From Bacilli bacterium (GTDB lineage Bacteria > Bacillota_I > Bacilli_A > ML615J-28 > CAG-698), in the NCBI GenBank assembly GCA_918272565.1, contig CAKJYW010000006.1, positions 1-64,000 of the forward strand: a stretch of DNA of 64,000 nucleotides. Reading direction: 5' to 3'. A model generated the notes under the pieces. The model was given only the letters and a program-made list of their open reading frames with translations. It made no database searches and was not told the DNA's origin. The position numbers and the translations under genes are program-made. Position 1 is the first letter of the stretch; each line of letters opens with the position of its first letter. Shown here one piece after another: positions 1-64,000 of this stretch.

Positions 1-387
1 TTTAGCTTTTTCTCTTAAATCTCTTTCAGCGTAAACTGTCTTCATGATTTCAGTTCTCTTCTTAGCACTAATTTGAAATGCTTCTTGTAATCTCTCAATA
101 ACTAAATGCTCTTCAACAGAATAGAATTCATCTGAGAGTGAAGCATTAATAATGTTATAGAATACAAGGTTTTTTGTGGCTGTTGGCTTTTGAGCAAAGT
201 AATCGATCAATTTCTCGATTGGTGCATTACTGTAATGATATTTCAAAGCCTCTTCGCCCATTTCATATCTTAGCTTTTCAATAATTAGTTTTTCTGTATC
301 ACTTGTAGGTCCATCAATATTAATAACTCTAACAAGCAAATCTAAGAATTTATGTTTTTCATCTTTTGATAATAAATTAAGTAACAT
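1..387 (-). CDS. TerB-like acidic helical protein (3' end outside window)
   Basis: The reading frame starts at ATG 387-385 and runs off the left edge without a stop, so only the first 129 residues are visible. A GGTGAG ribosome binding site lies just upstream. The visible part is helical and charged, begins MLLNLLSKDEKHKFLDLLV and contains IDGPTSDTEKLIIEKLRYEMG, a pattern like the TerB/tellurite-resistance helical fold (an acidic loop near IDG). It follows trmN6 with a 35-base gap that holds its own promoter-like sequence. The family assignment is by eye and tentative; the coding call is firm because the frame stays open and codon use matches its neighbours. Confidence 0.6.
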   Translation of the reverse strand, partial: MLLNLLSKDEKHKFLDLLVRVINIDGPTSDTEKLIIEKLRYEMGEEALKYHYSNAPIEKLIDYFAQKPTATKNLVFYNIINASLSDEFYSVEEHLVIERLQEAFQISAKKRTEIMKTVYAERDLREKAK

Positions 388-408
388 AGTCTCACCTCTA
401 CTATTTGT

Positions 409-437
409 ATTATAACATTATTTTATTTGAAATTAAA
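409..437 (-). promoter_or_regulatory. Promoter for the left-edge gene
   Basis: On the minus strand an extended -10, TGTTATAAT, lies at 417-409, about 20 bases before the ATG at 387. The -35 (TTTAAT at 437-432, 17-base spacing) is weak. It overlaps the end of trmN6, suggesting the left-edge gene can be transcribed separately. Confidence 0.45.
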
Positions 438-1148
438 TATTTTTTTCACTTCATCAGTGTAAGTTCCGTCACAGTTATAAACATAAAGTGGCTTTTCTAC
501 CTTAGAATCAGCTTTTTTGTTTTTCCTTGCGCTAACTAAAACTAAGAGTGCGCTATCATCATCAACCTTTGTATAAACAAATCTTATTCTCTTAACACCA
601 AATTTCTCGTTCTTTAAAGCGATTAAGATATCACTTAGTCTTTCAGCTCTATGAACTAAATTAAAGCTCCCACCATCAACAAGAAGTTTCTTAGCTTCAC
701 TAACGATTTCTTCTAAAGTGATTAACACTTCATGACGAGCAATTGTTAAATAGTCGTTTTTATTTGTTATACTTGTGTCTTTATATTTGAAATAAGGAGG
801 ATTAGAAGTAACTACATCAAAACTATTAGCACCAACTGTCTTATAGACATCTTTAATAGAAGCGTTAACTATTTCAATCTGATTATCTAAATTATTTAAC
901 TTAACACTTCTTCTTGCTACATCGCAAACATCACTTAAGATATCTACTCCTATAATTGAAGCATCTGTCTTTAGTGTAAGAAATAAAGGAATAGGAGCGT
1001 TCCCACATCCTAGATCAATTATTCTTTTACTATTCTTACATTCAACAAAATCAGCTAGTAGCATTGAATCTAAAGAGAAACGTAACATATCATCTCTTTG
1101 AATTATTTTAATTCTTTCATAGCCTAATAGTTCATGTACTTCTTCCAA
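423..1148 (-). CDS. trmN6: tRNA1(Val) adenine-37 N6-methyltransferase (TrmN6/YabB family)
   Basis: This is a 241-residue class I SAM-dependent methyltransferase. The SAM-binding motif IIDLGCGNAPIPLFL is near residue 45 and the catalytic NPPY motif of N6-adenine methyltransferases is near residue 116 (VTSNPPYFKYKD). Length and motifs fit the TrmN6 family that methylates A37 of tRNA1(Val). It lies 14 bases downstream of ricT, in the same order as yaaT-yabA-yabB in Bacillus subtilis but without yabA. The exact tRNA substrate is inferred from family and context. A broader rRNA/tRNA N6-methyltransferase role is the alternative. Confidence 0.85.
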   Translation of the reverse strand: MEEVHELLGYERIKIIQRDDMLRFSLDSMLLADFVECKNSKRIIDLGCGNAPIPLFLTLKTDASIIGVDILSDVCDVARRSVKLNNLDNQIEIVNASIKDVYKTVGANSFDVVTSNPPYFKYKDTSITNKNDYLTIARHEVLITLEEIVSEAKKLLVDGGSFNLVHRAERLSDILIALKNEKFGVKRIRFVYTKVDDDSALLVLVSARKNKKADSKVEKPLYVYNCDGTYTDEVKKIFNFK

Positions 1149-1162
1149 AGCTTTACTCCTAA

Positions 1163-2029
1163 TTATTCATTATCTATTAATTCTTCTAATTCTTTATCGA
1201 TAATAATCTTTTCTTCTTTGTTATGAGATTCGATTTTTACTAAGTCTTTTGCTTCCCATTCTTCGATGTTTTCTTCATCGTCGATTGTCTTAATAATCTC
1301 TTTCAAGATATTAACGTCGATTACTTTACATCTCTTCTTATCTTTTGTTTCAACAATGTCACCATTTAATGGAATTCTCTTTCTAATCTCTTCGTATACT
1401 GGACTTTCATAAGCGATGCAGCACATCAACTTCCCACAAAGTCCCGCAACTTTAGATGCACTTAGACTCATACCTTGGTCTTTAGCCATCTTCATAGTTA
1501 CTAAATCAAATTCTCTCAAGTGATTCTTACAACAAATCTCTCTTCCACAAATACCAATGCCACCTAAGAACTTAGCACCTTCACGTGTACCAACTTGACG
1601 TAGCTCAATCCTAACTCTAAATTCAGCAGCAAGATCTTTTAATAATTCTCTAAAGTCAACTCTACCATCAGCATTGTAATAGAAGATGATCTTTTGCTTA
1701 TCTAATGTGTATTCACATTCTAAAAGCTTCATTTCAAGCTTGTTTCTTGCGATTATTTTTTCAGCTGTACCAAACGCTTTTTCAGCTTTAGCTAAATTCT
1801 CTTTATAGTTCTTTAAGTCGTTGTTACTAGCAATACGAACAACTTGCTTAAGTTCATGCTCTAACACCCCATCTTCAACATCAAATGGAGGGATAGTGAC
1901 TTTACCAAGCTCAAGTCCCCTGATTGTATCAACAACAACCTTATCATCTTTTTCTAGTTTATATGGTCCTGGATTAAACCAGTAAATTTTACCAACATCT
2001 TTAAATGTTATTCCAACAACTCTAATCAT
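1163..2029 (-). CDS. ricT: PSP1-domain protein RicT (YaaT)
   Basis: The 288-residue protein has the PSP1 C-terminal domain with its conserved cysteine clusters (CGREICC and CGKLMCC, around residues 160-205). In B. subtilis RicT works with RicA and RicF as a Y-complex that carries [4Fe-4S] clusters and promotes mRNA maturation by RNase Y, with effects on sporulation, competence and biofilm formation. Its start overlaps the holB stop as ATGA (2026-2029), so the two are translationally coupled. The tmk-holB-ricT order is conserved in Bacilli. RicA and RicF partners are not in the window, so only the family call is firm. Confidence 0.88.
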   Translation of the reverse strand: MIRVVGITFKDVGKIYWFNPGPYKLEKDDKVVVDTIRGLELGKVTIPPFDVEDGVLEHELKQVVRIASNNDLKNYKENLAKAEKAFGTAEKIIARNKLEMKLLECEYTLDKQKIIFYYNADGRVDFRELLKDLAAEFRVRIELRQVGTREGAKFLGGIGICGREICCKNHLREFDLVTMKMAKDQGMSLSASKVAGLCGKLMCCIAYESPVYEEIRKRIPLNGDIVETKDKKRCKVIDVNILKEIIKTIDDEENIEEWEAKDLVKIESHNKEEKIIIDKELEELIDNE

Positions 2030-3000
2030 TTACATACCTCAATAAACATCTCTACGTACATTGTTTCTAAATTGACGTTATATCTAAGTCTTTCTTTAAA
2101 TCTAACCATAGTATCGACTTGCTTAAAGATCTTCTTATAATCCGCATCAACATCATATTCATCAATTTCATCACAAAATACGATTTTTTCATCTTGTCCT
2201 AGTAATTTATATATACGATCATTAGTAATCGTAATTAATAAATCCAGAAAGATTTGGTGATATTTCTTATTACCCCAGTCTTCAGTTAACACTTTATTGT
2301 TTTTATAAAATGCTACATATGGATTACTTAAACTAGAGATTGCTCTATTTACTTCTTTTACTAAATTGATGATATCAACTATCTTACCTTCATTATATAA
2401 ATCAAAACCCTCTTTAGTATCATTAGTAATAGTAGATAATATCTTACTAGTCTCTCTATCTAATCCTTTATCCATATAATCACTAATCAAATCTTCTTCT
2501 TTAACTTTAAAGAAAGAAACAATTTGACTACGTGACCTAATAGTAGATAAGACATTAGATAAATTATCTGTAGTCATTATTCCGTAGATTCCTTCTTTTG
2601 ATTCTTCAATAAATTTAAGTAGAGAGTTTGCAGCTGATGGTGTTGCTTTATCGATATCTTCGATGATATAAACTCTCACGCCTTCTTCTAAACCCACTCT
2701 ACTAAATTCATAAATCAAATCATCAATTTGATCTTTTCTAATTGTTTCTCCACTAGGAGCAACTCTATAAATCCTTGGATGTTCGCCGTTTAAGATCCTC
2801 TTGCATTCGCTGCACTTCATGCAAGGCTTATTTTCACCCTTACAAAATAGAAGTGAAGCAAGGTAGTATGCTGCATCAAGCTTTAAAGTGCCTTTAGCGC
2901 CTTCAAATAGGTAAGCATGAACAAGCCTATTTTTTTGATAACTATTTTCTAATAATTTTAAAACCCTACTTTGAGTTTTCTTAAAACGTTCAAAATCCAT
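2026..3000 (-). CDS. holB: DNA polymerase III subunit delta' (clamp loader)
   Basis: This 324-residue AAA+ clamp-loader subunit helps load the beta sliding clamp at primer-template junctions. The fold begins with a degenerate P-loop (LFEGAKGTLKLDAA). It is followed by a zinc-binding cysteine cluster around residues 55-70 (CKGENKPCMKCSEC) and the conserved delta' region NSLLKFIEES near 125-140, then a sensor 1-like STIRSRSQ motif. A GGAG ribosome binding site precedes the ATG. It lies 12 bases after tmk and overlaps ricT by 4 bases. The P-loop lacks the canonical GKT, as expected for delta', which does not hydrolyse ATP. Confidence 0.9.
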   Translation of the reverse strand: MDFERFKKTQSRVLKLLENSYQKNRLVHAYLFEGAKGTLKLDAAYYLASLLFCKGENKPCMKCSECKRILNGEHPRIYRVAPSGETIRKDQIDDLIYEFSRVGLEEGVRVYIIEDIDKATPSAANSLLKFIEESKEGIYGIMTTDNLSNVLSTIRSRSQIVSFFKVKEEDLISDYMDKGLDRETSKILSTITNDTKEGFDLYNEGKIVDIINLVKEVNRAISSLSNPYVAFYKNNKVLTEDWGNKKYHQIFLDLLITITNDRIYKLLGQDEKIVFCDEIDEYDVDADYKKIFKQVDTMVRFKERLRYNVNLETMYVEMFIEVCK

Positions 3001-3012
3001 TGTTTTCTCCTT

Positions 3013-3636
3013 TTATTTTATAGAATCAAACACAATCTCCTTAATCTTCTTATAAATATTATCGATTGTATCATTACCATCAATAACTTTAATCCTATCA
3101 GGGAACATCTTAGCTACTTCTAAATATCCACTTCTAACCTTGTTGTGAAAAGCAATCTTTTCTAAATCAAGGCGATCCATATCTCTATGATTTTGTTTAA
3201 TCCTAGCAAGTCCAATCTCAGGATCAACATCGATATAGATAGTTAAATCAGGATAAAAACCACTAATTGCGTAGTCATTGATCTTATATACCTTATCAAT
3301 GCCTAGGTTTCTTGCTACTCCTTGATAAGCTAAAGATGAATCAATGTACCTATCGCAAATAACAACCTTACCAGCATTTAGGGCAGGTTTAATAACTTCT
3401 TCTAAGTGTTGACAGCGACTAGCCGCATAAAGCAAAGCTTCGGTCATGTATTCCATCTCCGTATTTTCAACATTCAAGATGACATTTCTGATTTGTTCGC
3501 TGATCTTACTTCCTCCAGGTTCTCTAGTTTTAATTGCATCAAACCCGGCATCTTTTAAGTCAACCATAAGTTTTTCAATCAGTGTAGTTTTCCCTGTTCC
3601 TTCTCCACCTTCAAATGTAATAAATCTTTTATTCAT
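3013..3636 (-). CDS. tmk: Thymidylate kinase (dTMP kinase)
   Basis: The enzyme phosphorylates dTMP to dTDP. The P-loop FEGGEGTGKTT is near residues 7-17, the DR(Y/H) motif is in CDRYIDSSLAYQG near residue 95, and the length of 207 residues is typical. The same frame stays open 58 codons further upstream to 3810, but I place the start at ATG 3636: a GGTGAT ribosome binding site lies 4 bases before it, the P-loop falls at the normal distance, and the upstream extension has no family similarity and runs through a -10 element. First gene of the tmk-holB-ricT-trmN6 run. Confidence 0.92.
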   Translation of the reverse strand: MNKRFITFEGGEGTGKTTLIEKLMVDLKDAGFDAIKTREPGGSKISEQIRNVILNVENTEMEYMTEALLYAASRCQHLEEVIKPALNAGKVVICDRYIDSSLAYQGVARNLGIDKVYKINDYAISGFYPDLTIYIDVDPEIGLARIKQNHRDMDRLDLEKIAFHNKVRSGYLEVAKMFPDRIKVIDGNDTIDNIYKKIKEIVFDSIK

Positions 3637-3661
3637 ATTATCACCATTTTCTACTCTAGAT

Positions 3662-3690
3662 ATTATATCATATTTTACATATAAATAAAG
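3662..3690 (-). promoter_or_regulatory. Promoter for the tmk operon
   Basis: A perfect TATAAT (minus strand, 3667-3662) lies 26 bases before the tmk start. The -35 at 17-base spacing (CTTTAT, 3690-3685) is poor, so confidence rests on the -10 and position. Confidence 0.45.
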
Positions 3691-3699
3691 TGTTTTTTC

Positions 3700-3728
3700 T
3701 TGTTTTATGACGCCTTGTGTGGTAAAAT
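3700..3728 (+). promoter_or_regulatory. Promoter for the metal ABC importer
   Basis: TTGTTT (3700-3705), a 17-base spacer and an extended -10 TGGTAAAAT (3720-3728) precede the ATP-binding gene start at 3752. It is divergent from and partly interleaved with the tmk promoter. I could not find an obvious Zur, AdcR or MntR palindrome. Confidence 0.55.
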
Positions 3729-3751
3729 ACATTAAAGAGGAGTATCTAATT

Positions 3752-4408
3752 ATGCGTGTTAATGTTAATAATCTTACATTTGCATATACCCAAAAATTGG
3801 TTCTAAACAACGTCTCTTTTTCTCTAAAAAGTGGCGATTTTTTGACAATTCATGGGAAAAACGGAACTGGTAAGACTACATTAATTAGATGTTTTCTAAA
3901 ACTCTTAAGAGTAGAAAACGGAATGATATTCTTAGATGATGTTGACATTAACAAAATTAGAAAATTCTCAAATGTTGGTTACGTCCCTCAAAAGAACGAT
4001 TTCAACTACGAATTTCCAATCACCGTTAGTGAAATCTTATCTTGTGCTTACCCTAGAAAGCGTGATGCGTTCTTTACTCAAATAGTAAATTCTATGGATT
4101 TAAATACCATCTATAATGAAAACATCAACAACTTATCAGGTGGACAAATCCAAAGAGTATTTATCGCACGTGCCCTCCTTAGTAAGCCAAAACTATTAAT
4201 CCTAGATGAGCCAACAGTCGGAGTAGATATTGATAATGTCAATGCTTTACACGACATATTAAAAAAACTAAAAGAACAAAGTATCACAATTATCCTAGTT
4301 AGCCACGATATGGACTACTGCTCTGATATCACTGACTACTACTTGAATTTCAACGAACTCGGTGAATACGAGTTTGAGAAAGTGGGTGGTGAAGATGTAT
4401 CTAGCTAG
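3752..4408 (+). CDS. ABC transporter ATP-binding protein, zinc/manganese type
   Basis: A 218-residue ABC ATPase with Walker A GKNGTGKTT near residue 35, signature LSGGQ near 130, and Walker B LLILDEPTVGVD near 150. Together with the following ABC-3 permease it forms a metal-ion importer of the ZnuBC/AdcBC/MntBC type. The start is placed at ATG 3752 because AAAGAGG lies 11 bases upstream; the frame is open 15 codons earlier but without a ribosome binding site. It overlaps the permease gene by 14 bases. No substrate-binding lipoprotein gene lies next to it, which is unusual; zinc versus manganese cannot be decided. Confidence 0.85.
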   Translation: MRVNVNNLTFAYTQKLVLNNVSFSLKSGDFLTIHGKNGTGKTTLIRCFLKLLRVENGMIFLDDVDINKIRKFSNVGYVPQKNDFNYEFPITVSEILSCAYPRKRDAFFTQIVNSMDLNTIYNENINNLSGGQIQRVFIARALLSKPKLLILDEPTVGVDIDNVNALHDILKKLKEQSITIILVSHDMDYCSDITDYYLNFNELGEYEFEKVGGEDVSS

Positions 4409-5258
4409 TTTCTTTAGGGCTCTACTTACATACGACTTTATCCAATATGCGCTTGTTGCGGGAATTATTGTTGGGTTCTTAGCCCCAATCATTGGAACAA
4501 TCGTTGTAATTAGAAGATTATCATTTATCGCTGATACCTTGTCTCACTTCTCTTTAGCAGGTGTATGTATCGGAGTATTCTTATCAAAGCTTATCAATTG
4601 GAAAGTATTTGATCCACTATTTATGGGAATCGTATTTAGTGTTGCAGGAACATTTTTAATTGAACGTCTTCGTGGTTTTTACAAAAACTACAAAGAATTA
4701 TCAATGCCAATAGTAATGAGTGCTGGTATTGCCCTATCAGGACTATTCATTTCCCTAAGTAATAACATCGACTCTAAATTCACATCAAGCTTACTTTATG
4801 GATCAATCTACTCAGTATCAGTAGGAAACCTAATCACTATTGTAATAATTGCGGCGGTAGTAATAACATTCCTATCACTAATGTATAAAAAGATTGTTAC
4901 ACTATGCTTCGATGAAGTATACGCTTCAGTTAGTGGAATCAATGTAAAACTGCTTCAACTAGCAATAACAGTCATCCTAGCCTTAGTAATATCACTATTT
5001 ATTGATATTGTTGGTGTATTATTAATAGCATCTTTAATGATTATTCCGGTTGCTAGTGCTATCCTATTAGGAGATTCATTCAAAAACACTCTAGTTTGTG
5101 CTGTAGCCTTTAGTGAAGTATCACTTCTACTCGGTTTTATCATAAGCTTCCATGCTAATGTAACAACAGGTCCTGTAATTATTCTAATTAATATCTTCAT
5201 ATTAATTGTAATAATGATATTTAAACGAATACGAACAAATGTTAAAAAAGAAAAATAA
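4395..5258 (+). CDS. ABC-3 family metal-ion permease
   Basis: A 287-residue integral membrane protein with about eight hydrophobic segments. It has the family start FIQYALVAGIIVGFLAPIIG and the conserved RRLSFIADTLSHFSLAG segment near residues 38-55, diagnostic of ZnuB/MntB-type permeases. The start is placed at ATG 4395, inside the end of the ATPase gene, after GGTGGTGAAG; the in-frame ATG at 4362 lies deeper in the ATPase gene and would add a charged, non-family leader. It ends at a strong hairpin. A separate binding protein presumably supplies the metal from elsewhere in the genome. Confidence 0.85.
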   Translation: MYLASFFRALLTYDFIQYALVAGIIVGFLAPIIGTIVVIRRLSFIADTLSHFSLAGVCIGVFLSKLINWKVFDPLFMGIVFSVAGTFLIERLRGFYKNYKELSMPIVMSAGIALSGLFISLSNNIDSKFTSSLLYGSIYSVSVGNLITIVIIAAVVITFLSLMYKKIVTLCFDEVYASVSGINVKLLQLAITVILALVISLFIDIVGVLLIASLMIIPVASAILLGDSFKNTLVCAVAFSEVSLLLGFIISFHANVTTGPVIILINIFILIVIMIFKRIRTNVKKEK

Positions 5259-5324
5259 CGTCATTTCTCAAATTGATAAATATATCAAAAGATATATATC
5301 CAATTTCGAAATGACGTTTTTTTT
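5257..5324. terminator. Bidirectional terminator between convergent genes
   Basis: AACGTCATTTC (5257-5267) pairs with GAAATGACGTT (5308-5318), and inner arms CAAATTG/CAATTT extend the stem. T8 follows on the plus strand and a T-rich tract on the minus strand. It serves the metal permease and the converging STAS-kinase gene, whose stop codon lies in the T tract. Confidence 0.85.
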
Positions 5325-6486
5325 ATTCTATATTTAAATCATCTATTTCACTAACTAACTTAATGATAGCTTCTTTTACTCCTTTAACAGCTTCACTATC
5401 AAATCCTCTTCTAATCATATGACTTAAAGCTCTAAGGTGAGAAAGTAGTGATATCTTCTTTTTATTTAAATCAATTTGTTCTTTACTTAACCCATCAAAA
5501 TATTCATTAATAAAATAATCAAAGAACTCACGAGAAACACTCTTACTAATCTTTAAGAACCTTTCAGAATTGCCTTTATCATATAGATTCATTGTTACAT
5601 AATTGAAATCAACAATCCCAAGTTCAATTACTGGATTACCATAAGAAAGGGTATCCATATCGATTAGTATTAATTCATCACCTTGAACCATTACATTATT
5701 TGTATGGAAATCTCCATGAACCATTAATGGAACTTCTTTTATATTACTAATTAGTTCTTTTAATTTAGTGCTTGTGGCATCATCAAAACACTCTTTTATA
5801 TTCTTATACCACTTATTAACTGTATTAATAATAGGAGGCATATCGTTTTTATTAACGATTGTTTTATGGATTTGCTTTAATAGATGCGCAAATTCCTTAG
5901 CATACTCTTCTAATTTTTCAGGATTATTTCCTATGCAATAAGACATAGAATTAGAATCGAGTAACTCAAACACAGAAGCGTAACTATCTCCAACTCTAAC
6001 TACATCATAGCTTATAGCGGTTGGAATTCCTAAAACAAAGGCTTTTTTAGCAAGTTCTCTTTCACGTTGAATTAAAGGCAATACATCGTTCTTCTTATAT
6101 ACTTTTATAATAGTATCACTATTATATCTATATACAATACCATTAGCTCCTTCACCAATTACTTTGCATCCTTCAACAGACATTTCTTTGAATGCTTTTC
6201 TTACCTTAACCATTTCAGTAAAACCAGTCATATCAAAGATTTCATACACTTCACTACTAACATTTATTATTTCAACATCATATCTTTTCATGAGTTTAAG
6301 AACAACTCTTAAACCAGCACTAGAGATATAATCTAACTTAATAGCGTCGATAGTAACTTTCTTAATAGCTTTACCTTCTAATTCGCTATTAATCTTTTCT
6401 TCTAATAGAGGAGAAGTTGTTGAATCGAGTCTACCTGAAATTTGTAAAGTAACATTGTTTTCGTTAAATAAAACTATAGAATCCAT
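5323..6486 (-). CDS. STAS domain fused to an aminoglycoside-phosphotransferase-fold kinase
   Basis: 387 residues in two parts. Residues 1-95 are a STAS (anti-sigma-factor antagonist) domain with the phosphoacceptor-type motif YISSAGLRVVL at 53-63. Residues 105-387 are an APH/choline-kinase-like fold with VIGEGANGIVYRY (nucleotide loop), the catalytic loop VHGDFHTNNVM near 255-265 and the metal-binding IDMDTLSYGNP near 273-283. Such fusions occur in some anaerobes, but the substrate is unknown. It is the last gene of the exporter-ecf-truA run, 9 bases after truA. The catalytic residues look intact, so an active small-molecule or protein kinase is plausible. The role of the STAS part is inference. 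Confidence 0.8.
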   Translation of the reverse strand: MDSIVLFNENNVTLQISGRLDSTTSPLLEEKINSELEGKAIKKVTIDAIKLDYISSAGLRVVLKLMKRYDVEIINVSSEVYEIFDMTGFTEMVKVRKAFKEMSVEGCKVIGEGANGIVYRYNSDTIIKVYKKNDVLPLIQRERELAKKAFVLGIPTAISYDVVRVGDSYASVFELLDSNSMSYCIGNNPEKLEEYAKEFAHLLKQIHKTIVNKNDMPPIINTVNKWYKNIKECFDDATSTKLKELISNIKEVPLMVHGDFHTNNVMVQGDELILIDMDTLSYGNPVIELGIVDFNYVTMNLYDKGNSERFLKISKSVSREFFDYFINEYFDGLSKEQIDLNKKKISLLSHLRALSHMIRRGFDSEAVKGVKEAIIKLVSEIDDLNIE

Positions 6487-6495
6487 ATTAACCTC

Positions 6496-7224
6496 TTAAT
6501 AATATACTTTATATAAATATAGTCCACAGCTAGGTGCTGTTTTTGGAGCGAAGGTTCTATCCTTCTTTTCCATTATATCATTTAATTCTTCTAATGTATA
6601 TCTACCACGTGCAACTTCAAGCCACATAGCTACCATTATCCTAACCATATTCTGCATAAATCCATTACCAACTATTTTAATAGTAAGTAAATCTTTATCC
6701 CAAATAAAGTCAATTGAATAGATTGTTCTAACGGTGTTATCTAAATCTTGATTTTTAGTAAATGATCTAAAATCTTTTGTTCCTATAAAGAGCTTGCTTG
6801 CTTTTTCTAGTAAAGATCTATCTATTTTTTTATAAGGATATTGATATTCATAATCTCTTCTTATTGGGTTATATTCACCAAAATTGATTAAATAATGATA
6901 TTCTTTCTTTATAGCACTAAACCTAGCATGAAAATCACTATCTACTTCTTCCACATCATTTATATGAATTGCAGAAGGAAGGTATGAATTTAGAGCCCTT
7001 TTTACTCCACTAGCATTGATGTTACAACTTGTATCAAAATGAAACACTTGCCCCATAGCATGAACGCCACTATCTGTTCTTCCACTAGCGTAGATTTTAA
7101 TATCTTCGTTTGAAATTTTCTTTAGGGCTTTTTCAATTTCACTTTGAATGGTATTACCATTCTTTTGAACTTGAAAGCCCTTAAAGCTACTTCCATCGTA
7201 GCTACATTCACACTTAAAACGCAT
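6496..7224 (-). CDS. truA: tRNA pseudouridine synthase A
   Basis: TruA isomerises uridines 38-40 in the anticodon stem of tRNAs. The 242-residue protein has the catalytic segment YASGRTDSGVHAMGQV near residue 46, with the nucleophile Asp in GRTDSGVHA, and conserved RDYEYQYP and GNGFMQNMVRIM stretches. It overlaps the ecfT end by 11 bases. ecfA1-ecfA2-ecfT-truA is the usual order after rplQ in Bacilli. Confidence 0.93.
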   Translation of the reverse strand: MRFKCECSYDGSSFKGFQVQKNGNTIQSEIEKALKKISNEDIKIYASGRTDSGVHAMGQVFHFDTSCNINASGVKRALNSYLPSAIHINDVEEVDSDFHARFSAIKKEYHYLINFGEYNPIRRDYEYQYPYKKIDRSLLEKASKLFIGTKDFRSFTKNQDLDNTVRTIYSIDFIWDKDLLTIKIVGNGFMQNMVRIMVAMWLEVARGRYTLEELNDIMEKKDRTFAPKTAPSCGLYLYKVYY

Positions 7225-8191
7225 ATCTCACCTTCACAAAAATACAAGCTGCTATTAAACCTAAATCAAACGCATATACTAAATAATCTTTTAGACGGTA
7301 TTTCAAAACATAAATCGATGAACGTTTTCTATCAGGAACGTATCCTCTAGCTTCCATCGCATCAGCTAAATCATAAGCTCTTTTATATGCGATAACAAAC
7401 ATTGGAACTATTAGGGAAATGATTTGTTTAATTCTTTCACTAAATTTCCCTTCATTAAAATCACATCCACGACTTGCTTGAGCTTTTAAAATCTTATCTG
7501 ATTCATTGATTAATGTTGGGATAAACCTTAAAGCTATAGACATCATCATAGTTAATATCGATACTTTAATCTTAAACACTTTCAAAAATCCTAACATCTT
7601 TTCTAAAGCATTATTAAGTTCTGTTGGTGTTGTTGAAAGGGTGAGTAGGCTACTAATTAAAAGCAAAGCGATTATTCTAAGTACGATATAAGACCCCATT
7701 AAAAGCCCACCACTATATATATCAATATTATAAATTGTGATTAATCCGCCAAAATTAACATAATACTGATAAATAAACACTGAAGCAACTAATATTATTA
7801 ATACTAAATTCTTTAAATATTTAATATATTTAGAGAATAATAACCAAAGTATTAATAATGCTACCATTATTCCAATAGCTAGATAAGTCAAATTGAAATT
7901 AAAACTATATAATAATTCCCCATCATTTCTAAAAATGATTTGTAAGATGAATGTTAAGATTAAAACAAACGTCATCATCTTAATACTATTCAAAAACTTC
8001 ACAAAAGGAATTTTACTAGTAATAATTAGAATAAACAAAAATCCTAAAAAGCCTAGTAAACAATATATGTTTTCAACAACAAACAAGCAAATCATAAATA
8101 GTAAAACACTAGCTAGTTTTACTCTCGGATCTAATCTATGAATCCATGAATTAGAATTATAATACTGACCAAAAACTATTTTACCATTCAT
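7214..8191 (-). CDS. ecfT: ECF transporter transmembrane subunit EcfT
   Basis: The 325-residue membrane protein couples the two EcfA ATPases to interchangeable vitamin-binding S components. It shows multiple hydrophobic helices and the two coupling Ala-Arg-Gly-type motifs SRGCDF and AMEARGY (about residues 235-290). It overlaps ecfA2 by 4 bases (ATGA). It is longer than the common 265-residue form, with extra hydrophobic sequence in the first half (around residues 60-150), including a patch rich in Leu, Ile and Lys. No S component is encoded in the window, consistent with a group II (shared) ECF module. Confidence 0.88.
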   Translation of the reverse strand: MNGKIVFGQYYNSNSWIHRLDPRVKLASVLLFMICLFVVENIYCLLGFLGFLFILIITSKIPFVKFLNSIKMMTFVLILTFILQIIFRNDGELLYSFNFNLTYLAIGIMVALLILWLLFSKYIKYLKNLVLIILVASVFIYQYYVNFGGLITIYNIDIYSGGLLMGSYIVLRIIALLLISSLLTLSTTPTELNNALEKMLGFLKVFKIKVSILTMMMSIALRFIPTLINESDKILKAQASRGCDFNEGKFSERIKQIISLIVPMFVIAYKRAYDLADAMEARGYVPDRKRSSIYVLKYRLKDYLVYAFDLGLIAACIFVKVRYAF

Positions 8192-9051
8192 TTTTGGCCT
8201 CCTAAAGCTCTCTCTAATTCTAAATAAGCGTCATTAACATTATATTTATAGATATCTATATCTAGATTAAGCTTCTCTTTTATATCTTTTAGAATGCGAA
8301 TTGTAGATGGTAGGATTAAGCTATTATCACTTACTATCTTTTCGTTTCTAAATAGCTCATCTTTAGTACCATCAAAGCTGATATTACCATTATCTAGTAC
8401 TAAGACTCTTGTAGCTGCTTTAGCAACAACCTCCATGTCATGAGTAATAAAGATAATAGTCTTATTATCTACCTTATTAAGCTTTTCTAATAAATCAAGT
8501 AATTCCTTCTTTCCTTTAGGGTCTAGGCCAACTGTAGGCTCATCAAATATCAAAACATCAGGGCTACTTGCTAATATACCTGCTATTGCAACTCGCCTCA
8601 TTTGACCACCACTTAAAGAAAATGGACTCTCGTTAAATAATTCTTCACTTATTCCAACGCTTTGTAAAGCACGTTTTGCACGATTCTCTATATCATCTAG
8701 TCCATAGTTTTTAGGACCAAACATGACATCTTTTAAAACTGTTTCTTCAAATAACTGGTATTCAGGAAATTGGAATACTAGTCCGACTCTTTTTCTTATT
8801 TCTTTTAATTTGGTTTTCTTCTTACTAGAAATAATCTTATTAAAGACATTAACCTCTCCACTAGATGGAGTAAGTAATCCATTAAATAGTTGTACTAATG
8901 TCGATTTACCACTACCGGTATGACCGATTATAGTAATAAAATCGTTCTTTTCAGTATCAATCGTTAAATCGATATCTTTTAGTACATAAAGAGGTCCTGT
9001 CTTTCGACTCTTCTCATAAGCAAAACTTACTTTTGATAAGCTGATTGCCAT
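8188..9051 (-). CDS. ecfA2: ECF transporter ATPase EcfA2
   Basis: An ABC ATPase of 287 residues with Walker A GHTGSGKST near residue 43, signature LSGGQMRRVAIAG near 146 and Walker B VLIFDEPTVGLDP near 166. The C-terminal extension typical of EcfA2 is present. It pairs with EcfA1 and EcfT to power uptake of vitamins captured by S components. Its start lies 25 bases inside the end of ecfA1, indicating coupled translation. Confidence 0.9.
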   Translation of the reverse strand: MAISLSKVSFAYEKSRKTGPLYVLKDIDLTIDTEKNDFITIIGHTGSGKSTLVQLFNGLLTPSSGEVNVFNKIISSKKKTKLKEIRKRVGLVFQFPEYQLFEETVLKDVMFGPKNYGLDDIENRAKRALQSVGISEELFNESPFSLSGGQMRRVAIAGILASSPDVLIFDEPTVGLDPKGKKELLDLLEKLNKVDNKTIIFITHDMEVVAKAATRVLVLDNGNISFDGTKDELFRNEKIVSDNSLILPSTIRILKDIKEKLNLDIDIYKYNVNDAYLELERALGGQK

Positions 9052-9833
9052 AAGACTTTCTCTACCTCTTCTTTTCTATTTAAATTGTTTTTATTAACTA
9101 ACTCAATTAATTCCATTTGTTCTAATGGCTCTAAATTAGAATTAGTTAATATGTCTTTTTGCTTAATTGCATTATCTATTTTTTCATCTAATACTATTTC
9201 ACCATTTTTTAATACAATCATTCTATCACCCATTAGAGTTTCATCCAAATTATGAGTGATATATATAATTGTCTTTTCTTCTTTGAGTGATTTTATAGCA
9301 TTAGTTACTTCTTTTACACCCAGTGGATCTATCATTGATGTAGCTTCATCAAATATTAATATATCTGTTTCCATAGCTAGAACTGATGCAATAGCTACTC
9401 TTTGCTTTTGTCCACCACTTAAGTTCTCAGGGTTTTTGTCTAGAAATTCATCCATACCAACGATAGTAGCATATTTTTTAATTCTTTTCTCCATCTCGTC
9501 TACATCGATATTTCTATTTTCTAAACCAAAAGCAATATCATTTTTAACCGTTACTCCAACAAACTGATTATCAGGGTTTTGGAATACGATTCCTATCTTT
9601 TGACGTACTTCATCAATTGTATCATCACTTAACTTAATGCCATCAATTAAGATTTCTCCGTGCTTTGTTTGAAGGAGACCACATAAAAGTTTACCTAAAG
9701 TAGACTTTCCGCTTCCATTATGGCCAACAATCGAAACAAATTCGCCACGTTCTATTTTAAAAGATACATCTTTTAAGGCATATTTTTTCTTAGTGTATCT
9801 ATATGTTAAATTGTTAACTTCAATTATAGCCAT
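9027..9833 (-). CDS. ecfA1: ECF transporter ATPase EcfA1
   Basis: 268 residues; Walker A GHNGSGKST near residue 37, signature LSGGQKQRVAIA near 140, Walker B ILIFDEATSMIDP near 160. The EATSM variant of Walker B is characteristic of EcfA1 as opposed to the EPTVGL form of its partner. A GGAGAA site precedes the ATG. It lies 21 bases after the MacB/FtsX-like exporter, so that gene and the ECF module probably share a transcript. Confidence 0.9.
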   Translation of the reverse strand: MAIIEVNNLTYRYTKKKYALKDVSFKIERGEFVSIVGHNGSGKSTLGKLLCGLLQTKHGEILIDGIKLSDDTIDEVRQKIGIVFQNPDNQFVGVTVKNDIAFGLENRNIDVDEMEKRIKKYATIVGMDEFLDKNPENLSGGQKQRVAIASVLAMETDILIFDEATSMIDPLGVKEVTNAIKSLKEEKTIIYITHNLDETLMGDRMIVLKNGEIVLDEKIDNAIKQKDILTNSNLEPLEQMELIELVNKNNLNRKEEVEKVLWQSAYQK

Positions 9834-9854
9834 AACGTTCTCCTTTCTAAAAAT

Positions 9855-12176
9855 CTATTCGTTTGAACTCTTTAGAGCATCAATTGGTTTTTTTAGACTT
9901 GCTATGATTGTTGGGATAAGGGCACTAATAAGTGTTAAAACAATACTTCCCGCCACAATCACCACTGTCTGAGTAAGTGTAAAATTAACAATCCTAAATG
10001 ATTTTAGGTTTGTAGTCATTGAAGAATTCTCTTCAATTAACCTTTTTACTAAATTACTAATAGGGCTAGCAAATAGGTGTGCTAAGATTACTCCCAGTAT
10101 TCCACTACTAACACCAATCATCATCGCTTCGCTACTAAAGATAGAGAAGATATCAAACCTACTAGCTCCAATTGATCTTAAGATTCCTATCTCTTTAGTG
10201 CGTTCTAATACTGAAATATACGAAATAATACTAATTAAAATAGATGAAACAAGTAAACTAATTAGAGCAAAGATGATTAATACTTTAGTTAGAATCTTAA
10301 CAAAAGTTGAAAACTCTTCAGTAATACGCTTCATATAATCACTATATGTTATTCTAATATAACTATCAGGATTTACGTTTTTATAGTCATCGATATATTC
10401 TTCAATTACTAGCCTATCACTAAAATTCTCTGTATAGATATAAAACCTATTAACTTGTTTGACAATCCCCAAATCTTTTAATTGATATTCGTAGATATAT
10501 TCTTTTGATAATGTGTAATTCAAATTCTCTTCATCTTTGAATTCTTCGCCAGTAAAGACATTTTTACTTAAACCATATTCAAGTTGCTCTTTAACAATAT
10601 CGCTATTAAGGTTAGTTTCATATACATAATCAGTTAATGCGCTAGTATATAAAAAGCTTGATTGATAAATCTCAGATTTAGAATCTGGTTTAATACGCAT
10701 GATTCCTGATATTTTCAATGTGACTTTAGCATTCTCATATAGATCATCATAATAACTAGATCCATATTGATAATATCTATCCCCACTTTTAACATATGCT
10801 TCATCACTTGTAATTAGCTTAAACTCTTGACTTAATAACTCGCTAAATGTGTATGACTCTTTTTCAATATCCATTCCCATATAATATAAGATCTGCGCAT
10901 CGATACAGTTATATGAGTCAATCAATATCGCTACTTCATTATATTCAGAAGGGAAATGTCCATACAAGCAATCGTAATTATCGTTGATGATATCAAAATT
11001 ATCAGTCATTTCATAAAGATAGCTTGTGGAAACTTTTTTGTATGTATCATTATTCTTAGATAAGATATCAAGTTTAATTGTTCTATTGTAATTTACCCAT
11101 GAATAAAGTGACTTATCTAATTTATCAAAATAATCAAAGAAGTCTTCTTCAATAACATTTAAGTGTTCGTATAATGTATCACCCTTAACAATTGTTACGA
11201 CTTCATCACTTGGGAACTCTTTCTTATCATCATACACTGATACTTGAGGACTACTTTTAACTGATGAAGTGACAGTTATTGGATAATTACCTAATGCTAC
11301 TTTTTGAATATCACCAATGTAATTAGTAACACCGCTACTAACAGCCAATACCAAACTCACCCCAACAATCCCAATGCTACCTGCAAATATAGTTAGTATT
11401 GTTCTAGGCCATTTAAGAAGCAAATTCTTAAAGCTAACAAAGAGCGCTCCAAACAAAGACATCTTCTTATGCTTAGCTTTCTCTTCTTTTTCTTTTGTTA
11501 CAAATTCTTCATTGTTTTCATCACTAATAATAGTTCCATCTAATAATTTAATAATACGATTAGAATAGTTACGTGCAAATTCTTCATTATGAGTAACCAT
11601 AATAACTAAATGCTCTTTAGATATCTCTTTTAAGATATCAAGTATTTGGATAGATGTAGCACTATCTAAGCTACCAGTTGGTTCATCAGCTAGAATAATC
11701 TTTGGATTATTGACGATAGCACGAGCAATAGCCACCCTTTGGCGCTCTCCACCTGAAAGACGCTTAGGTAGATTATTCTTTAGTTTAAGTAGTCCAACTT
11801 TATCAAGTGCTTCATTAACTTTTTTGATTCTTTCTTTTTTACTTATCCCCGTTAATGTTAAGCTTAATTCAACATTTTTAAAAATTGATAAATGACCAAT
11901 TAAATTAAAATCTTGGAACACAAAACCGACATTTTCGTTTCGATAATGATCCCAATCTTTCTCTTTATAGGTAGATGTAGATATATTATCAATTAATAAA
12001 TCACCACTACTTGCTCTATCTAAGCCACCGATGATATTAAGAAGCGTTGTTTTACCACACCCAGATGGACCTAAGATAGAAGTAAAACCTAAATCACCAA
12101 ATTTAAGGTTGATTCCCTTTAGCACTTCTAAGTTATTAAGTTTATAAGTTTTTCTTAAATCTTTTAACTCAACCAT
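9855..12176 (-). CDS. MacB/FtsX-type ABC transporter, fused ATPase and permease
   Basis: 773 residues from ATG 12176. The N-terminal 220 residues are a LolD/MacB-class ATPase (GPSGCGKTT, LSGGERQRVAIARA, DEPTGSLD). One hydrophobic segment near residue 265 is followed by a large extracytoplasmic domain and, from about 640, three membrane helices of the FtsX domain (ERTKEIGILRSIGAS). Such proteins act in peptide or lipoprotein handling or antimicrobial resistance; the substrate is unknown. The frame is open to a TTG at 12209, but that would start inside the -10 region, so the ATG is preferred. It sits between rplQ and ecfA1, where many Bacilli have nothing. Confidence 0.82.
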   Translation of the reverse strand: MVELKDLRKTYKLNNLEVLKGINLKFGDLGFTSILGPSGCGKTTLLNIIGGLDRASSGDLLIDNISTSTYKEKDWDHYRNENVGFVFQDFNLIGHLSIFKNVELSLTLTGISKKERIKKVNEALDKVGLLKLKNNLPKRLSGGERQRVAIARAIVNNPKIILADEPTGSLDSATSIQILDILKEISKEHLVIMVTHNEEFARNYSNRIIKLLDGTIISDENNEEFVTKEKEEKAKHKKMSLFGALFVSFKNLLLKWPRTILTIFAGSIGIVGVSLVLAVSSGVTNYIGDIQKVALGNYPITVTSSVKSSPQVSVYDDKKEFPSDEVVTIVKGDTLYEHLNVIEEDFFDYFDKLDKSLYSWVNYNRTIKLDILSKNNDTYKKVSTSYLYEMTDNFDIINDNYDCLYGHFPSEYNEVAILIDSYNCIDAQILYYMGMDIEKESYTFSELLSQEFKLITSDEAYVKSGDRYYQYGSSYYDDLYENAKVTLKISGIMRIKPDSKSEIYQSSFLYTSALTDYVYETNLNSDIVKEQLEYGLSKNVFTGEEFKDEENLNYTLSKEYIYEYQLKDLGIVKQVNRFYIYTENFSDRLVIEEYIDDYKNVNPDSYIRITYSDYMKRITEEFSTFVKILTKVLIIFALISLLVSSILISIISYISVLERTKEIGILRSIGASRFDIFSIFSSEAMMIGVSSGILGVILAHLFASPISNLVKRLIEENSSMTTNLKSFRIVNFTLTQTVVIVAGSIVLTLISALIPTIIASLKKPIDALKSSNE

Positions 12177-12217
12177 AGTCTTAACCAAATCGATAATTAC
12201 TTTTACCAATTGTTATT

Positions 12218-12246
12218 ATTATACTACAAATACGCCTAAAAATAAA
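12218..12246 (-). promoter_or_regulatory. Promoter for the exporter-ecf operon
   Basis: TATAAT on the minus strand (12223-12218), with a weak TTTATT -35 at 17-base spacing. It lies between the ribosomal-cluster terminator and the exporter start, and supports the ATG at 12176 over the TTG at 12209. Confidence 0.45.
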
Positions 12247-12276
12247 ATAAAAAGAGTGGTTCATATTCCCCACTCT
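12240..12276 (-). terminator. Terminator of the ribosomal-protein cluster
   Basis: On the minus strand AGAGTGG (12276-12270) pairs with CCACTCT (12259-12253) around a 10-base loop, followed by a T-rich tract. It closes the cluster just after rplQ. Confidence 0.85.
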
Positions 12277-12286
12277 CTAATTCCTA

Positions 12287-12652
12287 TTATTCAACAAATT
12301 CAATGATGGCCATTTCAGCAGAATCACCTAATCTGTAACCAGTCTTTAATACTCTAGTATATCCACCATTTCTTTCTTGAAACTTAGGAGCGATTTCGCT
12401 AAATAATTTTTGAATTGCGTATTGATTTTCATCAGCCATTTCAAAACGAACAAGTTGAGCAGCTTGACGACGTGAAGCAAGAGTATTCTTCTTACCTAAT
12501 GTTACCATCTTGTCAGCTAGTCTTTGTAATTCTTTAGCTCTATGATAAGTTGTCTCAATACGTTCATTGATAATAAGGTCAGTAATTAAATCTCTCATCA
12601 TTGCTTTTCTTTGACTAGAGCTACGACCTAATTTACGATAACCTAATGACAT
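12287..12652 (-). CDS. rplQ: 50S ribosomal protein L17
   Basis: 121 residues, with the family start [18 protein letters not shown] and ending [15 protein letters not shown]. It is the short bacterial form, without the C-terminal extension of proteobacterial L17. It is the last gene of the ribosomal cluster, 17 bases after rpoA and just before the cluster terminator. Confidence 0.97.
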
Positions 12653-12669
12653 CTTCTTGGTCCTCCTGT

Positions 12670-13728
12670 TTAAATTTCATCAGATGAATCAAATTCTTCT
12701 TCATCTATTTCTTCTTCATTTTCTTCACTGTAATCATATGAATGACGTAAATCTAAACCTAATTCATGAAGTTTCATTTCAACTTCCTTCAAAGACTTTC
12801 TACCAAGATTACGAACTCTCATCATTTCTTCTTGAGTCATCTTTGTTAAGTCACCGATTGTTTCAATACCGTGACGTTTCAAGCAGTTATAAGAACGAAC
12901 TGATAAGTCTAATTGTTCAATCTTTTCTTCAAGCTTCTTATTAGGAGCTTTTTCTTCACGTTCATACATATAATTTTCTTGAACAACAAATTCATTTAAC
13001 TTAGCCACAACACTGAAGTGTTCAACTAAGAATTTACTTGCAAGTGAAATTGCATCTTTAGGTTTAATTGAATCGTTTGTCCAAACTTCTAATGTCAATT
13101 GATCAAAATCAACATTTTCATCCACCCTAGTTTTTTCGACATCATATCGAACTTTTGTAACTGGAGTATAAATTGCATCGATTGGGATACGTGTAACAAT
13201 ATGATTATTGTTACTATCTTTACAGAAAATCTTATTTTCGTCGGCGCTTACATAGCCAATACCGCGTCTAGCATAGAACATTGCTTTGAACTTTCCACCT
13301 TTTTCAAGTGTACAAATAACTTGATCAGGATTTACAATTTCAAGTTCTGATGAATGTTCTAACATACCAGCTGTAATAACACCAGGTCCTTCAGCTATGA
13401 TTGATAATTGATATAAATCTTGTGAAGTTTTTGGCATTGGTTTGAATAGTGTAGCTTCATCAACTTTTAAGATAATGCTTTTAAGATTTAGAATGATTTC
13501 AGTAACATCTTCTAAAACACCTTCTAAAGCCATAAATTCATGAGCAACACCCTCAATTTCCATTGCAACTAGAGCAACACCTGGCATACTTGACAATAGC
13601 ACGCGTCGAAGTGCATTTCCTAAAGTAATACCATAGCCTCTTTCAAGCGGAGTAATAACATACTTTCCGTATTTGTCACTCTCTTCAACAGGATTAGTTT
13701 GAGGTCTAATAAATTCGAATTTTCTCAT
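12670..13728 (-). CDS. rpoA: RNA polymerase alpha subunit
   Basis: 352 residues. The N-terminal assembly domain (about 1-230) has [20 protein letters not shown]; the C-terminal DNA-contact domain (about 255-320) has [16 protein letters not shown] and [17 protein letters not shown]. It is longer than the usual 314 residues because of an added acidic C-terminal tail after LRHSYDY, rich in Glu and Asp. Function of the tail is not evident. A 58-base gap separates it from rpsK. Confidence 0.97.
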
Positions 13729-13786
13729 TCGTTTCCTCCTATAGATTTTTTGTGTAATTGTTTATTAGAATCTTTAATAATACGTT

Positions 13787-14170
13787 TTATCCTCTAGGTT
13801 TCTTAGGTGGACGGCATCCGTTATGAGGAACAGGAGTTACATCAGTGATTGATGTAATTTCAAGTCCAGCAACTTGTAATGAACGAATTGCAGCTTCTCT
13901 ACCAGGACCAGGTCCTTTAACAGAAACTTCAACTTTAATCATACCACTGTCAAGAGCTGCTTTAGCGCAAGCTTCACTAGCTTGAGATGCAGCAAATGGA
14001 GTAGATTTCTTACTTCCTTTGAATCCTAATGCACCAGCACTGCTCCATGCAATTGCATTTCCTTCAGTGTCAGTGATAGTTACGATAGTGTTATTAAAAG
14101 TAGAATGAATGTGTGCAACACCATTCGGAATATTTTTTCTGACTTTACGTTTACGAATTTTACGTGCCAT
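13787..14170 (-). CDS. rpsK: 30S ribosomal protein S11
   Basis: 127 residues with the conserved [28 protein letters not shown] and [10 protein letters not shown] segments that form part of the platform near the mRNA exit. I start it at ATG 14170, with a GGGAGGGTG site upstream. An in-frame GTG three codons earlier lies within that ribosome binding site and is unlikely to be used. Confidence 0.96.
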
Positions 14171-14188
14171 TTTATTCACCCTCCCTTA

Positions 14189-14554
14189 TTATTTCTTCTT
14201 GTTAGCTACAGTCTTAGCTTTACCCTTACGAGTACGAGCATTACATCTAGTATTTTGTCCTCTTACAGGAAGTCCCTTACGATGACGAATACCTCTATAG
14301 CATCCTATTTCCATTAATCTTTTTATGTTCATAGCAACTTCACGACGTAAATCACCTTCAACTTGGTATCCAGCAACTTCACGACGTATAGCAGCAAGTT
14401 CTTCTTCAGTTAAATCTTTAACTCTTTTTTGTTCATCAACACCTGCTTTAGCGCAGATTTCTTTTGCAGTTGGTCTTCCAATACCGTAAATATAAGTTAG
14501 TGAAATAACAACAACCTTATCACGAGGAATATCAACACCACTAATACGTGCCAT
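14189..14554 (-). CDS. rpsM: 30S ribosomal protein S13
   Basis: 121 residues; the start [13 protein letters not shown], the [13 protein letters not shown] motif and the C-terminal [13 protein letters not shown] segment that contacts P-site tRNA are all present. It lies between rpmJ and rpsK with 18-19 base gaps. Confidence 0.97.
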
Positions 14555-14573
14555 TATCTATGTACCTCCATTA

Positions 14574-14687
14574 TTATCCTTGTCTTTGTTTGTGTTTTGG
14601 ATTACTACAAATAACCATAACTTTTCCGTTACGTTTAATAACTTTACATTGGTCACACATTGGTTTTACTGATGGTCTAACCTTCAT
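14574..14687 (-). CDS. rpmJ: 50S ribosomal protein L36
   Basis: 37 residues read directly from the minus strand, starting [16 protein letters not shown] and ending HKQRQG. Zinc ligands Cys11, Cys14, Cys27 and His32 are all present, so this is the zinc-binding C+ form. It sits between infA and rpsM as in most Gram-positives. Confidence 0.96.
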
Positions 14688-14735
14688 TTATTTAATCCTC
14701 CTTATTGTGTGAATATTTTTTTAAATTTTTATTAA

Positions 14736-14954
14736 TTACTTATGACGATAAGTAATACGTCCACGTGTTAAATCATATGGTGATAGTTCTACAGTTACTT
14801 TATCACCTGGTAAAATGTATATGAAATTCATACGGATTTTACCAGAAACGTGGGCAGTGATTTGATGCCCATTATCAAGTGTTACTTTAAACATTGAATT
14901 AGGTAAGGCCTCTGTAACTGTTCCCTTTAATTCTATGACATCACTTTTTGACAT
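14736..14954 (-). CDS. infA: Translation initiation factor IF-1
   Basis: 72 residues, an OB-fold beginning [20 protein letters not shown] and containing [17 protein letters not shown]. The ATG at 14954 is chosen: GAAGGAG precedes it and gives the standard length, while an in-frame TTG five codons upstream is part of that site. The first 14 bases overlap the end of map, so the two are coupled. Confidence 0.96.
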
Positions 14955-15711
14955 TTTCGTCTCCTTCAATCGTTAATATCTTATATCCATCATCTGTAAT
15001 GACAATGCTATGTTCGAAATGTGCACTATCACTTTTATCAGCTGTAACTGTTGTCCAGCCATCAGCCATAATTCTAACTCCACTTTTACCAATGTTAACC
15101 ATTGGTTCAATAGCAAGTGTCATCCCTTTTCTTAACACTGGTCCATGACCAGCTGCTCCGTAATTTGGAACCATTGGATCTTCGTGCAATTTTCTTCCAA
15201 CCCCATGTCCTGTAAAGTCTTTAACAACGCTACAGTTATGAGCTAAAACATATTCTTCAATTGCATGAGAGATATCTGATAAACGGTTTCCTGGCTTAGC
15301 GTAAGATAGTCCAGTAAATAGAGCTTCTTTAGTAATCCTCATAAGCTCTAATCTTTTTGGACTAACTTCACCAACACCATGAGTCATGGCACTATCTCCA
15401 TGGTAGCCTTTATAACAAGCACCAATATCGATAGAGATAATATCACCATTCTTAAGAATTATTTTTTTACTTGGAATCCCATGAATAACAACATTGTTAA
15501 TAGAAGCACAAATTGAAGCAGGGTAACCTTCATAATTTTTAAATGATGGAGTTGCGCCTTCCCCAACTATTACTTCTTCAGCAATCTTATCTAGTTCATA
15601 AGTAGAAATTCCAGGTCTAATTGCTTCCCTAACTTTTCTATGAGCTAAAGCCACAATTCTACCAGCTTCTTCCATTAAAGCAATTTCACGATCACTTTTA
15701 ATTGAAATCAT
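14941..15711 (-). CDS. map: Methionine aminopeptidase, type I
   Basis: 256 residues; removes the initiator methionine from nascent proteins. Metal ligands are visible in order: Asp of [10 protein letters not shown], Asp of GYHGDSAMT, His of [12 protein letters not shown], Glu of [10 protein letters not shown] and Glu of HFEHSIVIT. It begins immediately after adk with no intergenic base, has a TGA stop, and overlaps infA by 14 bases. The secY-adk-map-infA order is standard. Confidence 0.96.
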
Positions 15712-16359
15712 TTATTTCCTCCAAGTCTTTTTAATATCATTGAACACATCATCGATATCTTGCATTCCATCGACGTTAACTACTAAACCTTTTTTAGAAT
15801 AATATTTTAATAAAGGAGCAGTTTGTTCATGATATACATCCAACCTACTTTTAACAACTTCCTCGTTGTCATCAGCACGTTGAATAAGTCTACTTCCACA
15901 TTTATCGCAGATACCATCTTTTAATGGTTTCTTTGTTTCAATGTGATAAGCTTCGTTGCAATTAGGACAAGTTCTTCTACCAACAATCCTATCGATTAGA
16001 ATCTTGTCATCAGTTTCAATATTGATAACACTCTTTAACTCGATTTTCTCTTCTTTTAACAACTTATCAAGGGCTTTAGCTTGATTCAAATTACGAGGAA
16101 AGCCATCAAGGATAAATCCATTCTTGCAATCATCGTTTTGAATACGCTCTTTAACTAGATAAACTGTAATCTCATCAGGAGCTAAATTGCCTTTATCAAT
16201 ATATTTTTTAGCTTCTAGGCCAACAGGTGTTCTGCTAGAGATTGCCTCTCTAAACATATCACCTGTTGAAATATGAGCTATTTTGTAATTATTTTTTATA
16301 AGTGAGGCCTGAGTGCCTTTACCAGCACCAGGTGCTCCCATAATCAAATAACAATTCAT
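15712..16359 (-). CDS. adk: Adenylate kinase
   Basis: 215 residues; interconverts AMP, ADP and ATP. The P-loop GAPGAGKGTQ is at residues 8-17, with DGFPRN near 84. The LID domain is the zinc-binding long form, with CPNCNEAYH and CDKCGS near residues 130-155, as in many Gram-positive enzymes. It lies 11 bases after secY. Confidence 0.97.
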   Translation of the reverse strand: MNCYLIMGAPGAGKGTQASLIKNNYKIAHISTGDMFREAISSRTPVGLEAKKYIDKGNLAPDEITVYLVKERIQNDDCKNGFILDGFPRNLNQAKALDKLLKEEKIELKSVINIETDDKILIDRIVGRRTCPNCNEAYHIETKKPLKDGICDKCGSRLIQRADDNEEVVKSRLDVYHEQTAPLLKYYSKKGLVVNVDGMQDIDDVFNDIKKTWRK

Positions 16360-16370
16360 TTAAATACCTT

Positions 16371-17663
16371 CTATTCAATAAATCCACGATATTGTTTTTC
16401 TTGGCTTTGAGTCTTAATTTGTTGAGCTGTTTCAATAGCAACACCAACAACGATAATTAAGCTTGTTCCACCAACTTGAACAGATGAAGGTAGGTTAAAT
16501 ATCTTAGTAATAATGATAGGTAGAATTGCAATTATAACTAAGTATGTTGCACCTAACATTGTAATCTTGAATAATACTCTTGAAATGTATGCGGCTGTTT
16601 CTTCACCAGGTCTAATACCAGGAACGTAAGCATTTTGCTTTTGTAAGTTCTCGGCCATTTGTTCTGGATTCATTTGTAAGAATGAATAGAAGAATGAGAA
16701 TAAAACAATCAAAATAACATATAATGCAAAACCGATTGGTTTTGATGTTGAGAATATAGCAGTTAAAATAGTCTTAGCAGTACCAGCATTTAAGAAGTTT
16801 GCAACTGTTAGAGGCAAACTCATTAATGTTGATGCAAAGATTACTGGAATAACTGATGCTGAATTCAACTTGATTGGAATATTCGAATCGTTCTTTCCTC
16901 TGAAAGCAGCGGCTGCTGGACGATTTGCATATTGAATAGGAATTCTTCTTTCTGCTCTTTCCATAAATACTACAGCAACGATGATAGCGATCATTAATAA
17001 TACTACACCGAAGAAAATGAAGATGTTACCAATCTTTTCTCCACCAGAGATAATGTAAGTTTGAATTAAATCATTGAACATATCTGGGAAGCTTGAGATG
17101 ATACCAGCAACGATAATCATTGATGTACCATTACCAACACCGTACATTGTGATCTTTTCAGCAAGCCACATTACGAATGCTGTACCAGCTGTTAATACTA
17201 ATGCTAAATAAACATAGATCATTGCATTTACTGGTGTAGGTGTTCCTACAACAAAGAATGCATCATAATAAGAAACTGAGATACCAACAACTAGTGTCAA
17301 TGCTTGTACAAAAGCAAGACCTAAAGCGATATACTTAGTCAAATTATTAAGCTTTTCTTTACCAGTTGCTCCTTCATCTGCCCACTCTTTTAGTGTTGGA
17401 ACGATGTCCATTTGTAAAAGTTGAACAACGATTGAAGAAGTGATGTATGGACTAACACCTAGTGCTACAATTGAGAAGTTTGATAGAGCTCCTCCACTGA
17501 ATACATCTAGGAATCCAAACATTGATTCGCCTGAACCGAATAATTGTTTTACAGCATCTAAACTAACAAATGGAATTTGAATGAAGTATCCTAAACGGAA
17601 TACAAATAAGAATAATGCAGTGAATAATAAGCTAATCCAAATTTTCTTATTTTTGATTGCCAT
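16371..17663 (-). CDS. secY: Protein translocase subunit SecY
   Basis: 430 residues with about ten membrane helices, forming the SecYEG channel. Recognisable are the plug/TM2 region GGALSNFSIVALGVSPYITS, the long cytoplasmic loop with RRIPIQYANR, and GIRPGEETAAYI near residue 350. Its start overlaps the rplO stop by one base (TAATG). Confidence 0.97.
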   Translation of the reverse strand: MAIKNKKIWISLLFTALFLFVFRLGYFIQIPFVSLDAVKQLFGSGESMFGFLDVFSGGALSNFSIVALGVSPYITSSIVVQLLQMDIVPTLKEWADEGATGKEKLNNLTKYIALGLAFVQALTLVVGISVSYYDAFFVVGTPTPVNAMIYVYLALVLTAGTAFVMWLAEKITMYGVGNGTSMIIVAGIISSFPDMFNDLIQTYIISGGEKIGNIFIFFGVVLLMIAIIVAVVFMERAERRIPIQYANRPAAAAFRGKNDSNIPIKLNSASVIPVIFASTLMSLPLTVANFLNAGTAKTILTAIFSTSKPIGFALYVILIVLFSFFYSFLQMNPEQMAENLQKQNAYVPGIRPGEETAAYISRVLFKITMLGATYLVIIAILPIIITKIFNLPSSVQVGGTSLIIVVGVAIETAQQIKTQSQEKQYRGFIE

Positions 17664-18103
17664 TATAACACCTCTATTTTTCCACCAGCGTCTTCAATTC
17701 CTTTTTGTGCTGATTTAGAAAATTTATGTGCACATACAGTTAGATTCTTTTCTAACTTTCCATTTCCTAAAACTTTAATCTTTAAACTACCTTTGTTTAC
17801 TAAACCGGCTTTTTCTAATTTTTCAGGTGTAACTTTTGTTCCATCTTCAAATGCATTAAGTGCTTCAATATTAATGATTTCATATTCTTTACGATTCATG
17901 TTAGTGAATCCACGTTTAGGAATACGTTTGAATAAAGGAGTTTGTCCACCTTCGAATGCAGGGCGAACACCGCCACCGCTACGTGAGTTTTGACCGTTAC
18001 TACCACGACCACTAGTTTTACCTAAGCCGCTACCAGTACCACGACCAACACGTTTTCTACTGTGTCTAGCACCATCAACTGGTGATAATTCATGTAACTT
18101 CAT
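17663..18103 (-). CDS. rplO: 50S ribosomal protein L15
   Basis: 146 residues; the start [20 protein letters not shown], the glycine-rich basic stretch [15 protein letters not shown] and the [17 protein letters not shown] motif are diagnostic. It ends one base into secY. Confidence 0.97.
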
Positions 18104-18117
18104 GCTTATACCTCCTA

Positions 18118-18300
18118 TTAATCTTGAAGAACTTCGACTAAATGAGCAACAGTTGCAACCATTCCGCGAACTTGTTCATTGTCGGCTTTTTCAACAACTT
18201 GATTAATCTTAGTTAAACCTAGAGCTTTTAAAGTTTTAACTTGATTAGGCTTACGTCCGTAAGCACTCTTAACTAACTTAATACGAATTACTTTTTCCAT
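18118..18300 (-). CDS. rpmD: 50S ribosomal protein L30
   Basis: 60 residues, with the conserved [12 protein letters not shown] and [14 protein letters not shown] segments. It lies 6 bases after rpsE and 14 before rplO. Confidence 0.95.
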
Positions 18301-18306
18301 AGTTTA

Positions 18307-18840
18307 CTACTCCAAAATTTCCTCTGGTTTCTTACCACGAATAGCAGCAACTTCTTCAACAGTTCTAAGTGTTGCAAGACCTTTAATTGTAGCTCTAACA
18401 ATATTAATTGGTGTACTACTACCGATAGATTTAGATAAGATATTTTGAATTCCGGCCAATTCTACAACGGCACGAACAGGTCCACCAGCGATAACTCCAG
18501 TACCATCAGGAGCAGGTTTTAAGAATACTCTACCAGCGCCATAAACACCAGTAACTTCATGAGGAATAGTTGTATTAACGATTGGAACGTTAATTAAATT
18601 CTTCTTAGCATCTTCAACAGCTTTCTTGATTGCATCTGGAACTTCGTTTGCTTTACCAGTTCCTAAGCCAACGCGGCCCTTCATATCTCCAACAACAACT
18701 AAAGCACTGAAACGATATCTTCTACCACCTTTAGTAACTTTAGTTACATGGTTGATACTAACAACTCTTTCTTCAAATACTTTTTCAACAGCTTCTTTTT
18801 TAACTTGTTTCTTGTTTAATTTATTATTATCTTGACGCAT
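18307..18840 (-). CDS. rpsE: 30S ribosomal protein S5
   Basis: 177 residues; the double-stranded RNA binding domain has [20 protein letters not shown] and the C-terminal domain has [21 protein letters not shown] short lysine-rich leader (about 20 residues, [16 protein letters not shown]) precedes the conserved domain. Confidence 0.97.
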
Positions 18841-18849
18841 ATTAACCTC

Positions 18850-19212
18850 CTAGAACTTTAATCCAGCTTCTCTAGCTGCTTCGGCTAATGCTTGTACACG
18901 TCCGTGATATAGATAACCACCACGATCAAATACTACGCATTCGATACCTTTTTCTAAAGCTCTCTTAGCTACTAAAGCACCAACTTGTTTTGCTGCTTCA
19001 ATATTTGAACCATTTTCAACTTTAAGCTCTTTATCGATAGTTGAAGCACTTACTAATGTAGTTTGTGCAACATCATCAATGATTTGAGCATAAATGTTTT
19101 TATTAGAACGGAATACATTTAATCTAGGTAGATTAGCTGTACCATTAATGTTCTTACGAATTCTTAAATGACGTTTTTGGCGTGTTTCATTACGTGAAGT
19201 TTTATTTACCAT
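18850..19212 (-). CDS. rplR: 50S ribosomal protein L18
   Basis: 120 residues; 5S rRNA-binding protein with [20 protein letters not shown] near residue 28 and the C-terminal [20 protein letters not shown] motif. Confidence 0.97.
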
Positions 19213-19228
19213 TATTCATACATCCTTT

Positions 19229-19768
19229 CTACTTAGCTTTCTTTCCTTCTTTACGACGAATATGTTCGCCCTTATAGTGGATACCTTTACCTAGATAAGG
19301 TTCAGGTTTTCTGATTGCTCTAATTTCGCAAGCAAATTCTCCAACAACTTCTTTATCAATTCCTTCAATAACCATTTCAGTAGGACTGTTAGTCTTAACT
19401 GTAATGCCTTGAGGAATTTCAAGTTCTACATCGTGAGAGTAACCAGCACTAACAACTACCTTGTTACCCTTAACTTGTCCCTTGTAACCTACACCTTCCA
19501 TTTGAAGTGTCTTACTAAATCCATGAGTAACACCTTCAACCATGTTGTGAAGTAGGGCACGAGTAGTACCATGAATCATCTTACTTTCTTTAGTGTCATC
19601 AGGACGACTAACTTTAACGTCAGCACCTTCAACACTGAAAGTTAATTTGTCACTAAACTTCTTTGTTAATTCACCTTTAGGGCCTTTAACAGTAACTACA
19701 TTATTATCTTGAACGTTTACTGTAGTTCCTTCAGCTAATTTGATAACCTTATTACCTATTCTTGACAT
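19229..19768 (-). CDS. rplF: 50S ribosomal protein L6
   Basis: 179 residues; family start MSRIGNKVIKLAEG and the C-terminal RKPEPYLGKGIHYKGEHIRR, which lies near the sarcin-ricin loop. 9 bases after rpsH. Confidence 0.97.
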   Translation of the reverse strand: MSRIGNKVIKLAEGTTVNVQDNNVVTVKGPKGELTKKFSDKLTFSVEGADVKVSRPDDTKESKMIHGTTRALLHNMVEGVTHGFSKTLQMEGVGYKGQVKGNKVVVSAGYSHDVELEIPQGITVKTNSPTEMVIEGIDKEVVGEFACEIRAIRKPEPYLGKGIHYKGEHIRRKEGKKAK

Positions 19769-19777
19769 ATCTAACTC

Positions 19778-20176
19778 CTACCAAATGAATGCTACGACTT
19801 CGCCACCAACGTTAAGTTTTCTAGCTTCTCTATCAGTCATAACTCCATTAGATGTTGAAATAATAGCTACGCCTAAGCCGTTCAATACTTTAGGTAATTC
19901 GCTTGATTTAGCATAAACTCTTAGTCCAGGTTTAGAAACACGTTTAATGCCTTTGATAACTCTTTCTTTCTTATCAGTGTACTTTAAAGCAACCTTAATA
20001 ATGTTTTGAGGAACACTTTCGATAACTTCAACTTCACCGATGTAACCTTCATTCTTAAATACGTTTAAAATTTCTAACTTTGTTTTTGATGCTGGAATCT
20101 CAACATATTCATGCTTCATTTGATTAGCATTACGAATACGAGTAAGCATATCAGCAATTGGATCAGTCATTACCAT
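19778..20176 (-). CDS. rpsH: 30S ribosomal protein S8
   Basis: 132 residues with [16 protein letters not shown] at the start and the rRNA-contact [19 protein letters not shown] at the end. Two ATG codons lie two codons apart; the first is kept because GGAG is 6 bases before it. The second would give the more common MTDPIAD start. Confidence 0.96.
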
Positions 20177-20189
20177 AGTAATCTCCTTC

Positions 20190-20375
20190 CTACCAGCTAC
20201 TCTTTGTTACGCCAGGGATTTGTCCCTTATATGCTAATTCTCTAAAGCATAGGCGGCAAAGGTGGAATTTACGATAAACTGCATGAGGTCTTCCACAACG
20301 TTCGCAACGTGTGTATTCTCTAACTGCATATTTAGGTTTACGTTTGTTTTTAATTTTTAATGATGTTTTAGCCAT
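20190..20375 (-). CDS. rpsN: 30S ribosomal protein S14, zinc-binding type
   Basis: 61 residues with zinc ligands in CERCGRPH and CRLCFRELA, the C+ type Z form. No zinc-independent copy is seen in the window. It lies between rplE and rpsH as usual. Confidence 0.96.
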
Positions 20376-20389
20376 ATTTAACTCCTTTA

Positions 20390-20929
20390 CTACTTTCTAA
20401 AAGGCATGCCTAAAAGTTCTAACAACTTACGGCCTTCCTTATCTGTTTTAGCAGTAGTTACAATAACGATATCCATACCACGGATCTTTAATACTTTATC
20501 ATAATTAATTTCAGGGAAAATCAATTGCTCTTTAACACCAATTGTGTAATTTCCACGTCCATCAAATGAGTCTTTACTTAAGCCACGGAAGTCTCTTACT
20601 CGAGGAAGAGCGATTGAAACTAATTTGTCATAGAATTCATACATTCTTTCTCCACGTAGAGTTACCTTACAACCAATCTTAGTTCCTTCTCTTAGTTTGA
20701 AGGCAGCGATTGATTTCTTAGCTTTTGTGATTACTGGCTTTTGACCAGAAATTTGCATTAATTCTTCATAAGCAGCATCAAGTGCTTTTGTATTTTGGAT
20801 AGCGTCACCAACACCCATGTTGATAACGATCTTTTCAAGCTTAGGAGCTTGCATTTCTGATGTGTAACCGAATTCTTTAATTAATTGGGCTTTTACTTCT
20901 TCTCTATATTGTTGTAAAACACGATTCAT
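20390..20929 (-). CDS. rplE: 50S ribosomal protein L5
   Basis: 179 residues; contacts 5S rRNA and P-site tRNA. Conserved [30 protein letters not shown] and [19 protein letters not shown] stretches are present. Confidence 0.97.
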
Positions 20930-20940
20930 AGCAAACCTCC

Positions 20941-21252
20941 TTACTTGTCGATTTGAGTACCAGTCTTCTTAGCATAACGTACTTTCTTACCATCAACTTC
21001 TTTGTATCCAACTTTAGATGCTTGGTTGTTCTTAGTATCATAGTACATTACATTACTAATTGCGATAGGTGCTTCCTTCTTAATAATTCCGCCATCAGGA
21101 TAAGCATTAGATGGTCTTGTATGACGAGACACAATATTAACGCCTTCAACGATAACGCGTTCTTCTTTAGCTAATACTTGAAGAACTTTTCCGATTTTAC
21201 CTTTATTATCACCGCTAATAACTTTAACGGTATCACCTTTTTTAATAAACAT
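20941..21252 (-). CDS. rplX: 50S ribosomal protein L24
   Basis: 103 residues; KOW motif [20 protein letters not shown] at residues 6-25 and the [19 protein letters not shown] segment. An early assembly protein of the large subunit. Confidence 0.96.
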
Positions 21253-21262
21253 CTTACCCTCC

Positions 21263-21640
21263 TTATAGAACCTCTGGTGCTAAAGAGATGATCTTCATAT
21301 AGCCATCTTGACGTAATTCACGTGCAACAGGCCCAAAGATACGTGTTCCACGAGGAGTGAAACCATCTTTTTCCTCTTTAACAATAACAGCAGCATTGTC
21401 ATCAAATCTGATATATGTTCCATCAGCTCTTCTTAGAGCATTCTTAGTTCTAACGATAACGGCTTTAACAACGTCACCCTTCTTAACAGCTCCACCAGGA
21501 GTTGCAGCCTTAACTGTGGCAACGATAACATCTCCAACACTAGCGTATCTACGTCTAGTTCCGCCTAAAACCTTAATAGTTAAGATTTCTTTTGCGCCTG
21601 AATTATCAGCAACTTTTAATCTAGATTCTTGTTGTATCAT
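21263..21640 (-). CDS. rplN: 50S ribosomal protein L14
   Basis: 125 residues; [18 protein letters not shown] at the start and [14 protein letters not shown] near the end. AGGAGG precedes the ATG. Three residues longer than the usual 122 at the C-terminus. Confidence 0.97.
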
Positions 21641-21656
21641 TATTGATGCCTCCTAG

Positions 21657-21920
21657 TTATAGTTGTACGGCACGTTCAACAATTTCAACAAGACGGAATT
21701 TCTTCATCTTAGATAATGGACGAGTTTCCATAATTCTAACGATATCTCCCATCTTTGCATCATTTGTTTCATCATGTGCAGTAAACTTCTTAGTCTTCTC
21801 AATACGTTTTCCGTATAGAGGATGCTTACGATATGTTGTAACTAAAACTTTAATAGTCTTATCTTCTTTAGTAGAAACAACTTTTCCTGTATATACTCTT
21901 CTTTGATTTCTTTCTTCCAT
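21657..21920 (-). CDS. rpsQ: 30S ribosomal protein S17
   Basis: 87 residues; [20 protein letters not shown] at the start, [14 protein letters not shown] and the C-terminal [18 protein letters not shown] segment. Confidence 0.96.
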
Positions 21921-21931
21921 GATAAGCCTCC

Positions 21932-22174
21932 TTATTCGTTAGCGTTTGCGCGTTCAGTAAGAACAGTCTTCATACGAGCAATTTGCTTTTTGATCTTACC
22001 TAATTGAGCAGTATTTTCTAATTTACCAACTGCTGCTTGCAAACGTAAGTTGAATAATTCTTGTTTCAATTCAATAATCTTTTCTTCGATAGCGGCGTTT
22101 TCCATTTGACGAATCTTTTCAGCTTCTGAAACTTTCTTAACAGGAGCTACAACTTGTTTTTCTTTTCTTGCCAT
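21932..22174 (-). CDS. rpmC: 50S ribosomal protein L29 with N-terminal extension
   Basis: 80 residues. The family core (about residues 28-75) contains [20 protein letters not shown] and [14 protein letters not shown]. The first 25 residues ([20 protein letters not shown] and on) are additional to the usual 65-residue protein. ATG overlaps the rplP stop by one base (TAATG), which supports the extended start. L29 lies near the peptide exit tunnel. Confidence 0.93.
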
Positions 22175-22593
22175 TATCTGTCACCACTTTCTCTAACTAC
22201 TACTTTTGTAGTGATTGGTAATTTATGTGATGCTAATCTTAAAGCTTCACGTGCGATTTCTTCACTTACACCACCGATTTCAAACATAACAGTACCTTTT
22301 TTAACAACTGCTACGTATCTATCAGGAGCACCTTTACCTCCACCTTGACGAACGGCAAGAGGTTTCTTAGTCATTGACATATGAGGGAATATACGAATGT
22401 ATACAGAACCTTCACGCTTCATATAACGAGTCATAGCGATACGGGCTGCTTCAATTTGATTGGCAGTAATCCAAGCTCCTTGAAGTGCTTGTAGTCCGAA
22501 ATCACCAAAATCTACATTCTTAGCACCTTTTGCTTTTCCTTCAAAGCTTACGCGATGAGGACGACGGTACTTAGTTCTTTTAGGCATTAACAT
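22174..22593 (-). CDS. rplP: 50S ribosomal protein L16
   Basis: 139 residues starting [20 protein letters not shown], with [15 protein letters not shown] and [12 protein letters not shown]-like [21 protein letters not shown] lies 10 bases before the first ATG; an ATG two codons later is possible. Only 2 bases separate it from rpsC. Confidence 0.96.
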
Positions 22594-22595
22594 AA

Positions 22596-23252
22596 TTAGT
22601 TAGCCTCCTTCTTATTCTTTTTAGTAGGAAGAACTTCACCTTTACAAATCCAAACTTTAATACCTAACTTACCATAAGTAGTGTTAGCTTCAGCTGTTGC
22701 ATAATCAACATCAGCTCTTAAAGTATGTAGAGGAACAGTACCTTCACTATATCCTTCTCTATTTGCCATTTCAGCGCCACCAAGACGACCAGAGATAGAA
22801 GTCTTAATACCTTTAGCTCCAGCTTTCATTGTCTTAGAGATAGCCATCTTTTGAACACGACGGAATGACGCACGATTTTCTAGTTGTTCAGCGATTGAAC
22901 GAGCAACTAATGTAGCATCTAAATCAGGGTTCTTAATTTCAACAACATTTAAGAAAATTGTCTTACCAGTTTTCTTTTGTAATAAATCAACGATTTGGCT
23001 CTTTGTTGAACCTTCACGTCCGATTACAACACCAGGTTTAGCAGTATAAAGAGTTAACATAACTTTAGTCTTAGTTCTTTCGATTTCAACTCTTGATACG
23101 TAAGCCTTCTTATAGAATTCTTCGATTTCTTTACGAATCATCAAATCTTCATTTAATAGTGCAGGAACTTCTTTCTTATCTGCATACCATTTAGATTCCC
23201 AATCTTTGATGAATCCTAATCTTAAACCTATTGGATTAACCTTTTGTCCCAT
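22596..23252 (-). CDS. rpsC: 30S ribosomal protein S3
   Basis: 218 residues from ATG 23252, starting [18 protein letters not shown]; the KH domain has [18 protein letters not shown]. The frame is open nine codons further upstream into rplV, but AGGAGG lies 6 bases before the chosen ATG and the start matches the family. Confidence 0.97.
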
Positions 23253-23262
23253 GATTTTCCTC

Positions 23263-23598
23263 CTATTCCCTTTCTCCAAGAACGATAGTGATATGACTAG
23301 TTCTCTTTAAAAGTGAATTAGCGCTACCTTTAGCTCTAGGTAAATAACGTTTTAGAGTAGGTCCTTCGTTAACGAATACTTCTTTAACGAATAACTTCTT
23401 TTCATCCATCTTGTTATTATTAACAGCATTTGCTTTTGCTGAATTTAAAACTTTTAATACGATTTGACTTGCTCCACGTGGAGTGAATTTTAAGATGTTT
23501 TGAGCTTCTTTAACATCTTTTCCTCTAACAAGGTCTACAACTAAGCGAACTTTACGAGGGGCGATACGAACAGTTTTTGCGATTGCTTTTGCTTCCAT
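23263..23598 (-). CDS. rplV: 50S ribosomal protein L22
   Basis: 111 residues from ATG 23598. [17 protein letters not shown] near residue 12 and the C-terminal [20 protein letters not shown] (tunnel-lining hairpin region) are present. An ATG two codons earlier is only 3 bases from the GGAGG site, so the second ATG (9 bases away) is preferred. Confidence 0.96.
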
Positions 23599-23612
23599 AA
23601 TCATTTTCCTCC

Positions 23613-23882
23613 TTACTTAGCAGCTACCTTATCTTTACCGTGTCCACGGTAAGTTCTTGTTGGAGCGAATTCTCCTAATTTGTGTCCTACCATATCCTCA
23701 GTAACATATACTGGAACATGAACTTTACCATTGTAAACAGCGATTGTCTTACCGATAAATTGAGGATAAATTGTAGAACGACGTGACCATGTTTGAATAA
23801 CTTTCTTATTGCCTTCGCTTGATTCTACTTTCTTTAGTAAATGTTCATCAATAAAAGGTCCTTTTTTAAGTGAACGTGCCAT
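23613..23882 (-). CDS. rpsS: 30S ribosomal protein S19
   Basis: 89 residues; [40 protein letters not shown] and [18 protein letters not shown] are diagnostic. Confidence 0.97.
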
Positions 23883-23896
23883 AATTTATCTCCTTT

Positions 23897-24727
23897 CTAT
23901 CCGTTACGACGACGTACGATTAAGTCGCTAGATTTTTTCTTCTTATTACGAGTCTTAAGACCAAGTGCAACTTTACCCCAAGGAGTAAGTGGAGCCTTAC
24001 GACCGATAGGTGCTCTACCTTCACCACCACCATGAGGGTGATCGTTAGGGTTCATAACAGAACCACGAACTGTAGGACGAATTCCTAAGTAACGAGTTCT
24101 ACCAGCTTTACCAATGTTAACGTTCATATGGTCAGCATTTCCAACTTCACCGATTACAGCGTAGCAAACGCCTAAAATCTTTCTAACTTCGCCGCTTGTT
24201 AAACGTACTAATACGTATTTACCTTCACGACCCAAGATTTGAGCGCTAGCACCAGCTGAACGAACAAGTTGTGCACCATGTCCTGGATGCATTTCAATGT
24301 TGTGGATAACTGTACCAACAGGGATCTTTTCAAGTGGTAATGCATTACCAATGATGATATCTGCGTTTTCACTAGAAACGATCTTTTGACCAACTTTGAT
24401 TCCTTTAGGAGCAATGATATATCTCTTTTCACCATCAACATAGTTGATTAAAGCGATATTTGCACTTCTATTAGGATCATATTCGATTGTGGCAACTTTA
24501 CCTTCAATGTCGAACTTGTCACGTTTGAAATCAATGATACGATATTTTTGTTTGTGTCCACCGCCTTGATGACGTACTGTGATTTTACCAGTGTTGTTAC
24601 GTCCACCTTTTTTGTTTAATGTAACTAAAAGGCTCTTTTCTGGAGTACTGCAAGTAATTTCATCATTTACAAGTACACTCATATTACGGCGACCATTTGT
24701 AGTCGGATTATATTTCTTAACAGGCAT
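23897..24727 (-). CDS. rplB: 50S ribosomal protein L2
   Basis: 276 residues; [20 protein letters not shown] near residue 38 and the C-terminal [19 protein letters not shown], which contains the His essential near the peptidyl transferase centre. Confidence 0.98.
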
Positions 24728-24742
24728 CTTTTCTTCCTCCTA

Positions 24743-25027
24743 TTAAATTTCGAATACGTCTAGAGTTTGGCCTTCAGCTAATGTAACGATAGCTTTTCTT
24801 ACTGCAGGACGGAATCCTGAGAATCTACCAACACGACGTGCTTTCTTTCTAACATTAATGATGTTAACATCAACAACTTTAACATTGAATGCAGCTTCAA
24901 CTGCTTTCTTAACTTCTACTTTGTTTGTTCCTTGTTTTACTTCGAAAGTGTATTTACCTTTTTCAACAAGGTTAGTGCTTTTTTCAGTAATCAATTGACG
25001 AACGATAATATCATAAGGATTTTTCAT
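24743..25027 (-). CDS. rplW: 50S ribosomal protein L23
   Basis: 94 residues; DIIVRQLITEKSTNLVEKGK and TNKVEVKKAVEAAFNVKVVD. It lies at the tunnel exit, the docking site for SRP and trigger factor. One-base overlap with rplD. Confidence 0.96.
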   Translation of the reverse strand: MKNPYDIIVRQLITEKSTNLVEKGKYTFEVKQGTNKVEVKKAVEAAFNVKVVDVNIINVRKKARRVGRFSGFRPAVRKAIVTLAEGQTLDVFEI

Positions 25028-25650
25028 TATTTAAGATCCTCCTCATATTTCTTGATTGCTGCTTTAGTAATAACATACTTATCAGCATTGATTAAATCAT
25101 AAACGCTTAAATGATCTTTAGTTTGAACATATACGTTTGGAAGATTGCTTCCAGCAACGAATAAGTTGAAATCTTCTTCTGCTGTAATAACTAGAGTCTT
25201 TCCAGTAACATTTAAGTTCTTTAAGATTTGAACTAATGTCTTAGTCTTGAAATCTTCTAATTTGAATTCATCAACAACAACTAAATCTTTACTAGCGCAT
25301 CTACTTGATAATAATGATTTAACAGCAAGTTTAACAACTTTCTTGTTAACTTTTTGTGTGTAATCTCTTGGAGTAGGTCCAAATACTACACCACCACCAC
25401 GCCATTGAGGAGCTCTTGTAGATCCTTGACGAGCACGACCAGTACCTTTTTGACGCCATGGCTTCTTTCCACCACCGCTTACTTCAGTACGGTTCTTTGT
25501 CTTATGAGTACCTTGACGCATGCTTGCTCTTTCAGCATTAACAACGTCATAAACAACTTGCATATTAGGTTCGATTCCGAAGATTTCCTTCTTAAGAGTC
25601 AATTTACCTTCTTCTGCACCTGTTTGATTATAAACAACGATACTAGGCAT
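25027..25650 (-). CDS. rplD: 50S ribosomal protein L4
   Basis: 207 residues; the tunnel loop GTHKTKNRTEVSGGGKKPWR and QKGTGRARQGSTRAPQWRGG is present. In gamma-proteobacteria L4 represses its own operon, but no such leader form is recognised here. Confidence 0.97.
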   Translation of the reverse strand: MPSIVVYNQTGAEEGKLTLKKEIFGIEPNMQVVYDVVNAERASMRQGTHKTKNRTEVSGGGKKPWRQKGTGRARQGSTRAPQWRGGGVVFGPTPRDYTQKVNKKVVKLAVKSLLSSRCASKDLVVVDEFKLEDFKTKTLVQILKNLNVTGKTLVITAEEDFNLFVAGSNLPNVYVQTKDHLSVYDLINADKYVITKAAIKKYEEDLK

Positions 25651-25667
25651 CTTTCATTTCTCCTTTC

Positions 25668-26327
25668 TTAAGCTAAAGCTTCAGGGTTGATAGCTTGGTT
25701 ACCTTTTTTAACTCCACTAGTTACTACTACGAAAGAGTTCTTAGCACCAGGAACATTACCTCTGATAAGCATTACATTTTTCTCTAAATCAACTTTAACA
25801 ACTTCTAAGTTTTGAACAGTAACTTGTTCTCCACCCATACGACCAGCTAACTTCTTACCTTTCTTGATACGTGCAGCATCAATAGAACCCATTGAACCAG
25901 TACCTCTATGGTATCCAGAACCATGAGCCATAGGTCCTCTATGGAAGTTGTGACGTTTGATTACGCCGGCGTAACCTTTACCTTTACTAGTACCAGTTAC
26001 ATCAACGATTTCGCCTTCTGCGAATATATTAGCTTTAACCTCTTGACCTACTTCAAAGACTGACATTTCTTCTCCAGCGAATTCTTTGATGAAGCGCTTA
26101 GGGGAAGTCGCAGCTTTTTGAGCATGTCCTGTTTCAGGTTTGTTGCTAAGATTTGCTTTCTTATCGCAGAAACCTAGTTGAACAGCTTGATAACCATCTG
26201 TCTCAGCTGTCTTCTTTTGTAAAACAACATTAGGAGTAACTTCGATAACAGTTACTGGAACAAGTTCTCCTTTAGTTGAAAAAATTTGTGTCATACCAAT
26301 TTTTTTACCTAAGATTCCTTTGGCCAT
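25668..26327 (-). CDS. rplC: 50S ribosomal protein L3
   Basis: 219 residues; [20 protein letters not shown] at the start and the [17 protein letters not shown] loop near residue 135 that reaches the peptidyl transferase centre. Confidence 0.98.
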
Positions 26328-26351
26328 GAGTTTTTCCTCCTTAAATACTCA

Positions 26352-26657
26352 TTACTTTAAGATGATATCAACACCAGCAGGGATTTCTAAGTGGATTAGA
26401 GCATCCATAGTTTTAGGTGTTGTCTCAACGATGTCGATTAGACGTTTGTGAGTTCTTCTTTCAAATTGTTCACGACTGTCTTTGTACTTGTGTGGTGAAC
26501 GAATGATTGTGAAGACTTCTTTTTCTGTTGGTAGTGGAATAGGACCAGATACTTTTGCACCAGTCTTCTTCGCAGTTTCAACAATTCTTCTTGCAGACTC
26601 ATCGATAAGTCTGTGATCGTAAGAAACTAATTTGATTCTTAACGCAGTTTTTGCCAT
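26352..26657 (-). CDS. rpsJ: 30S ribosomal protein S10
   Basis: 101 residues from ATG 26657, starting [20 protein letters not shown] with [15 protein letters not shown] and [10 protein letters not shown]. The frame remains open 28 codons upstream through the leader hairpins, but a GAGGAGG site precedes the chosen ATG. It is the first gene of the 30-gene cluster. S10 also serves as NusE in antitermination. Confidence 0.97.
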
Positions 26658-26673
26658 TTTTTTATTCCTCCTC

Positions 26674-26695
26674 TTACATTTTCTTTGAAATGTAA
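26674..26695 (-). promoter_or_regulatory. Hairpin abutting the rpsJ ribosome binding site
   Basis: On the minus strand TTACATTT pairs with AAATGTAA (8 bp) around a short loop, ending one base before the AGAGGAGG site. Such placement could tune rpsJ translation or protect the mRNA. There is no T run, so it is not a terminator. Confidence 0.6.
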
Positions 26696-26775
26696 TGACT
26701 CCATGCGAATTCCCTAACTCCACCGGTTCTTGGCAATACATCCGTGTGTGTCAGCAACCTCGCATATCACAGTCA
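26696..26775 (-). promoter_or_regulatory. Structured 5' leader of the ribosomal-protein cluster
   Basis: The untranslated leader of rpsJ can fold into one long imperfect stem read on the minus strand: TGACT/AGTCA at the base, then ATGCGA/TCGCAT, then CTGAC/GTTAG and CACGG/CCGGTG near the loop. The GTTGCTGACACAC stretch resembles, from memory, sequence found upstream of rpsJ in other Bacilli, which I could not verify. A regulatory role is inferred from the multi-tier complementarity and position. Confidence 0.6.
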
Positions 26776-26791
26776 GTCCATAACCTCATGA

Positions 26792-26820
26792 ATTATACCA
26801 AAAACACCCTTTTTTGTCAA
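26792..26820 (-). promoter_or_regulatory. Strong promoter of the S10-spc-alpha cluster
   Basis: Consensus TTGACA (26820-26815), a 17-base spacer and consensus TATAAT (26797-26792) on the minus strand. The predicted transcript starts near 26785, giving a leader of about 128 bases before rpsJ. It is the only sigma-A promoter I see for the whole cluster. Confidence 0.9.
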
Positions 26821-26925
26821 ACTATTTTTGAAAATAATTTCAATGCATCCGTTTTCATTTTTTCAATAATCTGGTAATATATTATAAATTCAAACAAATA
26901 TTTCCTATTTGTAAAATCCCTAATC

Positions 26926-26954
26926 TTTACTTTTTGCTTCTCTTTTGGTATAAT
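26926..26954 (+). promoter_or_regulatory. Promoter for the 26986 zinc-ribbon gene
   Basis: TTTACT (26926-26931), 17-base spacer and extended -10 TGGTATAAT (26946-26954). Divergent from the rpsJ promoter. With the rpsJ leader and promoter it accounts for the 328-base stretch 26658-26985; nothing else is evident there. Confidence 0.65.
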
Positions 26955-26985
26955 ATATCTAGTTTATAAATAGGAGGTATACAAA

Positions 26986-27438
26986 ATGTATTGCGATAAA
27001 TGTGGTAAATTAATTGATAACGATGCAAAGTTCTGTCCATACTGCGGAGCAGAGATTGAAAGCCAAGAACTTGAAGTTCAAGAAACTGAAGCATTAGAAG
27101 CTGAAGAAGTTGAAGACTTTAATGAAACCCAAGGAGAACGTGGACCTTGGAAAGCATTTGCTACAATAGGTTATATCCTAGGTTTATTAGGCTTCATTCT
27201 ATCATTTATTACAATTGGATTAGAAATAGCTATCCCAGGATTAGTATTTAGTATTCTAGGAAAGAAAACTAAAGATGAAGAAAAATACGAAAAAGCAAGA
27301 AAAGGTTTTGGCTTTGCTCTTGCTGGTATAATTATTGGATTCATAGCATCAGTTATTCTAGGAATCGTTTTAGGTATTCTAGGCTTTGATAGTATCTATG
27401 AATTTGTAGAATACTATATTGAACAATTCATGGAATAA
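26986..27438 (+). CDS. Zinc-ribbon membrane protein
   Basis: 150 residues. An N-terminal zinc ribbon (CDKCGK and CPYCGA within residues 3-23) is followed by an acidic Glu-rich linker (about 26-52) and two hydrophobic segments (about 57-85 and 105-135), with a charged KKTKDEEKYEKARKG loop. This resembles small zinc-ribbon/DUF4190-type membrane proteins of unknown function. A consensus AGGAGG site lies 8 bases before the ATG. A protein of the same architecture is encoded at 57384. The function is not known. Confidence 0.75.
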   Translation: MYCDKCGKLIDNDAKFCPYCGAEIESQELEVQETEALEAEEVEDFNETQGERGPWKAFATIGYILGLLGFILSFITIGLEIAIPGLVFSILGKKTKDEEKYEKARKGFGFALAGIIIGFIASVILGIVLGILGFDSIYEFVEYYIEQFME

Positions 27439-27444
27439 AATAAT

Positions 27445-27480
27445 AGTGGATGATCAGTTAAATGATTATCCACTTTTTTT
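27445..27480 (+). terminator. Terminator of the zinc-ribbon gene
   Basis: AGTGGATGATCA pairs with TGATTATCCACT (one wobble) around a 6-base loop, followed by T7. Confidence 0.85.
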
Positions 27481-27487
27481 GTTTTAT

Positions 27488-27524
27488 AAACTTGTTCGTT
27501 CAAGTTGAACGAACAAGTTTTTTT
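27488..27524 (+). terminator. Second, near-perfect hairpin in tandem
   Basis: A 33-base near-perfect inverted repeat (arms AAACTTGTTCGTTCAA and its complement around a single central G) followed by T7. It follows the first terminator by 7 bases and may be a back-up terminator. It is perfect enough to be a protein-binding palindrome instead. Confidence 0.65.
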
Positions 27525-27531
27525 AAAAAGC

Positions 27532-27573
27532 GTAAAAAAATACCAAATCATTGGTTTTTCCAACAATTTGGTA
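27532..27573 (-). terminator. Terminator of the superoxide reductase gene
   Basis: On the minus strand ACCAAAT and TTGG arms pair with CCAA and ATTTGGT around T5, followed by a seven-T run. It is the third hairpin in 130 bases between the convergent genes. Confidence 0.8.
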
Positions 27574-27580
27574 ATCTTTT

Positions 27581-27955
27581 TTATTTGTTCATCCATAAAC
27601 CATGAAGATTGCAATAAGCATAACTATGTAATACTACTTCACCTTTTCTCAAGTTGAAAGTGGCAACTGGCTTATCATCTGGTTTTAATATCATCTTGTA
27701 TGATCCTAGATTAGTTTCTAGAATAACCCATTCAATGAAATGTTCCTTAACCATTGGATGTTCAACTGATCCAACAGTTACAGTAACTAATTGTCCGTCT
27801 ACAGCTACAACTGGAACATGCTTCTCATTAGATGCATCAGTTGTATTAGGAGTAATCAACTCCATCTTTTCTCCACAACAAATAACAGGTACACCAGTGT
27901 CTTTAATCTTCTTAATAATCTGTCCGCAGTGTTTACATTTTAAAAATTCTAACAT
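27581..27955 (-). CDS. dfx: Desulfoferrodoxin-type superoxide reductase
   Basis: 124 residues; reduces superoxide to hydrogen peroxide without producing O2, suiting anaerobes. The N-terminal desulforedoxin centre I has CKHCG and CCGEKM (residues 7-32). Centre II has its Fe ligands in EKHVPVV, HPMVKEHFIEW and the C-terminal CNLHGLW. Two-domain (class I, 2Fe-SOR) length is typical. It lies 17 bases after the yebC-type gene, so the two probably share a transcript. This protects the oxygen-labile hydrogenase encoded nearby. Confidence 0.92.
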   Translation of the reverse strand: MLEFLKCKHCGQIIKKIKDTGVPVICCGEKMELITPNTTDASNEKHVPVVAVDGQLVTVTVGSVEHPMVKEHFIEWVILETNLGSYKMILKPDDKPVATFNLRKGEVVLHSYAYCNLHGLWMNK

Positions 27956-27972
27956 GATTTCTCCTTCTTATT

Positions 27973-28701
27973 TTATTCTTCTATGATTGTAGCATTGTGA
28001 TAAACATTTTGAACATCTTCGTTTTCATCCATTTCGTCCATGAACTTACGGAATTTACGAATGTCTTCTGGATTACTTAACTCAACTTGTTCATGAGCAA
28101 GCCAAGTAGTTTCATCCTCATCGAATTCGATTTCGCCAAATGCATCGATTAATGCTTGACGAATCTTAGCGTATTCGCTTTGAGGAGCGATTACTGTAAC
28201 GTATTCTTCATCAACTTCAACATCAGTTACATCGCAGTCTGCTAAAACTAAAGCATCTAATACTTCTTCGTCAGTGTGACCTTTGAATGTGAATAATGCA
28301 ACGCTATCAAAATTATAAGCTACGCATCCATTTACACCTAATTTAAATCCACAGTGACTAAATCCAACTTTAACAGATGTGTAAGTACGATTAACATTGT
28401 CTGTTAAACAGTCGACGATAACCATAGTGTCCCCTGGTCCAAATCCTTCATAACGAACGAAGTTATATGCTTCTCCTTGTCCACCTTTAGCTTTTTCGAT
28501 GGCTCTTTTTATTACGTCAGCAGGAATATGTTCACGTTTAGCCTTATCAATCTCTTTCTTAAGAGCTTGATTAACGTCAGGATCAGGAAGCCCACTCTTT
28601 GCAGCTACATAGATAGCTTTTGCGTATTTGGCATTTTGTTTACTTTTGATTGCCGCAGTCTTTGCCATAGAAGCGGCTCTAACTTCATGTGCTCTTCCCA
28701 T
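27973..28701 (-). CDS. YebC/PmpR family protein
   Basis: 242 residues with the family start MGRAHEVRAASMAKTAAIKS, an N-terminal helical domain with GLPDPDVNQALKKEIDKAK and IPADVIKRAIEKAKGG, and the second domain with YEGFGPGDTMVIVDCLTDN. Family members have been described as transcription regulators, and more recently as translation factors relieving stalling at prolines. The exact role is not decided by sequence. AAAGGAG precedes the ATG. Confidence 0.93.
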   Translation of the reverse strand: MGRAHEVRAASMAKTAAIKSKQNAKYAKAIYVAAKSGLPDPDVNQALKKEIDKAKREHIPADVIKRAIEKAKGGQGEAYNFVRYEGFGPGDTMVIVDCLTDNVNRTYTSVKVGFSHCGFKLGVNGCVAYNFDSVALFTFKGHTDEEVLDALVLADCDVTDVEVDEEYVTVIAPQSEYAKIRQALIDAFGEIEFDEDETTWLAHEQVELSNPEDIRKFRKFMDEMDENEDVQNVYHNATIIEE

Positions 28702-28734
28702 AATTCTCTCCTTTGCCTGAAATTATACGTTTTT

Positions 28735-28763
28735 ATTATATCACTACTTAAATAATTAGTAAA
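28735..28763 (-). promoter_or_regulatory. Promoter for yebC-dfx
   Basis: TTTACT (28763-28758), 17-base spacer and TATAAT (28740-28735) on the minus strand, 34 bases before the yebC-type start. A second TATAAT-like hexamer lies 10 bases closer to the gene. Confidence 0.65.
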
Positions 28764-28770
28764 ATATTTT

Positions 28771-29100
28771 TTATTGTTCAAAGATGACAGCTTTAATTTC
28801 AATCACTTCATCTGTGTCATTAATCATCGTATGAGTTGATCCTTTAGGGCAATAATGCACATTTCCGGCTTCTAATCGCTCTTCCCTACCATCTATAATA
28901 AATAGAGGTTCACCTTTTTCAATAAAAATCATTTCGGCGTTAGTTTCATGAGTGTGAACTCCAATTGAAGAACCTGGTTCCACCTTAGCAATCAGAACCC
29001 TATTCTTCCCATCAAAGAACATCTTAGCCATAATGTGGCCTTCTCCACCTTTAAAGTTATCTATTCTTTCATATTCTTTATTCTTAAATTCTAGTTTCAT
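28771..29100 (-). CDS. Small cupin-domain protein
   Basis: 109 residues; a single conserved-barrel cupin with metal ligands in GVHTHETNAEMIFIEKG (His, His, Glu) and the second motif YCPKGSTHTMIND (His). It overlaps the CotH gene by 4 bases (ATGA), ending the seven-gene operon. Cupins of this size act as isomerases, dioxygenases or sensors. The substrate is unknown. Confidence 0.82.
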   Translation of the reverse strand: MKLEFKNKEYERIDNFKGGEGHIMAKMFFDGKNRVLIAKVEPGSSIGVHTHETNAEMIFIEKGEPLFIIDGREERLEAGNVHYCPKGSTHTMINDTDEVIEIKAVIFEQ

Positions 29101-30551
29101 TTATTTACCTCATATTTTTCACACATATAATTTAAGCTATTAAGTAACCACTTAACTAAATAATCAACTTGATCATCCCAAGTAGTTAGATTAACGATAG
29201 TTCTAGGATTTGGCCAAACATATACGCCCATGATATCCCACTTTTCAAAATTCCTATTGAAAGAATCCCTATAGTCCATACATTCAGAAACATCTACTAA
29301 GATCTCTTCAGAGATTTCTTCTCTATATAGTTCTAACTTTTCTTTTACTAAAGCTTGGAATTCTTCATGTTTTAATAGATTATTAAACCATGGATTAGCT
29401 TTTTTAGCATACAAGTTATTATATTTCTTACAATCATCATTGTAATCAACATTACCACAGCTTATATCAAAGTCCCACAATGGACCATTTCCAATTTTAC
29501 CACCACTATCACGATATAAATACCAGCTAGCAAAACCGACATCAACATTGTTAAAAAGTTCATAAACGATATAAGATAAAGCAAAGTTTTCAACATCAAT
29601 CACTTCACATATCTTACTATAGTCATCACCTTTAACAATATTATAGGCATTTAAAAAGAAATCTTTTATTTCTTTACATTTCTCTTTAGTAAAATCTTCT
29701 TCTTCAGTGTCAGGGTGCTTAATAACATACATTTTGTTATCAATCACAAAATATTCTTTGTCTAGCTCTAGTCCATCTTCTTTAGCTCTACTATCAAGTT
29801 CAATGAAATATGAATCATCTTTCTCAGTGTCTAGTTCAACTCTATTAGTCTTTACTTCGTTTTGTTCACACACTAAATAAAGTCCAACATATTCCCCATT
29901 TAACACCACTTCAACAAGCCTAACTTCAGTAGTATATCTAACACCAATTAATGCTCCAATCTTATAAGCTAAATAATTTCTTATTAGGCTCTTATCACAA
30001 TAATTAGCAATTAGAGTGAATTCTTTAGCACTACCCATACCCAAGAAATCTTGTTTTTCACTAAATTTAAGCTTATATGGCTTTTTAGGCATTCCCCAAG
30101 TAGAGTTGCCTCTACCTTTAATCTTTGCTTCTACATTATCAATTTCATATTCTTGGTGTTCATTGGATGTAACACTTACCTTACAACTTACATATGTTTC
30201 TTTAGATGTAATCTTTTGATGGTCTTTAGTTTCTATCGAAATTAGTGGATATTCAAATACCACTTTTTCATAAATTGGATAGACGCTAATATCTTTTTCT
30301 CCCACATCAAATCTTGGATTATCTTTTATACCATCACTCCAAGATACAAAATCATAGCAATAATCAGGAATAGCTTCTACCATTGCTCCGCTTTCTCCCT
30401 CTTTTACATTTTGAGTTAACGGCCCAACAAGCTCTCCGCCATAAGCGTCTTCGTAATTAAACGTATAGTAGATATCTTCTTTTACTTGCTTTTCACAAGA
30501 TAAGAGAAAAATAGCGATTAGAGAAATAAAAACAATTAATACTTTTCTCAT
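29097..30551 (-). CDS. CotH-kinase-family lipoprotein
   Basis: 484 residues. A signal peptide with lipobox LLSC ends near residue 19. Residues 28-95 resemble an InlB-type beta-grasp repeat (GGELVGPLTQNVKEGE, YDFVSWSDG). From about residue 100 the CotH kinase fold is seen: KGRGNSTWGMPKKPYKLKF, YCDKSLIRNYLAYKIG, GEYVGLYLVCEQ and LWDFDISCGN. CotH of Bacillus phosphorylates spore-coat proteins; surface homologues in gut bacteria have unknown targets. Overlaps both neighbours by 4 bases. No sporulation gene is in the window, so a cell-surface kinase role is inferred. Confidence 0.85.
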   Translation of the reverse strand: MRKVLIVFISLIAIFLLSCEKQVKEDIYYTFNYEDAYGGELVGPLTQNVKEGESGAMVEAIPDYCYDFVSWSDGIKDNPRFDVGEKDISVYPIYEKVVFEYPLISIETKDHQKITSKETYVSCKVSVTSNEHQEYEIDNVEAKIKGRGNSTWGMPKKPYKLKFSEKQDFLGMGSAKEFTLIANYCDKSLIRNYLAYKIGALIGVRYTTEVRLVEVVLNGEYVGLYLVCEQNEVKTNRVELDTEKDDSYFIELDSRAKEDGLELDKEYFVIDNKMYVIKHPDTEEEDFTKEKCKEIKDFFLNAYNIVKGDDYSKICEVIDVENFALSYIVYELFNNVDVGFASWYLYRDSGGKIGNGPLWDFDISCGNVDYNDDCKKYNNLYAKKANPWFNNLLKHEEFQALVKEKLELYREEISEEILVDVSECMDYRDSFNRNFEKWDIMGVYVWPNPRTIVNLTTWDDQVDYLVKWLLNSLNYMCEKYEVNK

Positions 30552-31546
30552 TTTCCAAATGTCTTCCTTACTTCTTTTAATTTTTCGATGATTTTTAGAT
30601 TATACGGACAGCGACTTTCACACATTCCACACTCAATGCACTCACTAGCATGGTGCTTAAGAGAAGCATATCTTTCTATCGCCCAGTCTTTTAAATCATA
30701 TTTTTTAAAATATCCTTCAAATACAAAGCAATTAGGAATATCTATTCCTACACTGCATGGTGCACAGTACCCACACCTTCTACAAAAATCTCCACTTAAA
30801 TCTTCTTTAATCCTCTTTACTTCAGCTAGTTCACTATCATAAAGCGCTTCTTTTTTGATATTAACATTTTCTATTACTTCATTCTTATCTTTCATCCCAG
30901 GAATTATAACGTCAATATCTTCATTTAATAGATATTTAATAGCAAGGCGTTTATTATCTATTGCTCCACCAGCTACAGGCTTCATAGCAATAGTTAAAAT
31001 ACCTAGACTCTTACATCTATCAAACATTTCTTTCCCTTGGTCTTCAACAATATTAAATGGATACATCACAGTTTCAAATAAACCTGTATCAATTGCCTTA
31101 TTTAATACTTCAAGTGAATGGTTAGTTATTCCAATATGGCCAATTTTCCCTTCATTCTTAGCTTCTTTTAGGGCACGATACGCTCCCTCATCACTTAAAC
31201 AAAGCTCCAAAGCCTCCATATTAGGGTTATGAAGCTGGTAAATATCGATATAATCAGTTTGAAAGTTACCTAAACTTACCTCGATATCTTTTTTCATCGC
31301 TTCATATGTTCTAGCCATAGATTTTGTGGCGAGGATAAAGGAACTTCTTCTACCTTTAATTGCTTCTCCGATTATCTTTTCGCTTTCTTTATAGCCTCTT
31401 GCACTATCAATATAATTAACATTGCTTCGTATAAGCTCATCAATTACATCTTTCGCGTTTTCAACACTCGAATTTTGGATAGGAATACCACCAAAACCTA
31501 TTCTACTTATCTTTAAATTAAGCTTTTTATTATAAATAAACTCCAT
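30548..31546 (-). CDS. Aldo/keto reductase with C-terminal 4Fe-4S domain
   Basis: 332 residues. The AKR barrel (about 1-240) has the catalytic Asp and Tyr in YIDSARGYKESE, Lys in FILATKSM and His in IYQLHNP. The C-terminal part (about 245-320) has two cysteine clusters, CRRCGYCAPC and CIECGMCESRCP, giving up to two [4Fe-4S] clusters, so electrons may come from ferredoxin-like donors rather than only NADPH. Family members of this architecture are widespread in anaerobic Firmicutes and mostly uncharacterised. ATGA overlap with the CotH gene. Confidence 0.88.
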   Translation of the reverse strand: MEFIYNKKLNLKISRIGFGGIPIQNSSVENAKDVIDELIRSNVNYIDSARGYKESEKIIGEAIKGRRSSFILATKSMARTYEAMKKDIEVSLGNFQTDYIDIYQLHNPNMEALELCLSDEGAYRALKEAKNEGKIGHIGITNHSLEVLNKAIDTGLFETVMYPFNIVEDQGKEMFDRCKSLGILTIAMKPVAGGAIDNKRLAIKYLLNEDIDVIIPGMKDKNEVIENVNIKKEALYDSELAEVKRIKEDLSGDFCRRCGYCAPCSVGIDIPNCFVFEGYFKKYDLKDWAIERYASLKHHASECIECGMCESRCPYNLKIIEKLKEVRKTFGK

Positions 31547-31548
31547 AA

Positions 31549-32043
31549 TTAGCCTCTTTTATATATTGGATTATAAACTAATCTATTATTTATCCTAGTT
31601 GAGGAAAATAAAGTGACTTCTCTAATCTCACTTTCAATTAAAATATCCTTATTTATCTTCATTTTTGCTTCTCTAACTAAAGTAATATGAGGGTAATAAG
31701 GCCTATCTTCTATCCTAAATCCTTCATCCTTTAGCCTATCATGCAAAGCGATTTGTAATTTAATTAATTCTTCACTTTTTTCAACTTCTAAAATAACCAT
31801 ATCTTTTAGATCAGTTAATTTAGTGATTTTAATAGAAAATTTATTAAATTCTATATTTTCCATTATTTTGATGATTTTTTTGATATTTTCTTCATTTTGC
31901 TCACCTAAGAACTCTAATGTCACGTGGATGTTCGATTTTGCCGTGAAATTGCCCCTCACGCCGCTTTTTACAAGTCCTTCTTGTAATTTTACGCACCGAG
32001 TTAAAGCAACGTCAGAAAGTGAAATTCCAATAAACGTTCTCAT
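31549..32043 (-). CDS. thpR: RNA 2',3'-cyclic phosphodiesterase (2H family)
   Basis: 164 residues with the two 2H catalytic motifs HVTLEFLGE near residue 45 and HITLVREAK near 125, and the start MRTFIGISLSDVA typical of ThpR/LigT. The activity opens 2',3'-cyclic phosphates; an RNA-ligase activity has been seen in vitro for relatives. It overlaps the mnmM gene by 4 bases and is 2 bases before the reductase gene. Confidence 0.88.
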   Translation of the reverse strand: MRTFIGISLSDVALTRCVKLQEGLVKSGVRGNFTAKSNIHVTLEFLGEQNEENIKKIIKIMENIEFNKFSIKITKLTDLKDMVILEVEKSEELIKLQIALHDRLKDEGFRIEDRPYYPHITLVREAKMKINKDILIESEIREVTLFSSTRINNRLVYNPIYKRG

Positions 32044-32582
32044 AGGCTTATCCTCTCAATTACATATAAAATTGGTGGGTCATTTATTTGATTTAAAAAC
32101 TCATATTTTGATGCGTTATAAGTCTTTTGATCTAGTGTTTTTAGATATTCTTCTAACGCCTCTTTTTCTTCTTTTCCTTCCTTAAATCCGGGGTAAGCTA
32201 CAATACTAATCCTACCACCTTTGTTTAAAATCGATAAGATATCTTCTATTGCTTTAATAGTAGCTGCACTTTTAGTAAAAATAGCATGATTTGACTTAGG
32301 TAAGTACCCCAAATTAAAGATTGCTGCATCAACCATATCATTAACATACATTAAAACATTCTCATGGCTATCATTTATATATGTAATATTATTAAAGTTA
32401 GCACATTTTTCTTTAGTTTTATTAATAGCATCAACTTGAATATCAAATGCATAGACTCTTTTTGCTAATTTAGCTAAAAATAAAGTATCATTACCAGCAC
32501 CACATGTAGCATCAATTACTACACTACCACTGTTTACACACTCTTCTATTACATTATGAGACATCTTTAAACTATTTTCCAT
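32040..32582 (-). CDS. mnmM: tRNA wobble-uridine methyltransferase MnmM (YtqB)
   Basis: 180 residues; class I methyltransferase with VIDATCGAGNDTLFLAKLA near residue 22 and the family-specific FNLGYLPKSNHAIFTK near 90. YtqB of Bacillus and staphylococci was shown to be MnmM, which makes the last methylation in mnm5s2U at tRNA position 34. It lies among other RNA-related genes (ThpR, RluA-type synthase), supporting an RNA target. Confidence 0.85.
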   Translation of the reverse strand: MENSLKMSHNVIEECVNSGSVVIDATCGAGNDTLFLAKLAKRVYAFDIQVDAINKTKEKCANFNNITYINDSHENVLMYVNDMVDAAIFNLGYLPKSNHAIFTKSAATIKAIEDILSILNKGGRISIVAYPGFKEGKEEKEALEEYLKTLDQKTYNASKYEFLNQINDPPILYVIERISL

Positions 32583-32584
32583 AA

Positions 32585-33388
32585 TTAAAATTCCAATTCG
32601 TTATCTATTTTAATTTCTAAATATTTATTATTTATAGGAGATAAAAAACCTAAATAGAAACTTTCTAACATCAACTTTTCTCCTACCCCATATATCTTAT
32701 CACCTATAATAGGGTGATTTAAATATGCCATATGAACCCTAATCTGATGCGTTCTACCAGTAGTGATTGTGGCTACAAGCAGGGTTTTATTATCTTTATA
32801 ATCTAACTTTTCATAAACTGTTTTAGCGCGCTTACCACTTTTAGTAACAATGTAACAATTATTCTTATGTCTATTTTTACCAATTGGCTTTTCTATTACA
32901 CCACTATTAAGTAAACCACCAACTACTAAATAATATTTCTTCTTAATCATCTCCTGCTCCATCTGATAGAATAGATGATAATAAGAAATGATATTTTTAC
33001 TAAATAAGACTAAACCAATCGTATCATAGTCTATTCGATGGACGCTTCTTGGTTTTAATTTATAACCTTTATTAAGTAGGTAAAACGATAAAGCGTTAAG
33101 AAGTGTATCATTTGTGTTACCATCACTATGAATTAATATCCCTCTACCCTTCTTTATAACTACAATATCGCTATCTTCATAGACGATATCAATAGGAATA
33201 TCGACTGGTTCAATATCGTTTTTATCGTATTCAGCTAAATCAAATAAGACTTTGTTTTTCTCTACTTTAACTAAACCTTTATTAATTAGTTCGCTACTTA
33301 CCTTTTTAGGTAAATGGATACTATCTAAATAGTTCTTTAAATCAAAGTTTTTATCTATATTTACCTTTCTTTCAATAATATTATTCAT
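32585..33388 (-). CDS. RluA-family pseudouridine synthase
   Basis: 267 residues; the S4-like N-terminal part (VSSELINKGLVKVEKNKVLF) is followed by the catalytic domain with the HRIDYDTIGLVLFSKN motif near residue 115, where Asp is the nucleophile. In place of the common HRLDRDTSG the motif reads HRIDYDTIG, with Tyr and Ile at two usually Arg/Ser positions. C-terminal RTHQIRVHMAYLNHPIIGD is typical. RluD versus another paralogue cannot be decided. It overlaps the exonuclease gene by 8 bases. Confidence 0.85.
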   Translation of the reverse strand: MNNIIERKVNIDKNFDLKNYLDSIHLPKKVSSELINKGLVKVEKNKVLFDLAEYDKNDIEPVDIPIDIVYEDSDIVVIKKGRGILIHSDGNTNDTLLNALSFYLLNKGYKLKPRSVHRIDYDTIGLVLFSKNIISYYHLFYQMEQEMIKKKYYLVVGGLLNSGVIEKPIGKNRHKNNCYIVTKSGKRAKTVYEKLDYKDNKTLLVATITTGRTHQIRVHMAYLNHPIIGDKIYGVGEKLMLESFYLGFLSPINNKYLEIKIDNELEF

Positions 33389-34250
33389 TAGTAAGTTTTA
33401 AAAACTCCTCTTCATTTATTTCCTTTACTTCATGGCTTTCTTTAACTTTACTTAAAGCAATTAGATCGCTTTTTTTAGCACCATTAAAGATAATAACTGC
33501 GTCCGTACTTCTATCTACACCATTATTAATAATCGCTCCCTTAATTTCTAAGATTTCAAACACCTTCTTCTTGGTTAAAGTAAGGGGTTTACCAATGATT
33601 GATACGACCTTCCCTTTAAAATAGTTACTAGGAGCATCTTCATTAATCTTTCTAAACCTCGTTTTAGGTAGATAAAACCTTTCATTATTATATCTACCAT
33701 AAAGTAAACCGAGTGATTCCATAACTTCATCTAGGCAACTCGTGTTAGTTATAATCTCACTTCTTTTAATAATCTCAGTACAAATATAAGCATCAGATAG
33801 AGCGTTGTGATAGTTATGTTCTACTTCTAAATATTTACTAATGGTACCAAGTTTATGGTTAGGTAATCCCTCTTTCCATACTTTTTCACTAATTTTTAGA
33901 GTACATGCAATTTTAATATTAGGACGTTCTAGATTATATTTTTCTATTAGTGATTTTAAAACCCAAAAATCAAACATCGCGTTGTGACTAATAACAGTTG
34001 TATCATTAAAATAGCCTTTAATCTTTTCCCAAACTTTATCGAAGGTATCTTCACCTTCTACATCAGTCGGTAGTATATGATGAATTTCAATATTATATGG
34101 ATTAAATTCTTCTTGGGGGTTAATTAAATAATATTCTTCTAATACCACTTTATCATTCACCACCCCCACAAGCCCGATGCTACAAGCACTAGTAGGTTTG
34201 GAGTTGGCTGTTTCAAAATCGATAGCGATGTAATCTAAATTCTTTGCCAT
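33381..34250 (-). CDS. DnaQ-like 3'-5' exonuclease with BRCT domain
   Basis: 289 residues from ATG 34250. The DEDDh exonuclease (about 1-170) has YIAIDFETAN, VISHNAMFDFWVL and HNALSDAYIC. Residues about 205-285 form a BRCT domain (YFKGKVVSIIGKPLTL, GAIINNGVDRSTDAVII). Similar proteins are annotated as DNA polymerase III epsilon-like. An upstream in-frame start at 34295 lacks a good ribosome binding site; GAGG lies 10 bases before the chosen ATG. First gene of the operon that ends with the cupin. Confidence 0.87.
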   Translation of the reverse strand: MAKNLDYIAIDFETANSKPTSACSIGLVGVVNDKVVLEEYYLINPQEEFNPYNIEIHHILPTDVEGEDTFDKVWEKIKGYFNDTTVISHNAMFDFWVLKSLIEKYNLERPNIKIACTLKISEKVWKEGLPNHKLGTISKYLEVEHNYHNALSDAYICTEIIKRSEIITNTSCLDEVMESLGLLYGRYNNERFYLPKTRFRKINEDAPSNYFKGKVVSIIGKPLTLTKKKVFEILEIKGAIINNGVDRSTDAVIIFNGAKKSDLIALSKVKESHEVKEINEEEFLKLTNE

Positions 34251-34272
34251 AATATGTGCCTCTATATTAAAA

Positions 34273-34301
34273 ATTATATCATTTTTAATCGACATTTAAA
34301 A
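34273..34301 (-). promoter_or_regulatory. Promoter for the exonuclease-to-cupin operon
   Basis: TATAAT (34278-34273, minus strand) 23 bases upstream of the start; the -35 (TTTTAA) is weak. It follows the terminator of the upstream lipoprotein gene. Confidence 0.4.
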
Positions 34302-34304
34302 GGA

Positions 34305-34332
34305 TACAAAAAAAAGTCCCACCAAGTGGGAC
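34305..34332 (-). terminator. Terminator of the C39-like lipoprotein gene
   Basis: On the minus strand GTCCCAC pairs with GTGGGAC around a short loop, followed by an eight-T run. It lies 7 bases after the stop codon. Confidence 0.9.
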
Positions 34333-34338
34333 ATTTAA

Positions 34339-36519
34339 TTATTCAATAATATAAGCTGTTTTACGCCAGAATGACATAAATTGACTTAGTGTGACTTCAT
34401 AATAAACGAATAATGGGTTGCCATTCTTATCGTTTCCAAAGCGGTTATTAATGTTAGGGTCATTGATAATAACGATTGTTTGGCCATCAACTTCTCTATA
34501 GCCTCTAACAACAATCAAGTGTCCTCCTGTATCATACAATCCACCGATGTTACCTTTAACAGAAGCGCCAACAGGACCAACATTAGCTAAATGCCATTTT
34601 AGCTCTTCCCAACTAACCATATGACGAACATAGCTATCAAAGCCGAAAGCTGCGATTGTGGCTGTGTTATATACCCAGTTACCATATGTAGGGTTATTGT
34701 GTCCACGGTCAGCAACTAAACCTGCGATATATCTGTTTTCATATTCGTCTTTATCAGAGAAATCTAAACCTTTCCACTTAAGTAGCATTGTTGAAGTAGT
34801 GGCACTACAAATAACACTTCCAATTTCAGGAACAACATTTTGATTTACTTTAGGAACATCATAATCTACGAATGTTGGAAGTTTAGAAGTATCTACATCA
34901 TATGTGTAGTTTTCATCTGTTAGTCTCATAGTTATAGCTACAAGTGATAAAACAGGGCTTTCCACTTCAACATTATCACGTCTTAAAATAATACGATATT
35001 GGTAAGCACAACCATCATTAGTAGGTACTAAGATCTCATCAGTATCCATTTTAGCCATTACATCGTTTTGGTTATAGTAAAGGTTGTTTCTTCCAAGTCC
35101 CCAAATACCATATGTGAAGTATTTGCTCCAGTTCTTTCCAACTCTAACTTTAACTAGGAGTTCACAAGTAGCGTTCTTACCAGTTATTGCAGCCCATGAT
35201 CCAACTAACTCTTTGAATTTCAAAGTTTCATAGATTGCTGAATCGTAGTATCCGTAAACTTCTCCTTCTTCTAAAACGATCTTACCATCTTTAAGCTCTA
35301 ATCCATGCATAGTCTTAGCATTGAATTCTTCTGCTCTTTCAACAAAATAATGCAAGTTCATCTTCTTTGTAGCGATTGTCTTTACTGTAAATTTCTTTTC
35401 CATGTTGCTCTCTCCCACGAATAATTTTACTTTTAATATAACATCAATCTCATTTTCTTTAAAACTAACTTCACCACTTGGTGAAATGACATCACTTCTA
35501 CTACTCTCCCATTCTGCTTTAACACCATATTTGTATTCTGTAGCTAATGTTAGATTACTAGACACGACACTTTCAATCTCTATACTATCAAATACTTCTT
35601 GTATTCTTCTTTCTACACTCCATGGCTTAACATTAATAACATAAGTCTTATCAACATCTTCATCGCCATGAGTGAACGTAGCATAAAGCTTAACTAGAAC
35701 GATATTTTCAGTGTAATACACTTCTCCTTTATCGCTTAAAACGGCTCTGTTTGATGAAGTCCAATCGATTAGCACTCCATCAACAATATCAGGTAATTCG
35801 ATATCTTCACTTGTAACATCAGGTATTTTAATTCCTTTTATTACTTCATCGATAATCTCTTCGCTAGTTTTTTCTCTTTCGATAATATTAAATACTATAT
35901 CTTTCTTAATATCACCAAGCGTTACAGTAACAGTAGCTTTCCCAACTTCAAAAGCAGTAACAAGACCGTTTCTATCTAAGCTTATATAATCTAAGTCTTT
36001 AGAATAGAACTCAGCTTTAGAAGTAGTATTGGTTACCTCATATTCTATTTTATATGTATCACCAACATGAAGTGTTACTTCATCATCACTAACTTCTAAA
36101 GTTTCTTGCGCTTTCTCTTTAACTGTTACATCAAATGAAAGATTAGCACTTGAGTTAGATACAGCTTCGATTCTTATCTTAGCTACCCCTGGACTTATAC
36201 CTTTAATAATTCCATTAATAATTACTAATACATTTTCATCACTTGATGAATATTTAATATCTTTATTAGTAGCATCATCTGGAAGTAACTTTACTTCTAG
36301 ATTGACTTCTTCCCCAACAGTGATCTCTCTAACCCAATTGTTAATAGCGATCTCCTCGGGTAAGATTTCTTCATCTTCTACTGGTTCATCTTCTTTTATA
36401 TCATCTACTATATCTGGCTCTTTTTCTTTTTCTACTTGTTCTATTATTTCATTAGATGAACAAGCAAAAAGCAAAACACCAAAGAGTAAAACCAGTAACA
36501 AATATACATGTTTTCTCAT
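34339..36519 (-). CDS. Multidomain lipoprotein with Ig-like repeats and C39-like cysteine protease domain
   Basis: 726 residues. A signal peptide with lipobox LFAC at about residue 20 is followed by an acidic stretch, then at least two BIG2-type Ig-like domains (ATNKDIKYSSSDENVL and GLVTAFEVGKATVTV regions) and two or more shorter Ig-like repeats (VLIDWTSSNRAVLSDKGEV, AEWESSRSDVISPSGEV). The last 180 residues look like a Peptidase_C39_2 domain: probable catalytic Cys in VICSATTSTML near 570, His in GGHLIVVRGY near 666 and Asn/Asp in INDPNINN near 688. Substrate unknown; likely surface-exposed processing or adhesion. Confidence 0.78.
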   Translation of the reverse strand: MRKHVYLLLVLLFGVLLFACSSNEIIEQVEKEKEPDIVDDIKEDEPVEDEEILPEEIAINNWVREITVGEEVNLEVKLLPDDATNKDIKYSSSDENVLVIINGIIKGISPGVAKIRIEAVSNSSANLSFDVTVKEKAQETLEVSDDEVTLHVGDTYKIEYEVTNTTSKAEFYSKDLDYISLDRNGLVTAFEVGKATVTVTLGDIKKDIVFNIIEREKTSEEIIDEVIKGIKIPDVTSEDIELPDIVDGVLIDWTSSNRAVLSDKGEVYYTENIVLVKLYATFTHGDEDVDKTYVINVKPWSVERRIQEVFDSIEIESVVSSNLTLATEYKYGVKAEWESSRSDVISPSGEVSFKENEIDVILKVKLFVGESNMEKKFTVKTIATKKMNLHYFVERAEEFNAKTMHGLELKDGKIVLEEGEVYGYYDSAIYETLKFKELVGSWAAITGKNATCELLVKVRVGKNWSKYFTYGIWGLGRNNLYYNQNDVMAKMDTDEILVPTNDGCAYQYRIILRRDNVEVESPVLSLVAITMRLTDENYTYDVDTSKLPTFVDYDVPKVNQNVVPEIGSVICSATTSTMLLKWKGLDFSDKDEYENRYIAGLVADRGHNNPTYGNWVYNTATIAAFGFDSYVRHMVSWEELKWHLANVGPVGASVKGNIGGLYDTGGHLIVVRGYREVDGQTIVIINDPNINNRFGNDKNGNPLFVYYEVTLSQFMSFWRKTAYIIE

Positions 36520-36541
36520 ATTTTGATATCCCTACTTATTT

Positions 36542-36570
36542 ATTATACCATTTTTTTAAAATCAAGCAAA
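36542..36570 (-). promoter_or_regulatory. Promoter for the C39-like lipoprotein gene
   Basis: TTTGCT (36570-36565), 17-base spacer and extended -10 TGGTATAAT (36550-36542) on the minus strand, 23 bases before the ATG. Confidence 0.6.
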
Positions 36571-36620
36571 ATATTATTTTTTTAATAATTCATTTTATTT
36601 CACCCTTTTGGCTCCTTTTC

Positions 36621-36649
36621 TTTATTATTAGGCCATTTTATTGTATAAT
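36621..36649 (+). promoter_or_regulatory. Promoter for the SGNH hydrolase gene
   Basis: TATAAT at 36644-36649, 20 bases before the ATG, with a weak TTTATT -35 at 17-base spacing. An AAGAGGTAAGGA site follows. Confidence 0.45.
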
Positions 36650-36669
36650 TATACAAGAGGTAAGGAATA

Positions 36670-37740
36670 ATGAGTACTAAAATTAATGATATTAAAAAAA
36701 TAGACAAGAATATGGCAGATAGCGTCTTAGAACAAAACGAAACCAAATGGATTGATGCATTAAGTGATAACTTTACAGTCCACGGGCTATACTGGTGCAA
36801 GGAAAACAAAAACTATCATCGACTCCCAGACACCCTAGAAACTCGTGACAACTTAAAAGCTTTAGCATCTCACCCAAGCGGAGCCTATGTTTCATTTCTA
36901 ACAGATTCTAAATCAATATCAGTTAGAGTAAAAAACTCTAGCGCTAGTTACATGGCTCATATGAGCGCATGTGGCCAGTGTGGACTTGATTTATATGTAA
37001 AAGTTAAGGATGAATATATCTTCCTTTCCACAACAAAAGTAAATCGTGCTGAATTTGAAATCACTATGGTTAAAAATCTAGATGATGGCATAAAGGAATT
37101 TAGATTATATTTACCAATATATGTATCTTTATTAAGTTTAGAGATCGGATTTGATTATAACGCTAAAATTGTTAATCCTAACGACTTAAGACGTGATGCA
37201 ATCATTTGGTACGGCACATCTATCTCTCAAGGTGGATGTGCAACCCGTGGAGCTATGAGTAGTAGTGCAATTTTAGAGCGCTTGCTTAAAAAATATGAAG
37301 TATATAATTTTGGTTTTAGTGGCAATGCTCACTTAGATATCGAAGTAGCATATACTTTATCTAAAATTAAAAATGTAAAATACATAATCATTGAATCAGA
37401 ATCAAATAACACATACGCTAGGACTAAAGAAAAGCTATATGACTTTTTGAAAGTCTTAAAAGATGCTAATCCTGATGCCATAATGTATGTATTAAGTCAC
37501 TATCCTAACCCTTATGAACTAGTAAATAGCGACTTTCATAAAGCACAGCTTAAACAAAAAGCTTTACATAAAAGAATTGTTAAGAAACTAAATGATGAAA
37601 AAGTAATCTATATTGATGGAGAAAAGATAATAAAAGATGACAAATATGAAGTAACAGTTGATGGAATTCATCAAACTGATTTAGGCTTCATGATGGTTAG
37701 TAAATATTTTTATAAAATTATTAGAAAAAACGAACAGTAA
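36670..37740 (+). CDS. SGNH/GDSL hydrolase with GxDLY N-terminal domain
   Basis: 356 residues without a signal peptide, so probably cytoplasmic. Residues about 30-165 form a beta-sandwich with the signature CGLDLYVKV (GxDLY). The SGNH hydrolase domain follows: block I WYGTSISQGG (Ser nucleophile), block III NFGFSGNAHLD (Asn), and the C-terminal DGIHQTDLGF with the Asp-His pair. Relatives deacylate carbohydrates or other esters. It lies 33 bases before the sigma factor gene and could be cotranscribed with it. Confidence 0.85.
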   Translation: MSTKINDIKKIDKNMADSVLEQNETKWIDALSDNFTVHGLYWCKENKNYHRLPDTLETRDNLKALASHPSGAYVSFLTDSKSISVRVKNSSASYMAHMSACGQCGLDLYVKVKDEYIFLSTTKVNRAEFEITMVKNLDDGIKEFRLYLPIYVSLLSLEIGFDYNAKIVNPNDLRRDAIIWYGTSISQGGCATRGAMSSSAILERLLKKYEVYNFGFSGNAHLDIEVAYTLSKIKNVKYIIIESESNNTYARTKEKLYDFLKVLKDANPDAIMYVLSHYPNPYELVNSDFHKAQLKQKALHKRIVKKLNDEKVIYIDGEKIIKDDKYEVTVDGIHQTDLGFMMVSKYFYKIIRKNEQ

Positions 37741-37773
37741 ATTGTTATATTATTGTATCGTGGAAAGGACATT

Positions 37774-38280
37774 ATGAAACCACGTGAGTTAGAACATTAC
37801 GTTAGTTTATACAAAAGTGGTAACGGCGATGCGTTCGATATAATTTACGAAGAAACGAAAAAGAGCGTGTATCTATCTATCTACAATATCATCAAAAACA
37901 AAGAAGTTATTGCGGATTTAATGCAAGATACATATATGAAAGCTATTTCTTCAATCGACATGTACAAAGAAAATACCAACTTTAGTGCTTGGATTTCAAC
38001 AATCGCTCGTAATCTTGCAATAAACTACTATAACAAATATAAGAAAGAAACAATTGTTGATGAAGTGGAAGAAGCATATTTGTTTACTGAATCACCTAAC
38101 AATTCAATAATCGATGATGCGATGCGATTACTTGATGATGAAACCGAAAAAGAGATCTTCTTCTTGCACATTGTCTTAAATACTAAATTTAAAGACATCG
38201 CCTCAAACTTAGATATGCCACTATCTACAGTTTATTTCATCTACAAAAATGCCATAAGTAAGATAAAGGAGAACCTTTAA
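37774..38280 (+). CDS. ECF-type RNA polymerase sigma factor
   Basis: 168 residues from ATG 37774. Region 2 has VIADLMQDTYMKAISSID and FSAWISTIARNLAIN; region 4 has FKDIASNLDMPLSTVYFIY as a helix-turn-helix. The start is chosen at ATG 37774, with GGAAAGGAC upstream; an in-frame TTG 7 codons earlier lacks a site. One base separates it from the gene for its putative anti-sigma partner. Confidence 0.88.
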   Translation: MKPRELEHYVSLYKSGNGDAFDIIYEETKKSVYLSIYNIIKNKEVIADLMQDTYMKAISSIDMYKENTNFSAWISTIARNLAINYYNKYKKETIVDEVEEAYLFTESPNNSIIDDAMRLLDDETEKEIFFLHIVLNTKFKDIASNLDMPLSTVYFIYKNAISKIKENL

Positions 38281-38281
38281 A

Positions 38282-39013
38282 ATGAAAGTTAAAGACCTCA
38301 AAAAAGAAATACAAGCTTACAAGAATCAAGAATTTGATATTCCTGATATATATGAAAAAATAGAGGATGAAGCAAAAAGCGCTGCTTTAGTTAGAAGTAA
38401 ACCTAAAAGACACTTCACCTTCAAGGTTCGCTATGCCATTAGCTTTGCGGTTTTAGTGATTGCTGTAGCTATTGCTATTCCAATCATCTCTTCAGGAACT
38501 AAGAAGTCATTTGCTCCTGCAATGGACTCTAGTCCTCTTCCTTCAAAAAGCAATGCTGAAGGAGAAAGTTATTACGAAGATCCTGATTCAATAAATCAAC
38601 CAGCAAACGAACCTCAAAGTGAAGCTGTTCCAAAAGAAGGACAAATTGATGCAGAAACTGAAGCTCCTGACCCTTCTTCAATCAAAGATTTGAACTTTAC
38701 TTCACTAGACGCTCTAAATGAATATGCGGGATGCTCTATTAAAGCATCTAACTTAAGTGTGACAGATGAAAAATACGTATATGAAAGTGATACAAAAGTA
38801 GCTAGACATTATTTCACATATAATGGTAATAGTTATTATGTATCATCTACTTCTATAGATAATGTAACAAAAGACTTAAGCGAAGAAGATACAATTCATA
38901 ACACATCAAATTATGAAATCTACTGGATTATAGATGATATCTATTATTCACTTCAAACAATATCACAAGCTACAAAAGAAGAATTTACAGATGTTTATAA
39001 CTCTGTTAGATAA
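38282..39013 (+). CDS. Probable anti-sigma factor, single-pass membrane protein
   Basis: 243 residues: a charged cytoplasmic N-terminus (1-46), one transmembrane segment (about 48-70, YAISFAVLVIAVAIAIPII), a Pro/Ser/Glu-rich low-complexity linker (about 75-135) and an extracytoplasmic domain (about 140-243, including YYVSSTSIDNVTKDLSEED). I recognise no zinc-binding ZAS motif (no His-x3-Cys-x2-Cys). The assignment rests on its place directly after the sigma gene and its topology. Confidence 0.65.
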   Translation: MKVKDLKKEIQAYKNQEFDIPDIYEKIEDEAKSAALVRSKPKRHFTFKVRYAISFAVLVIAVAIAIPIISSGTKKSFAPAMDSSPLPSKSNAEGESYYEDPDSINQPANEPQSEAVPKEGQIDAETEAPDPSSIKDLNFTSLDALNEYAGCSIKASNLSVTDEKYVYESDTKVARHYFTYNGNSYYVSSTSIDNVTKDLSEEDTIHNTSNYEIYWIIDDIYYSLQTISQATKEEFTDVYNSVR

Positions 39014-39030
39014 TATAATTTTTAAAGATG

Positions 39031-39075
39031 AAAAAAAGAGGATAAAAGACTATAAAATCTTTTATCCTTTTTTTG
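39031..39075. terminator. Bidirectional terminator
   Basis: GGATAAAAGA (39040-39049) pairs with TCTTTTATCC (39058-39067); T7 follows on the plus strand and the flanking A tract gives a T run on the minus strand. It serves the anti-sigma gene and the converging 39076 gene. Confidence 0.88.
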
Positions 39076-40512
39076 TTATTTTCCTTTAACTGCTAGCCTT
39101 ACACACTCATATCCACCATCATAGAAACCTTTATCTTTAAGTTCATCTATTTGGTGACACATATGTACTAAGATCTCTTTATCAGTTAATAATCTATCTA
39201 ACATCTCATTAATAGATTTCTTTGTTGGACACTCGAAAGTAGCGTCTCCTTTTTCTCTACCATTAATTGCTCCATAAACTTCATGACCACCGATGTGTTT
39301 CATAAATAATTTAGGAATTGGATAGTATGCTAGTTCACTTGGTTTAGTGATAAGCAAATCACTAACTGGCATTAAAAGATTTGTTGAATAAACTGCTTCA
39401 AAGATGTTTTCGTTATATATTGAATAAATACCACTAACATCTTCTTGTTTAATATTATGTGCAAATTCTTTTAATTTATTATATTCATTAAAGAAATTGT
39501 TAGATTCAAATCCACCAAGTTTTTCTTGTAACTTTTCATAAACTGTCTTATGATCACCAAAATTAATAAATAAAGCAACCTTCTTTTCTTTAATGTATGG
39601 AAGTAAGTGCTTAACCATCGCTAGATACATATCAAATCCAGCACCAGCACCACCAACAGTCATTAAAATTCTAACTGGTTTGTTATTATTTAATCTATAA
39701 ATACGCTTGGCGTTATCTTCATGTAAATCAACTAATAACTCATGATCAACAAAGCATCCAACCATCTTTAAATCATCTTCACTTATTCCTTTTAATGGTT
39801 CTTTACTAAATCCATTTAGCATCTTATAGCCAAGATAAGCAAAAGGAGTTTGTACAGCATGAATAGCACCTTCTGATAAGTGTAATCCCATAGGCCAGTT
39901 ATCAGGAATCGCATTAACAACATGTGTCATCCCACTATGAATTGCTCCTTGACTTGGCCAAACATGAGTTGCAATATATGGAATATCTTTAGGAATGTTT
40001 TTAAAGATTGGAACAAGTAGTTCACTATTTCTTTGGTCTTTAGCGTTGTATGTTATCTTTTTAAAACCTTCACTATTAAGTGGTTCCCATACTATCTTAT
40101 TAAATAAATGTGACTTTTGACTAATTCTAGATGCTAGTGAGTACATATCATTTTGCTCTCTAATCATCTTAGAACCTGTTGCATCAAAAGAAGCAAGGTC
40201 AAGCCAATAAGGCTTATAACCTAAAGCCTTAGCACAACTAGCCATCGCAATAGAAATACGATAGTGACCAAATCCCATTCTAATGTTTCCAACAATCAAA
40301 GCATTATCACTAAATGCTTCATTTCTTTCTCCAAAGATAATATTAGAAGCATCTAAAAAATCTAAGGTATCAATATCCTTAAATGCTATTTTATAATCGC
40401 TAGCACTATCATCACCATATTTTTTGATATATTTGGCTTTACTTTTATTAGCACCTTTAATAGTCTTCTTATCAATTTCATTACCAAAAATCACACTACT
40501 TTTATCTATCAT
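39076..40512 (-). CDS. GT-B-fold glycosyltransferase-like protein of unknown function
   Basis: 478 residues, no signal peptide. NIRMGFGHYRISIAMASC near residue 75 resembles the N-terminal acceptor loop of MurG/diacylglycerol glycosyltransferases (GGGH type), and ILMTVGGAGAGFDMYLAM near 285 and ITKPSELAYYPIPKLFM near 400 resemble the nucleotide-sugar half. The acceptor and the donor are unknown, and I cannot name a family. Flanked by terminators on both sides, so it is probably a single-gene transcript. Confidence 0.55.
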   Translation of the reverse strand: MIDKSSVIFGNEIDKKTIKGANKSKAKYIKKYGDDSASDYKIAFKDIDTLDFLDASNIIFGERNEAFSDNALIVGNIRMGFGHYRISIAMASCAKALGYKPYWLDLASFDATGSKMIREQNDMYSLASRISQKSHLFNKIVWEPLNSEGFKKITYNAKDQRNSELLVPIFKNIPKDIPYIATHVWPSQGAIHSGMTHVVNAIPDNWPMGLHLSEGAIHAVQTPFAYLGYKMLNGFSKEPLKGISEDDLKMVGCFVDHELLVDLHEDNAKRIYRLNNNKPVRILMTVGGAGAGFDMYLAMVKHLLPYIKEKKVALFINFGDHKTVYEKLQEKLGGFESNNFFNEYNKLKEFAHNIKQEDVSGIYSIYNENIFEAVYSTNLLMPVSDLLITKPSELAYYPIPKLFMKHIGGHEVYGAINGREKGDATFECPTKKSINEMLDRLLTDKEILVHMCHQIDELKDKGFYDGGYECVRLAVKGK

Positions 40513-40536
40513 TTTTGTCTCCTTTATCCATTATTT

Positions 40537-40565
40537 ATTATATGATAAAAAACTAATTTAATCAA
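40537..40565 (-). promoter_or_regulatory. Promoter for the GT-B-like gene
   Basis: TTGATT (40565-40560), 17-base spacer and TATAAT (40542-40537) on the minus strand, 24 bases before the start, with an AAAGGAG site following. Confidence 0.65.
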
Positions 40566-40597
40566 ATAAAAAAACTAGTGGATTTCTCCACTAGTAA
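40564..40597 (-). terminator. Terminator of the 837-residue lipoprotein gene
   Basis: On the minus strand ACTAGTGGA pairs with TCCACTAGT around a 4-base GAAA loop, followed by T7. A 9-bp stem with a GAAA tetraloop. Confidence 0.9.
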
Positions 40598-40626
40598 TCA
40601 AATTAATAACCAAGTTTATAAACTAA

Positions 40627-43140
40627 TTAATAAACCAAGTCATATTCTAACTTATCTTCGCAATCTTCAATATTGATAGTCAAGATTTTTCTATATGTAT
40701 CAATATTGTAACTAGCTAACTTGAAGTTGAATTCATAATTTGCTTGGTCATAATAGAACATTAGGGCAGTTGCATAAATACCGATTTGTTCAATATAGAT
40801 TGGGAAGTAATATTTTTCAACAAGTTCGATTACTTCTTCGCTTAGACCATAGTCTTCTTTATCTTCTTCAGCTAGATATTTTTGTAAGTAAGTAGCACAT
40901 TCTTCAAATGTAGGTAATGTCCTATCTTCAACAACCATAGGACGTGAAGTAGAAGTGTTAACATAAACAAAATATGCTTTTGGTCCTTCTAAGTAATCAT
41001 AACCACCATCTTTTTTACCATAAAGAACAGTGCCTTCAGGATCTTCTTCCCAAATTGCCTTAGCAACTGGAGCAAGTACATCGTTTAAATCTTCATATGA
41101 GAAGCTTGTTAAGTTCTCTACAGTAATATTGATACCTGCAGTCTTGTATTTATCAAAGTTAATACCTGCAAACAAAATAGTGTTTTCTTTTCTAATTTCA
41201 TAACCAGCATCGTTGAAGTATTCAACTAATTCATTAGTTTTATCATTATAGTTTTCGATATCTTCATCTAGATAATCGACAATCTTCTCATAGAATTCTT
41301 TAATTAATGCTTTTTGAGTTTCACTGTATTTACTAGTTTCTACTCTATTACCATTTTCATCTAAGTAATATAGATTGATAACAAAAGCACTTGAGTAATG
41401 ATAATCTTTTTCGATTTCTAGCATCTTATTATATATTCTTTCCCAAAGAAGTGAATTATAACCGTAATTATTAATGTTATATTTCTTAACGATATAATCA
41501 TATAAGCAGTTTTCTCTTAAATAATGATATGCTAATTCTTGAGTACTACGAACATTGTAGATTGCTTCTAAGAAGTTTTCCCAACCATAACTTGCTGGAT
41601 AACCATATTTTAGATATGTTCCTGCTTCAAAGTCAGCCTTTTCCATCTCTGCTGTTTCCCAAGCATATTCCCATCTTTCTTTATTCAAGATTCTTTCAGT
41701 TGCTTTTTCTTTAGTTAAATCATATACATCATTGATTTCTTTATTATATAGAGCATTATAATAATTAACTAATTCAATAGCAGTATTAACACCAAATCTC
41801 TTATCAAGTAATGTAAATAAATCATCTTTAGTAAGAAGTGTATCTTTAAATGTAACTACAACATTACCGTTATCTACTTCTAGTTCAGGAATAGATCCAC
41901 TTCCATAAGTTGAAAGATATCCTGCTTGTAAGAATTGATCGTAAATCATTAGACCAAATACTTGTCTTAATGTTAACATTGTGCTTTCAGCATAGTCATC
42001 ATCAATTTCTCTTTCAAGTAATACTTCACGAATTAAAGGCTTAGCTTCTTCGTAAGGCATCTTGTCGATCTTCTTTAATAATAATGCTGTGTAATATGTT
42101 CCATCAAATTCGTAGCCACTAGCCCAGTACCAACTATTATCACTACCATCAGCGTCTTTACTATATTCTGTGAAGTTCTTTGATAAATAGTCATATAATT
42201 CTTCATCAAAATATTTAACTGTACTTTTAGATGCAAATAATTTACCTTTATTAGTTACATCAAATACGTAATTACCATCTTCTAAAGTGTAATCAACGCC
42301 ACTAACTAACTTGCTGTTTTCAGTAGCACTTTGTTTATAAATTCCACTCTTTTCATATAGATCGATATAAGCATCAACTATTTCTTTTGTAGTTAGGTCA
42401 ACTTTTGTATCATCCCAAACCCACTTGGCTGTTTGAGCTGTTCCAGCAACAACTGAAATTCCCATATTCTTTAGTGTACTAGTGTAACTAGCGTCACTAC
42501 TAAATGGAATTAAAATCATATAGAATTCATTGAAATAGTTACCTAAATAGCTATTTTGATATTGAGTGTTTTCAAAATCAATACTGCTTCTAATCAACTC
42601 TTGATAATCTTTAGAAATAATTAATTTAGCTAATTTCTTGTGATAATAATTTAAGATATCTTCTTCAGTAAAATATCCGTATACCGCAAAATTATCAGAG
42701 AACACTTTCTCTCTAGCTTTGATTTCATCATCTGACATGCCATCCTTACCATCAGGGAACTTCTCTTCTTCGTATAAAGCCGTAACATCGCTTTCCTTAA
42801 CCAAATCCCAATAAGGTGTATTATCGTATGTATCAAATTTCTCATTCTTACCAAACAAAGCATTATATAAATCCTTCTTACCGATGCTCTTAAGAATAAG
42901 TTCATCAGCCCAGTCAACAATAATACCTGTTCCATAAGTATTCTTCATGTTGATGTACATATCGTTTTTATAGATGTCATATGTCAATTCACCTTGTTTA
43001 ACAGTCATGTAAACAACGTCATCTTTATCCTTTGGAAATACTGGATTATCGCTTGGATCTTCCTTGCAACTACATCCATATATAAAAACTGTCACAAACA
43101 CCATTATGACTAATAATAATTTCTTAATAAATGTCTTCAT
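40627..43140 (-). CDS. Large lipoprotein of unknown function (foldase-like N-terminus)
   Basis: 837 residues. The signal peptide ends at a lipobox (IYGCSCKED) near residue 23. The rest is acidic, rich in Tyr, Asp, Glu and Lys, and mostly helical by eye. The segment after the lipobox (MTVKQGELTYDIYKNDMYI, then WADELILKSIGKKDLY) resembles the SurA/PrsA N-terminal chaperone region, which would make it a secretion foldase, but I could not find a clear parvulin active site. Own promoter and terminator. An extracellular chaperone or cell-wall-associated role is a guess. Confidence 0.6.
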   Translation of the reverse strand: MKTFIKKLLLVIMVFVTVFIYGCSCKEDPSDNPVFPKDKDDVVYMTVKQGELTYDIYKNDMYINMKNTYGTGIIVDWADELILKSIGKKDLYNALFGKNEKFDTYDNTPYWDLVKESDVTALYEEEKFPDGKDGMSDDEIKAREKVFSDNFAVYGYFTEEDILNYYHKKLAKLIISKDYQELIRSSIDFENTQYQNSYLGNYFNEFYMILIPFSSDASYTSTLKNMGISVVAGTAQTAKWVWDDTKVDLTTKEIVDAYIDLYEKSGIYKQSATENSKLVSGVDYTLEDGNYVFDVTNKGKLFASKSTVKYFDEELYDYLSKNFTEYSKDADGSDNSWYWASGYEFDGTYYTALLLKKIDKMPYEEAKPLIREVLLEREIDDDYAESTMLTLRQVFGLMIYDQFLQAGYLSTYGSGSIPELEVDNGNVVVTFKDTLLTKDDLFTLLDKRFGVNTAIELVNYYNALYNKEINDVYDLTKEKATERILNKERWEYAWETAEMEKADFEAGTYLKYGYPASYGWENFLEAIYNVRSTQELAYHYLRENCLYDYIVKKYNINNYGYNSLLWERIYNKMLEIEKDYHYSSAFVINLYYLDENGNRVETSKYSETQKALIKEFYEKIVDYLDEDIENYNDKTNELVEYFNDAGYEIRKENTILFAGINFDKYKTAGINITVENLTSFSYEDLNDVLAPVAKAIWEEDPEGTVLYGKKDGGYDYLEGPKAYFVYVNTSTSRPMVVEDRTLPTFEECATYLQKYLAEEDKEDYGLSEEVIELVEKYYFPIYIEQIGIYATALMFYYDQANYEFNFKLASYNIDTYRKILTINIEDCEDKLEYDLVY

Positions 43141-43181
43141 ATTTTTCTCCTAATTGTTCATTACTAAAATCTTGCCTTATT

Positions 43182-43210
43182 ATTCTACCACTTTTTCCAT
43201 CGTTTTACAA
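43182..43210 (-). promoter_or_regulatory. Promoter for the 837-residue lipoprotein gene
   Basis: TTGTAA (43210-43205), 17-base spacer and extended -10 TGGTAGAAT (43190-43182) on the minus strand. It lies between the TetR stop and the start at 43140. Confidence 0.6.
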
Positions 43211-43218
43211 GAAATGAT

Positions 43219-43824
43219 TTACTTTCCTAAATTGTTAGTCTTAATAATCGTATGTTTAATGTAGTCTAAATAGTTCTTATATTCACTAAAAACATCTTCC
43301 TTGCTCTTACCTTTTAAGATAAAATCATTCAAACATGTGATATAAGACATCTCTATTAATCCCATAAAGATATTAGAATTAGGTAAGTCCTTGATGTCTT
43401 TAGGAATGTCTTCGTTATTCTTCAAACGATTCATCTCTTTAATCAATTTAGAATTAGGCAAGCTCGAATTAATAAATGACATATAGATATTTAAATTGAA
43501 CTGTCTATTCTCACCATTATCTAGAATTGTTAGAACATTAAAGAACTCGCTTTTTAAGATATCAAAATAATTCTTATCCTTATTATCTTCGTTTATCTTT
43601 AACTCTTCTAATGCCTCTAAATAGATCTCATCAATAATATAAACAAATAAGTCGTCAATATTTTCAAAATATTGATAAAAAGAACCTCTCGGAATATTAC
43701 TATCTCTAATGATGTTTGAAACAAGTGCCTTATCGAGAGGAACTCTACTGAATTCTTTCTTAGCAGCTTTGATTATTCTATTTTTCTTATCTTCTTTTAA
43801 ATTTAAAAATGTCTGTGATATCAT
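43219..43824 (-). CDS. TetR family transcriptional regulator
   Basis: 201 residues from ATG 43824, with an AAGGTGAAG site. The N-terminal helix-turn-helix covers about residues 12-60 (KNRIIKAAKKEFSR, NIIRDSNIPRGSFYQYFENI). The C-terminal ligand domain shows no recognisable signature. An in-frame start at 43878 would include the -10 and -35 region of its promoter and is rejected. A palindrome overlaps its own -35, suggesting autorepression. The target genes are unknown; the lipoprotein gene at 40627-43140 and the transporter at 43927-45580 are neighbours. Confidence 0.86.
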   Translation of the reverse strand: MISQTFLNLKEDKKNRIIKAAKKEFSRVPLDKALVSNIIRDSNIPRGSFYQYFENIDDLFVYIIDEIYLEALEELKINEDNKDKNYFDILKSEFFNVLTILDNGENRQFNLNIYMSFINSSLPNSKLIKEMNRLKNNEDIPKDIKDLPNSNIFMGLIEMSYITCLNDFILKGKSKEDVFSEYKNYLDYIKHTIIKTNNLGK

Positions 43825-43843
43825 ACTCTTCACCTTTTTTTCT

Positions 43844-43872
43844 ATTCTAACAAAAAAATGACACATTGTCAA
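43844..43872 (-). promoter_or_regulatory. Promoter of the TetR gene overlapping an operator
   Basis: TTGACA (43872-43867), 17-base spacer and TAGAAT (43849-43844) on the minus strand. The -35 is embedded in the palindrome at 43859-43871. Confidence 0.75.
43859..43871. promoter_or_regulatory. Candidate TetR operator palindrome
   Basis: TGACACATTGTCA, two 5-base perfect half sites (TGACA/TGTCA) around 3 bases, covering the -35 of the TetR promoter. Placement suggests autoregulation. Not shown experimentally. Confidence 0.55.
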
Positions 43873-43885
43873 ATTCATGAAAGAA

Positions 43886-43924
43886 AAATGACTGACATAT
43901 TAAAATGATATTGTCAGTCATTTT
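43886..43924 (-). terminator. Terminator of the permease gene
   Basis: On the minus strand AATGACTGACA pairs with TGTCAGTCATT (11 bp) around a 14-base loop, followed by TTTTTC. The arms contain the same TGACA/TGTCA half sites as the TetR operator. Confidence 0.75.
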
Positions 43925-43926
43925 CT

Positions 43927-44679
43927 TTAAAACTTTTCTTCAATTCTCTTTTGAACCATCTTTAAAACAAATTCGATAATTAGCATAAAGATTATTAGAA
44001 TGATCGTCCAACTAAACACATTACTCATTTCTAAAAACATCTTCTCTTCATTTAGAGCATATCCAATAGTGTTTGGTGTTTGGCTAATGAATTCAGCCAT
44101 TACCATTACTTTTAAACCAAGGCCAAATGTTGAAACGATAGCACTTAAGACATATGGACTTATTATTGGTAGATATACTTTAAAAATAATAAAAGGCGTA
44201 ATATTAGATAACATCTTAGTCTCTTCGATAATTGATTTATTTATCCCTTTTAAACTAGTGATAAATGCTTCATAAAGAATTGGAAGTACAACCAATAAAC
44301 ATATGAAATAAGGGGCTTTCTTATTTCCTATCATTAAAAGGAGGATAATTGAGATTGTTGCTACTGGGACAGTTCTAAATAAGGCAATAAAAGGGCTGAA
44401 AAAATAATTGAATGCTTCAAACCTATACCCAAGTAGGGCAAGTAGGAAAGATGTTACTACCCCTATAATAATTACTAAAAAGAGTTTTAGAATTGTATTT
44501 ATGATATTAACATAGGTATCTTTAGAGATAAGCATATTTCCTAAGCTTTTAGTAACACTACTAAATGAAGGAAGAATAATATCATTTTTAATGATATAAC
44601 TAGATACAATCCAAATAAGTATTATTAACAATACACCTAATATATAAAACGATGTCTTTTTAATAGTAGAAGTTTTCAT
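43927..44679 (-). CDS. ABC transporter permease (NMT1/SsuC type)
   Basis: 250 residues from ATG 44679; about six hydrophobic segments and the cytoplasmic coupling loop region EETKMLSNITPFIIFKVYLPI (cut here to its key part: EETKMLSNITPFIIFKVYLP) typical of BPD_transp_1 permeases. An in-frame GTG at 44694 is an alternative start, five codons longer. The gene overlaps the binding-protein gene by 20 bases. No ATPase gene lies in this operon, so ATP hydrolysis must come from a shared or distant subunit. Confidence 0.82.
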   Translation of the reverse strand: MKTSTIKKTSFYILGVLLIILIWIVSSYIIKNDIILPSFSSVTKSLGNMLISKDTYVNIINTILKLFLVIIIGVVTSFLLALLGYRFEAFNYFFSPFIALFRTVPVATISIILLLMIGNKKAPYFICLLVVLPILYEAFITSLKGINKSIIEETKMLSNITPFIIFKVYLPIISPYVLSAIVSTFGLGLKVMVMAEFISQTPNTIGYALNEEKMFLEMSNVFSWTIILIIFMLIIEFVLKMVQKRIEEKF

Positions 44680-45580
44680 CAGGCTTCTTTCCACCTAGAA
44701 GCTTGTCATTACTACTATTTAGGAAGTCGTAATACTTATCTAGGGCCTCCTTATTATCTTTTGCATTAACATATTTGATATTGCTTCTAGTTAAGCTAGC
44801 AGTTAATACTTCTTTACCAAGCTTAGTGAAGAATTCATTGTAACTAGATACTTTATCATAATACTTATCTTGATTCTTATTTAAATCTTCGATATTTTTC
44901 TTAACATCTTTTAAGAATGTCTTAATCTCAGCTTGGAATTCTGATTTAGAATTAACAAATATTCCTGCTTGAGGAATTAGAGATAAATCACTTTCTAATT
45001 CTTTTTGTAAATCAATAACATCAAATTCTAAATTGTATTTGATAGAAAGTTGAGTTAATGTAGGCTCAGCTGTTAAAAAGAAATCATAATCGCTACCATT
45101 AATGATAAATGGAACAACATCAGTGATGGCTTGTTGGTAATCAATAGTGTACTTAAGTGAAGGATATTTAGCTAGGGCAGCACGCATAACAATATCAGGT
45201 GTATTGTTTTGTCCATATGCTAAAATCTTAAGTTCTTTAGTATCAGTTAGCTTTGATCCATTTAATGAAACTAAATAATTACAACTTAAATTTATCGCAC
45301 AAGCAAACTTATAATCGATTCCTTTGTTAATATAAAGCTTACTAGCAGCAGTAACTGGAGCTAGTACTATATCATATTCACCTGCAAGTAGGGCACTAGT
45401 AAGTAAATCCGCACCACTAACAACTTCTACTTCGTAATTTTCATTACCTAATACTCCACCAATTGCTACAAGTGGTGTTCCACTTGGAACTAAGATTTTG
45501 ATCTTATTAACTTCCTTATTTGCACAACCTGCAAAAAACAACATAACAACTAAAATAAATAAACTAAATAATTTTTTCAT
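44660..45580 (-). CDS. ABC substrate-binding lipoprotein (NMT1/THI5-like)
   Basis: 306 residues; signal peptide with lipobox FFAGCANKE near residue 19. The mature part begins KIKILVPSGTPLVAIGGVLG and has the type 2 periplasmic-binding fold of NMT1/SsuA/ThiY-like proteins that bind thiamine precursors, sulfonates, taurine or similar compounds. The ligand cannot be assigned. It is the first gene of a two-gene operon divergent from the Crp/Fnr gene, and AGGAG precedes the ATG. Confidence 0.8.
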   Translation of the reverse strand: MKKLFSLFILVVMLFFAGCANKEVNKIKILVPSGTPLVAIGGVLGNENYEVEVVSGADLLTSALLAGEYDIVLAPVTAASKLYINKGIDYKFACAINLSCNYLVSLNGSKLTDTKELKILAYGQNNTPDIVMRAALAKYPSLKYTIDYQQAITDVVPFIINGSDYDFFLTAEPTLTQLSIKYNLEFDVIDLQKELESDLSLIPQAGIFVNSKSEFQAEIKTFLKDVKKNIEDLNKNQDKYYDKVSSYNEFFTKLGKEVLTASLTRSNIKYVNAKDNKEALDKYYDFLNSSNDKLLGGKKPDENFYY

Positions 45581-45596
45581 ATTTCTTTTCTCCTAT

Positions 45597-45625
45597 TTAC
45601 AACTATATTATATTATTGTTATAAT
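45597..45625 (+). promoter_or_regulatory. Promoter of the Crp/Fnr gene
   Basis: TTACAA (45597-45602), 17-base spacer and extended -10 TGTTATAAT (45617-45625). The predicted start is near 45632, just before the palindrome at 45635-45648. Confidence 0.7.
45607..45612 (-). promoter_or_regulatory. -10 element of the binding-protein operon
   Basis: TATAAT on the minus strand (45612-45607) with no good -35 at 17-base spacing (CGATAT). The expected start near 45600 would put the palindrome centre about 41 bases upstream, as for activator-dependent promoters. Confidence 0.5.
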
Positions 45626-45634
45626 ATTAATATC

Positions 45635-45648
45635 GTAACATATGTTAC
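45635..45648. promoter_or_regulatory. Candidate Crp/Fnr operator, perfect palindrome
   Basis: GTAACATATGTTAC, a perfect 14-base inverted repeat between the divergent Crp/Fnr and binding-protein promoters. It resembles the GTAAC-N4-GTTAC pattern I recall being reported for HcpR-type Crp/Fnr proteins of some Clostridia; this is from memory and unverified. Confidence 0.65.
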
Positions 45649-45662
45649 AAAAGGAGCTTTTT

Positions 45663-46262
45663 ATGTTTATTTTAGATGCTTTAAAAGATGATGAAAAAAA
45701 GATGGTTAAATATAAAACATATAAAAAAGGAGATATCATTTTTAATGAAGGAGATAAGTGCACTTCAATTGCCTATTTAATAAGTGGCTCTATCTCCATT
45801 TCCACAAACACTCTAATTGATAATGAATACACTATTAAAACAATTGAGAGTGGCGATTCTTTTGGAGAGTTCTTACTATTCTCATCTAACCCCTATTATT
45901 TAGGTAACATCACTTGTTTAAAAGAATCAAAGGTAGCTTTTATAAATAGGAACGACTTAATAAAACTACTAAAAGAAAACGACACATTCTTATCTAGTTA
46001 CTTAAACAAAATGTCAGATGATGCTCTTTTATTACAGCTACGTATTAAAATCCTTGCACAAAAAACCCTAAGGGAAAAGATATTATTCTTTATTAAAAGA
46101 GAAACCGAGAAGAAAAAAGCTAAAACGATATATGTAACATCAAAAGAAACACTAGCTAAAATCATAAATGTACCTCGTCCATCACTATCTAGAGAATTAA
46201 AGAATATGGAAGATGAAGGTATCATTAAATATGGAAGGCACTTCATAACATTATTAAAATAA
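45663..46262 (+). CDS. Crp/Fnr-family transcriptional regulator
   Basis: 199 residues from ATG 45663 (an AAAGGAG site precedes it; an in-frame ATG at 45642 lies in the palindrome). Residues about 10-120 are the cyclic-nucleotide-binding fold (GDIIFNEGDKCTSIAYLISG, GDSFGEFLLFSS). The C-terminal helix-turn-helix has TKETLAKIINVPRPSLSREL-like sequence. There are only two cysteines, so it lacks the four-Cys [4Fe-4S] sensor of FNR; a haem-based or other ligand sensing mode is possible. Target genes probably include the divergent transporter. Confidence 0.88.
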   Translation: MFILDALKDDEKKMVKYKTYKKGDIIFNEGDKCTSIAYLISGSISISTNTLIDNEYTIKTIESGDSFGEFLLFSSNPYYLGNITCLKESKVAFINRNDLIKLLKENDTFLSSYLNKMSDDALLLQLRIKILAQKTLREKILFFIKRETEKKKAKTIYVTSKETLAKIINVPRPSLSRELKNMEDEGIIKYGRHFITLLK

Positions 46263-46288
46263 AAAGGACAATTAATTTGTCCTTTTTT
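46261..46288 (+). terminator. Terminator of the Crp/Fnr gene
   Basis: AAAGGACAA pairs with TTGTCCTTT around a short loop, followed by a T run; overlaps the stop codon. Confidence 0.85.
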
Positions 46289-46293
46289 GATAC

Positions 46294-46320
46294 AAAAAAA
46301 GGATGGATTACTCCATCCTT
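46294..46320 (-). terminator. Terminator of the hydCBA operon
   Basis: On the minus strand AAGGATGGA pairs with TCCATCCTT around a 4-base loop, followed by T7. It lies 6 bases after the hydA stop. Confidence 0.88.
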
Positions 46321-46326
46321 ATATTT

Positions 46327-48099
46327 TTATTTTTCAGGGAATCTAACTCTTGTCTTATTATATGTAGTATGTAATAAGTGATGAGCTTTTTCTGAATTAG
46401 GTTCGCCTAAGAACTTAGCATATAAATCTTTGATTTGACTATTGTTATGAGATTGACGTAATGTTAATCTTTCGTCTTCAGAATATAATGCATTTGCTCT
46501 CTTTTCTCTGTAAGTATCTAAGATGTTCAAGTCTTCATTTGGTAAGAATTGAGGTTTAACATATGGTTGACCTCCACCATTGATACATCCACCAGGACAG
46601 CACATGATTTCAATGAATGTGTAAGGACTCTTACCTTCTCTGATTTGGTCAAGTAATACTTTAGCGTTTCTCATACCAGATGCAACAGCAACTTTAATGT
46701 CGATTCCACCTAATTTGAAGCTAGCTTCTTTTAGACCTTTCATACCACGAACTTGTTCAAACTTGATTGCTTCGTGTTCTTTGCCTTCTAATACGAAGTA
46801 AGCAGTTCTAAGTGCAGCTTCCATTACTCCACCAGTAGCACCGAAGATAACACCAGCACCACTATATTCACCCATAATGTCTTGGTCGAATTCTTCATCA
46901 GGAAGTTTAGTGAAGTTAATACCACTACGCTTAATTAATTTAGCAAGTTCTCTTGTTGTTAAAACGGCATCAACATCAGTGATTCCATCATGTTTGAATT
47001 GATCTCTTGATTTTTCAAACTTCTTTGCAGTACAAGGCATAATAGATACAACGAAGATATCTTTTGGATCTAAGCCGTTCTTTTCAGCAAAGTATGATTT
47101 AATGATAGCACCTTGCATTTGATGAGGTGATTTACAACTTGATAGATGATCTAATTGATCTCCATAATAATATTCAGCATAGTTGATCCAACCAGGTGAA
47201 CAAGAAGTAATCATTGGTAAAACGCCACCGTTTTTAACTCTATTAAGAAGTTCTGTAGCTTCTTCCATGATTGTTAAGTCAGCACCGAAGTTAGTATCAT
47301 ATACTCTATCAAATCCTAATCTCTTAAGTGCTGCAACCATCTTACCAGTTACAGGAGTTCCAATAGGCATACCAAATTCTTCACCTAATGTTGCTCTAAC
47401 AGCTGGAGCTGTTTGAACGACAACGAATTTGCCTTCCATCTTAGCTTTATCAACTAGGTTGATTTCACTCTTTTCCATTAATGCACCAGTTGGACATACG
47501 TTAACGCATTGACCACATTGTAAACATGGGCTTTCAGCGAATGAACGATTTGCAGCTGGAGCAACGATTGTATTAAATCCACGTTTTTCAAATCCTAAGA
47601 TACCAATTCCGTGAGCAGCAACGCATCTAGCAACGCATCTTCCACAAAGAATACATTTAGATGTATCTCTAACGATTGATGGAGATAATTCATCAACTGT
47701 TGTAGGTGTCTTACTACCTAGGTATTTACCTTCTCTAGCACCAGTGATTTGAGCTACATATAATAATTCACAATGACCATTCTTGTCACATTGTTGACAG
47801 TTCATTGAGTGATTAGAAAGTAGTAATTCAACACTAGCTCTACGAGCATTAACTGCTTTAGGAGAAGAAATAGTGATTTCCATTCCTTCGTTAACAGGAT
47901 ATACACAAGAAGCTACTAAGCCTCTAGCACCTGTTGCTTCTACTAAACAAACACGGCAACTAGCTAAGCTACATTCACCATGATTGAATGAACAAAGTGT
48001 AGGGATTTCATAACCACACTCACGTGCAGCTTCAAGAATTGTTAATCCTTCTTCGACTTGATAAGGATGACCTTCAATTTTAATATTAACTTTTGCCAT
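46327..48099 (-). CDS. hydA: [FeFe] hydrogenase, catalytic subunit HydA
   Basis: 590 residues. Order: an N-terminal [2Fe-2S] domain (CSFNHGECSLASCRVC, about 35-50), a His-Cys NuoG-type cluster (CQQCDKNGHC), two [4Fe-4S] motifs (CILCGRCVARC, CLQCGQCVNVCP), then the H-cluster domain from about 225. The H-cluster motifs are L1 ITSCSPGWINYAE, L2 IMPCTAKKFEKSR and L3 EIMCCPGGCINGGGQP. The L1 motif has Ser where most active hydrogenases have a second Cys (TSCCP). With HydB and HydC it forms a trimeric, electron-bifurcating class hydrogenase that would couple NADH and ferredoxin oxidation to H2. Direction of flux is not decidable. Confidence 0.93.
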   Translation of the reverse strand: MAKVNIKIEGHPYQVEEGLTILEAARECGYEIPTLCSFNHGECSLASCRVCLVEATGARGLVASCVYPVNEGMEITISSPKAVNARRASVELLLSNHSMNCQQCDKNGHCELLYVAQITGAREGKYLGSKTPTTVDELSPSIVRDTSKCILCGRCVARCVAAHGIGILGFEKRGFNTIVAPAANRSFAESPCLQCGQCVNVCPTGALMEKSEINLVDKAKMEGKFVVVQTAPAVRATLGEEFGMPIGTPVTGKMVAALKRLGFDRVYDTNFGADLTIMEEATELLNRVKNGGVLPMITSCSPGWINYAEYYYGDQLDHLSSCKSPHQMQGAIIKSYFAEKNGLDPKDIFVVSIMPCTAKKFEKSRDQFKHDGITDVDAVLTTRELAKLIKRSGINFTKLPDEEFDQDIMGEYSGAGVIFGATGGVMEAALRTAYFVLEGKEHEAIKFEQVRGMKGLKEASFKLGGIDIKVAVASGMRNAKVLLDQIREGKSPYTFIEIMCCPGGCINGGGQPYVKPQFLPNEDLNILDTYREKRANALYSEDERLTLRQSHNNSQIKDLYAKFLGEPNSEKAHHLLHTTYNKTRVRFPEK

Positions 48100-48112
48100 T
48101 ATTAAATCCTCC

Positions 48113-49975
48113 TTATTCCTTGATTATTGCATCAAATCTACAATTAGATTGACATAATCCACATTTGATACACTTAGATTGGTCGATAACATGAGGTTGT
48201 TTAACTGTTCCACTAATAGCATTAACTGGGCAGTTTCTAGCACATAATGTACATCCCTTACATTTATCAGCAACAATAACATATTTCATCAAACTCTTAC
48301 ATACGTGAGCTGGACATTTCTTATCAACGATATGAGCCATATATTCATCTTTGAATTGCTTCATTGTTGAAACGATTGGGTTAGCAGATGTTTGACCTAA
48401 ACCACAAACAGAGTTAGCTTTAACAACTTGTGCTAATTCTTCAAGTTCGTCAAGGTCTGCTAATGTTCCCTTACCATCAGTAATCTTATTTAAGATTTCA
48501 AGCATTCTCTTAGTACCGATTCTACAAGGAGAACATTTACCACATGATTCATCACAGATGAAGTCCATATAGAACTTAGCTACATCAACCATACAGTTGT
48601 CTTCATCCATTACGATAGCTCCACCAGAACCCATCATAGATCCTTTAGCGATTAAGTTATCATAATCGATTGGAGTATCTAGATCTTTTTCAGTTAAGCA
48701 TCCACCAGATGGACCACCAGTTTGAATAGCCTTGAATTTCTTACCATTAGGAATACCACCACCGATATCATAAATTAATTCTCTTAGTGTGATTCCCATA
48801 GGAACTTCCACTAAACCAACGTTATTAACTTTTCCACCTAATGCGAATACTTTAGTACCTTTAGATTTTTCAGTTCCTAAAGCGTTGAACTTAGATGCGC
48901 CTTCTCTTAAGATGAATGGAACGCATGCTAATGTTTCAACATTGTTGATGATTGATGGCTTTTGCCATAAACCTTTAACAGCAGGGAATGGTGGACGAGG
49001 ACGTGGCATACCACGTTTACCTTCAATTGAGTTAAGTAGAGCTGTCTCTTCACCACAAACGAATGCACCAGCACCTAGTCTAATTCCAATATTGAAACTG
49101 AAGTTAGAACCTAAAATGTTGTTTCCTAAGAATCCCATTTCTTCTGCTTGTTTAATCGCATTACGTAAACGAGCAACAGCTGTAGGATATTCAGCACGTA
49201 CATAGAAGTAACCTTGTTTAGCACCAATTGCATAACCAGCAATTGTCATACCTTCGATAACTCCTAGAGGATTACCTTCAAGGATACCTTCATCCATGAA
49301 TGCTCCTGGGTCACCTTCGTCACCATTACAAACAACGTATTTTTCATCACTTACTTGGTCATGAGCAAATTGCCATTTACGTCCAGTAGGGAATCCTCCA
49401 CCACCACGACCACGAAGACCAGCAGTTAATACTTCGTTAATAACTTCTTGAGGGTCCATATGTAAAGCTCTCTTTAAGCCTTGGTATGCACCATATCCTA
49501 AAGCTTCGTTGATATCTTCAGGATTAATAATTCCACATCCATACAAAGCAACTTTAATTTGCTTCTTATAGAATGCCATATCTTCTAACTTAGATACTTT
49601 TTCTTTTGTTACTGGGTCAACGTATAATAAACGTTCAATAATTTCATCACCCAAAACAGTCTTTTCTAAAATTTCGCTTACATCGCTAGCCTTAACACCA
49701 CGATAAACGATGTTCTTTGGCATAATTTTAACGAAAGGTCCTTGACTACAGAAACCAAAGCAACCAACCTTGCTTGCTTCAACTTTTGCTTCAAGTTTAC
49801 GGTTCTTAATTTCTTCTTGGAAAGTAGCCAAAATGTCTTTAGCACCAGTAGCTAAGCAACCAGTACCAGAACAAATCAAAACGGCGATTTTTCCACTAGC
49901 ACCTGAGAACTTATCTTCTAAATTTTTAGCACAACTTTTGGCTGTTAATTCTAAATCTTTTTCAGTCTTAACCAT
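48113..49975 (-). CDS. hydB: Electron-bifurcating hydrogenase subunit HydB (NuoF-like)
   Basis: 620 residues. The N-terminal thioredoxin-like [2Fe-2S] domain has CSGTGCLATGAK and GCFGFCSQGP. The NuoF core has the FMN site (RGRGGGGFPTGRKW), NAD contact GDEGDPGAFMDEGILEGNP, and the Cys-rich CGKCSPCRIGTKRML. The C-terminal ferredoxin domain has CKGCTLCARNCP and CIKCGLCQSNC. Flavin here is where electrons from NADH split to the hydrogenase and ferredoxin branches. It overlaps hydC by one base. Confidence 0.94.
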   Translation of the reverse strand: MVKTEKDLELTAKSCAKNLEDKFSGASGKIAVLICSGTGCLATGAKDILATFQEEIKNRKLEAKVEASKVGCFGFCSQGPFVKIMPKNIVYRGVKASDVSEILEKTVLGDEIIERLLYVDPVTKEKVSKLEDMAFYKKQIKVALYGCGIINPEDINEALGYGAYQGLKRALHMDPQEVINEVLTAGLRGRGGGGFPTGRKWQFAHDQVSDEKYVVCNGDEGDPGAFMDEGILEGNPLGVIEGMTIAGYAIGAKQGYFYVRAEYPTAVARLRNAIKQAEEMGFLGNNILGSNFSFNIGIRLGAGAFVCGEETALLNSIEGKRGMPRPRPPFPAVKGLWQKPSIINNVETLACVPFILREGASKFNALGTEKSKGTKVFALGGKVNNVGLVEVPMGITLRELIYDIGGGIPNGKKFKAIQTGGPSGGCLTEKDLDTPIDYDNLIAKGSMMGSGGAIVMDEDNCMVDVAKFYMDFICDESCGKCSPCRIGTKRMLEILNKITDGKGTLADLDELEELAQVVKANSVCGLGQTSANPIVSTMKQFKDEYMAHIVDKKCPAHVCKSLMKYVIVADKCKGCTLCARNCPVNAISGTVKQPHVIDQSKCIKCGLCQSNCRFDAIIKE

Positions 49976-50463
49976 TAGTTTGCACCTCCTAATTTACGAT
50001 ATTCATCAATAACTTCTTGTACTTTACCAACTGTCATCTTAGGATATACTTTTCCGTTGATTGATACAGCAGGTGCGATACTACATGCACCAATGCATCT
50101 TAAAGCAGATAAAGTAAATAATCCATCAGGAGTAGTCTCGCCTGGTTTAACACCTAATAGTTCAGAGAATTTGTCAATAATTGATTGACCTCCCTTAACA
50201 TAACAAGCAGTTCCTAGACATACACCAACAACATACTTTCCTTTTGGATTCAAAGAGAAGAATGAATAGAATGTTACTACACCATATATTTCAGCAACAG
50301 GAATTCCAGTTAAATCTGAAACTAATTCTTGAACATCTAGTGGAATATAACCATATTCACTTTGGATGGCACTAAGAATCATCATTAATGGTGTTCTCTC
50401 ATTTTCATATCTCTTAACGATCTCTGTAATTTGTTTTACAGCACTTGCACTTAAATGAGCCAT
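49975..50463 (-). CDS. hydC: Hydrogenase subunit HydC (NuoE-like)
   Basis: 162 residues; a thioredoxin-fold [2Fe-2S] protein with ligands in CLGTACYVKGG and CIGACSIAP, typical of NuoE/HydC. It is the first gene of the operon, after a well-formed promoter. A GGAGG site precedes the ATG. Confidence 0.94.
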   Translation of the reverse strand: MAHLSASAVKQITEIVKRYENERTPLMMILSAIQSEYGYIPLDVQELVSDLTGIPVAEIYGVVTFYSFFSLNPKGKYVVGVCLGTACYVKGGQSIIDKFSELLGVKPGETTPDGLFTLSALRCIGACSIAPAVSINGKVYPKMTVGKVQEVIDEYRKLGGAN

Positions 50464-50520
50464 ATTTTTTCCTCCATTAAAATATTTAACATAAGCGTTC
50501 TATAATTTTGCCCATTTGTT

Positions 50521-50548
50521 ATTATACCACATTTTTCATTATTTTCAA
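50521..50548 (-). promoter_or_regulatory. Promoter of the hydCBA operon
   Basis: TTGAAA (50548-50543), 16-base spacer and extended -10 TGGTATAAT (50529-50521) on the minus strand. I saw no clear Rex operator nearby. Confidence 0.65.
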
Positions 50549-50577
50549 TACCAATCATAATCAATATGTGTATTATT

Positions 50578-50622
50578 AAAAAAAGTCATAACAATTTAAC
50601 AAAAAATGTTACTTGTTATGAC
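50578..50622 (-). terminator. Terminator of the Rnf operon
   Basis: On the minus strand GTCATAACAA (50622-50613) pairs with TTGTTATGAC (50594-50585) around an 18-base loop, followed by a T-rich tract. It precedes the hydC promoter region. Confidence 0.85.
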
Positions 50623-50630
50623 CTTATTTT

Positions 50631-51137
50631 TTATTCAATTTCTTCTTTTTCTAGTTTTATATGCTTATTCAATTCTCTAACGAGCACTCCAACAATCACT
50701 CCCGTTGGAATAGATAGAAGCATTATTAGTGGAAGGTAATATATTACTTGACTTGCACCCATCACAATGATAGCTACACTTATTTGACCAAGCCCATGAA
50801 CTAGCGCTCCACTGATACTTACAAATAAAATAGAAATGTTTTTTATATTTTTAAGTAACACCATTAATAGATATGAAAGTAATCCTCCACTTAAACTCAT
50901 AAAGAACCCAACATTTAAGAAACTTCCTAAAACTAAACTTACTAGAACTATCCTAATTAAAGTAATAATTAGAGCTTCATACCACTTAAAGTGATAAATA
51001 CTAAATAATATTACAATGTTAGCTAGTCCTAGCTTTACTCCAGGAACAAGTGTTATCGGAATCAAGCTTTCAACATAACCTAAAATCGATGCAATAGCGA
51101 TCAATAAACTAATAAAAACAATTCTTCTTAGCTTCAT
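50631..51137 (-). CDS. Gx transporter family membrane protein
   Basis: 168 residues with about five hydrophobic segments; the start RRIVFISLLIAIASILGYVE and PGVKLGLANIVILFSIY match the Gx_transp family (sometimes mis-annotated as heptaprenyl diphosphate synthase component I). Family members are often found next to Rnf/ApbE/NusG-II genes. It may be a membrane partner of the Rnf complex or a small-solute transporter, but the function is not known. The start overlaps the NusG-II gene by 4 bases (ATGA). Last gene of the operon. Confidence 0.8.
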   Translation of the reverse strand: MKLRRIVFISLLIAIASILGYVESLIPITLVPGVKLGLANIVILFSIYHFKWYEALIITLIRIVLVSLVLGSFLNVGFFMSLSGGLLSYLLMVLLKNIKNISILFVSISGALVHGLGQISVAIIVMGASQVIYYLPLIMLLSIPTGVIVGVLVRELNKHIKLEKEEIE

Positions 51138-51523
51138 TCTATCACCACATCATAATCGCTTTTACCACTTAAGATAATCATGTAATGTAAATCTAAGCAA
51201 ACAATCGGTTTATTAGGACTACTAGTCCAGCTCATCTTCATACAATCTTTTCTCTTACATGGAGCATCTATTACTCTTATTGCATCTTTTTTAACTTCTA
51301 TTTTGATAACTAATCCTTCTTTTAGTTCGACTTCAACCGTCCTTACATCATCTTCTTTAGATAAATCAACTTCATAGATAACGCTATTTTCATAATATAT
51401 TTTAGCAACTATTTCCTCATTCTTTTTGTGTCTAGTAATAATTAAAAGAATTAAAGAAATAATTACAACAGCACTAATCAAAATTATAACTGGTATTATT
51501 TTTTTAGCTTTATCCGAATTCAT
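51134..51523 (-). CDS. NusG domain II-containing membrane protein
   Basis: 129 residues: one transmembrane segment (about 9-29) and an extracytoplasmic NusG domain II with CKRKDCMKMSWTSSPNKPIV and a following CLDLHY. Such small proteins accompany Rnf and ApbE genes across Firmicutes, although their function is unknown. It overlaps both neighbours (14 bases with apbE, 4 with the Gx gene). Confidence 0.8.
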   Translation of the reverse strand: MNSDKAKKIIPVIILISAVVIISLILLIITRHKKNEEIVAKIYYENSVIYEVDLSKEDDVRTVEVELKEGLVIKIEVKKDAIRVIDAPCKRKDCMKMSWTSSPNKPIVCLDLHYMIILSGKSDYDVVIE

Positions 51524-52472
51524 AATATGAATCCTCAGTTGAACTGTATGCTTTCATATCGTTATCATAGATGATATATTCTATATCATTCTTTAAACAA
51601 ATACTTTCAATTTCATCTAAAGTCATTGACATAAAAGCTGTAGCATAAGCATCTATCATTTTAGAGTCACGTCCTATTAAATATACCGCAAAGAACTCTT
51701 CTGCTGGCTCGCATTTAAGAGGGTTAATGATATGATGGATTCTTTTTTCGCCAATAAACGTTTGTTGGTTAGAAACGGATGCGCATCCCATATCACCATT
51801 TTTAATGTATATAGCTCCAGATGAATACATCAAACCAACCGCAAAATATCCACCATTCTTTTCACCCATAGCAATACTACTAGATCCAGCGTTTATTAAA
51901 TAATAGTGAATATTATTCTCTAATAAATATTCTTTAACTAAACTTAGGGCATATCCTTTAGCAATGCCACCTAAATCAAGCATAGCATTACCTTCTATTT
52001 TTACTTTATTTCCATCAATTACTATTTTAGAATTCCTTAATTCATCTTTCATCAAGTTAATTTCATCACTATCTGGATAGTCCCTTAGTCCATGAATTAT
52101 ATCTTTATAGACTAAAGCGATACTACCAACTAATGGATCAAAGTGACCAGATGTTTCTTCTTTTGCTTTTAAAGCAGCGTTAATCACATCGATTAAATCT
52201 TTATCAACTTCTATAAACCCTTCGCTATTATTGATTGTATAGACATTATTTATATCTCTATTACTATAATTATCACAAAGAGCATCATAATGGAAAAAGA
52301 TATCGCATACATCTTCATAATATTTATTAACTAAATCTCTATTTGCTCTAATCTTTATTTCAATGTTTGTATCAAATGCAAATATTACTCCTTCTCTAGC
52401 TACCTCATTTGAACAAGCAAAAAGAGGAGCAATAAATAGAACAAGAATTAATATTAATAATCTTTTCTTCAT
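51510..52472 (-). CDS. apbE: FAD:protein FMN transferase ApbE, lipoprotein
   Basis: 320 residues; a lipobox (LFACSNE) near residue 20 places it outside the membrane. It attaches FMN covalently to a Thr in Rnf/Nqr subunits. Recognisable motifs are the Mg2+/flavin site LDLGGIAKGYALSLV, INAGSSSIAMGE and DAYATAFMSM. Its place in the operon with RnfG and RnfD targets supports this role. 15 bases after the RnfB-like gene. Confidence 0.92.
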   Translation of the reverse strand: MKKRLLILILVLFIAPLFACSNEVAREGVIFAFDTNIEIKIRANRDLVNKYYEDVCDIFFHYDALCDNYSNRDINNVYTINNSEGFIEVDKDLIDVINAALKAKEETSGHFDPLVGSIALVYKDIIHGLRDYPDSDEINLMKDELRNSKIVIDGNKVKIEGNAMLDLGGIAKGYALSLVKEYLLENNIHYYLINAGSSSIAMGEKNGGYFAVGLMYSSGAIYIKNGDMGCASVSNQQTFIGEKRIHHIINPLKCEPAEEFFAVYLIGRDSKMIDAYATAFMSMTLDEIESICLKNDIEYIIYDNDMKAYSSTEDSYYEFG

Positions 52473-52487
52473 TTCTCCTCCTTAATC

Positions 52488-52814
52488 TTATTCTTTAAAA
52501 GTAACTTTGATTACTGTACCATCTTCATTTGGATGTTTTTCTAAGTAATCACGAATAAGTTTATAGTTAGTTTCAGCTTTTCCTGGTTTACACCTTTCTA
52601 AGTCTGTAACTTCACCCTTAATAATAGCTTCACTAAAACCAGCACATCCAGCATATCCGCAGGCACCGCAGTTGTAATTAGGAAGCATATTCTTGACATC
52701 TTCTACTCTCGTATCTTCTTTAACGTAGAATACTACACTACTAATAGCTAAAGCAATTCCTAAAATAAGCCCTAAGCCACCTAGTATTAAAAATGTATAT
52801 AATACTGTTATCAT
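52488..52814 (-). CDS. Short RnfB-like subunit, one [4Fe-4S] motif only
   Basis: 108 residues: an N-terminal transmembrane helix (about 6-28) and an Fe-S domain with NYNCGACGYAGCAGFSEAII and a distal Cys in LERCKPGKA, the CxxCx4Cx16C pattern of RnfB. It ends at DGTVIKVTFKE, where RnfB proteins normally continue with two ferredoxin-type [4Fe-4S] motifs (commonly 190-330 residues). The 15-base gap before apbE leaves no room for the lost part, so it is not a recent frameshift. ATGA overlap with the 75-residue gene. It would need another protein to receive ferredoxin electrons. Confidence 0.82.
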   Translation of the reverse strand: MITVLYTFLILGGLGLILGIALAISSVVFYVKEDTRVEDVKNMLPNYNCGACGYAGCAGFSEAIIKGEVTDLERCKPGKAETNYKLIRDYLEKHPNEDGTVIKVTFKE

Positions 52815-53038
52815 TCTTTTATCTCCTTCTTTGCTTCCTCTAAGTCATCTTTTAGTTTGTATAATTTACAATTAGTGTTAGAGCAACTTGCACACTTTTC
52901 AGTGTCTACTAAATTCTCGCACCCCTTAGGAACAGGAGTTCTCTTATTTAGTATATATGTCAAAAAGAACACTACTACAAGTAACACTAATATAACTATC
53001 GCTATAATGATATAGCCAGTTTTGCCAAGTAGGTACAT
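52811..53038 (-). CDS. Small Cys-rich membrane protein of the Rnf operon
   Basis: 75 residues: one transmembrane helix (about 9-30) and a cytoplasmic or extracellular tail with four cysteines, GCENLVDTEKCASCSNTNC. The last three follow CxxCx4C, the same spacing as the first three Cys of the RnfB Fe-S domain, with an extra Cys 9 residues upstream. It lies between rnfA (one-base overlap) and the RnfB-like gene (4-base overlap). I do not recognise the family; a small Fe-S or zinc subunit is an inference. Confidence 0.7.
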   Translation of the reverse strand: MYLLGKTGYIIIAIVILVLLVVVFFLTYILNKRTPVPKGCENLVDTEKCASCSNTNCKLYKLKDDLEEAKKEIKE

Positions 53039-53622
53039 TAAATATTAATCATTCCATTTAGTCCAATAAATGCAAGGCTCATTAAAGCAGCAGTTATTAG
53101 AGCAATCGGAACACCTTTCAAACATTTAGGAACATTACTAGCTTCTAGTCTTGTTCTTATACAACTAAAGACAACAATGATAAGTAAGAAGCCTAAAGAT
53201 GTGCCTAGCGCATTGCTTAGGCTCATTAAGAATGTTAGTCCTTGATCAGTATTACCTTGAGCAACACCAAGTACGGCGCAGTTTGTTGTGATAAGTGGTA
53301 GATATACACCTAGAGCTTTATATAGACTAGGGCTATATTTTTTTATTACCATTTCAACAAATTGCACTAAAGACGCAATTACTAGAATATATGTAATTGT
53401 ATCCATATAAGGAATTCCTGCTTTAACTAAAACAAAGTGATATAAAGGCCAAGTAATTAAAGTTGCAAGTACTATTACAAAAACAACCGCAACCCCCATA
53501 CCTAAAGCAGAATTAGTTTTCTTACTAACACCTAAGAAAGGACAAATACCATAGAATCTTGATAATATTACATTATCAACTAACATTCCATTAATAATAG
53601 CTAAAATAAATGTTACTATCAT
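53038..53622 (-). CDS. rnfA: Rnf complex subunit RnfA
   Basis: 194 residues with about six membrane helices; conserved NVILSRFYGICPFLG near residue 17 and TTNCAVLGVAQGN near 110 (the Cys that carries an intramembrane Fe-S site shared with RnfE). It overlaps rnfE by 4 bases. Confidence 0.94.
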   Translation of the reverse strand: MIVTFILAIINGMLVDNVILSRFYGICPFLGVSKKTNSALGMGVAVVFVIVLATLITWPLYHFVLVKAGIPYMDTITYILVIASLVQFVEMVIKKYSPSLYKALGVYLPLITTNCAVLGVAQGNTDQGLTFLMSLSNALGTSLGFLLIIVVFSCIRTRLEASNVPKCLKGVPIALITAALMSLAFIGLNGMINI

Positions 53623-54323
53623 TTTGCTTCCTCCTTACTTAAGCGACGCGCTTCTTTTTCTTTGAATGCTTCTATTTCTTGTTTTTTGTTTGTTCTATAA
53701 GCTAAAAACGCTAAAACAACACCTAAAACTAAGAAACCACCAGTAGGCATTGTAAACATACTAATTGCATAATCTTTTAAAGGAGTAAACTTGATGTAAG
53801 GAATAAATGTTAGTGTCTTACCAAATGTAAATCCACCAGTTCCTAAAAGTTCTCTAAAGAAAGCAATAATAACAATCGCAAGTGTATATCCAATACCATT
53901 ACCAATAGCATCTAAGAACGAATCAAAGACACCATTTTTACTAGCGAATGCTTCAGCTCTACCAAGTACGATACAGTTAACAACAATCAAACTGATAAAT
54001 ACACCAAGCTTAGAATAAAGCTCAGGTAGATATGCTTGACTAAACATCTTAACGATAGTTACAAATGTAGCTATAACAACAATATAAACAGGAATCTTTA
54101 CTTCACTTGGAGTAATCTTACGAAGTAGGCTAATTACAATGTTTGATCCAATTAAAACAAACATAAATAATAATCCCATACCAAGTGCTGACTCAATTGA
54201 AGTTGTTGTGGCAAGAGCTGGACAAGTACCAAGCAGTGTAACAAATAAAGGATTTTCTTTAATTATTCCTTTAACAAGGGTTAAAATTCTAGGAGACTTT
54301 TCTACTTGTTTTTCGTTCATCAT
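53619..54323 (-). CDS. rnfE: Rnf complex subunit RnfE
   Basis: 234 residues with about six membrane helices; NPLFVTLLGTCPALATTTS and IVVNCIVLGRAEAFA contain the conserved Cys residues. It resembles RnfA and probably arose by duplication. 4-base overlaps with both neighbours. Confidence 0.94.
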   Translation of the reverse strand: MMNEKQVEKSPRILTLVKGIIKENPLFVTLLGTCPALATTTSIESALGMGLLFMFVLIGSNIVISLLRKITPSEVKIPVYIVVIATFVTIVKMFSQAYLPELYSKLGVFISLIVVNCIVLGRAEAFASKNGVFDSFLDAIGNGIGYTLAIVIIAFFRELLGTGGFTFGKTLTFIPYIKFTPLKDYAISMFTMPTGGFLVLGVVLAFLAYRTNKKQEIEAFKEKEARRLSKEEAK

Positions 54324-54859
54324 TCAAGTCCTCCTTTGAAATTTTCTTTAAAGTGGTCTAGAGCACTACTTACTAACGCTTTAACAAGTTTTGCGCCATA
54401 TGTTGCTCCACATTTAGTATCAACGTTATCGATTGAAGTTGTTGAAACATCACCTGTTTGATATGTAGCATTAACATGTTCTTCTACTTTAGAAGCAAAT
54501 GATTGACCATTTTCTAAAAATACAACCTTAGTTACATTACCATTCTTACTTACTCCAACTAAAAGAGTAATAATACCATAAGCGTTTTTACCACTTAATC
54601 TATATACATATCCAACTACTTCATCATTTTTAGTTGCTTTTGTAACTTTCTTGATTTCAGCTTCTCCACTCTCATCTAGCACTTCAAAGCTAGCTCCATC
54701 AAAGATTTCAGCTAATGCGCTATTTTCTTGTTTAATAGAATTCTCTATAATAATAGGTTCTGTAACCATATTAACAAGGACAATTAATGCTCCGCTAAGT
54801 CCCGCTACAAGCATTAAAACGATACTAATCTTAAAAATCTTCTTTATACTAAGTTTCAT
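54320..54859 (-). CDS. rnfG: Rnf complex subunit RnfG (flavin-carrying)
   Basis: 179 residues: one transmembrane helix (about 11-33) and an FMN-binding domain. The attachment motif reads DTKCGATYGAKLV near residue 147, a variant of the usual D-x-SGAT form; the Thr that would bear FMN is retained. It lies 9 bases after rnfD and would be modified by ApbE. Confidence 0.9.
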   Translation of the reverse strand: MKLSIKKIFKISIVLMLVAGLSGALIVLVNMVTEPIIIENSIKQENSALAEIFDGASFEVLDESGEAEIKKVTKATKNDEVVGYVYRLSGKNAYGIITLLVGVSKNGNVTKVVFLENGQSFASKVEEHVNATYQTGDVSTTSIDNVDTKCGATYGAKLVKALVSSALDHFKENFKGGLE

Positions 54860-54868
54860 TTTGCACCT

Positions 54869-55942
54869 CTAAAGCCCAAAGATAACAATAACTACAACTA
54901 TAGCTATCATTAATCCCCAAATTAAGAAATGTTTCCATGAATACTTATTAGTACTCCATTTGTAATAATCAATTACAGGAACAAACATATTACTAATTAA
55001 TATAGCAAAGGCTACACCTTCAGGATATGCCCCAACAAGTCTAATTAAAGCACTAATTAAACCAATCATAATACCAAAAGTAATTCTACCAGGACGAGTA
55101 ACAGGGCTTGTTACTGGGTCAGTTGCCATAAAGATAGCACCAAATAATAATCCTCCTGATAAAACTTGATATAACATAAAGATTACGCTGTTATCTGTTA
55201 ACTTTATTCCAGCAAATAGCATTACTAAAGCAAATGATAAAATCATTGATAGCATTACTCTAAAGTCAGCACTACGTCTAATAATTAGATATATTCCACC
55301 AGCTAAAATACATATCTTACTAACTTCACCCATTGATCCACTAACTGTACCAATGAATAAATTCTTAATAGTATCAAAGTTTACTACTGCTAAATCATTA
55401 GCTAAAGCACCAAGTGGAGTAGCTCCACTCATGACATCTACTCCAAATAATGGAGAAACGGAAGAATACGCAATATTACTACCAAAGCATACCATAGTAA
55501 TAACTCTACCTAAGGCAGCTGGGTTAAAGATGTTTCCACCTAATCCACCAAATACGAGTTTACCTAAAACGATACCGCTAACTGCTCCAACTAAAGTGTA
55601 ATACCACTTAGCTCCAGCAGGCATAATCATCGCAAAAATAACTGCACTAATTAATGGAGTTAAGATATTATTGATTGTTGCTTTGGATTTTGCATATTTA
55701 ATTCTATCTATAAACTTTTGTTTTGTTCCATCATATGGTTTCTTATTAGTTAAGAAAACAAATATAAACTCACACAAAAGCATTGATGCAATACTAATAA
55801 GTAAGACGCTAACTGCTCCAAATCCAAATTGTACTATTGAATATATTACAACAGGAACTAAAGCAATTAAGACATCAAGCATCATTCTTTTGACCGATGA
55901 GTCTTTATTTATATGTGGACTATTTTCTTTAATTAATCTCAT
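54869..55942 (-). CDS. rnfD: Rnf complex subunit RnfD
   Basis: 357 residues with about nine membrane helices. The covalent flavin motif MSGATPLGAL is near residue 175, and GGLGGNIFNPAALGR near 130 is typical. Along with RnfG it is the other likely ApbE target. Confidence 0.94.
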   Translation of the reverse strand: MRLIKENSPHINKDSSVKRMMLDVLIALVPVVIYSIVQFGFGAVSVLLISIASMLLCEFIFVFLTNKKPYDGTKQKFIDRIKYAKSKATINNILTPLISAVIFAMIMPAGAKWYYTLVGAVSGIVLGKLVFGGLGGNIFNPAALGRVITMVCFGSNIAYSSVSPLFGVDVMSGATPLGALANDLAVVNFDTIKNLFIGTVSGSMGEVSKICILAGGIYLIIRRSADFRVMLSMILSFALVMLFAGIKLTDNSVIFMLYQVLSGGLLFGAIFMATDPVTSPVTRPGRITFGIMIGLISALIRLVGAYPEGVAFAILISNMFVPVIDYYKWSTNKYSWKHFLIWGLMIAIVVVIVIFGL

Positions 55943-55950
55943 AGACTCAC

Positions 55951-57249
55951 CTACTTAATTAGTTTCTTTGCCTTTCTCATATATTCAGTAACAGGAATCT
56001 TAGATGTACATGAATATGAACATAGTCCACATTCAATACACTTCTTAACACCAAGTTTAATAATTGCATCTTTATCATTTGCTTTATAAGCATTCATTAT
56101 ACTAACAGGTTGCAATCCAACAGGACATGAATAAACACATGAAGCGCATCTTACACATGGCTCTTCAGTGTATTCGTGATGATTTAGAATAATTACACTA
56201 GTAACCGTTCTAGTAACAATTACATCATCTCTTACATGGCTTACACCCATCATTGGACCACCCAAGATAAATACTTTGTCTTTATCTTCATCAACATACC
56301 CGCCACAAAGCTTAATTAACTCTTGAACAGATGTTCCAACTCTAACTCTAAAGTTTTGAGGGAACTTGATACCATCTCCTGTTAAAGTGAAATATCTTTT
56401 AACAACAGGCAAATTATATTTAATAGCTTTGAATATACCTACAACTGTAGCTACATTGAAGTTCATAATGCCATATTTTGCAGGTAAGACGCCACTAGGA
56501 ATATCAATACCCAAAGCGCTCTTTATCATTGCTATTTCCCAACCTTGAGGATAGAAATTACCAACTCTAGCAATCTCTATTGGTAGTTCTGGGTAGCGTT
56601 GTCTAACAGCATCAAGTACTTCGTAGATATCATCGTACTTTTTCTTAATACAAATGATAGCTTTTTCTGCTTTAAATGCTTGTAAACAGTATTTGATACC
56701 AATCATGATTCTATCAGGCATTTCCATCATAAGACGATGGTCACTTGACAAATATGGTTCACATTCAATACCATTTAGTAATATATATTTAATAGGGTCT
56801 TTTGTTTGGAATTTGATATAAGTTGGGAAAGATGATCCACCCATACCAACAACAGCACAGTTTTTAATAATCTCTGCCATTTCATCTTTAGTAAGTTTAC
56901 TAATCTCTTCATCAGTTCTTTCATGAACTGATTCATCGAAAGTATTCTTCATATCATTCTTAATTTGAATGAAATCAACCATCTTACCAGCTCTATGGAA
57001 CTTCTTCACAGTCCCAACAATCGTACCACTTACTGTTGAGTGAATTGGTTGATCGAAATATCCACCATGTCTCATACCAATTACGGTACCAATTTTTACA
57101 TAATCACCTGGCTTACAGTAAATCTCACTAGTTCCACATCTAGCATTAGTCACTGCAAGATAAACATATTCAGGATCAACATAGCGAATTGTTGGTAGAG
57201 ATTTAGTTAATTTTCTTATATCCTTTATTCCCCTAGTTTTCTCAATCAT
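55951..57249 (-). CDS. rnfC: Rnf complex subunit RnfC
   Basis: 432 residues; a soluble subunit with an N-terminal barrel-sandwich hybrid (HSTVSGTIVG), NADH/FMN site (MGGSSFPTYIKF, LLNGIECEPYLSSDH), a SLBB domain and two C-terminal [4Fe-4S] motifs CVRCASCVYSCPVGL and CIECGLCSYSC. It is the NAD-side subunit of the complex and the first gene of the operon, following a strong promoter. Confidence 0.94.
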   Translation of the reverse strand: MIEKTRGIKDIRKLTKSLPTIRYVDPEYVYLAVTNARCGTSEIYCKPGDYVKIGTVIGMRHGGYFDQPIHSTVSGTIVGTVKKFHRAGKMVDFIQIKNDMKNTFDESVHERTDEEISKLTKDEMAEIIKNCAVVGMGGSSFPTYIKFQTKDPIKYILLNGIECEPYLSSDHRLMMEMPDRIMIGIKYCLQAFKAEKAIICIKKKYDDIYEVLDAVRQRYPELPIEIARVGNFYPQGWEIAMIKSALGIDIPSGVLPAKYGIMNFNVATVVGIFKAIKYNLPVVKRYFTLTGDGIKFPQNFRVRVGTSVQELIKLCGGYVDEDKDKVFILGGPMMGVSHVRDDVIVTRTVTSVIILNHHEYTEEPCVRCASCVYSCPVGLQPVSIMNAYKANDKDAIIKLGVKKCIECGLCSYSCTSKIPVTEYMRKAKKLIK

Positions 57250-57277
57250 CTTTACTATTTTCCTTTCACACTTTTGT

Positions 57278-57306
57278 ATTATACTCTAAAAGTGCATCTT
57301 TATCAA
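57278..57306 (-). promoter_or_regulatory. Promoter of the Rnf operon
   Basis: TTGATA (57306-57301), 17-base spacer and TATAAT (57283-57278) on the minus strand, 29 bases before the rnfC start. Confidence 0.8.
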
Positions 57307-57327
57307 TACAATAAATAACCTCCAAAC

Positions 57328-57356
57328 TTGAAAAGGTGGAAAAATTGTAGTAGAAT
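57328..57356 (+). promoter_or_regulatory. Promoter of the second zinc-ribbon gene
   Basis: TTGAAA (57328-57333), 17-base spacer and TAGAAT (57351-57356). It is divergent from the Rnf promoter; the two -35s are 21 bases apart. Confidence 0.75.
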
Positions 57357-57383
57357 ACTAATACAAGAAAGGTATCAAAAAAT

Positions 57384-57923
57384 ATGAAATGTTTAAATTG
57401 TGGTCAAGAAATCACATTAGAAAATTCTAAATATTGTAATAATTGTGGAACTAAACTACCATCAAGAAAAAAGCAATGCCCAACATGCGCTAAATTAAAT
57501 GATGGAGAAGCTCTATTTTGTAAATATTGTGGAACAAGTTTAGATGAAGCTGAAATAATCTATATTGAAGAGGCTAAGCCTGTTGAAGCTAAACCCGTTG
57601 AAACAGAAGAAGATTATAGTAAACCACCAAAGAAAATAAGATTATTCGCTCTTTTAGGTTTCTTACTTGCATTTTCACCTATAATGTTTAGTCAAACTAA
57701 GGTTGCATCATTCATAATTTCATTAATAATATTAATAAAATTAGCTAAACTAAAGAAAGAACATCCTGAAATGAATTCAAAGAAACAAAAAGTATTTGCT
57801 ATTTTAGGTATGATTTTTTCAATTGCTTTCTTAATAATAATGGTATTATTCTATATATTCTTGCTATTTACACCAAATCTTGTACAAGATTTATTACAAG
57901 AAATACCTGAATATTTTGTATAA
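57384..57923 (+). CDS. Double zinc-ribbon membrane protein
   Basis: 179 residues: two zinc ribbons (CLNCGQ and CNNCGT; CPTCAK and CKYCGT, residues 3-52), an acidic linker (55-80) with a Glu-Ala-Lys-Pro-Val-Glu repeat, and two hydrophobic segments (about 85-110 and 130-165). It has the same plan as the protein at 26986-27438, which has one ribbon. Divergent from the Rnf operon. Function unknown; family members in Firmicutes often cluster with unrelated genes. Confidence 0.75.
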   Translation: MKCLNCGQEITLENSKYCNNCGTKLPSRKKQCPTCAKLNDGEALFCKYCGTSLDEAEIIYIEEAKPVEAKPVETEEDYSKPPKKIRLFALLGFLLAFSPIMFSQTKVASFIISLIILIKLAKLKKEHPEMNSKKQKVFAILGMIFSIAFLIIMVLFYIFLLFTPNLVQDLLQEIPEYFV

Positions 57924-57956
57924 AAAAATAAGGAGAGGATTAATCCTCTCCTTTTT
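57922..57956. terminator. Bidirectional terminator
   Basis: A perfect 24-base palindrome (57930-57953: AAGGAGAGGATTAATCCTCTCC and its last TT) with a T run after it on the plus strand and a T-rich tract on the minus strand. It serves the zinc-ribbon gene and the converging giant gene. Confidence 0.85.
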
Positions 57957-57962
57957 CACATA

Positions 57963-60120
57963 TTAGTGACTAACATTAGTTGTGAAGTTATCACCGGTAG
58001 GGTCAGTACCATATGTGTTACCTGTTGCATCAATTGAACAATTTGTAGATGCATGGTTACCATTTGCTACATATTTTTGAGTATATGTTGCGGAAGTTTT
58101 ATTCAATGTGATAGTTACTTCACCTAATGTACAATTGAATGTGTTACCTGTTGCAGTATATGTATTAGATTTTGTTACTCTATCAATTAATATTGGAAGA
58201 TATACTGTTCCAGTAAATGTATTGTTATTAACTTGTACATATTTATATGAGTCAGTATTGTTAGAAGGTCCAATTACAATTGCTACACCTGATACATTGT
58301 TGAAGCTATTGCCATTTGCTTCAACAACAGCCATATTAGCAGTTGCAGGTAAGTAACTTACCCAATTCAAATGAATTGCGTTTCCAACAATATTGCTGAA
58401 TGTGTTACCATTAAGCAATAGTTTTTCACCACTAGCACCTTTTGTCTTGTCATTTACATAGAAGGCATATGTAGCACTAATATCAGCAAAGATATTATCA
58501 ACTAACTCAAGATTATATAAGTTATCTAACCAGATCATTGAAGAAGCACCGAAGCCTTTTTGTGTTGTAAATGCGTTGTGACTAATATTGATATTATGAC
58601 TATAACTATTTGCTGATTCAGTAAAGTAAATGAATCCCTTACCTGTTGTAGTTACACTAACTTTATTGTTCATAAATGTGAATGCACCAAGGTTAGTTGC
58701 TGGAGCATTTGCTGTACCAGCTGTACCAGCAGTATTAACAATTTGAGATGCACCTACAAAATCAATACCCTTAAATGCTACACTTGACAATTCCTTAGCA
58801 ATTGTAATCTTACTTGTTAAGAATACATCTGGATAACGTTCAAGATCATCAAGTTCTTTATCACCATTTAATGACATGATAGTGATAGCTTTATCAATAC
58901 TTAAGTTTTCACTATACTCTCCAGGAGTAACTACTATTATACTTCCTGCAGGAGCAGCAGCTAATGCTTCAGTGATTGTGTCATAACCTTTCTTAGTAAT
59001 ACCAGTATATGAACCAACAACATAATAAATATCCATAGCATTAATTTTATCAATTAATGTGAATTGTATTGTATCATAATTAACTGCGCCTACAAACAAC
59101 TTATCGCTAGGGAATAAATCATTACTATTGCCATCATAATATAAGCAATCAGTCATGTCTAGTGTAACAGGACTAGTTGTGCCATTATTAGCTGAATTGT
59201 TCTTTGCATATAGAGTTTTAGGAACATCGTAGAATTGATTATATCTAGCCATCAAGTTAGCACCTGAACTAGAACGTTCTACATAAATGCAAGTTGCTAC
59301 TGTCTTGAATTCGTTAAAATTAATTTTAATTTCAGAATATACGTCAGTATTATTCATTGTTCCTAGATGAATTCCTTCACCGCTAACATTTTCAAACTTA
59401 TTATAACTAATAGATACTTTAGCAGTTGCAACAAATGGACTTAACCAATTAATCCACATTCCGTTTCCTGTTATATTCTTGAACATATTATATTCAAATA
59501 CTGAAGTTTCACCTGCCATACCCTTAGATGTATCATTAATATAGAATACATTTTCAGCAGTAATGTTTTCGAATGAATTTCCAGTCATTTCAATATCAAC
59601 ATCATTATCAAGTCTTATCATAGCACTTGCACCAAATCCAGCGCTTGTTGTGAATGTATTATCATTAATCTTGATATTATGACTATATGAGTGTTTTGCT
59701 TCTGTGAAATAAATAAATGCACCTGAAGCAGTAGTTACATTAACAGTATTATTAATGAATGTGAATGCACCAAGGTTAGTTTTTGTTGCAGAATTAGATG
59801 ATCCTGCAGTACCAGCAGTATTAACAACTTTAGATGCACCAGTAAAGTTGATACCCTTAATAGCTACATTTGTTAATTCCTTAGCTATTGTAATAGTACC
59901 AGTGTATGTAACCTCTAGATAACGATCAAGAGCATCTAGAGCTTTATCGCCATTCAATGACATTATTGTACAAGCTTTACTAATTGTGAAGCTTTCATTA
60001 TAAGTTCCTGGAAGAAGTACAACTATACCATTTGCAGGAACAGCAGCTATAGCTTCAGCAATTGTTGCATAACCTTGTTTAGTTACGCCAACATATGAGC
60101 CAACTACTACATATTCATCT
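57963..60120 (-). repeat. Tandem duplication of a beta-helix unit inside the surface protein gene
   Basis: Two copies of about 1.07 kb (59031-60120 and 57963-59030) encode matching segments: both run VVGSY, TIMSLNGDK, an NTAGTAG stretch followed by NLGAFTF, and YSHNI. DNA similarity is also visible, for example the AATGCACCAAGGTTAGTT stretch near 59765 and 58680. Differences are scattered, so the duplication is not recent. Confidence 0.8.
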
Positions 60121-63100
60121 TCTTCATTAATCTTTTCAAGTAGAGGAGGTTCATCGTACCAATCATCCATTGTCTCTTGCATGTTAGAGAACCACCAAGC
60201 TTCAGGTTGACCTAAATCAGAGTAGTTCTTATCAATGTCGAATAATCCTTCAGTACATGAATTAGTTGGTTTATCAACATAATAATCGCCAGCATTTAAT
60301 ACGATATTCTTGAATTTATTTTCATTGATGTGTACTTCAACATATTCTGGATGAGACATCTTTCCGCTTGCTGTTGAATTTCTTACACGAATTGCACCCC
60401 AAGTGTTCTTGCTTAGCATTCCACCATTGAATACATTATTCTTAATGTTAATAACTGCTTTGATTCCATCAACTTTTGCTTCACGCATATCAACACAAGT
60501 GTTATTAGCATTAATGAACATATTGTTTTCGATGCTATATGTACCATTACCAATATATCTAATCATAATAAATGATTGGTTAGTATTTTCAAATACGTTA
60601 TAAGAAATAGTTACATCACCATCAACAAGATCATATCCTCTAATAGTGTCATATACACCATTACCAGTAAATGTATTATTTTCAATATCAATATCTTTTG
60701 CTGTAGAATCAAATCTAATACCACGTAGAGCTTTTACAGTTGCAGTGTTATTAGTGAATGTGAATCCTGTAACAGGAACACCAAATCTTACAAATCCACT
60801 AATAGCATCACTATCGTGTACAACATTAGTAAATGTACAATTAGTAATTGTGATGTCTTTAACACCAGCTGTACCTGTTGTTGTGTCGATATATGCTTTT
60901 TCAATGAATGTAGCACCATCAATTGTTAATCTTTCAACGCCATCACTAATTATAATAGGCTTACTGAATGTTGTTCCAGTTGCTTGAATAGTCAAGCCAC
61001 TCTTAGAAATTGATAGAGATTCATCACATGTGAATGCACCTAACTCAATAACATCTTTTTCTTGAGCTGCAGCTAACGCAGCACTAACTGTAGCATATTG
61101 AGTCTCACCAATAAATACATCTGTTGTAACAACATTGATATTTAGAGTTGCTGCAAATGCACCACTATCTTGTGCTGTTGCAGTGATTACGCATGTACCA
61201 GCCTTAAGAGCTTGAGCTTCACCAGTGTCTTCATTGATTGTCATAACTGTAGAATCAGATGAACTCCACTTAATTGGTGAATTAGAATCAATGATAGATT
61301 CATCAGCACGCTTTGTTGCAACATCAACAGAGAAGTTTCTTAACTTACCAGCAGTAATTAATCCAGATCCCTTAATAGTCATTCCTTCAACATTATCATA
61401 AACTTTTAGTTTATATTCAGTTGAGTAGTTAGGATTAGTAACTGATGTAGCAGTAACTGTTACATTTCCACCTTTAAGTGCTGTTAATTTATTGTTCTTA
61501 TCAACACTAACAATTCCTGGCTCACTAAATGACCAAGTAACTTTAGTATTTGCTCCTTCAGGAGTAGCAGTAATAGTTAATGTTTCAGTATCAGCAATAT
61601 GTAATGTAGCACTATTATTGCTAATAGCAATTGAAGTTGTCTTAGGGAATACTGTTAGTGTGTAAGAAGCACTAACGCCACCAGCAGTAGCACTAATTAC
61701 AGTTGTACCCATTGATTTAGCTACAAGCTTGCCTTCTTCAAAGGCAGCTACAGCCTCGTTACTACTTGACCAAACGATGTTAGAAACATTTGCGTTTGCA
61801 GGAACAACCTTAGCAACTAAAGTTGATGTTTGTTCAAGTTCAAGTAATGCACTTTCACCATCAATTTCAATAGCTGTTGGAAGGATTTCATCCCAAATAG
61901 CAAGTAATGTAACATTACGTTCTACTTCCCAAATCAAATAATCAAATCTTTCTCCATTTTCTGCCCAACCCATGAATTGGTATCCATCTCTAGTTGGGAA
62001 TGGAAGTGAGAAGCTTTGACCAAATACAACATTGAATGTCTTAGTTCCAGCTAAAACTCCACCGTTTGCGTCAACTGTTACAGTGTAAGTTGCTGCAGTC
62101 CATTTAGCCTCAATTGTTAAATTAGACTTTCTATTCCATGTTGTTTCAGTATACTTCTTATCTCCTTCAAACCAGCCATCAAAACTATGACCAGCTCTCT
62201 TTGGAGTTGGAAGTGTGAATGTCTCACCATATTCAAGTTCTAACTTAGTAACATCAGCTTGTCCGCCACCAAGGTTTAGAGTAAGAGTATATTTAGTAAC
62301 ACTCCATTTTGCCTTTAGTGTTAAGTCTGATGTTAGTTCAAACTTAGTTGCAGTAAACTTTTCTTCACCATTGAACCAACCTTCAAAAGTATAATTTTCT
62401 TTTGTTGGAGTTGGTAAAGATAAAGATCCACCATAAGAAACACTTAGAGTTGTTTGAGATAATGCATCTCCACCATTAACATCTAATGTTACAGTGTACT
62501 TATTAGCTTCAAAACTTGCTTTGATAGTAGTATCTTGTTTCTTACTCCAAGCGCCACTTTCAATCTTTTCAGTTCCAATAAACCAACCTAAGAACTTATA
62601 TCCAGTCTTAGTTAGTGTAGGAAGAGTAAGTGTATCGCCAACTCTTAATTCAAAACTAGATTGAGTTAGTCCATCACCACCATTAGCATCTAATGTAACA
62701 TTAAATACTGCTTTTTCCCATTTAGCTGTTACTGATAGATTAGAAGTTAATTCATATTTTCCATCTTCAACTTTTAATGTTCCATTATACCAACCTAAGA
62801 AATCATATTTATCTTTTGTTGGAATAGGAAGAGTGTAATTTTCACCATATTTAACATCGATAGATGTTTCAGCAAGTGTTCCACCATCAGGATTTAAACT
62901 GATTTTATAAAGTTGTGCTTCCCACTTAGCTTTTAAAGTCATATCTGAAGCAGTAGTGTATTTTCCATCTTCTACTTTTTCTTCTCCCTTAAACCATCCT
63001 AAGAATGTGTATCCTTTCTTAGTAGGTCTAGGTAGATAAACTGTATCTCCAAATGCAACATTTAATTCTGTCTTGCCTTCTCCACCATCTAGATCAAAAG

Positions 63101-63548
63101 TAATAGTATATACTTTTGCTCTCCAGTGAGCAGTCAATGTTTGATTTGCAGTAACAGAATAAGCACCATCTTCAAATCTGTCTTCTCCAAGGAACCAGCC
63201 AACAAAGTCGTATCCTTCTTTAGTAGGATTTTCAACAGCAACTGTTCCGCCTTCATATGAAATAACATTGCTTCTAACAACAAAGTCTTCGCCTTCTTTA
63301 ACTTTGAAGCTAGTAACAGGCATTGATCCACCATCAAGGTTTAATGTGATAGTGTAATAAGTAGCATCAGGATCTACTTCAGTATGTCCAGGGTCTTCTT
63401 CACCTGGTTCTACTGCACTTGAGCTAGTGCCTTCATGAGGATCTTCTTCATCAGGTGTCTTGTTTGCTTCACACGAAGCAACAAAGAACAATGAGAAAAT
63501 CATCAAAAAGACCATTAACGTTTTCCACAAAAAACTACCTTTTTTCAA
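57963..63548 (-). CDS. Giant surface lipoprotein: InlB-type repeats, Ig-like domains, beta-helix units
   Basis: 1861 residues starting at TTG 63548, with AAGGAGG 8 bases before; the in-frame ATG at 63590 has no ribosome binding site and lies in the terminator T run. The signal peptide ends at lipobox VASC near residue 26. Residues about 60-554 hold seven repeats of about 70 residues (Listeria-Bacteroides/InlB beta-grasp type, each with a GW(F/Y) or GWA core). Residues about 555-805 hold three BIG2-type Ig-like domains. Then come three right-handed beta-helix units (about 806-1142, 1143-1505 and 1506-1861), of which the last two are close copies. No enzymatic site is evident; adhesion or polysaccharide binding is an inference. 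Confidence 0.85.
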   Translation of the reverse strand: MKKGSFLWKTLMVFLMIFSLFFVASCEANKTPDEEDPHEGTSSSAVEPGEEDPGHTEVDPDATYYTITLNLDGGSMPVTSFKVKEGEDFVVRSNVISYEGGTVAVENPTKEGYDFVGWFLGEDRFEDGAYSVTANQTLTAHWRAKVYTITFDLDGGEGKTELNVAFGDTVYLPRPTKKGYTFLGWFKGEEKVEDGKYTTASDMTLKAKWEAQLYKISLNPDGGTLAETSIDVKYGENYTLPIPTKDKYDFLGWYNGTLKVEDGKYELTSNLSVTAKWEKAVFNVTLDANGGDGLTQSSFELRVGDTLTLPTLTKTGYKFLGWFIGTEKIESGAWSKKQDTTIKASFEANKYTVTLDVNGGDALSQTTLSVSYGGSLSLPTPTKENYTFEGWFNGEEKFTATKFELTSDLTLKAKWSVTKYTLTLNLGGGQADVTKLELEYGETFTLPTPKRAGHSFDGWFEGDKKYTETTWNRKSNLTIEAKWTAATYTVTVDANGGVLAGTKTFNVVFGQSFSLPFPTRDGYQFMGWAENGERFDYLIWEVERNVTLLAIWDEILPTAIEIDGESALLELEQTSTLVAKVVPANANVSNIVWSSSNEAVAAFEEGKLVAKSMGTTVISATAGGVSASYTLTVFPKTTSIAISNNSATLHIADTETLTITATPEGANTKVTWSFSEPGIVSVDKNNKLTALKGGNVTVTATSVTNPNYSTEYKLKVYDNVEGMTIKGSGLITAGKLRNFSVDVATKRADESIIDSNSPIKWSSSDSTVMTINEDTGEAQALKAGTCVITATAQDSGAFAATLNINVVTTDVFIGETQYATVSAALAAAQEKDVIELGAFTCDESLSISKSGLTIQATGTTFSKPIIISDGVERLTIDGATFIEKAYIDTTTGTAGVKDITITNCTFTNVVHDSDAISGFVRFGVPVTGFTFTNNTATVKALRGIRFDSTAKDIDIENNTFTGNGVYDTIRGYDLVDGDVTISYNVFENTNQSFIMIRYIGNGTYSIENNMFINANNTCVDMREAKVDGIKAVINIKNNVFNGGMLSKNTWGAIRVRNSTASGKMSHPEYVEVHINENKFKNIVLNAGDYYVDKPTNSCTEGLFDIDKNYSDLGQPEAWWFSNMQETMDDWYDEPPLLEKINEEDEYVVVGSYVGVTKQGYATIAEAIAAVPANGIVVLLPGTYNESFTISKACTIMSLNGDKALDALDRYLEVTYTGTITIAKELTNVAIKGINFTGASKVVNTAGTAGSSNSATKTNLGAFTFINNTVNVTTASGAFIYFTEAKHSYSHNIKINDNTFTTSAGFGASAMIRLDNDVDIEMTGNSFENITAENVFYINDTSKGMAGETSVFEYNMFKNITGNGMWINWLSPFVATAKVSISYNKFENVSGEGIHLGTMNNTDVYSEIKINFNEFKTVATCIYVERSSSGANLMARYNQFYDVPKTLYAKNNSANNGTTSPVTLDMTDCLYYDGNSNDLFPSDKLFVGAVNYDTIQFTLIDKINAMDIYYVVGSYTGITKKGYDTITEALAAAPAGSIIVVTPGEYSENLSIDKAITIMSLNGDKELDDLERYPDVFLTSKITIAKELSSVAFKGIDFVGASQIVNTAGTAGTANAPATNLGAFTFMNNKVSVTTTGKGFIYFTESANSYSHNINISHNAFTTQKGFGASSMIWLDNLYNLELVDNIFADISATYAFYVNDKTKGASGEKLLLNGNTFSNIVGNAIHLNWVSYLPATANMAVVEANGNSFNNVSGVAIVIGPSNNTDSYKYVQVNNNTFTGTVYLPILIDRVTKSNTYTATGNTFNCTLGEVTITLNKTSATYTQKYVANGNHASTNCSIDATGNTYGTDPTGDNFTTNVSH

Positions 63549-63589
63549 TTTGATTTTCCTCCTTATAGTAGCTAATTGTAATACAACCA

Positions 63590-63622
63590 TAAAAAAATCT
63601 AGGTAATGGTGTTACCTAGATT
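63590..63622 (-). terminator. Leader terminator upstream of the giant surface protein gene
   Basis: On the minus strand AATCTAGGTAA (63622-63612) pairs perfectly with TTACCTAGATT (63606-63596) around a 5-base loop, followed by T7. It lies between the promoter and the start codon, so it can only act by attenuating this gene's own transcript. Confidence 0.85.
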
Positions 63623-63666
63623 AAATTAATAGGTGCATAACACCATCAATCTTTAAATAGACTGAT
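63606..63666 (-). promoter_or_regulatory. Candidate antiterminator and leader hairpins
   Basis: Nine bases ATGGTGTTA (63646-63638) are perfectly complementary to TAACACCAT (63614-63606), which spans the inner stem and loop of the terminator, so pairing would disrupt it. The upstream strand can alternatively form GGTG-TTATG-CACC (a small hairpin) and an 8-bp hairpin ATCAGTCT/AGATTGAT (63666-63645). These mutually exclusive folds are typical of riboswitch or protein-dependent attenuators; the ligand is unknown and no known class (for example T-box) is recognised. Confidence 0.6.
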
Positions 63667-63686
63667 TTTAAGTTATATACACTATT

Positions 63687-63715
63687 ATTATATCATTGTG
63701 TAAGCGCTTTTTCAA
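63687..63715 (-). promoter_or_regulatory. Promoter of the giant surface protein gene, with cre-like sequence
   Basis: TTGAAA (63715-63710), 17-base spacer and TATAAT (63692-63687) on the minus strand. The spacer contains AGCGCTTACA, resembling a catabolite-responsive element (CcpA site). Confidence 0.75.
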
Positions 63716-63728
63716 CAACAATTTCCTC

Positions 63729-64000
63729 TTATTTTAAAGCATCAACTATTGAAGAAAATTCGAAAGTTTTAGTCTCTCCTAAGTAAGTTACTTCGACTTT
63801 ATATCTAACAACTGTCTCTTCACCAGGATGGTTGATGATATGTCCTTCGTTATCTAAAATCGTAGGTGAAAGGCTTGTCCATTTGAAAGTGACATCTTTT
63901 AATACAGTCTTGCAATAATAGAATATTTCAACCATATTTAAGAATTCTTCCCAACGATTGTTATTTCTCATTACGCAAGGACAGTCCTTACCACTAAAGT
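63729..64000 (-). CDS. C-terminal fragment of a surface or secreted protein (5' part outside window)
   Basis: The frame is open to the right edge, beyond an internal ATG at 63971, reading FSGKDCPCVMRNNNRWEEF and ending SSIVDALK. The last 60 residues (TVLKDVTFKWTSLSPTIL, RYKVEVTYLGETKTFEF) resemble a bacterial Ig-like domain. Codons upstream of the ATG show no stop, so the ATG is probably internal. It ends just before the promoter of the giant gene. Family and function cannot be set from the fragment. Confidence 0.5.
   Translation of the reverse strand, partial: FSGKDCPCVMRNNNRWEEFLNMVEIFYYCKTVLKDVTFKWTSLSPTILDNEGHIINHPGEETVVRYKVEVTYLGETKTFEFSSIVDALK

Follow-up and report, generated by a model that had tools for sequence, protein, structure and literature searches.

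Putative terminator-gated leader upstream of a gut-type Acholeplasmatales gene for a giant surface lipoprotein

Main finding

The combination of a consensus-like promoter, a short leader and an intrinsic terminator precedes the gene of a giant surface lipoprotein in a gut-type Acholeplasmatales bacterium, and no good promoter follows the terminator. With moderate confidence, we explain this arrangement by terminator-gated expression of the lipoprotein gene behind a probably sugar-repressed promoter, with a read-through possibly raised by antiterminator pairing.

According to this proposal, the gene would be transcribed from the promoter at 63715-63687 and probably repressed at a cre-like site in its spacer. 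The polymerase would copy about 90 nt of leader before reaching the terminator ahead of the ribosome-binding site, where most transcripts would by default end as a short RNA, so that only the read-through fraction would yield the full mRNA. During synthesis of the terminator, an upstream strand could pair with its loop and upper stem, and anything stabilising this pairing or disrupting the 5' hairpin might raise the read-through. Controlled antitermination at the leader is possible; regulated switching, and the signal that would drive it, are speculative.

Genomic setting

The window, i.e. the whole 64-kb stretch that was analysed, belongs to contig C6 of a 1.69-Mb draft genome. On its minus strand, the leader lies between two lipoprotein genes. 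The upstream gene, whose 3' end occupies 63729..64000 (stop at 63729) and which extends beyond the window (L056:230-2329), encodes an N-acetylmuramoyl-L-alanine amidase lipoprotein of 699 aa with aBig_2 and Amidase_2 domains. A tandem pair of such amidase lipoprotein genes (L056:230-4203) is found upstream and is kept in congeners.

The downstream gene (57963..63548, minus strand) starts with TTG at 63548, preceded by the Shine-Dalgarno sequence AAGGAGG (63558..63564). Its product of 1861 aa carries a signal peptide with the lipobox VASC, seven Listeria-Bacteroides repeats and three Big_2 domains, while its repeat-rich C-terminal half has no clear family. The name of adhesin given to this protein in the original prediction, which was made from the sequence of the window, finds no support in this composition. 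In the congeners G001 and G003, an mscL-like gene replaces the giant gene behind the amidase orthologue.

Promoter and cre-like operator

The sigma-70-type promoter (63687..63715, minus strand) combines a TTGAAA -35 box at 63715-63710 and a TATAAT -10 box at 63692-63687, separated by a spacer of 17 nt. With 11 of 12 consensus matches and an extended -10 element (TGn, here TGA), it is one of five sites in the window reaching at least 11/12 with TGn. Judging from the -10 box, transcription would start at about 63680.

A cre-like operator of the LacI/CcpA type, TGTAAGCGCTTTTT, lies in the promoter spacer (63699..63712, plus strand). It matches at 13 of 14 positions and is the sole match of that quality in the window, both strands having been scanned. 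This likely second control point was overlooked in the original prediction. The genome encodes a CcpA-like protein of the LacI family, scoring 257 bits, under the ccpA equivalog cut-off of 442, and repression of the promoter by a CcpA/LacI-type protein at the predicted site is probable.

The congener G002 provides a comparison for the promoter only, as its contig (L112) stops at the -10 box and so does not reach the leader. Behind an orthologous amidase gene (82% identical across query residues 140-698), it carries TTGAAT-17-TATAAT at the equivalent place, and the spacer again holds a 13/14 cre-like site (L112:1-30), in a different register and nearer to the -10 box. The recurrence of both position and cre-like site supports a real, probably sugar-controlled promoter and, together with the quality of the promoter itself, favours terminator-gated expression. 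An invertible, phase-variable promoter was also considered and dropped because perfect inverted repeats on either side of the promoter are lacking; the flanking pair that was found is 76% complementary over 17 nt.

Terminator, complementary strand and predicted folding

The intrinsic terminator (63591..63622, minus strand) is made of a stem of 11 perfect pairs (63622-63612 with 63606-63596), a 5-nt loop, CACCA, and a run of seven T (63597-63591). It would end about 90 nt after the inferred start, within a leader of about 130 nt to the TTG codon. Promoter, leader, terminator and start codon are present as originally described, all on the minus strand. With just three G-C pairs in its stem, the terminator may simply be leaky.

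The exact 9-nt complement to the inner stem and loop of the terminator was also found as described (63646-63638 with 63606-63614). It covers the loop and the upper stem, and extends to 12 pairs, including three G-U, between 63648-63637 and 63615-63604, which defines a candidate antiterminator strand at 63637..63648 (minus strand; partner 63604-63615). By chance, dinucleotide shuffles reach nine or more Watson-Crick pairs in 0.9% of cases and random segments of the window in 1.2%; for 12 or more pairs with G-U, the figure is 0.26% with both kinds of control. In a comparison of 24 terminator-like sites from about 110 kb of the genome, the leader ranks first by length of the Watson-Crick complement and by duplex energy (-17.3 kcal/mol), and one other terminator equals it at 12 pairs with G-U. 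The complementarity is uncommon, not extraordinary: its low chance level and its first rank by Watson-Crick length and duplex energy favour the gated reading, and a coincidence of about 1% is not rare when 64 kb are searched for unusual features.

Upstream of this strand, folding predicts a 5' hairpin (63634..63681, minus strand; -14.3 kcal/mol alone in the minimum-energy fold) that can hold the antiterminator strand and may act as an anti-antiterminator, in line with the proposal that a hairpin could sequester it. The fold combining this hairpin and the terminator reaches -26.3 kcal/mol (z = -5.4), for much of which the terminator itself accounts. When the antiterminator is enforced, the same RNA is predicted at -15.2 kcal/mol, and a longer read-through RNA at -33.8 versus -42.4 kcal/mol. 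The terminator state is therefore ahead by 9-11 kcal/mol, a deficit that the antiterminator could overcome only with strong external support. Its pairs are predicted to form transiently, with a probability of 43-65% when 74-80 nt have been transcribed, which favours gating, and to be displaced by the terminator from 82 nt onwards. This late loss and the preference for the terminator make termination the default, and regulated antitermination would need an unseen helper. Of the attenuator layout originally put forward, the anatomy stands, with no better promoter past the terminator; the switching is speculative, the predicted energies favouring the terminator. Sequestration of the Shine-Dalgarno sequence was rejected as a means of control since folding does not predict it, its paired probability being 0.1-0.4.

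These same results feed the main competing explanation, less probable than gating and still a serious contender: an ordinary, unregulated terminator would end the amidase operon and damp the giant gene by a fixed, leaky read-through, the complementarity being a coincidence. No other terminator is found between the amidase stop at 63729 and position 63622, the predicted energies strongly favour termination, a complementarity at the level of about 1% departs only weakly from chance, and another genomic terminator has a 12-pair match with G-U as well. However, an operon terminator would be oddly placed beyond a strong promoter that follows the amidase stop, and the first rank of the leader among the 24 sites speaks against coincidence.

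Search for a second promoter

In the stretch that separates the terminator from AAGGAGG, no promoter-like site exceeds 8/12, and the top one has a 15-nt spacer and lacks an extended -10 element. When 29 positions of the window are scanned at random, 57% of the scans match or beat this score. With no credible promoter past the terminator, expression of the gene from the leader promoter requires terminator read-through, which again favours gating.

The same region bears on a free-standing gene for a small RNA of about 90 nt, with the lipoprotein gene expressed from an unrecognised promoter. Promoter, compact fold and terminator would suffice for such a gene, and a candidate -10 box, TACAAT (5/6), is present at 63580-63575, between the terminator and the lipoprotein gene. 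We consider this explanation rather unlikely: the best downstream promoter is typical of random sequence, and no RNA homologue appears in relatives by covariance model or in Rfam.

Searches for related leaders

The leader was compared by blastn with 60 relatives, 28 family genomes and 43 order genomes, which yielded no homologue. Apart from the leader itself, the matches are weak and cover short stretches (best E 3e-6), and those inspected correspond to coding or unrelated AT-rich sequence. A single-sequence covariance model run on the 43 order genomes recovered the leader itself and chance-level matches (E 0.06 or worse). No second copy of the leader was found in the same genome, a GTDB scan with the lipoprotein gave no closer homologue carrying it, and the lipoprotein paralogues of this genome and its relatives have different upstream regions. 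Among the genomes searched, the leader is thus seen in one only, with no second sequence to show covariation.

In Rfam 15, searched at curated and loose thresholds, no family exceeds its gathering cut-off in the window; near the leader, the loose thresholds return chance-level matches (E 1-5). The original prediction recognised no known class, and this agrees with the Rfam result. The riboswitch label that it attached to the leader is left without support, and no evidence was obtained for control by a ligand or an RNA-binding protein. A resemblance of GAUGGUGUU to the fluoride riboswitch was considered and dropped for want of an Rfam match.

A lineage-specific, undescribed class of RNA switch, whose loop-invading antiterminator would be stabilised by a metabolite or an RNA-binding protein to give the lipoprotein gene double control together with the cre promoter, appears improbable. 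Translation-coupled attenuation by a leader peptide (M-M-V-L-C-T-Y-stop, from TTG/ATG near 63648 or 63645) is the least plausible explanation by far and was dropped: this short frame overlaps the antiterminator strand, where a ribosome would alter the fold, but it has no Shine-Dalgarno sequence ahead, no run of a single amino acid and no homologue showing conservation.

Terminator-gated expression remains our preferred reading, weakened by the favoured terminator, the lack of a leader homologue and of an Rfam match, the coincidence level of about 1% and the few G-C pairs of the stem.

Poly-G promoter spacers of surface-protein genes

On another aspect, poly-G runs within promoter spacers of surface-protein genes in this family may outweigh the leader in value. 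In the same genome, a paralogous surface protein has a run of ten G directly before a -10 box (L041:718-737). Runs of at least eight G directly before TATNAT (GGGGGGGGTATNAT) occur at seven sites in 4 of the 60 relatives (L041:718-737 in L160/L041, L163, L125/L161, L158, L154/L162, L159 and L157), and the reversed control pattern gave none. At five of the seven sites, a TTGACA/TTGACT -35 box precedes the -10 box at a spacing of 15-18 nt, and the run lies inside this spacer; L160/L041 and L161/L125 have no such -35 box at that spacing.

Four of the seven sites precede a short open frame, followed by a secreted surface protein in L160, L161 and L162; the L159 stretch ends inside the short frame. 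These frames of 36-41 aa (MEKKKYEKPEVEVI..., MKKEYEKPIVMIEKF..., MKKEFKLPQIELVL...; L041:820-945, L125:1623-1736 and L162) lie between the poly-G promoters and the secreted surface-protein genes, and the one searched in NCBIfam had no match. At L041:751-780, a predicted terminator of 13 pairs, G-U included, stands just before the ribosome-binding site of the short frame, with both candidate promoters upstream of it, giving the genome a second putative attenuator-like layout.

These candidate promoters have the layout of promoters switched by homopolymer slippage, i.e. phase-variable ones. An ON/OFF switch by replication slippage is reported for Bifidobacterium pili (PMC9187656).

Comparison with known systems

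The putative control point at the promoter resembles CcpA/cre catabolite control, with a 13/14 cre-like site over the promoter and a CcpA-like protein encoded in the genome. It differs in that the operator is a predicted one and that the LacI-family protein scores below the ccpA equivalog cut-off.

Attenuators built on alternative hairpins are well known in Bacillota, such as those of the pyr operon with PyrR, the T-box and the purine-riboswitch type. The leader shares with them the order of 5' hairpin, antiterminator, terminator and gene, and its predicted pairings are likewise mutually exclusive. In contrast, it has no recognisable binding element of these classes and no Rfam match, and its candidate antiterminator targets the loop and upper stem of the terminator, not the base of the 5' arm. 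This antiterminator is also predicted to be weaker than the terminator by 9-11 kcal/mol.

Another likeness is offered by Streptococcus agalactiae, where RNA-seq identified 11 attenuation leaders outside Rfam, the gbs1262 leader being shown in detail and backed by covariation (PMC4448216). Both cases share a long 5' UTR in which a terminator precedes the gene, and neither can be assigned to a known class, whereas the present leader is known from sequence alone. The leader falls within an established type of element and can be set beside the unclassified leaders of S. agalactiae (PMC4448216). Should the gate prove real, expression of one of the largest surface lipoproteins of a gut Acholeplasmatales bacterium would be controlled during elongation as well as at initiation; this would extend an established principle to a new case, not introduce another.
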